Virus record (IMG/VR): IMGVR_UViG_3300044971_000758
Location: 1 to 22,753 of that record
DNA from: a virus
Strand: one strand, 5' to 3'
DNA length: 22,753 nucleotides
Shown here piece by piece: positions 1 through 22,753 of this stretch. The translations under genes and the position numbers were made by a program. Positions within the stretch are counted from its first letter, which is position 1, and the number at the start of each line of letters is the position of its first letter. A model generated the notes under the pieces. It was not told the DNA's origin, made no database searches, and saw nothing but the letters and a program-made list of their open reading frames with translations.

Positions 1-36
1 CCATATGTATAAATTGTATCAGATTCTACGGGAAAT

Positions 37-576
37 TCAATAGCCACTCTTTAGCTCCTTGATGCCGCGATCTAGGTTGTCTTGTCGCCATTGTAGGCGT
101 TGGATCTCTAGATCAATCTGAACACCCAAGTCTATGACCTTCGCCTCCCAGCGTTGGGCTTTTGCTCTCCATAGGTCGCGCTCTGCAATTAGCTTGGCCT
201 CACGCTCCGCGCTCATGCCGAGGAGCCTAGCTTGCTCTTCCCCTTCCTTGCGTTCCTCGTCGAGTTCGTTCCTCACATCATTGAGCTGCCGCTCTTGGAG
301 TTTGAAAAGGTCACGCCGAAATTCTAAATCTGCACGAACCTCGTCGCGTTCGACTTGGATCTTGTCCGCTAGTTCCACCGCGCACTTCCACCTGTCCTCC
401 CAGCCTGTGATAGCCCCACGATGGAGTTTGGCTTCCTCCTCCATGTCGCCAATGGCCATCAGCACATCGTCGATAGCTTCTCCGATTTCCCGTGGGTCTG
501 GTTGATCCATGTCCTCATTGCCCTTGCGCCACAGGTTATAATCACGCAGGACTTGGATTGCTTTTTCTGTTTTCAT
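37..576 (-). CDS. Coiled-coil phage protein, unknown function
   Basis: A 179-aa, highly charged protein dominated by Glu, Arg, Lys, Leu and Gln. From about residue 40 to the end it reads as a nearly continuous coiled coil, with no signal peptide and no Cys cluster. I do not recognise a family. The ATG overlaps the stop of the upstream gene as ATGA (573-576), which supports this start and implies translational coupling. It is the most distal gene of the leftward block seen here; the stop lies 36 bases from the window edge, so further genes may follow. A structural or scaffold-like role would be a guess. Confidence 0.8.
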   Translation of the reverse strand: MKTEKAIQVLRDYNLWRKGNEDMDQPDPREIGEAIDDVLMAIGDMEEEAKLHRGAITGWEDRWKCAVELADKIQVERDEVRADLEFRRDLFKLQERQLNDVRNELDEERKEGEEQARLLGMSAEREAKLIAERDLWRAKAQRWEAKVIDLGVQIDLEIQRLQWRQDNLDRGIKELKSGY

Positions 577-809
577 AGCTTCTCCTCCAGCTTCTCGATT
601 TCCTGGATGATCTTATCAATGGCGTTCTCAACGAATGGCCATTCCTCAACATTGAACTTAATGGATTGCTCATCCCCCACTTCAGGAAATTGCTTTATCT
701 CAATAAATGGCCCAGCCGCTTCATCCACAATGCTGATTTCAGTAGCTTGATAGCTGAAGATTGGTTCGCCTTTTGGTAATACTGTTATCCTTGATGTTAT
801 CGTTTTCAT
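573..809 (-). CDS. Small acidic hypothetical phage protein
   Basis: A 78-aa protein starting MKTITSRI and ending in a Glu/Lys-rich helix (EIEKLEEKL). The reading frame stays open upstream to a TTG at 857, but that codon sits inside a stem-loop (831-874) and has no SD. I therefore prefer the ATG at 809, which has AAGGTGG about 14 bases upstream. The stop overlaps the next gene's start as ATGA. No domain is recognised; the middle (residues about 20-50) looks like beta strands and the C-terminus is helical. Confidence 0.7.
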   Translation of the reverse strand: MKTITSRITVLPKGEPIFSYQATEISIVDEAAGPFIEIKQFPEVGDEQSIKFNVEEWPFVENAIDKIIQEIEKLEEKL

Positions 810-830
810 AGTTGTTAAAGGTTCCACCTT

Positions 831-874
831 GCCGGTCGCTGGGTGGTGCAGCGACAATGAACTAGGCTACCGGC
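831..874 (-). other. Stem-loop in the leader of the 573-809 gene
   Basis: A perfect 7-bp stem, GTCGCTG (835-841) with CAGCGAC (849-855), closes a 7-base loop. It is framed by an outer GCCG (831-834) that can pair with CGGC (871-874). It lies between the HTH gene (888-1082) and the 573-809 gene. It could be a leader structure, a processing site or an attenuator. There is no U-tract, so a simple intrinsic terminator is unlikely. Confidence 0.45.
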
Positions 875-887
875 ATACCCGATTGTT

Positions 888-1082
888 TCAGGCGGCAAGA
901 CGATAGCGAGCAAAGATCTTGCCGTTTTGCTTTACGCTGTCCGTAAGGATCGGGAACCCCGCATTGCGAAGCTCGTTGATCCGTGCCGATAGCCTCATAC
1001 ATCCCCATTTGTTAAGGGCTTGCAGGGCGGTGATGGTCTTCCCCTTGAGGAGCCATGATTCTAGTTTGTGTGATACGCTCAT
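888..1082 (-). CDS. HTH_39-like small DNA-binding protein
   Basis: A 64-aa protein matching the pattern of the phage/prophage HTH_39 family: an N-terminal helix, 'ITALQALNKWGCMRLSARI' (first helices), 'NELRNAGFPI' (recognition region), then a beta wing ending 'IFARYRL'. It covers essentially the whole domain and nothing else. The family is presumed to bind DNA as a small winged helix; its targets are unknown. It starts 4 bases after the upstream gene's stop. The family assignment is from memory of the pattern. Confidence 0.75.
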   Translation of the reverse strand: MSVSHKLESWLLKGKTITALQALNKWGCMRLSARINELRNAGFPILTDSVKQNGKIFARYRLAA

Positions 1083-1086
1083 AGTA

Positions 1087-1269
1087 TTAGTCTAGTCTTG
1101 GTACTTCAAACTCGAACTTGTCATCAAGTTCCGTCATAATTGCCGAGTGAATCTCGCTTTCCAGCAAGTCCTCGGATGGTTCGTCGGTGTGTTTATGGGC
1201 GCGTCGAATCCCATAACGAATCCCGTTTTCGATGCATTCTCTGATGATGTTATACATTCTCGGTTTCAT
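1087..1269 (-). CDS. Hypothetical phage protein, 60 aa
   Basis: A 60-aa, mostly helical and charged protein: a basic N-terminal half (IRECIENGIRYGIRRAHKH) followed by an acidic C-terminal half. No family is recognised. The ATG is preceded by an SD-less leader rich in CAA (AACAACAAACAACAATAAAG), the typical leader style of this leftward block. It lies 22 bases downstream of the zinc-finger gene and 4 bases upstream of the HTH_39-like gene. Confidence 0.7.
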   Translation of the reverse strand: MKPRMYNIIRECIENGIRYGIRRAHKHTDEPSEDLLESEIHSAIMTELDDKFEFEVPRLD

Positions 1270-1291
1270 GGCTTTATTGTTGTTTGTTGTT

Positions 1292-1594
1292 TCAGAACGG
1301 TTTAGAATGCTCTCTCAAGGATTCCTCTGCCGTTAAGACCTGTCTGACTGCGCTCACGAAGGATCTAGCATCCTCCTGCGATGTCAACTTGGAAAGTTCA
1401 CTTTCTAGGCAATAGATACATTCCCTGCCGCCCCGTGCTTGATTGCCGCATCCATTGCAGCATACGGAGAATGTCGATGGCCACCTTGGATTCTGATACC
1501 AGATGTCTGCGATGAGGTTCTCAATCTCTTGATACTTCTTCATGTTTTCTAGATACTTATTCCTGTGGCCCATCGTCATTCCGTCAATGATCAT
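1292..1594 (-). CDS. Zinc-finger-like hypothetical protein
   Basis: A 100-aa protein with a CxxC...CxxC pair (CNGC and CIYC, separated by GNQARGGRE) near residues 45-64, a probable zinc ribbon. Helices on both sides suggest a small nucleic-acid or protein-binding adaptor. The start at 1594 is favoured over the internal Met6 and Met8 because AAAGGA lies about 7 bases upstream, one of few clear SD sites here. That motif also forms the last codons of the upstream gene, which ends 5 bases before this start. Function unknown. Confidence 0.75.
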   Translation of the reverse strand: MIIDGMTMGHRNKYLENMKKYQEIENLIADIWYQNPRWPSTFSVCCNGCGNQARGGRECIYCLESELSKLTSQEDARSFVSAVRQVLTAEESLREHSKPF

Positions 1595-1598
1595 GGCT

Positions 1599-1901
1599 TC
1601 ATCCTTTCACTGCGGCGAGTGCTTCTCTGGCGATGTTGGCAACTGTGTCTCGTAGAATTGGTTGATAATGACCGCCGTGCGTCATGAGATGCCGCAAAGC
1701 CTCCGCCAGCCTGTCGCGTTGCTCGCGTAGTTCTCGGCACACGGAGGACATCCTCCATTGCTCGCGTTCCTCAAGTAGCCTGTCGCGCTGCTCGCGTAGC
1801 TCGTAGACCTCCCTCGGTGTCCAGTCCACATCGCATCCGCATTCTGCCTCGCTGTGGGCGTGACATTCGCAGCCTTGTCCGGGTATGTAGTTCTCTTTCA
1901 T
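1599..1901 (-). CDS. Cys/His-rich coiled-coil hypothetical protein
   Basis: A 100-aa protein from the ATG at 1901 (MKENYIPGQG). The frame is open to 1940, but that extension overlaps the XapX-like gene. The N-terminus has a Cys/His cluster (GCECHAHSEAECGCD), possibly metal-binding, followed by a coiled coil that contains ELREQRDRL twice. The repeat is also visible in DNA: 1708-1733 and 1777-1802 match at 24 of 26 bases, 69 bases (23 codons) apart, so an internal duplication lengthened the coil. Its ATG overlaps a fossil TGA of a ruvC-like 3' end. Confidence 0.75.
   Translation of the reverse strand: MKENYIPGQGCECHAHSEAECGCDVDWTPREVYELREQRDRLLEEREQWRMSSVCRELREQRDRLAEALRHLMTHGGHYQPILRDTVANIAREALAAVKG
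1708..1802 (-). repeat. Internal direct repeat encoding ELREQRDRL twice
   Basis: Two copies of a 26-base unit (1708-1733 and 1777-1802, two mismatches, both C/T) sit in frame in the coiled-coil gene. The spacing of 69 bases equals 23 residues, so the copies extend the coil without breaking the frame. Confidence 0.8.
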
Positions 1902-1926
1902 TGTTTTGTTCCGTATAGTGCTATGA
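1900..1926 (-). pseudogene. Fossil 3' end of a ruvC-like gene (IALYGTKQ-stop)
   Basis: Read on the minus strand this stretch gives IALYGTKQ followed by TGA, the same last eight residues and stop position as the intact RuvC-like gene at 2757. Bases 1908-1926 are identical to 2767-2785 (19 bp). Beyond that the match continues with synonymous third-position changes only (ACA/ACC, AAA/AAG, CAA/CAG) and a TGA/TAA stop swap. This looks like a diverged second copy of the resolvase's end left upstream of the 1901 gene. It overlaps the stop codon of the XapX-like gene. Confidence 0.7.
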
Positions 1927-2061
1927 AATGGTGTATCCAAACCATAAAGCGGCGATCATTGCTACCCCGACGAAGGATATCGGGCCTGGGAGTGGTATCC
2001 CGAACCTTTTGCAAGCAATGCCTATAGCAAGGCAAATCAAGAATCCAATTACAATTTTCAT
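1921..2061 (-). CDS. XapX/DUF1427-like small membrane protein
   Basis: A 46-aa protein with two hydrophobic segments (residues about 3-16 and 28-43) separated by KRFGIPLPGP. The arrangement helix, short loop with 'P.PGP', helix, terminal 'GY' matches the XapX domain (DUF1427), a small two-helix membrane family of unknown role. The ATG overlaps the TGA of the transglycosylase-like gene as ATGA (2058-2061), implying coupled translation. The stop (1921-1923) falls in the repeated ruvC-end sequence. Existence is well supported by the overlap; the family name is moderately supported. Confidence 0.7.
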   Translation of the reverse strand: MKIVIGFLICLAIGIACKRFGIPLPGPISFVGVAMIAALWFGYTIS

Positions 2062-2750
2062 AGTATAGCCTCCATTATCATTTGTTTTCTTCCTCTTCCG
2101 TTTGAAATATTTAAGTAGTGTTCAAGCTCGACTAGCCTTTCTTCTCCGCCCCTCATCCAACCAGTCCCGTCACACGATACGGCTCCAGCGTCATCGGCCA
2201 TCCATAGCAATCTTTCGGAGTTAACCCTAGCAACATGGACTCTCTTGAAGTTGTCCGTCCACTCTCGCAGGTTCCTCCACTTCCATTCCGTAGACCCACC
2301 GACAAAAACAACATCGGCATCAGATGGCACGTCCTCCTTGGTCATCCCGTCTTGAACGGCAAATGCAAGATCGGTATGCGGAAGCACCGACTTGATTTTT
2401 GGAACCCATTCAGCCCACTTCTCAATGGTGGCCTCTCGATTTGTCACTACATCGGGAACCACAACCCAAAGTGGATAATGGCTTTTTCTAGCCCTCTCTA
2501 GCAATGACATGAACGCCCCTTCGTCCCACTCGGTCTTGTTCTTCCATGCCCCGAATGCCCCGTTGTCAAGGGCGTATGGCATCCAGGATGGTGGTTGTCT
2601 CCAACCATCTGGTGATATTAGCCAACCGAGCCGACTTGGAAACATTCCTACAAGCCGCCCAACCGCGAGTCCAGATGAATTTGACGGCATTACCATCATC
2701 TTTGGTTTGGATGTCCCTATAACTTCCCAGCTGTCTGCGTTTAGTGGCAT
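2058..2750 (-). CDS. TGT/DpdA-like base transglycosylase
   Basis: A 230-aa protein whose motif order follows the tRNA-guanine transglycosylase fold: ALDNGAF (D62, equivalent to the substrate-binding Asp of DSGGF in TGT), VVPD (99-100), AVQDG (132-135, like VQGG), VFVGGSTEWK (149-157) and SCDGTGW (D194, position of the catalytic Asp in FDCVxPTR). It is shorter than cellular TGT (about 370 aa) and lacks the zinc-binding C-terminus, as expected for phage DpdA-type enzymes that place 7-deazaguanines in DNA. No preQ0/preQ1 synthesis gene (folE, queC, queD, queE) is visible here, so precursor would have to come from the host or elsewhere. A tRNA substrate is not excluded. Confidence 0.65.
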   Translation of the reverse strand: MPLNADSWEVIGTSKPKMMVMPSNSSGLAVGRLVGMFPSRLGWLISPDGWRQPPSWMPYALDNGAFGAWKNKTEWDEGAFMSLLERARKSHYPLWVVVPDVVTNREATIEKWAEWVPKIKSVLPHTDLAFAVQDGMTKEDVPSDADVVFVGGSTEWKWRNLREWTDNFKRVHVARVNSERLLWMADDAGAVSCDGTGWMRGGEERLVELEHYLNISNGRGRKQMIMEAIL

Positions 2751-2756
2751 GTTGTT

Positions 2757-3206
2757 TTACTGCTTGGTTCCGTATAGTGCTATGAGTAATGCGTCCGCCG
2801 TAGCGTGAATAACCTTCTTGTCTGGGAATAGCTCTTGGGCCTTCGCCTTGGAAATGTTCTTGTCCCCCTTCGTCATGCAACCCATAGCCTTCTGCCATAC
2901 TTGTGGGCGCACACGCTCGAATGGTATCCCTGCGGCTGTAAGTGCCATCTCTAGGTTGCCGTAGCCTCGGCCAAAGCTGAACGCTGATACCACGCCCATC
3001 TGCGGACTGGAGGACACTTGCTCGATGTACGCCTTGTACTTGCGCCCGTCAATCGCTGACCTTGGGAAGTTGGTAATGTCGCGAATAAGCTCCCACAAGT
3101 CCTGCAAGGTGTCTGGCATCTTCTCGACGCAAGACTTCCCTCGCTCGTCAATCCATGCGATTGCGCCACTTGCGCCGACATCAATTCCTATGGTGATTCT
3201 ACTCAT
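2757..3206 (-). CDS. RuvC-like Holliday junction resolvase
   Basis: A 149-aa RNase H-fold protein. Visible acidic residues are D9 in the first strand (TIGIDVGASGAIAW), E62 (AYIEQV), and H134/D138 in the C-terminal helix (HATADALLIALYG), the RuvC-type arrangement. The central WQKAMG and KAKAQELFP segments are typical of phage RuvC-like resolvases. It would cut branched DNA produced by the RecT/exonuclease system or before packaging. Length is slightly below cellular RuvC (about 170). The start overlaps the upstream gene's stop by 8 bases. The last codons carry the 19-bp sequence duplicated at 1908. Confidence 0.88.
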   Translation of the reverse strand: MSRITIGIDVGASGAIAWIDERGKSCVEKMPDTLQDLWELIRDITNFPRSAIDGRKYKAYIEQVSSSPQMGVVSAFSFGRGYGNLEMALTAAGIPFERVRPQVWQKAMGCMTKGDKNISKAKAQELFPDKKVIHATADALLIALYGTKQ

Positions 3207-3405
3207 TCCACAATTTCAGTTTCAACTTCTTTGCTAGTCCTATCACAGCATCCACCTCTGTCTCGTCGGAGTTGTTGAAGCGGGTTTCAGTCTTGTACGC
3301 CACCCATTTCCCATCGTCGCGGCGCATTGTTTTGATTCCCTTCTTCTCCTGCCACTTGAGGCGAGGTGAAAGCTCTTCTGGTAGGTCGTTAAATAGCAAC
3401 TCCAT
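3199..3405 (-). CDS. Small basic hypothetical protein
   Basis: A 68-aa protein (MELLFNDLPEELSPRLKWQEKKG...) with a beta-rich middle containing MRRDDGKWVAYKTET and a Lys-rich helix at the C-terminus. It resembles small phage proteins found near recombination genes, but I cannot name a family. It overlaps the RuvC-like start by 8 bases and is itself overlapped by the preceding 52-aa gene by 17 bases, so it sits in a tightly coupled run. Confidence 0.75.
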   Translation of the reverse strand: MELLFNDLPEELSPRLKWQEKKGIKTMRRDDGKWVAYKTETRFNNSDETEVDAVIGLAKKLKLKLWNE

Positions 3406-3547
3406 AGTTCTTGGCTAGGCGTTTGAGAGCTTCCATTAGTCCGCTCCTGCGATGCTTGGGCGATGCCAAGGCAGACATGAGGGACACGGTTAAATGCGGA
3501 TCGCTGCCAATGGCGCGAACTGGTTTGTAGATTTGTTTTAGTTTCAT
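3389..3547 (-). CDS. 52-aa basic hypothetical protein
   Basis: A small gene: ATG at 3547, TAA at 3389-3391, 52 aa, starting MKLKQIYKPVRAIGSDPHLT and ending LKRLAKNYGVAI. The Lys/Arg-rich C-terminal half is amphipathic and helical. Evidence for its being real is that it fills the 146-base gap between two genes, starts 5 bases after the upstream stop behind an A-rich leader (ATCAAAGAATAACATT), and overlaps the next gene by 17 bases. No function is recognised. Confidence 0.6.
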   Translation of the reverse strand: MKLKQIYKPVRAIGSDPHLTVSLMSALASPKHRRSGLMEALKRLAKNYGVAI

Positions 3548-3551
3548 AATG

Positions 3552-3758
3552 TTATTCTTTGATCGTGTTTAGTTCTTTTTTGTGTCTCCAGACTTCAAGC
3601 CCTCTGCCAGTATCAACAAGGGAGAAATTGCATCCCCTCATGTCACGCAGGACGGTGCGAAGCCATCTCATTTCGTGTTCGTAGTCTTCTCTGTACGGGC
3701 GAGTAAGAGGGACATGACCCAGCTTCTGCGCCTCCATTGGTGTCAACATTTCAATCAT
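3552..3758 (-). CDS. Hypothetical protein, 68 aa
   Basis: The protein from the ATG at 3758 (MIEMLTPMEAQKLGHVPLTR...) is 68 aa, helical in the middle (EDYEHEMRWLRTVLRDM) with a short beta C-terminus (FSLVDTGRGLEVWRH). The frame is open to a GTG at 3821, but that extra N-terminus (FSYPLGPRVHRRANHFP) does not look protein-like and would overlap a small ORF at 3764-3847. Met25 and Met29 are further start options. Function unknown. Confidence 0.65.
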   Translation of the reverse strand: MIEMLTPMEAQKLGHVPLTRPYREDYEHEMRWLRTVLRDMRGCNFSLVDTGRGLEVWRHKKELNTIKE

Positions 3759-3763
3759 AAGTA

Positions 3764-3847
3764 TTATCGGAAAGTGGTTTGCCCTGCGATGAACCCTCGG
3801 GCCAAGGGGATATGAGAACACTTGTCATCGCTCAACTTATCACCCAT
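3764..3847 (-). CDS. Possible 27-aa microprotein
   Basis: A 28-codon ORF (ATG at 3847, TAA at 3764-3766) fits between the SSB-like stop (3859) and the 3758 start, leaving gaps of 11 and 5 bases. It encodes MGDKLSDDKCSHIPLARGFI plus seven residues. The fit to the gap is the only support; no family is recognised and it may be chance. Confidence 0.3.
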   Translation of the reverse strand: MGDKLSDDKCSHIPLARGFIAGQTTFR

Positions 3848-3858
3848 CAAAAAGGAAC

Positions 3859-4167
3859 TCAGAAGGGTATGCTATCGCTATCATCATCATCCCACTTGTC
3901 TGGATGAAGAGTTGCCTTGATTACGCTTGGCTTCTGTGCCTCCCAGTCAACAATCTTGCAGTTGCCGAGGATCGGGCCTTTCTCTCCTGTGGCTTTGCGC
4001 TCCTTGCTGATCTTCTGGACTACGAAACCATCGTATCCGTACTTGTCCTTCTCTTCACGAATCAGAACCGTGACGGAGAGGTATTTCTTCCCGTTCTTCG
4101 GTGACTCGTAGAGAGCTGTCTTATCGATCTTCGTTGTGTCCAGGCTAATGTCTATTGTTTGCTTCAT
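3859..4167 (-). CDS. Single-stranded DNA-binding protein-like (SSB)
   Basis: A 102-aa protein with a beta-rich body (YLSVTVLIREEKDKYGYDGF) and an acidic tail DDDDSDSIPF, the hallmark tip of SSB proteins that recruits repair enzymes. It is shorter than E. coli SSB (178 aa), having almost no linker between OB-like body and tail. The body alone would not identify it; the tail and the position directly downstream of RecT and the exonuclease do. It probably coats ssDNA and feeds the RecT step. The leader is A/C-rich with no SD (AAATAACAATACGCC before ATG). Confidence 0.75.
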   Translation of the reverse strand: MKQTIDISLDTTKIDKTALYESPKNGKKYLSVTVLIREEKDKYGYDGFVVQKISKERKATGEKGPILGNCKIVDWEAQKPSVIKATLHPDKWDDDDSDSIPF

Positions 4168-4176
4168 GGCGTATTG

Positions 4177-4986
4177 TTATTTGATTGCCCACTTGGGGAA
4201 TGAGAGTTCTTGGATTCCTTCAACTGCCTTGGGGAAATACTTCTCCGAGACGCATTTCTGGTATTTGGCTATGGCGTTCATGTACCCGATTCTCCCTTGT
4301 TCGATGAAATCACCGGACAGGTTGACGATTGCGGTTTCATAAGGCGCAGATGTTTCGACAAAGGCAAGCACAAAATTCGTGCGCTCCAGCCCCGTGGCGG
4401 CGTTGAACAGGTCGAGGTAGAGGGCGGCTTGCCAATGGTAGCCTCGGCGCACCACAAGGGACGCTAGGTCGTCAGCCTTGCCGATGCTGGAGGTTGTCTT
4501 GATGTCCACCAAGTCATCCCCTGCCTGTGGCACTAGGTCAATCATCCCGCGCACCTTGGTTTCCCCGATCTGCGAGTAGACTGCAACCTCGGTCTTGTAG
4601 CCAGAGACAAATAGCGGCTGAAGGTCAAGGTCATTGAGGATCGACTCCGCGCATTCGTTTGCGGCGTTGAGTTGGGATTGCGTGATGCAGACCTTACCCT
4701 GTGCCACCATCGAATCCCGCCATTCCTGTGCCGCTTTGGTACGGAATGAGTCGTATTCGCTCACGGCATAGGTTTCGGCGTACTCGGTGGGCGTGAGAGC
4801 AAGGCAATGCACAAGGCTTCCAAACTCCATCGCCGGCGTTGTCTCCTTCGGGCCGCTGTGGAACCATTTCCATGGACTTTGATCGAAGTCCCAGAGCATC
4901 GATTTGGAGACATATCCGCCCAAGTTGGAGGGGCTTGCGCCCCCCTCGTAATACTTGCGCCCTAGGTTGTAGACTAGCTCACTCAT
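4177..4986 (-). CDS. RecE/lambda-exonuclease-like PD-(D/E)XK nuclease
   Basis: A 269-aa protein matching the DUF3799/RecE-type nuclease: SKSMLWDFDQSPWKWF near residues 27-42, MEFGSLVHCLALTP (53-66), then the catalytic core RGMIDLVP...LVDIKTTSS (Asp, then Asp-x-Lys; residues about 144-167), and YHWQAALYLDLF, the QxxxY-like helix. The family degrades one strand of dsDNA 5'-3' to make tails for RecT. The gene directly follows recT and overlaps it as ATGA (4983-4986), so the pair would be made together. Length is in the usual range for the stand-alone nuclease domain. Confidence 0.88.
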   Translation of the reverse strand: MSELVYNLGRKYYEGGASPSNLGGYVSKSMLWDFDQSPWKWFHSGPKETTPAMEFGSLVHCLALTPTEYAETYAVSEYDSFRTKAAQEWRDSMVAQGKVCITQSQLNAANECAESILNDLDLQPLFVSGYKTEVAVYSQIGETKVRGMIDLVPQAGDDLVDIKTTSSIGKADDLASLVVRRGYHWQAALYLDLFNAATGLERTNFVLAFVETSAPYETAIVNLSGDFIEQGRIGYMNAIAKYQKCVSEKYFPKAVEGIQELSFPKWAIK

Positions 4987-5753
4987 GGTTCTACCTCCTT
5001 GGCCATGTTCTGAAACGCTTCTGCGATCTTGTCAGCGTGGGGTTTCGTGTTCCCCTTGGGCTTGTCCTCGACAACCTGCGCCTCGACAACCTCAACGGGT
5101 TCTGGCTCGGGTTCTGGTTCAGCCACGAATGGGTTCGCCCTCGGGGTCACATTGCGCGGCGGTTCTGCAAAGTCTCGCACCTCGTCCTGCGTGTACATGC
5201 CCAGCGACATATCAGAGGCGTAGGCACGGCTCCAGAATGAAGCGGCACGATAGCGCAACATCTGACCAGGCATCGTAAGCCACTTGCTTCCGTTCTTTGT
5301 TGACCAGCCTTCTTTCTTGGCCATCTCCAGCGTGATGCGCTCGCCCTTGAGTTCCTCACCCGTTGCCATGTCCCGTGCCACGGCGTAGCACCATGTTGGA
5401 GTTTCGTCGGAGTCGAACACGAAGCGCAGGGGCGAGAACTTCCCGCTTGCGTTTACCATGCCGATCAGCGCGGTGGCAGACCATGACGGCCTCCCGTGAA
5501 TGATCGCCAGATTCTGGCAGACCATCAGAGGGTCGAGCCTTGTGCGTTTTGCCACATTCAAGGCAATCGCGCAGTTTGCTACATTGCCAGCAAAGTCCTT
5601 GGGAACTAGGGTTGACTTTGAGAGCATCATCGCTTGCCGTTGCACAAGCTCGAATGCTTGTGTTTCAGCCGCGACTTGCGCCAGAATGCCCGTGTTTTGC
5701 GGTTCGTGCGCCGCAATCGCTTCAGTTTGTGGTTGTGTCTGTTGTGTTTCCAT
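4983..5753 (-). CDS. recT: RecT-family single-strand annealing protein
   Basis: A 256-aa protein with the RecT core: NCAIALNVAKRTRLDPLMV, NLAIIHGRPSWSATALIGMV, and the diagnostic MLRYRAASFWSRAYASDM followed by SLGMYTQDEV. The C-terminus is a disordered acidic stretch with repeated Pro-Glu (residues about 212-235), probably a partner-binding tail. RecT anneals complementary ssDNA made by the neighbouring exonuclease. It starts at an ATG behind an A-rich leader (AACTAAACAAAATCGACG) inside the last 32 bases of the HTH gene and overlaps the nuclease gene by 4 bases. Confidence 0.92.
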   Translation of the reverse strand: METQQTQPQTEAIAAHEPQNTGILAQVAAETQAFELVQRQAMMLSKSTLVPKDFAGNVANCAIALNVAKRTRLDPLMVCQNLAIIHGRPSWSATALIGMVNASGKFSPLRFVFDSDETPTWCYAVARDMATGEELKGERITLEMAKKEGWSTKNGSKWLTMPGQMLRYRAASFWSRAYASDMSLGMYTQDEVRDFAEPPRNVTPRANPFVAEPEPEPEPVEVVEAQVVEDKPKGNTKPHADKIAEAFQNMAKEVEP

Positions 5754-5937
5754 CGTCGATTTTGTTTAGTTCGTTTAGTTGTTTTGCGATGTGCGTCCCC
5801 ACCGCAACGGGGTCGAATAAGGGCATTCCTTCCCTCATTACATGTGGAATGTAGCCATCTGCGGCCCATAGGGCGACAACGGCTGGAGGCAGCTTCAAAT
5901 CATCTGCCATCTCATGCAAGCTAAATAATCTAATCAT
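5722..5937 (-). CDS. Small HTH/excisionase-like DNA-binding protein
   Basis: A 71-aa protein (MIRLFSLHEMADDLKLPPAV...) with a MerR/excisionase-like winged-helix pattern: LHEMADDLKLPPAVVALWAADGYIP, then LFDPVAVGTHI. The tail is Asp/Thr-rich. The frame is open to 6000, but the ATG at 5937 overlaps the DnaA-like gene's stop as ATGA, so that start is preferred. Its stop lies 32 bases inside recT. It could be a regulator or accessory replication factor; no integrase is present to make it a clear excisionase. Confidence 0.65.
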   Translation of the reverse strand: MIRLFSLHEMADDLKLPPAVVALWAADGYIPHVMREGMPLFDPVAVGTHIAKQLNELNKIDDGNTTDTTTN

Positions 5938-6290
5938 GCTATTTTTTCTTTTGGGGTTTCTTCTTCCATAGGGGCTTCGTTTATTAGGCGTTGGAGGCAC
6001 TCGCGCACTTTGTCTGCGAATCGGTCGTCGTGCTCGATCAAGAAGCGCACCCGCTCCCGTGCATGCATTACCGCGCCATGATGCCGGTCGAGCCGGTAGC
6101 CTGTTTCCTGCAATGAGTGGTTTTCGCTCCAGATTGTGGCCACAAGTTGCCTTGGCTCAACCCACCGCGCAAATCGTGAGCGGCAAAGGATCTGTTCGGG
6201 CGTGACGGCAAAGACATCAGCCACAATGCGAACCAAAAACGCGAACTTGTCGGCTTCTGTGTCCTCGTAGAGTTTCCAATTTACCTTCAT
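5934..6290 (-). CDS. Stand-alone DnaA domain IV-like protein
   Basis: A 118-aa protein in which residues about 18-92 follow the DnaA C-terminal DNA-binding domain: VADVFAVTPEQILCRSR (VAxxFxVxxxDLxSxxR), EPRQLVATI (the ARQIAMYL helix), and LDRHHGAVMHARERV in place of the DnaA signature RDHTTVLHA. The AAA+ ATPase domain is absent. H71 is kept, but the two signature Thr are Gly72 and Ala73, so box recognition may differ. It could mark the phage origin, recruit host replication proteins, or compete with host DnaA. The ATG follows AAAGGGGG by 6 bases and overlaps the upstream stop as ATGA. Confidence 0.78.
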   Translation of the reverse strand: MKVNWKLYEDTEADKFAFLVRIVADVFAVTPEQILCRSRFARWVEPRQLVATIWSENHSLQETGYRLDRHHGAVMHARERVRFLIEHDDRFADKVRECLQRLINEAPMEEETPKEKIA

Positions 6291-6481
6291 GCCGCGCCCC
6301 CTTTCGGGTTGTTGTCGTCCTCATGGATCACGTACGCCCCCCAGACTGCCACGGATAGCAGGGAAGAGCCGTAGAATGCCCACATTTTCCACTTTGTCGG
6401 GGCTTCGAAGAGCGAGTCGACGAAAAGGAAAAGGAACAGGTGACCGAATATAGCCGCCGCCAGGATTGCTTGCTTTTTCAT
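6287..6481 (-). CDS. Small membrane protein, two TM segments
   Basis: A 64-aa protein: MKKQAILAAAIFGHLFLFLFV (first hydrophobic segment), SLFEAPTKWK loop, MWAFYGSSLLSVAVWGAYVI (second), and a polar tail DDNNPKGGAA. The ATG at 6481 overlaps the upstream TGA as ATGA and has AAAGGGGGG 4 bases upstream, so it is preferred to the ATG at 6514. It could be a holin-like or exclusion protein, but it lies in the early block without a lysis enzyme, so I leave the function open. Its stop overlaps the DnaA-like start. Confidence 0.7.
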   Translation of the reverse strand: MKKQAILAAAIFGHLFLFLFVDSLFEAPTKWKMWAFYGSSLLSVAVWGAYVIHEDDNNPKGGAA

Positions 6482-6690
6482 GCTGCCCCCCTTTCCAACC
6501 TTCGGCTTGTCCAAAGTAGTTTGGCAAACTCTCTGCGTTCAATTTGGATTCCATTGCACCCGATCATAAGGATACAGTGTTTCATGTGAATGCCCTTGTC
6601 GGTTATGATGTTGACGCGCTCCCCGTAAAACGGGCTTTCTATGATGTATGAGCGGCTTCTGCTGTCTAATTTTTTAGATGTTATTTTCAT
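6478..6690 (-). CDS. Hypothetical basic protein, 70 aa
   Basis: A 70-aa protein with a beta-rich N-terminal half (KITSKKLDSRSRSYIIESPF, ERVNIITDKGIH), a hydrophobic strand (CILMIGCNGIQI) and a basic C-terminal helix. No family is recognised. The start lies behind an unusual SD-less leader built from repeated CAAAC/GAAAC units. Its last codons carry AAAGGGGGG, which appears to serve as the ribosome-binding site of the overlapping next gene. Confidence 0.7.
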   Translation of the reverse strand: MKITSKKLDSRSRSYIIESPFYGERVNIITDKGIHMKHCILMIGCNGIQIERREFAKLLWTSRRLERGAA

Positions 6691-6720
6691 GGTTTCGTTT
6701 TCGTTTCGTTTGTTTGTGGT

Positions 6721-7032
6721 TTATTCAAGCGACCAGTCGACATCGTCAGCCGGCGGGTCGATATGTTTTCGCCCCCATAGGGTTTCCAATCGGTGCAAGT
6801 CGATGCCAAGGCATGCCAAGACATCAGCATAGGTTTCAGCGTCGATGTTGCAAAGCGCGGCCTTGTCGTTTGCGTGGTATTCCATGAGCAACGGAAACAT
6901 TTCGTGGTCTTCGTGGTGGTCGATTTCCTCCGCCGCTTTTTGGATGCATTCAAGCACCCAGGGCGCATCATCCGTGGACACCCCTGCCCCCGTGATAAGG
7001 GCAAGGGCTTGCGCTTTCCATTGTGGCATCAT
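6721..7032 (-). CDS. Hypothetical acidic phage protein, 103 aa
   Basis: A 103-aa protein, acidic and helical, with a His/Asp/Glu-rich stretch (EIDHHEDHEMFPLLMEYHAND) that could bind metal. It ends DDVDWSLE. An overlapping ORF in another frame (6687-7004) is Thr/Arg/Lys-rich and non-natural in composition, so this frame is chosen. It starts with two ATGs (7032, 7029); AAAGGGGG lies 6 bases upstream of the first, and the upstream gene's TGA is embedded in ATGATG. Function unknown. Confidence 0.75.
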   Translation of the reverse strand: MMPQWKAQALALITGAGVSTDDAPWVLECIQKAAEEIDHHEDHEMFPLLMEYHANDKAALCNIDAETYADVLACLGIDLHRLETLWGRKHIDPPADDVDWSLE

Positions 7033-7184
7033 GGCTTACCCCCTTTCCCGTTTATGCTTTGCAAGTAGGTTTCCACGGGCACGGCGTGAAAGTCGGGTTT
7101 CAATAGTGCAACCTTGCGCGGATCGTAAATTTCCGCCACGGCCTTTCCCGTCCGCTTGTCGATGATGATCCATGAATTAGTTAT
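7029..7184 (-). CDS. Small phage protein with probable ATA start
   Basis: A 51-aa frame: (I/M)TNSWIIIDKRTGKAVAEIYD, then PRKVALLKPDFHAVPVETYL, then QSINGKGGKP and TGA. The composition and the pattern W-I-I-D-(K/R)-TGK-x-V-x-E-...-YL resemble small proteins common in phage genomes. No ATG, GTG or TTG exists in frame between the upstream in-frame TAG and this sequence. The only sensibly placed codon is ATA at 7184, with AAAGGGGG exactly 5 bases upstream, as for the neighbouring genes. An in-frame GTG further down would remove the conserved-looking N-terminus. The stop overlaps the next start. Alternatives are an ATG-to-ATA mutation, a sequencing error, or a +1 frameshift from the upstream gene. 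Confidence 0.6.
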   Translation of the reverse strand: MTNSWIIIDKRTGKAVAEIYDPRKVALLKPDFHAVPVETYLQSINGKGGKP

Positions 7185-7503
7185 GCAGTCCCCCTTTCGC
7201 CTTGGAAATGGCCGATTCTGCTATTTCACGGCATACGCGGCAAAGATCGGCCAGATTTTCCCGCTGTATTTCCACGCTTGCGGGTGACAGTCCAACGGCT
7301 AGGGACTCCAACGCAGCGAGCAAGTCGGGCGCGGCAGCGATTAGGCGGGCATTCGCTTCGGCTTCGGTTTGATTGTCGGGCCATTCCGAGAGCCTAGCGA
7401 TTTCCACAAGCTCGCTGTCGATTGCCCATGCGTGATCAGGGCTGGCATCGAGTGTGACGGGATACCAAGGGCCAGGCGTGTGTGTGTGTGTGTCTGTTTT
7501 CAT
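7177..7503 (-). CDS. HTPGPW-type hypothetical phage protein
   Basis: A 108-aa protein of a type very common in phages and prophages: N-terminal HTPGPW, a beta region ending IARL, then EANARLIAAAPDLLAALESL. Function is unknown. Near the start, eight GT units on the plus strand (7478-7493) encode the THTHT stretch. It is the first gene downstream of the hammerhead ribozyme, so after cleavage its mRNA would start with the 17-base stem-loop I of the ribozyme. The ATG lies behind an SD-less leader (CCACGAAAAAACA). Its last codons provide the AAAGGGGG used by the next gene. Confidence 0.85.
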   Translation of the reverse strand: MKTDTHTHTPGPWYPVTLDASPDHAWAIDSELVEIARLSEWPDNQTEAEANARLIAAAPDLLAALESLAVGLSPASVEIQRENLADLCRVCREIAESAISKAKGGLHN

Positions 7504-7524
7504 TGTTTTTTCGTGGTTTGTTTT

Positions 7525-7574
7525 GATCTCATCAGCACGGGAGAAACCCGTGGACGGCTCGCGCCGTTTCGATC
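7525..7574 (-). ncRNA. Type II hammerhead ribozyme
   Basis: Read on the minus strand from 7574 to 7525, all core elements are present. GATC then GAA (positions 12-14). Stem III: ACGGC/GCCGT with a GCGA (GNRA) tetraloop, including the A15.1-U16.1 pair. The cleavage triplet is GTC, cutting 3' of C at 7553. Stem I: CACGGG/CCCGTG, 6 bp with loop TTTCT. The conserved CTGATGA follows directly, then GATC, which pairs with the first GATC to form a 4-bp stem II (G10.1-C11.1 kept). The open end is at stem II, so this is a type II hammerhead. It starts 10 bases after the stop of the 7585-7791 gene and ends 21 bases before the ATG at 7503. Confidence 0.93.
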
Positions 7575-7584
7575 TGGTGGTTTT

Positions 7585-7791
7585 TTAATGCATGCGGCCT
7601 GACATGAAGTGATCGTCCATCGCTGCTGCCTCGAAGTCGCGCCATGCCTGCTTTGCTGCTTCGCCTGTCATGATTGACTTGTCAACCGGGAAGTAAAGCA
7701 CAAGGTCGCCTCGCCTTATTTTTTCTCCGGTTTTTGTGATTGAGTCAAATTTAGCATTAATCCATCTAGGGTCGCTGGTGTACGTTCTCAT
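7585..7791 (-). CDS. Hypothetical phage protein, 68 aa
   Basis: A 68-aa protein (MRTYTSDPRWINAKFDSITKTGEKIRR...) with a beta-strand N-terminal half containing GEKIRRGDLVLYFPVDKS, an SH3-like look, and a helical C-terminal half (AAKQAWRDFEAAAMDDHF). Similar small proteins occur in phage early regions, but I know no function. It has a strongly A-rich SD-less leader (AAACAAAACAAAACAAATC before ATG). It is the last gene upstream of the hammerhead ribozyme; its mRNA would gain a new 3' end on cleavage. Confidence 0.75.
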   Translation of the reverse strand: MRTYTSDPRWINAKFDSITKTGEKIRRGDLVLYFPVDKSIMTGEAAKQAWRDFEAAAMDDHFMSGRMH

Positions 7792-7808
7792 GATTTGTTT
7801 TGTTTTGT

Positions 7809-7991
7809 TTAAATGTCGAAGTTATGTGTAAAGTACTGGCACATGACGCGCCGGTTAAGTGTGATGGGTTTGTTTGTTTCCGTAGATGCCTCGAGTTGCT
7901 TATACCTCTCCAATCTCCGCGAGGTGATCTGCAAAACAAGTTCAAGTTCCGCAATGCGCTTGCGTGCTTTGGTGAGTTGCTTTTTAGCCAT
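7809..7991 (-). CDS. Small coiled-coil basic protein
   Basis: A 60-aa protein from the ATG at 7991: MAKKQLTKARKRIAELELVL, then a helix rich in Arg/Leu/Glu and a short polar C-terminus. It reads as a short coiled coil. The frame is open to 8063, but the extension (MAAWAACPISMPSACQLNRS) overlaps the lipoprotein gene and lacks the same character, so 7991 is preferred; it lies 4 bases after the lipoprotein stop. Function unknown. Confidence 0.6.
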   Translation of the reverse strand: MAKKQLTKARKRIAELELVLQITSRRLERYKQLEASTETNKPITLNRRVMCQYFTHNFDI

Positions 7992-7995
7992 AACG

Positions 7996-8127
7996 TTATT
8001 TTCTGAACGGTTCAGCTGACATGCGGAAGGCATCGAGATCGGACATGCCGCCCAGGCAGCCACTAGTCACTGCTACAGCAAGGCAAAGCAAAGCCACAAG
8101 GACGAAAAATAGCAGATAGCCCTTCAC
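7996..8127 (-). CDS. 43-aa lipoprotein with lipobox
   Basis: The GTG at 8127 overlaps the upstream TGA as GTGA and has a strong SD (AAGGAGG, 5-6 bases upstream), one of the best in the window. The product begins MKGYLLFFVLVALLCLAVAV, a signal peptide, followed by TSGC (Cys24), a lipobox-like site. The mature part would be only 20 residues. It would be anchored to the membrane by lipid. Small phage lipoproteins of this size include superinfection-exclusion proteins (for example T5 Llp) and o-spanins. The early position and lack of lysis genes favour exclusion, but this is inference. Confidence 0.65.
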   Translation of the reverse strand: MKGYLLFFVLVALLCLAVAVTSGCLGGMSDLDAFRMSAEPFRK

Positions 8128-8516
8128 GCGCTCCTCCTTCCCATGTAACGATTGGTCGATCCGGCTAGGTGCTTATCAAATACGGCTGAGGCAATTTTTC
8201 CCTCGTGTCCCCGTTCATGCAGGCGGATATAGCAGCACTCAGCCCCGGTTTCCTGATTGGAAAATGACTTGCCAAGCGAACCGCCGTCTACTTTATTACG
8301 CGCCAAACCTAGACGAGTTAGGTGGTTTTCGCCGTCGATCAAATCTTTCAATCTGGAAAGCACTGCGTCGACGAACTCCGGGCTGCCATCGATTCGAATA
8401 CCGCACGCACCGTATTTAGAGCCGGTGGCCTTGTATGGGATAGCGCGGAAGTGTGGCATGATAGGAAGATTTTCCGGGAGTTCTTTCCACTGTCTGAGTG
8501 TGTCTTGTTTTTTCAT
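8124..8516 (-). CDS. Hypothetical phage protein, 130 aa
   Basis: A 130-aa protein with PHFRAIPYKATGSKYGACGI, RIDGSPEFVDAVLSRLKDLI, GENHLTRLGLARNKV, and CCYIRLHERGHEG. It resembles phage proteins that often sit beside the Cys-cluster protein upstream, but no function is known to me. The C-terminal HERGHEG has His/Glu spacing that could bind metal but does not match HExxH. The ATG is preceded by CAGAAAATCG and a C/T-rich tandem repeat (8526-8557). Its last codons contain the SD of the overlapping lipoprotein gene. Confidence 0.75.
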   Translation of the reverse strand: MKKQDTLRQWKELPENLPIMPHFRAIPYKATGSKYGACGIRIDGSPEFVDAVLSRLKDLIDGENHLTRLGLARNKVDGGSLGKSFSNQETGAECCYIRLHERGHEGKIASAVFDKHLAGSTNRYMGRRSA

Positions 8517-8525
8517 CGATTTTCT

Positions 8526-8557
8526 GGAATTAGGTTGGAATTAGGTTAGGGATTAGG
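8526..8557. repeat. Tandem GGAATTAGGTT repeats
   Basis: Two exact 11-base units (8526-8536, 8537-8547) and a third degenerate copy (AGGGATTAGG, 8548-8557) lie in the short gap between the 8553-9272 gene and the 8124-8516 gene, covering the stop codon of the former. In the leftward mRNA this is a CCTAATTCCAA-type unstructured leader. Confidence 0.7.
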
Positions 8558-9272
8558 ACATAGCAGCAGCAACAGCCCGTGATTTTTTGGCACCGTGCGG
8601 GTTGATCCACACTGAGGGTTGACGCTGCTTGCTAAGGCCGGCGCACAGTTTGCATTGCGCGCATGTCAACCCTTTGGAATCACTCAGGCATTCGATAGCG
8701 TCAGCCGGCTTTTCAGGCGATACGTGAAACGTGCGAAAACCTAGGCTCGAGGCTAGGCGCAAGCTACTCTCCGTTTCCGTCGATGCCATGAAATAGGCTG
8801 CATACCCGTGAGCAAGTGGGTTTTCTTTCCAATCATGGAAATACCCCGTCCACCCGTTAGACAGTGAAGCTATAGCCTTTACCTTGGCCAAGGGTAGCAA
8901 CGTTGGATTGCCATAGGCTCCAAACCGAACCTTGCGACCGGCGAATGCCTGAGGGTATTGAAACGGGTGCAAATCCGGGTATCCACCGCGCTTAAATTTT
9001 TTCCAGATAGCAGCCGGGCCTTGCCCTACGTTCACGTAACAGCCATTGCCACTAGCAAACGGGCAGCCCTTGCAAACGGTTGATGCGTCGATCTTACTTG
9101 CCACCGTTTCAACCGGGTGCATGTTCTCGAGTAAAAACCAGATTTGCGCCATGTCTCCGGTTTTCCGGTTCTCGGTCTCTAACGTCACAATTGCCACGTA
9201 TGGCTGACCATTAACGTTTCCACGGTGCAGCACGTAGCCACTTGCCTTTTCAATTTTTTGCGTTGGTTCCAT
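8553..9272 (-). CDS. Cys-cluster phage protein (possible Fe-S or zinc)
   Basis: A 239-aa protein, the first gene of the leftward block. It has two Cys clusters: C67-x2-C70-x7-C78 and C195-x8-C204-x2-C207-x2-C210. Between them are VRFGAYGNPTLLPL, SNGWTGYFHDW, and GFRTFHVSPEKP, which alternate strand and helix as in a TIM-barrel-like enzyme. The C-terminus WINPHGAKK is also family-like. I recall this as a recurring phage family of unknown function (possibly DUF7227, from memory). The clusters suggest a bound metal or Fe-S centre; it is not a canonical CxxxCxxC radical-SAM site. It has an SD-less A-rich leader. Confidence 0.75.
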   Translation of the reverse strand: MEPTQKIEKASGYVLHRGNVNGQPYVAIVTLETENRKTGDMAQIWFLLENMHPVETVASKIDASTVCKGCPFASGNGCYVNVGQGPAAIWKKFKRGGYPDLHPFQYPQAFAGRKVRFGAYGNPTLLPLAKVKAIASLSNGWTGYFHDWKENPLAHGYAAYFMASTETESSLRLASSLGFRTFHVSPEKPADAIECLSDSKGLTCAQCKLCAGLSKQRQPSVWINPHGAKKSRAVAAAMS

Positions 9273-9301
9273 TGTTATTTAAGGTTGGATTGAATGCCAC
9301 C

Positions 9302-9313
9302 GTTGCCGGCAAC
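9302..9313. promoter_or_regulatory. 12-bp perfect palindrome GTTGCCGGCAAC
   Basis: A perfect 12-base inverted repeat about 30 bases upstream of the first leftward gene. A partial copy (TGCCGGCA) recurs near 10,004. It is a possible operator for a dimeric repressor; no repressor gene is identified here. Confidence 0.4.
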
Positions 9314-9341
9314 ACGTGCAACCTATGGCATGGCGGAAAGA

Positions 9342-9397
9342 TTGCCAATAAAATTTGCCAATGTCTCAAAAATATATTTCAACTTTATGCTTGCCAA
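9342..9397. repeat. Three TTGCCAA direct repeats
   Basis: TTGCCAA occurs at 9342, 9355 and 9391, the first two as TTGCCAAT 13 bases apart. On the minus strand the third supplies TTGGCA (9392-9397), which could act as a -35 box with a -10-like TATTTT (9369-9374, spacer 17) or TATATT (9371-9376, spacer 15). These are candidate regulator sites or a secondary leftward promoter. Confidence 0.35.
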
Positions 9398-9579
9398 CTC
9401 ACCAAACCCTTAAAAACAAGGCATTCCACGCAATCACAAGCAAGGAACAAATCCCACGGCCAGCGTCAACTTTCAACCACTAGGACAACCAAACCACTAG
9501 GGAACCAAGCTTCGGAGCGTCTAGCTATCCCCTAAAAGGTAGGGTGATGAAGTAAAGCGGAGAGAATAAGAAGAAGCAA

Positions 9580-9615
9580 AGGGAATAGGATAGCACGCTA
9601 TGGAATCCATTCCCT
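9580..9615. other. Imperfect hairpin AGGGAAT...ATTCCCT
   Basis: AGGGAAT (9580-9586) pairs with ATTCCCT (9609-9615), followed inward by GG/CC and ATAG/CTAT around a CACG loop, with two small bulges. It follows a purine-rich run (about 9545-9595). It would fold in RNA from either strand. There is no U-tract, so it is not an obvious terminator; a structured leader or origin element is possible. Confidence 0.4.
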
Positions 9616-9723
9616 CACTTGAAAGAATCAATCACCGCGCTTGAGCTTATAACAAAGCATCAACTTGACGCGTCGCAGACCCTCCTATGGTCGGGTGCGC
9701 TTTGGCTTACTGAACACGCAGTG

Positions 9724-9751
9724 ATTTTACACAAGCCACGAAATCCGTCAA
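9724..9751 (-). promoter_or_regulatory. Leftward sigma70-like promoter
   Basis: On the minus strand, TTGACG (9746-9751, 5/6 to TTGACA) and TAAAAT (9724-9729, 5/6 to TATAAT) are 16 bases apart. Transcription would start near 9716 and give a leader of about 445 bases before the ATG at 9272. It is the best bacterial-type promoter I see in the region and would drive the whole early block. Confidence 0.5.
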
Positions 9752-9857
9752 GGAAAAATCCATACTGCAACTAAATTGCGTTAAGGTAAATGACGCTATA
9801 TGTAGACAAGCAAGGTCAACTCAAGGCATGGCATCAACCCATAGCGTACATCAAGGC

Positions 9858-9936
9858 AATGTTCCACAAGGTTAGCGTGAAACACAAGTCGACGGCCATT
9901 GGCACAGCTACAAATGTTCCACGGAATGTTCCACGG
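9858..9936. repeat. Iteron-like AATGTTCCAC repeats
   Basis: AATGTTCCACGG occurs twice in perfect tandem (9913-9924 and 9925-9936), and AATGTTCCAC once more at 9858-9867. Nearby are other short direct repeats: CGCATGAAC at 10018 and 10032 (14-base spacing), and GATTCAA twice near 9970-9990. Such clusters are common at initiator or regulator binding sites. Confidence 0.5.
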
Positions 9937-10022
9937 AGCAAGGCAAGGCACACTCTCCAGCCCAGCGCGTGATTCAAGCTCACGATTCAAACGACCGTTT
10001 ACATTGCCGGCATTGCACGCAT

Positions 10023-10032
10023 GAACATGTTC
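10023..10032. promoter_or_regulatory. Palindrome GAACATGTTC
   Basis: A perfect 10-base palindrome overlapping the CGCATGAAC direct repeats, just left of the strand-composition switch. Candidate protein-binding site. Confidence 0.3.
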
Positions 10033-10097
10033 GCATGAACACCAGGACAAATCATTAGTGCCACGCTAAGGTATGACGGGGGGAGGGGATCGCGACT

Positions 10098-10110
10098 TTA
10101 CAACTTGTAA
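10098..10110. promoter_or_regulatory. Operator-like palindrome TTACAA-C-TTGTAA
   Basis: Two perfect 6-base arms around a single C, a typical arrangement for a dimeric helix-turn-helix repressor. It lies close to the point where strand composition switches, about 40 bases left of an AT-rich stretch (TTTAAAATTTTGC). It could control divergent transcription. Confidence 0.4.
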
Positions 10111-10286
10111 CAATTCCTATCCATGACCCGCCAGATTTAAAATTTTGCAAAGGGGGCAGTTACCTACTATTGGAGATTGTTGGTGTGATTCGTTGTTAGT
10201 GGGGCAGTTCCCGTTCGGGGTTATTTGGGGATAGGTCTAGTGTATTGTGCTTAAATGTGCTAGATAGGTAACATTTGTGTTTATGG

Positions 10287-10316
10287 TTGACATTATGTGT
10301 GGGATTGTGGTAATTG
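10287..10316 (+). promoter_or_regulatory. Possible rightward promoter, consensus -35 only
   Basis: A consensus TTGACA (10287-10292) is followed 18 bases later by TAATTG (10311-10316), a poor -10. It is upstream of and co-directional with the virion operon. The -35 is perfect but the weak -10 makes the call uncertain; late transcription may need an activator or a phage factor. Confidence 0.28.
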
Positions 10317-10324
10317 GTTGTGTG

Positions 10325-10345
10325 AGCGCGAGATGGACTTGCGCT
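10325..10345 (+). other. Leader hairpin before the virion operon
   Basis: AGCGCGAG (10325-10332) pairs with CTTGCGCT (10338-10345), an 8-bp stem with one G-U and a 5-base loop. It ends 18 bases before the first virion ATG; the sequence between is A/T-rich and free of SD. It may stabilise the 5' end of the late mRNA or expose the start. Confidence 0.4.
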
Positions 10346-10363
10346 TAGAAACTTATTTATATT

Positions 10364-10618
10364 ATGCCTAGAGGCGATTCATACGATCTTCAGGGTCAAG
10401 GCGGTGGACAAGTGTACAACGCTGGTGGCAGTGCTGTAGGCCCGTTCCGTTGGGTTCAGTTTGTGAACGACACGGTGTTGAGTGCAATCTCTGCGCCTAA
10501 CCTTACGGATTCTGGTTCCAAGTTGATCACCATTACGATCCCTGCTGGGTTCGGCCTTGGTGGTACAATCAACAGCTTTACCGTGACATCTGGTGTTGTT
10601 ATTGGTTACCGCGCCTAA
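10364..10618 (+). CDS. Small Gly-rich structural protein
   Basis: An 84-aa protein: a flexible Gly/Gln-rich N-terminus (DLQGQGGGQVYNAGGSAVGP), then beta strands (FRWVQFVNDTVLSAI, KLITITIPAGFGLGGTI, FTVTSGVVIGYRA). It looks like a small all-beta virion protein, perhaps a decoration protein or a tail-attached trimer, but no family is recognised. It is the first gene of the rightward operon. Its TAA shares one base with the next ATG (TAATG at 10616-10620), implying coupling. There is no SD; the leader is A/T-rich. Confidence 0.75.
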   Translation: MPRGDSYDLQGQGGGQVYNAGGSAVGPFRWVQFVNDTVLSAISAPNLTDSGSKLITITIPAGFGLGGTINSFTVTSGVVIGYRA

Positions 10619-13092
10619 TGTCGCAGTTCCGATCCACTGGTGGGTTAGACGACTCGATTGCCGCCGATGGTGATCGTGGATTCTTTGGTGTAAACCAGAG
10701 ATTGCAGCTTAACCAGTTGGAGGCGGGTGAGGTAAGGGAGAGCCTTAATGGGCGCATGGAGGGTTTCTGGAGGCCGCGCAAGAGCGTGGTGTCTGTTAGC
10801 CCTGTGCTGACTACTGGAGGCACTCCGTTGAACCTTCCGTTCCACATCCTTCCAAGCCCATTCTACTTAGCGATTACCGCTGTGTCGTATTCCGCTGATG
10901 TGGTAACTATCACCGTGGCTGGACATGGTTTGACTATTGGGGAGGCTGGCAACCTTACGGTTAGCGGCATTACCTTTACGGGCACGAACAACAATGGGGT
11001 TAAAGCTGTGACTGCTGCTACCGTGGACACATTGACCTTTCCTGTTACTGGCGTGACTGCCGTGGCACTAGGAGCGACTCCAAGGATTACACAGATCGAC
11101 ATTAACGATGCCGCCGCCAGCGATGTGTTGGCATCCTGCATGTTCTCTGACCCTAACGAATCTAACAAGGAATACATCATTGTTGCGCTGGAGACTCTGG
11201 CGAAGAAGATCGACCTTTCTACGACACCCTACACGGCAACGACTATTCCGTATCCTGTGGGAGCCACCGTTGGGAGTAACTGCGATATGTTGCAGTGCTT
11301 CGACAAGGTGATGATCATGCGGGATGGGCAACAAGCTCTTGAGTGGTATCCTAATGGAAGGGCTATTCTTTCTGCGTCATCCAACGCGACCGCTAGTCCA
11401 AATACCGTGGTGACAATGAGAGTGCGTGAACACGGACTTACGGCTGGGTCATCCGTGGTTATCGCTGGGCTTACTAGTGGCACTCCTCCTAATGGAACAT
11501 TCACGGTCGCAACAATCGTCGATCAGGACTCATTTACCTTTGTGGCATCTGGGATTTCTACTAGCACCACATTTGTAACCACGGTAGCCACCATGACTGA
11601 TGGATTTACCCTGTCCCCCGGTGGTGCTTACACCCAGCCACAGGTTTTCAACATCCAAGCCAAGGATGTAGATGTAGTTAGTGGACTTGTTTCTGCCACA
11701 GTTGTCGGGAATACGACAATTCTTGCTGGTGATGTAATTATCGTTTACTCAACAGCTACCGCTGATTTTCAAGCCATGCTTGGTAATTCCTACCAAGTGG
11801 TAAATGCTACCACCACGCTTATTCAATGGTATGCCCCTATCGGGGACTACAATACCTCTGCATCTGATATATTCGAGTTTGGTGGTAGGTTCTCCGTGGG
11901 CGGTGGATTTATGCACCAGCCGGGTGCGCCTTGGGCTACCTACTTCCAGCGCAGGTTGTTCGTTCCGTTCTACTACTCCCAATCTGGCACTTTTAGCGCA
12001 CCAGTCTACACTAGCAGGAAGATTTCCGACGAGATCGCGGTTTCCGACCTGCTGGACACTACGACCTTTGACCAAATCGAGAATCAGTTCCGTATTACTG
12101 GTGGTACTGCTGATTATGTGGTTGCGATGCACGGGTTTTATGACGATGCTTTAGTGGTATTGAACCGTAATAGCATCCACCTTGTGGCCCAGACCCAAGG
12201 AAGCCTGTCTGACACCGTGGTCAAGGAACTTACTGGTGAGGTTGGGTGCTTGGCTCGCAAGACGGTGGTCATGCAGGCTAACAACATGCTATTCTTGGCC
12301 GACGAGGGCATTTACGGTCTTACCTTCCTCAACGATTACAACCTTCGCGGCACGGAGGAACCACTTTCCAAGAATATCCAGCCGTATATCGACCGCATCA
12401 ACAAGAACCTTGCTGACAAATCGGTAGCAGTTTACTTTAACAACCGCTATTACATCGCAGTCCCGCTAGATTCTGTGGCTGGAGGTAATGATGCCCGTGG
12501 AAATAACGCAGTTCTGATCTACAACTTCTTGAACAAGGGGTGGGAATCGCTGGATACCTATGGAGATTCTAGGTTTTTGATCAAGAACTTTATTACGGCA
12601 AGTGCTGGGGTGCGGAATAACCTGTATGTCGTTAGCGCCAATGGTGGATTGCACCAGATTGACGCTGCCGACTCCTCAGTAGACCGTTTGAGCGTTACGA
12701 ATGAAGATACAGGCGTAGTTACTCCAACAATCAACTCGTATGTGACTAGCCGTGGATACGACTTTAAGACCCTTGAGCGCAAGAGGTTTACTGATGCCCA
12801 AGTTCAAATGCAGAACTTGGCTGGGGAAACTGGCGAGTATGACATTGCGTTTGCCACCGAAGACCCAGACTCAGGAGAAAGCATTGGAACTACCACCACA
12901 TTCCTTGGTGGGCAGATCCTATCACCTAGCACCGCTGGTGAGGCCGAAACCGCAAGCATCCGATGCAGACTTGGTGGACAGCGTGGCTATACTGGGACTA
13001 TCACATTGACAAGGACTATCGGTTCACCTAAGATCCACTCTATTCAAGTGGCGGGTTCCATCACTAATAGACAAATTCTATCACAAAAATAA
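10618..13092 (+). CDS. Tail nozzle protein, T7 gp12-like
   Basis: An 824-aa protein. The N-terminus (FGVNQRLQLNQLEAGEVRES followed by LNGRMEGFWRPRKS) resembles the opening of T7 gp12-type tail tubular proteins. Two inserted beta modules share 'HGLT-G' (H103 and H272) and end in 'NG-V/T-...-FTF', a repeat type seen in many phage tail proteins. Residues about 430-700 contain strand pairs such as EVGCLARKTVVMQANNMLFL, SVAVYFNNRYYIAVPL, and NNLYVVSANGGLHQID, consistent with a beta-propeller. It would form the distal tail tube of a podophage. Its position before the fibre and ejection genes agrees. Confidence 0.7.
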   Translation: MSQFRSTGGLDDSIAADGDRGFFGVNQRLQLNQLEAGEVRESLNGRMEGFWRPRKSVVSVSPVLTTGGTPLNLPFHILPSPFYLAITAVSYSADVVTITVAGHGLTIGEAGNLTVSGITFTGTNNNGVKAVTAATVDTLTFPVTGVTAVALGATPRITQIDINDAAASDVLASCMFSDPNESNKEYIIVALETLAKKIDLSTTPYTATTIPYPVGATVGSNCDMLQCFDKVMIMRDGQQALEWYPNGRAILSASSNATASPNTVVTMRVREHGLTAGSSVVIAGLTSGTPPNGTFTVATIVDQDSFTFVASGISTSTTFVTTVATMTDGFTLSPGGAYTQPQVFNIQAKDVDVVSGLVSATVVGNTTILAGDVIIVYSTATADFQAMLGNSYQVVNATTTLIQWYAPIGDYNTSASDIFEFGGRFSVGGGFMHQPGAPWATYFQRRLFVPFYYSQSGTFSAPVYTSRKISDEIAVSDLLDTTTFDQIENQFRITGGTADYVVAMHGFYDDALVVLNRNSIHLVAQTQGSLSDTVVKELTGEVGCLARKTVVMQANNMLFLADEGIYGLTFLNDYNLRGTEEPLSKNIQPYIDRINKNLADKSVAVYFNNRYYIAVPLDSVAGGNDARGNNAVLIYNFLNKGWESLDTYGDSRFLIKNFITASAGVRNNLYVVSANGGLHQIDAADSSVDRLSVTNEDTGVVTPTINSYVTSRGYDFKTLERKRFTDAQVQMQNLAGETGEYDIAFATEDPDSGESIGTTTTFLGGQILSPSTAGEAETASIRCRLGGQRGYTGTITLTRTIGSPKIHSIQVAGSITNRQILSQK

Positions 13093-13093
13093 T

Positions 13094-13777
13094 ATGGGCG
13101 TTGTAAATACAACCTACACATTTACAAGCACTGACACAATTACCAGTGCTAAGATGAATAACATCATTGATGATACGACATTTACCAGCGATGCAATTCA
13201 AGGAACTACCTTGCAAGTGGTGTCTCCGGGAAAACTCGCCGTAAATTCTGGTGGCATTACCTCTAATGAGCTTGCGTCTAATTCCGTTGTTACCGCTGCT
13301 ATTGCAGACTCTAATGTAACCACTGCAAAGATTGCTGATGCCAGCGTCACCCAAGCCAAGCTGGGTGCAAATGTGGCTGGGAATGGCCCGTGTGTATATG
13401 CTAAAAGAACAACAGCATTCAATGTAGCAAATGCGACTTTAACACTTGTTCCACTTAATGCGATTGATTTTGACACCGGATCTGACTTCGATACATCAAA
13501 TTATAAATTTGTAGCTCCAATTAACGGATATTATTCTGTATCAGCAGATGTTGAATGTAATGTTGGCGCAACCGATTTGGTTTGCAGGCTTCACAAAAAC
13601 GATGTACAACATACAGTTGGTTCTGTTGCCCCAGTTAATACATATATTAGTAATTTATCAACAATTGTGCAAATGACATCAGGAGATTACTTAACAGTAA
13701 AAGTATACCATGTGTCTGGTGTAACAAAACCAATAAATAGATCGTTTATGTCGGTTGCACTTATCCGCTCCGCATGA
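13094..13777 (+). CDS. Tail fibre/spike with C1q-like tip
   Basis: A 227-aa protein. Residues 1-50 are a beta N-terminus. Residues about 55-95 are short fibre repeats (ITSNELASNSVVTAAIADSN, VTTAKIADASVTQAKL) typical of trimeric phage fibres. The C-terminal about 130 residues (YKFVAPINGYYSVSADVECN, CRLHKND, SNLSTIVQMTSGDYLTVKVY) resemble the C1q/TNF-like trimeric head used by phages for receptor binding. The tip coding region is AT-rich (13501-13560: 17 of 60 G+C), unlike the upstream part, suggesting a swapped module. Its stop overlaps the next ATG as ATGA. Short for a fibre; it may be an adaptor plus tip. Confidence 0.72.
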   Translation: MGVVNTTYTFTSTDTITSAKMNNIIDDTTFTSDAIQGTTLQVVSPGKLAVNSGGITSNELASNSVVTAAIADSNVTTAKIADASVTQAKLGANVAGNGPCVYAKRTTAFNVANATLTLVPLNAIDFDTGSDFDTSNYKFVAPINGYYSVSADVECNVGATDLVCRLHKNDVQHTVGSVAPVNTYISNLSTIVQMTSGDYLTVKVYHVSGVTKPINRSFMSVALIRSA

Positions 13778-14103
13778 CCCCACTAGAATCAACGATAGCA
13801 CTTTATGAAGAAAATAATATTGATTTCCAACAACTTCTCACATGGCACTTGTGTCATGGCATTGTTGTTTGTGATCACGATTCTTTCTCCATGTGCTACT
13901 TCTCTGATTCTGAGTCACCAGAAACACCCTGCTTGTTTGAACATTCTGACACATTGTTTGTCACAATCTGCACGGGAAACATGGAAAAGGCACTACGCAA
14001 GTTTGTGGACGACTTCCAATACATTTCATTTCAGCGGGACTTCAAGAACTCCCATAGGTTAAGGTGCTACGACATGCACGAATTTTACAACAAACTTAAA
14101 TAA
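13774..14103 (+). CDS. Hypothetical protein following the fibre gene
   Basis: A 109-aa acidic protein rich in Cys, His, Phe and Ser (MTPLESTIALYEENNIDFQQ, LLTWHLCHGIVVCDHDSFSM). It is coupled to the fibre by ATGA (13774-13777). Proteins of this kind occur in marine and freshwater phages near tail genes, with no known function. A fibre chaperone or receptor-related accessory role is possible from position alone. Confidence 0.7.
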   Translation: MTPLESTIALYEENNIDFQQLLTWHLCHGIVVCDHDSFSMCYFSDSESPETPCLFEHSDTLFVTICTGNMEKALRKFVDDFQYISFQRDFKNSHRLRCYDMHEFYNKLK

Positions 14104-14110
14104 CACGCAT

Positions 14111-15094
14111 ATGGGAAAAAAACCAAAAGCAGTAGCCCCACCAAAGGTTGATTACGCAGCTGACATTCGTGCTGGATTGACTGCCTATCAGCAATCGCTA
14201 CCGAGCATTCTGGCGTTTGAACAGCAGTACCGTCCTCAGTTCACTCGCCTTAATCAAGAGCAGATTGATCTTGCTCGCTCTCTTGAGTTAGCCAGCATGG
14301 GTCGCAATGTAGGAACAGTTCGTGGGCTGCTCCAATCGCTTTCCCCAGAACAAGCCCGTGAGGTTCAGGCGGCAAGTGGACTTGCTGAGCAAGCTCGTCA
14401 AATGCAGGCTGGGTATCAAGATGCTGCTACACCGATTGCCCAAAAAGCGATGGAGCAATATGGCGGCTTGTCTGCGCTTCAGACTCAAGCAGCGCAAGAA
14501 GCATATGGAAGGTCTGGTCGCCTGTCTCCAGAGCAACTCCGCTCATCACAGCAGGCAGCCAGAGAAGCCGCAGCAGCATCTGGACGGATTGGTGGCAATG
14601 CAGCAATTTCCGCAGAGGTAATGAACAGGGAGCAAGCCCTTGCTCAACGCCGAGCCGAGGCCGCACAATATGGTGGTATCGCGCAACAAGGTGCTATGGG
14701 TCTTGCAGGGCTATCACAAGACATCGAAAACCAACGCCTAGCCCGTCAGTCTGGATTGCTTAGTCAAGCGTCCTCACTTGGCACTCAAGCATACAACCTT
14801 GGGCAGAATTTCTATAGCCCCGGACTCGGGTTGCTTGGCGGTACTCCAGTATCCGCTCAACAAGTTGGGCCACAGCTATTCTCGCCAGATGCGTTCCTCA
14901 ACCTTGGTGCGGCTAACAGGCAAAATATTTTGAACGCTAATGCAGCTACGCAGCAAGCACGGGCCTCATACTCATCTGGATTGTTTAGTGGATTGGGCGC
15001 ACTCGGTGGGGGCTTGGCTTCTGGAATTGGAGCAGCTGGGGGTATTGGTGCGCTTTTTGGTGGAGGTGGGGCTGCAGGAAAATCAATGGCTTAA
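14111..15094 (+). CDS. Candidate DNA-ejection protein, gp14-like
   Basis: A 327-aa, Ala/Gln-rich, helical protein. The N-terminus is basic (MGKKPKAVAPPK), followed by long helices (LAFEQQYRPQFTRLNQEQID, LARSLELA, EQARQMQAGYQDAATPIAQK). The C-terminal 40 residues are Gly-rich and hydrophobic (LFSGLGALGGGLASGIGAAG), a probable membrane-active segment. Composition and position, the first of three genes between nozzle/fibre and terminase, match T7 gp14 or other podophage ejection proteins. There is no sequence-level family proof. The leader lacks an SD. Confidence 0.6.
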   Translation: MGKKPKAVAPPKVDYAADIRAGLTAYQQSLPSILAFEQQYRPQFTRLNQEQIDLARSLELASMGRNVGTVRGLLQSLSPEQAREVQAASGLAEQARQMQAGYQDAATPIAQKAMEQYGGLSALQTQAAQEAYGRSGRLSPEQLRSSQQAAREAAAASGRIGGNAAISAEVMNREQALAQRRAEAAQYGGIAQQGAMGLAGLSQDIENQRLARQSGLLSQASSLGTQAYNLGQNFYSPGLGLLGGTPVSAQQVGPQLFSPDAFLNLGAANRQNILNANAATQQARASYSSGLFSGLGALGGGLASGIGAAGGIGALFGGGGAAGKSMA

Positions 15095-15106
15095 CTATTA
15101 AATAGC

Positions 15107-17164
15107 ATGCAATTAGGACAACGACTTGGTGAGGGCATAGACCCACGGATGTTTGTGCAGGATTACTCTGGCTTTACAAGGGCTGCGGAGATCCAAGCAC
15201 AGGGGATGCAGAACCTTGGTGCTATGATTGGTCAAGGAATCAAGGACTTTGGAGAAGCTCGCCAAGAGCGCAAAAAGATTGATGCTGAAATCAAAGCAAC
15301 CTCTGCTGGTATTGAGTCTGCAATCAAAATGGGTAAAGACTTGGGCATTGACATCGGAAGTTACCTGTCACCAATCCAAGCCAAAATTAACGACCCAAAT
15401 ACATCTCCTGCGGAGGCATTGGCACTTGGTAGGACTGCTGCTCAAGGTATTTCAAACGCATTCACCCTTGGTATTGGGGCGCAAGATAGAGCCATTCAAC
15501 AAGAGCGTCAGCGTTCTGAAAATGCTTTTAAGCTCGCCAACCTAGAAGTAGCGCAGCAAAGAGCTAATATATATGGGCAAAAAGCTCAAGCTGAGGCATC
15601 TGAATTAACGCGAGATACAATCAAGGCATTCGACCCAGATACGGGGCAAGATAAAGAGTGGGATGTTTGGAAAAATAAACAAGGTGATTTGCTTACCCCG
15701 GACAAAAAATCTCGTATCGTTGACCCAGATAAATACATTTATGGGGAACCTGGCGGCGTTCAAGAGTTACCTCCAACATCTCAAGTTGGCGGTATTTCTG
15801 ATTCTATCGCCAAGGCCTCACAATTGAACATCAACCAGCCGCCAAGCAATGGGGTATTTGGATTTACCACTAAAACTAGAGATGAACTTGGTAGATCGTC
15901 AATTGGTTCAAGACAGGTGTCATTAGACTTTAACGCTGCCGCCAGCAAAGATGCCAAGGGAATTGAAATAATTATTCCAAATGACGCTACCCCAGAAGAA
16001 AGAAATGCCGCCAACAGGTATGTCCAATTGACTCAAAAGTTTTTTGCTGATAGGGGTCTTAATCGGCCAATTCGCGGAGTGCGGACGGCAAAAGAAAATG
16101 GAAGAGGAACGCCTGGTAGATTCCATACTGAACCATTTTTTGTAGGAGATGGGGAGGCCCGTAAGATTATGGAAAGCGATCCAGATGGGTACGCTCAAGT
16201 TTTGGCTAATGCTTTCAACGGCGTTCAAGGAGTTACATTTATTGCTCCACATAAAAAAAATGATCCTGGAGCATCTGACGGAAAATTTAATGAACGAGAT
16301 TTCGCCAAAGGTTCTATCATCCCGGCACTTGAGCGTCTGAGTCAAGGTGATCTCTCCCAACAAGCAATGGGTACACCAGAACAACAAGCACAAATAGCAA
16401 GCCAGATTGAGCGCAACCAATCGTTGGCTACTGCGCAAGTTGGACAGCCAAATCAAATATCTACTGATCCTAGCCTTAACCAACAACCACAACCAGCACC
16501 TAGACGGATGGTTGGAGGAAGACCAGTTGGTGGAGGACAACAACAAAAAACGGTTAAAGTAGTAAGTGGAGAAGAAGCCCAAAGATTTGGATTAAAGCCA
16601 GAAGGCACATATGAACTTTCATTCAATCCTACTGGAGGACTTGCTGGAGTCCAAACTGTTTCACAACCACCAACGGAAACGGAAAAAGCTAAAGCAGAAG
16701 AAAGAAAAGTTGCAAAAGAAAAAGCATCGGCATCGAAAAACATAGCAATCAATACAATTTCTGAATTTATTGATGATAAGGGTGTAGCCACTGATGCACT
16801 CAAAAGTGCTGTTGGATATGGTGAAGCATTTGCTACTGGGGTGGCTGAGTACGCCCCATTTTTAGGGACTCAAAGCGGGAAAACAAGATCAGACCAACAA
16901 AGGCTAAATAGGCTTATTGAAGGAAGCATCCTTGAGGCGGCAAGCTTACTTAAACCAGTTAGTAACACCGACTTGTTGATGCTTATCAAAAACAGACCTA
17001 AAACAACAGATCCAGAAGAAACATGGACTACATATCTTGGAGAAATTAGGTCAATTCTTGCAGATCCTAATAATTATCTTGATTCCGGGGCGACCCCAAC
17101 AGGCCCATCAAGCCAAGCTGAAGATGACGCATCGTTTATTCAAGGGTTTCAATCCGGGGAATAA
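15107..17164 (+). CDS. Candidate ejection protein with possible hydrolase domain
   Basis: A 685-aa protein. Residues 1-170 are helical and Gln/Ala-rich. Residues about 284-411 form a compact domain (GIEIIIPNDATP, RGVRTAKENGRG, RFHTEPFF, VTFIAPHKKNDPGASDG, NERDFAKGSIIPAL) with possible metal or catalytic residues E330, H340, E342, H382 and D386. I recall similar domains in other phage proteins annotated as cell-wall amidase-like, but cannot prove it. Residues about 420-520 are a Pro/Gln-rich linker, then a charged helix and a C-terminal helical domain. Position corresponds to T7 gp15. A virion-borne peptidoglycan-opening role is a reasonable hypothesis. Confidence 0.55.
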   Translation: MQLGQRLGEGIDPRMFVQDYSGFTRAAEIQAQGMQNLGAMIGQGIKDFGEARQERKKIDAEIKATSAGIESAIKMGKDLGIDIGSYLSPIQAKINDPNTSPAEALALGRTAAQGISNAFTLGIGAQDRAIQQERQRSENAFKLANLEVAQQRANIYGQKAQAEASELTRDTIKAFDPDTGQDKEWDVWKNKQGDLLTPDKKSRIVDPDKYIYGEPGGVQELPPTSQVGGISDSIAKASQLNINQPPSNGVFGFTTKTRDELGRSSIGSRQVSLDFNAAASKDAKGIEIIIPNDATPEERNAANRYVQLTQKFFADRGLNRPIRGVRTAKENGRGTPGRFHTEPFFVGDGEARKIMESDPDGYAQVLANAFNGVQGVTFIAPHKKNDPGASDGKFNERDFAKGSIIPALERLSQGDLSQQAMGTPEQQAQIASQIERNQSLATAQVGQPNQISTDPSLNQQPQPAPRRMVGGRPVGGGQQQKTVKVVSGEEAQRFGLKPEGTYELSFNPTGGLAGVQTVSQPPTETEKAKAEERKVAKEKASASKNIAINTISEFIDDKGVATDALKSAVGYGEAFATGVAEYAPFLGTQSGKTRSDQQRLNRLIEGSILEAASLLKPVSNTDLLMLIKNRPKTTDPEETWTTYLGEIRSILADPNNYLDSGATPTGPSSQAEDDASFIQGFQSGE

Positions 17165-17175
17165 AATCTAATAAA

Positions 17176-20100
17176 ATGGCGAAAGAAGAAAATCAAGCAT
17201 TGCTGGCAAAAGATGTGCTAGTAAGGAATAACGAATTTCTTGCATCCAGGTTTGGAGAACAAGGAGTTAGGCCAATATCTTCAATTCAAGACATGATTAG
17301 TCTTGGGTTAGCTCAAGATGAAAAAACGCTAACCCCAGAGGGGCGTAGATATAAAGCATTAGTTGATAAAGGGTTCATTAATAGGGATGGATCAATGACC
17401 ACCAAAGGTGAGGCTTTCACCACAAGTCTAGATGATCTTACCGACCCTTCCGCCTATTTGGATGGTGGAATGAGCGATGATGCCATTGACCCTAAAAAGG
17501 CTGAGCTGTATGCAATCCGTAAAAAAAGCGGAATTGACGCGGAACCGGAGCGCACATGGACAGAAGCGTTCAAAGAATTTGGTGCTGGTGTTGCGTCTAT
17601 AGCTAAAGGCGTTGGGGATATTGCTAATCCGATTGAAGAGGTTTCAGAATCGGCAACGCTTAGGGAGGCATACGACAAACAGACCGCCAAAAGCGCGGAG
17701 ATAGTTGATTCTATATTAGAAACCGCAGTAACCAGCGGGGCAAAATTAACTAGGTTTATTGACAAGCAAAGACTTAATGCGGCTGTGTCTATGGGAAATA
17801 TCCCGCAAGAACAAGCTGACGAGTTGAATAAGAAAAGGGACTACAAACTTGCCCTCATTGAAAGATCACAAAAAGATATGGATGCGGTTGAAACCGCAAG
17901 CATAATTGGTGCTGGGGAGCAGGTGCTTCAAGCTCAAGAATCAGCAAAATCTCAATATGTAGCTGAACTTGGAGAAGAACAGGGTCTTAAAAAATACGAG
18001 GAAGACATTAACAATGTTCGCGCTGCCGCGAGTCTTCCAGCGGATGTACCGGGTATTGCTGTAGGTCTAGCTACGGCTGGACTTGGGGCTGGCGTCAATA
18101 TCATTAGAACCGTCCGTAAAGCAAACCAAGCAAAAAGGGGGATCGAAATTGTTAATTACGGGCGTGAACTTAATACTGCTAGGACTAGCGTTTTAGCTAG
18201 TGCTACCAAACTATCCGATGAGACTGCGGCTATATCTGGTCAGCTTGACGATGCTCTTCGCATTGGGGCTACAGAAAAAGCAACGGAACTCACTAGGCGG
18301 CTTGATGGCCTAACTACTCAATCGCAAGCCGTACAAACCCGCCTTGGCATTATTGACGATGGCATCCAGAATGTAAGCAAAACCGCCAATCAACTTGAAA
18401 TTGGTTTGGATACAGCTAAAACTGCGGGTGACGCTGTTCGAGTCGTAGCATCTGGTGCAACCAAAGGTTTGTCAAATGGTGCTGAAAAACTTGGGAATGG
18501 GGTTGCTGCTGTTAATGGGTTTCTAAAGAAAGTTGAAAGAAGCGTTCTTAGATACAGGATACCGTCCCTAATCGCTACTGGACTCGCCATTCCGTTTCAC
18601 CAAGCTATTGGTGTGTATATGGGGGCTAGGGTTGGGCTTATAGCCGCAGTACCGACACTACGCAGAATGTCAAAATTCGGCAATGCGGTTAGCGAGGAAT
18701 TGCTTGAAAGAAGCAGCTCAACACCGTTTTTTCGCCGTTTAGCCGCAAACGAAAGTGTGGGTGGCATCGGTAGGGCCGTAGCCACACTTGGTGACTACTC
18801 TACGCCGCTTGTTCGAGGTTTTGCGAGTATGGCCAAGGGTACGGCTCAAGCCGCCCCGGCAACATTTGCATACAACGCAATCAACTCACAAGGAATTGAC
18901 GAGAACACGCTTAAATATGCTGCCCGTGATGCGCTGGTATTTGGTTCTCTAGGCCGAGTCATTGGTGGCAAGAAGGACATGGAACAGGTCAATATAGACC
19001 AAATGTCAAATTATCGGAACAAGCTAGATGCTGACCAAATAGCCATGTTTGATGGGCTAAAGGATCGTGATTTTAGGTATGCGCTTTCCAACATTGATGC
19101 GGCATACCCTGGGTCGTTCAAGTGGGAAATCAACACCACTGGCAATAATAAGTTTGACCCAGTTGGCAACAAAGCCGTTGTAAACATTAACGACAAGGTT
19201 GGCTTCTTAAAGGAAGTGGTCATGCACGAAGCTGGACACATGATTCAGCATGTGTGGCAAAAGGATAGCGCAATCGTAGCTCGGATGTTGGGAGATGACA
19301 CACAGCCAGGGCTTGTCCGCAATCCAGACGGAACGTTAGATCCAGAGTTCAAGGCGTGGGCGGACGAATACAACAACCTTCGTGAGCAGAATGATATGAC
19401 TCCAACCGCTTTGGATGAGATTGCTGTTGAGTATTATACCGATCAAGGTGTACAGACGCTACTGGAAGACACTCTTAAAGGAAACCTTTACAAAGAGTCT
19501 CGCAAAACCCCACTTCGTCGTGCTGTTGAAGGCAGCTTTAGAACATTGTTTAATGCTACGCCTATTGTCAAAAACCTGCATTTTAAGATGGGTGGAGCGA
19601 CTGATGCTGGTGGTCGCATGGTGATGGGTACAGGGCTGCTTGCTGACGGGTTTAGGGAGCTGCCAGAAGTAAAGGCGATGGTGCGCCAAATGTACCGAGA
19701 AACAGCTGGCAAGCCAAAAGCAGCGAGAGTCCAGAAGGTTGTCGATGTTAAATCCGATAACCCTAAGCACTATCAAGCGACAAGCGTTTTAGATCAAGTT
19801 AATAAGCAAATTGTAGAGCGTGGCGAGAAGCTGCCAAGCGGTGTCCTTATTCCAGACAAGAACGGCAACGGAGAAGGAATCCTTACTGATGACCACTTAA
19901 AGGCACTAGAGGAAGCCGGTGTTATTGATAATGGTGAATTTGGTAAGGCTTTGCTCCTTCAATCTGAAATTGAAGTCCCGACAAAACATGGCACTCTTCT
20001 TGTTAATAAACCAATTGAACAAGGGCGTTCAGAACAATTTGGCGGACTTACTGAGAACTATGTCGTCCCCACAAAGTGGATACTCAAGAAAGGTCGCTTG

Positions 20101-22152
20101 TATCTTGAGGCAATGGACTTGCGCCAGCTTGATAAGAATGTCGATAGGGCGGTCAAGAACAAGATTGCAAAGGAACTAAATCTTACCCGCAAGAAGATCT
20201 ACGAGGATATTGAAAAGTCAGTTGAAATCCAAAACAAAGGTCAATCGACTGACGCTTATTACGAGAGCGTAGATCCTAAAAATTGGCAGAGACGGAAGAA
20301 CTTCATCAACTCTGTTCTTGGCCAGCAAACAACCCGACAGCTTGGAATTAACCCGATGATGAAGGATGTGTCGCCAGATCTTGTGACTGGCATCTATCGC
20401 ACATTCGCGTTTGACCGACTCCAGAGCGCAATTAAAACAACTGGAGATGTTGTTATCCCATTTGGCCCTACATCCTATTACAGCCTTCGTGACAACTTGA
20501 TGCCTCAGTCGCCAAGGTTTAATCGAAATGGTGAACTTGTCCCAGAGCAAAAATTAAAAGCATTTCATGGGTCAAAAGAAAAAGAAATAACAAGTTTTAG
20601 AGGGCCAACTTGGCTATCTGGTTCCATTCCGTTAGCAAGACAGTACGCCGGACAAGGAGGTAGAGTGTACCAAGTTAGTGCGGCTCAAGGCAAATCGCTC
20701 AAGTTGTGGCAATTTAAAGATTGGGTTGATTTGGTTGAGAGACTTGCCCCAAATAACACTAAACTTAAAGAACTAATTGTTTCATCTCAACCAAACGAGC
20801 GTTTTGGAAACCCTCCTTCTAAATTATTTTCAAAAACCTCTGATGTGGATTTTCAATCATGGATTGAAGAAAACAGAACTTGGGATAACTTTAAAAAACA
20901 AACGTTAAAAAACAGAAGGGATTATGGAAAAAATTATTCACCTTGGAGCGAAGATGGCTATGATCTAGCTTCATCTTTTTCTAAAGAATTTGACCCATCG
21001 AAATCTAATTTTGCAAATAACAAGGAGCTTGTAAATGAATTGTTCAATCTTGGGTATGATACCCTTGCTCAAAAAGAAACTGGTTCCTCAACCTATTTGG
21101 TAAAAGACCCCAAAAACATTAGCATAAAATACATGCCAAAAGGTAAGCCAAAGGCGACAAGGCTTGCTTCTGAATTAGCTAAAAGGTCAAAAGTTCCATT
21201 GTCAAAAGTACAAGGTTCTGGCGCGGGTGGGGCAATTACGCCAAATGACATCAGGGCTTACATTAACGAGCAGGAAGGCAAGTTTAAGCCATTGGCGTTT
21301 CAAAAGGAACCACCTATGGCGGTTGATCCAACAATCTCAGATCTAGTTGGAAGCGAGATTGAGTTTCAAGGTCGCGTTGGCACTATTGTGGATGATGGTG
21401 GAAGACCAGTCCTCCAAGATACAGATGGTGCTGTTTATGAGCTTCCATTTGGCTACTTCACCGATCAGAGTTCAAGGCAACTTGGAGTAAGACCTACCGG
21501 CAAACGAGTTGTTGACAAGAACAACTTAATCAAAGAGTTTGAAGAAACCTCAAGGCAAGAACTTCGTGACATTTTCGGTTATATTGACGATATGACCGAA
21601 AAAATCGTTGATCTCGCAGAACTTGGAAATTCCGTCAAGAGATCTAAAAACCGCAAGTCGGAAATTGTTCGTGAGACTCCAGAATTTCAACAGTATGTTC
21701 GTGGCGTAACCGATCAACAAATTCTTCAAGCATGGGACAGAACAGAAAAGGCCTTAAGCCGCGCAAAACAATCCAAAAACATAAATAATGAAGACATCAA
21801 AGCCATTATCGACAAGCTCGAAGGAGACATCAGAAACATCGAAAAGCTCGCAGAAGCCATTGATGTTCTCAAGCAGCAACGCATTTCTCGTCCGTCTACT
21901 GGCCAAGAAGCAACGACAGCAGTATCAGGCACAAGCCAAGCCGATTTGATGTCCCAAATGGAGGCCGAGGCTAGGGCTGCTGGAGCGAAACGCAGAGCGT
22001 CAAGCATTGGAGAGCCAAGTCGCAGGCTGGCAACACCGAGTATTTCCGAGTCTTATCGCAGGACTGGAAAAGAATATCGCAATCCAGCTCTTGCCAGAAG
22101 CATTTCTCTTGCTATAAGTGGGCAGTCGCAAGAACGCGACCAAAACAAATGA
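17176..22152 (+). CDS. Giant multidomain candidate ejection protein (metallopeptidase, ART-like, PSBD-like)
   Basis: A 1658-aa protein in the T7 gp16 position. In order: helical N-terminus; hydrophobic Gly-rich segments at about 292-310 and 462-492; a zinc metallopeptidase site HEAGH (684-688) with E748/E752 in DEIAVEYYTD as possible third ligand; a linker; an ADP-ribosyltransferase-like module (about 1125-1315) with H1131 (FHGS), Y1157 (ARQYAG) and E1301 (AQKETGSSTYLV); a domain resembling the peripheral subunit-binding domain of 2-oxo-acid dehydrogenases (about 1326-1364); an SH3-like strand cluster (1390-1426); and a coiled-coil C-terminus. It looks like a polyvalent protein delivered with the DNA. 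Domain calls are by motif only. The ART part is AT-rich compared with its flanks. Confidence 0.75.
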   Translation: MAKEENQALLAKDVLVRNNEFLASRFGEQGVRPISSIQDMISLGLAQDEKTLTPEGRRYKALVDKGFINRDGSMTTKGEAFTTSLDDLTDPSAYLDGGMSDDAIDPKKAELYAIRKKSGIDAEPERTWTEAFKEFGAGVASIAKGVGDIANPIEEVSESATLREAYDKQTAKSAEIVDSILETAVTSGAKLTRFIDKQRLNAAVSMGNIPQEQADELNKKRDYKLALIERSQKDMDAVETASIIGAGEQVLQAQESAKSQYVAELGEEQGLKKYEEDINNVRAAASLPADVPGIAVGLATAGLGAGVNIIRTVRKANQAKRGIEIVNYGRELNTARTSVLASATKLSDETAAISGQLDDALRIGATEKATELTRRLDGLTTQSQAVQTRLGIIDDGIQNVSKTANQLEIGLDTAKTAGDAVRVVASGATKGLSNGAEKLGNGVAAVNGFLKKVERSVLRYRIPSLIATGLAIPFHQAIGVYMGARVGLIAAVPTLRRMSKFGNAVSEELLERSSSTPFFRRLAANESVGGIGRAVATLGDYSTPLVRGFASMAKGTAQAAPATFAYNAINSQGIDENTLKYAARDALVFGSLGRVIGGKKDMEQVNIDQMSNYRNKLDADQIAMFDGLKDRDFRYALSNIDAAYPGSFKWEINTTGNNKFDPVGNKAVVNINDKVGFLKEVVMHEAGHMIQHVWQKDSAIVARMLGDDTQPGLVRNPDGTLDPEFKAWADEYNNLREQNDMTPTALDEIAVEYYTDQGVQTLLEDTLKGNLYKESRKTPLRRAVEGSFRTLFNATPIVKNLHFKMGGATDAGGRMVMGTGLLADGFRELPEVKAMVRQMYRETAGKPKAARVQKVVDVKSDNPKHYQATSVLDQVNKQIVERGEKLPSGVLIPDKNGNGEGILTDDHLKALEEAGVIDNGEFGKALLLQSEIEVPTKHGTLLVNKPIEQGRSEQFGGLTENYVVPTKWILKKGRLYLEAMDLRQLDKNVDRAVKNKIAKELNLTRKKIYEDIEKSVEIQNKGQSTDAYYESVDPKNWQRRKNFINSVLGQQTTRQLGINPMMKDVSPDLVTGIYRTFAFDRLQSAIKTTGDVVIPFGPTSYYSLRDNLMPQSPRFNRNGELVPEQKLKAFHGSKEKEITSFRGPTWLSGSIPLARQYAGQGGRVYQVSAAQGKSLKLWQFKDWVDLVERLAPNNTKLKELIVSSQPNERFGNPPSKLFSKTSDVDFQSWIEENRTWDNFKKQTLKNRRDYGKNYSPWSEDGYDLASSFSKEFDPSKSNFANNKELVNELFNLGYDTLAQKETGSSTYLVKDPKNISIKYMPKGKPKATRLASELAKRSKVPLSKVQGSGAGGAITPNDIRAYINEQEGKFKPLAFQKEPPMAVDPTISDLVGSEIEFQGRVGTIVDDGGRPVLQDTDGAVYELPFGYFTDQSSRQLGVRPTGKRVVDKNNLIKEFEETSRQELRDIFGYIDDMTEKIVDLAELGNSVKRSKNRKSEIVRETPEFQQYVRGVTDQQILQAWDRTEKALSRAKQSKNINNEDIKAIIDKLEGDIRNIEKLAEAIDVLKQQRISRPSTGQEATTAVSGTSQADLMSQMEAEARAAGAKRRASSIGEPSRRLATPSISESYRRTGKEYRNPALARSISLAISGQSQERDQNK

Positions 22153-22700
22153 GCGACGAAGACCTATCAGCGATTGATAGTAAAGAGGCGATGAAAGAGT
22201 TCTTCCTTGAGGTCAAGGAAAGGGCTAAGCAATTCCCTCGGAACACTATCGAGAACTACAACCCGAATGTGGCGGCACAGATTCTCTGGATGCTGGCGCA
22301 GGGTGGGCGTATCAATGCTATTGCCAAGAAATGCAGGGTGACGCATGAGACTGTTCGTGCGCTGGAGTGGAGGCATAACGACACGCTGGAGTCAAAGCGT
22401 AAGGAGTTCTCTAAACGCTACGCCATTGCTGCGGCTGAGTACACAGACCTTTTGTTCGAGAAGGCAGAGCAGTTGAGCCGTGATCCAGACCAGCTCAAGG
22501 CAATCTCTCCAGACCGATTAGCGTTGACTATTGGAATTATGACCGATAAGGCTGGACAGCTCTCGGGTATGGCGAGTACTATTGTTGAGCATCGCAAGGG
22601 GCCGTCTATTGACGATGCCGCTAAGATGATCGCAGAAGCCAAGTCTAGGATTGCCAATAAAGTCAAAGCTCAAGCGGTAGAAGCCGAAATCGTAGAATGA
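22149..22700 (+). CDS. Small terminase subunit-like protein
   Basis: A 183-aa protein. Residues about 45-80 contain a helix-turn-helix (AAQILWMLAQGGRINAIAKK, CRVTHETVRALEWRH), the DNA-recognition part of small terminases. A long central helical region (FSKRYAIAAAEYTDLLFEKA) would form the oligomer, and the C-terminus is helical and acidic. It would recognise the phage packaging site and load the large subunit. It is coupled to the giant gene by ATGA (22149-22152) and overlaps the next gene as ATGA (22697-22700). Position before the presumed large subunit supports the call; a generic HTH protein is the alternative. Confidence 0.65.
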   Translation: MSDEDLSAIDSKEAMKEFFLEVKERAKQFPRNTIENYNPNVAAQILWMLAQGGRINAIAKKCRVTHETVRALEWRHNDTLESKRKEFSKRYAIAAAEYTDLLFEKAEQLSRDPDQLKAISPDRLALTIGIMTDKAGQLSGMASTIVEHRKGPSIDDAAKMIAEAKSRIANKVKAQAVEAEIVE

Positions 22701-22753
22701 TACCAGAACCAGAATCAAGATACGCTGATTACGCTAAGGATGGAGGCAACCTC
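22697..22753 (+). CDS. Partial CDS, possibly large terminase subunit
   Basis: Nineteen codons reach the window edge: MIPEPESRYADYAKDGGNL. The ATG overlaps the small-terminase-like stop as ATGA. The large terminase subunit would normally follow, but nothing in these residues identifies it. Confidence 0.5.
   Translation, partial: MIPEPESRYADYAKDGGNL

Follow-up and report, generated by a model that had tools for sequence, protein, structure and literature searches.

Does the gap between two genes of a leftward phage operon hold a working self-cleaving RNA and, if so, what would it do there? The window, by which we mean the whole 22,753-nt stretch of viral DNA analysed here, contains at 7525-7574 on the minus strand a motif that an earlier note, made from the letters alone, described as a complete type II hammerhead ribozyme. 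We put the probability at about 0.82 that the motif is functional and maintained by the phage, belongs to a type II hammerhead class without the usual pseudoknot, and cuts the leftward operon RNA between cistrons.

Anatomy of the motif

On the minus strand, from 7574 down to 7525, the letters are GAUC-GAA-ACGGC-GCGA-GCCGU-C-CACGGG-UUUCU-CCCGUG-CUGAUGA-GAUC. The parts, all on the minus strand, are as follows.

7525-7574, minus: whole type II hammerhead ribozyme (sequence, descriptor scan with shuffles, held-out covariance model at 66.4 bits, genus-level covariation)
7575, minus: unpaired A ahead of stem II, kept in the class (52/53)
7571-7574, minus: stem II 5' strand GAUC, pairing with 7525-7528 (in relatives GAUC/GAUC versus AGUC/GACU)
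7568-7570, minus: core G12-A13-A14 (GAA), invariant in 14 relatives
7554-7567, minus: stem III, ACGGC (7567-7563) with GCCGU (7558-7554), comprising A15.1-U16.1 and four G-C pairs
7559-7562, minus: GNRA tetraloop GCGA capping stem III, from the sequence
7553, minus: C17 of the GUC triplet, from the sequence
7536-7552, minus: stem-loop I, CACGGG (7552-7547) with CCCGUG (7541-7536), 6 bp, with double changes in 5/6 pairs among relatives
7542-7546, minus: pentaloop UUUCU of stem-loop I (class consensus U-N-A-N-K)
7529-7535, minus: core CUGAUGA, from the sequence and relatives
7525-7528, minus: stem II 3' strand GAUC, the open end of the type II topology, covarying in relatives
7524, minus: unpaired A past stem II, kept in the class (51/53)

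The motif has the invariant core CUGANGA...GAA in full, A15.1-U16.1, and GUC as its NUH triplet. Sequence, fold and covariation in relatives agree on three stems, of 6 (I), 4 (II) and 5 (III) bp; loops close I and III, whereas II is open. The minimum-free-energy fold is exactly the hammerhead secondary structure (-20.3 kcal/mol, z -2.74). By homology with the hammerhead mechanism, the cut is predicted between 7553 and 7552. What the earlier note had said of the core bases, stem lengths, GNRA loop and GUC all holds on reading the minus strand, and its cut after 7553 is the one predicted here. At position 3 of loop I the window copy has U where the class usually has A (U in 20/193 members), which may weaken a tertiary contact in this copy.

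Chance expectation and covariance models

The motif would rarely arise by chance. No hammerhead, whatever its type, that combined a canonical core with stems of 6/4/5 bp or longer occurred in 1500 dinucleotide shuffles of the whole window, and a stem total of 15 bp was reached in two of them. The window itself holds one hammerhead only.

The sole Rfam ribozyme match at the locus is Hammerhead_II with 23.0 bits, below the gathering score of 37. Eleven relative loci likewise gave no match at the Rfam cut-off, though the relatives show compensatory changes (see below). The shortfall arises because RF02276 describes hammerheads that form a pseudoknot and have a stem II of some 3 bp, while the window motif represents a second class; among 20 mixed loci, every hammerhead that reached the gathering cut-off was of the pseudoknot class. 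A covariance model of the second class was made from 41 related sequences, with the window and its close relative L083 left out; its training alignment shows strong covariation, in members chosen partly by pairing. Run on the window, this held-out model has the hammerhead as its only match (66.4 bits, E 5e-17). The covariance-model check that the earlier note had proposed was thus failed with the Rfam model and passed with the class model.

Conservation in related phages

Contigs of the same phage group were found through the ORF at 6721-7032 and the exonuclease ORF at 4177-4986, and 25 were examined, window included. Of these, 16 have a hammerhead of the class, always on the coding strand of the corresponding region upstream of ORF 6721. 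Across the 14 distinct sequences 99.5% of pairs are preserved, and stem I alone occurs as CACGGG/CCCGUG, CAUGGG/CCCAUG, UGCUGG/CCAGCA and UGCCAG/CUGGCA, while stem III varies between CGGC/GCCG and CCGC/GCGG. Compensatory changes affect 8 of the 15 pairs, with 33 double-changed cells against 9.3 in shuffles (0/500 as high); these related sequences are not independent counts, but the distinct pair changes are nonetheless numerous. The signal is lost when the pairing partners are slid along the same 14 sequences. In L083, the closest relative, the motif matches that of the window at all but three bases, which lie in loop I. Compensatory changes, whose lack in related phages the earlier note had named as a ground for dropping the idea, are therefore present.

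Nine of the 25 contigs are without the motif, and a search of these for degenerate hammerheads or other Rfam ribozymes found none. The motif is therefore dispensable, and its presence is patchy, since these nine have neither motif nor remnant; the flanking genes also vary between carriers. A near-identity DNA search of annotated phages gave no match, and searches with the tail and virion proteins gave weak matches or none. One relative contig without a hammerhead, L347, has an abiF RNA at 14521-14557 (Rfam RF03085, 47.2 bits).

Two architectures of type II hammerhead

How the motif stands among viral hammerheads was assessed in viral contigs fetched by a pattern in which the core letters alone were fixed. 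A stem I of 5 bp or more together with a stem III of 4 bp or more forms in 125 of the 135 distinct matches, against 66/27000 with the gap letters shuffled, so that the matches are real hammerheads. They split into two architectures. In one, the pseudoknot class of Perreault et al. 2011, stem II is about 3 bp long and loop I can pair with the 3' tail over at least 4 bp in 98/114 (28 expected from permuted tails). In the other, stem II has 4 bp, stem-loop I is exactly 17 nt and the loop I-3' tail pseudoknot is found in 0/52. The two lengths are strongly coupled (Fisher p 1e-25). The second architecture also has an A on each side of stem II (52/53 and 51/53), a 6-bp stem I and the pentaloop U-N-A-N-K. 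The conserved unpaired As and pentaloop positions suggest a possible non-Watson-Crick contact of stem-loop I with stem II.

The window motif belongs to this non-pseudoknot class, as its 4-bp stem II, flanking As, 6-bp stem I and held-out model score indicate; only its loop position 3 is a minority variant. A pseudoknot between its UUUCU and the 3' tail was considered and rejected, the longest match being 3 bp, and the combination that defines RF02276 (a loop I-3' tail pseudoknot of at least 4 bp with a short stem II) is absent from the window copy.

A class-specific pattern matched at least 119 stretches in IMG/VR, and a similar but broader one had 11 matches in 84,980 cellular genomes, almost all of them on MAG contigs. 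The class is mainly viral and rare in cellular genomes, as judged by patterns that differed between the viral and cellular scans. Surveys that rely on the Rfam cut-off would undercount phage hammerheads.

The flanking genes

Two ORFs border the ribozyme.

7585-7791, minus: upstream ORF, 68 aa, of no family; an 88% identical protein in L083
7177-7503, minus: downstream ORF, 108 aa, PHROG 1273 of unknown function (E 1.8e-15)

Both are real and co-directional, each having relatives elsewhere; the upstream ORF has no PHROG or Pfam match. Its stop codon lies 10 nt before the ribozyme (9-10 nt in the window and L083), and the downstream ATG lies 21 nt after the ribozyme and 49 nt after the predicted cut. 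The earlier note's figure of 10-50 bases between the cut site and the two reading frames is in keeping with this. The window's downstream gene is preceded by no clear Shine-Dalgarno sequence. The label 'early', which the earlier note gave to these genes, may fit the region, to judge from its RecT/exonuclease/resolvase operon.

A tie between the hammerhead and the PHROG 1273 gene was also considered and rejected. A few of the loci fetched by the PHROG 1273 gene contain a hammerhead, but close homologues of the downstream ORF in L003 (61%) and L330 (84%) are preceded by none. Across the class, 71 downstream genes match 46 different PHROGs with little repetition. The association is therefore with the boundary and not with the gene.

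Some minor features of the region may be recorded here. The same operon has a 118-aa ORF (5934-6290) with a DnaA C-terminal DNA-binding domain (Pfam PF08299, 37.8 bits) and the rest of DnaA absent. The PHROG 1273 protein has an N-terminal Thr-His repeat, encoded by a CA dinucleotide repeat at 7475-7497, and the homologous gene in L003 has a similar ACACAC run. CAA-repeat runs follow just after the hammerhead in L320, L322, L350 and L357, and such leaders are seen in many relatives; lying between ribozyme and start codon, they are probably unstructured spacers.

Placement at gene boundaries

Placement was assessed for 193 class members with distinct flanks, taking neighbour genes within 300 nt. 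Of these members, 88% lie between called genes, and the neighbours are co-directional in 150/152 cases downstream and 149/151 upstream, against about half for random positions; such percentages are approximate, since a simple gene caller was used and the contigs were partly chosen by the ribozyme pattern, which in the second viral scan fixed the flanking As. The upstream stop codon falls within -1 to +3 nt of stem II in 111/149, with a peak at -1 nt (46/149), where it is mostly a TAG built from the conserved A of the class and the first G of stem II. On the other side, the median gap from ribozyme to start codon is 23 nt, and 108/124 such gaps contain a Shine-Dalgarno-like motif. The window layout of stop codon, 10 nt, ribozyme, 21 nt and ATG fits this geometry, whose regular order (stop codon, ribozyme, Shine-Dalgarno, start codon) predicts exact RNA ends.

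Where a contig has several hammerheads, all 106 neighbouring pairs less than 3 kb apart are on one strand, and 69 of the 106 intervals contain exactly one called gene. Runs of five to seven consecutive type II hammerheads between small genes are seen in L113 (8402-11317), L175 (3617-6699) and L086 (6231-9036).

Proposed function and alternatives

The motif most probably serves to divide the RNA of the leftward RecT/exonuclease operon, by self-cleavage, into smaller mRNAs. Once the operon is transcribed, the RNA would fold in the intercistronic gap and cut itself between 7553 and 7552. Shortly past its stop codon the upstream message would then finish in stem III, a hairpin capped by the GNRA loop, and carry a terminal 2',3'-cyclic phosphate; the downstream message would have a 5'-OH, the hairpin of stem I at its head and next an A/C-rich leader, with its start codon 49 nt beyond the cut. 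The phage could in this way split cistrons without a host RNase. Cleavage in the cell, the chemistry of the ends and any effects on stability or translation we infer. The class as a whole probably cuts long messages into single-gene pieces. Processing cistron by cistron is strongly supported because members lie between co-directional genes, with 0/106 pairs in opposite orientation. The transcript-processing device of the earlier note is thus well supported by position, but the idea had already been put forward by Perreault et al. 2011 for prophage hammerheads (PMC3088659). The note's further suggestion, that the device sets differential stability of the early genes, is conjecture.

Other readings deserve consideration. 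A chance resemblance, or plain hairpins such as those of a terminator, would account for the Rfam score under gathering, but the shuffles, the held-out model and the covariation speak against it, compensatory changes in relatives contradict it and no minus-strand terminator-like site was found at 7525-7574; we regard it as barely conceivable. Production of unit-length or circular RNA in the manner of viroids and retrozymes is hardly more credible. Hammerheads do act so elsewhere (PMC6155905), yet the window's hammerhead is single and Perreault et al. sought circular or spliced products and found none (PMC3088659). A more serious contender, if still an unlikely one, is that the ribozyme is a selfish or hitch-hiking element, carried along by small gene cassettes, that matters little to the phage. 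Its scattered occurrence (16/25), the differing genes at its flanks and its clean absence from nine contigs are what such an element would give; the identical region and strand in all carriers, a structure kept by compensatory changes and stop/start spacing consistent across the class are not.

The spacing itself invites another reading: with the upstream stop codon at or inside stem II, a ribosome that terminates there would prevent the ribozyme from folding, and cleavage would then report slowed translation of the upstream gene. The sharp stop-codon peak at -1 nt, the concentration between -1 and +3 nt and the TAG shared with the conserved A and first G of stem II all point this way. Genome compaction alone, however, could give the spacing, since the A-G dinucleotide that the class requires can readily double as a stop codon; moreover, in the window and L083 a gap of 9-10 nt separates stop and ribozyme, and the called stop is often further off in other relatives. 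Such gating is unlikely. The broader proposal, that in many phages a dedicated non-pseudoknot type II hammerhead separates cistrons and is docked on the stop codon with its folding and cutting coupled to translation termination, is similarly speculative; if true, stop-docked hammerheads would form an RNA-only system for operon processing and translation sensing.

Comparison with known systems

Cistron separation by processing has a well-known protein-based counterpart. RNase III sites between T7 early genes cut the polycistronic early mRNA at gene boundaries and leave hairpin ends, much as proposed here. T7 processing needs the host enzyme and leaves a 5'-phosphate, whereas hammerhead ends carry 5'-OH and cyclic phosphate.

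With known type II hammerheads (PMC3088659; RF02276) the window class shares permuted topology, core, intergenic placement in phages and clusters flanking single genes. It departs from the Rfam/Perreault consensus, with its loop I-3' tail pseudoknot, in the 4-bp stem II, fixed 17-nt stem-loop I and flanking As; the legend of Figure S5 of Perreault et al. lists non-pseudoknot contacts (PMC3088659). The 6-bp stem I and 4-bp stem II recall type III hammerheads of plant satellites and retrozymes, where the loop contacts are non-Watson-Crick (PMC7936874). In type III, however, stem III is open, loop I has 6-8 nt and a 4-nt loop closes stem II, which in the window class is open and flanked by two As. 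The HHphage of haloviruses HF1/HF2 similarly lies in the early region, 13 nt upstream of a start codon, and a mapped transcript 5' end close to its predicted cut is cited by Perreault et al. (PMC3088659); unlike the window motif, it has the variant core of archaeal viruses and precedes the first gene of the transcript instead of lying between cistrons.

Perreault et al. observed cleavage of phage fragments with several hammerheads both in E. coli and in vitro, and under the conditions used 4 of the 18 hammerheads that fitted the consensus were inactive (PMC3088659). De la Pena et al. noted that hammerheads flank small ORFs and called the prokaryotic role an open question (PMC6155905), on which a class common in phages has a bearing. 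The present analysis adds strong evidence that the motif is maintained, a defined class missed by the Rfam cut-off, a regular stop/start geometry and a viral bias.

Further putative self-cleaving RNAs were seen in passing. L026, another phage contig, has a type I hammerhead candidate at 5804-5853, shortly downstream of a PHROG 1273 gene. L105 has a type II hammerhead and, some 180 nt on along the same strand, a Type-P5 twister ribozyme (840-894 and 1070-1124; Rfam 44.8 bits for the twister), so that different self-cleaving classes occupy the same kind of location.
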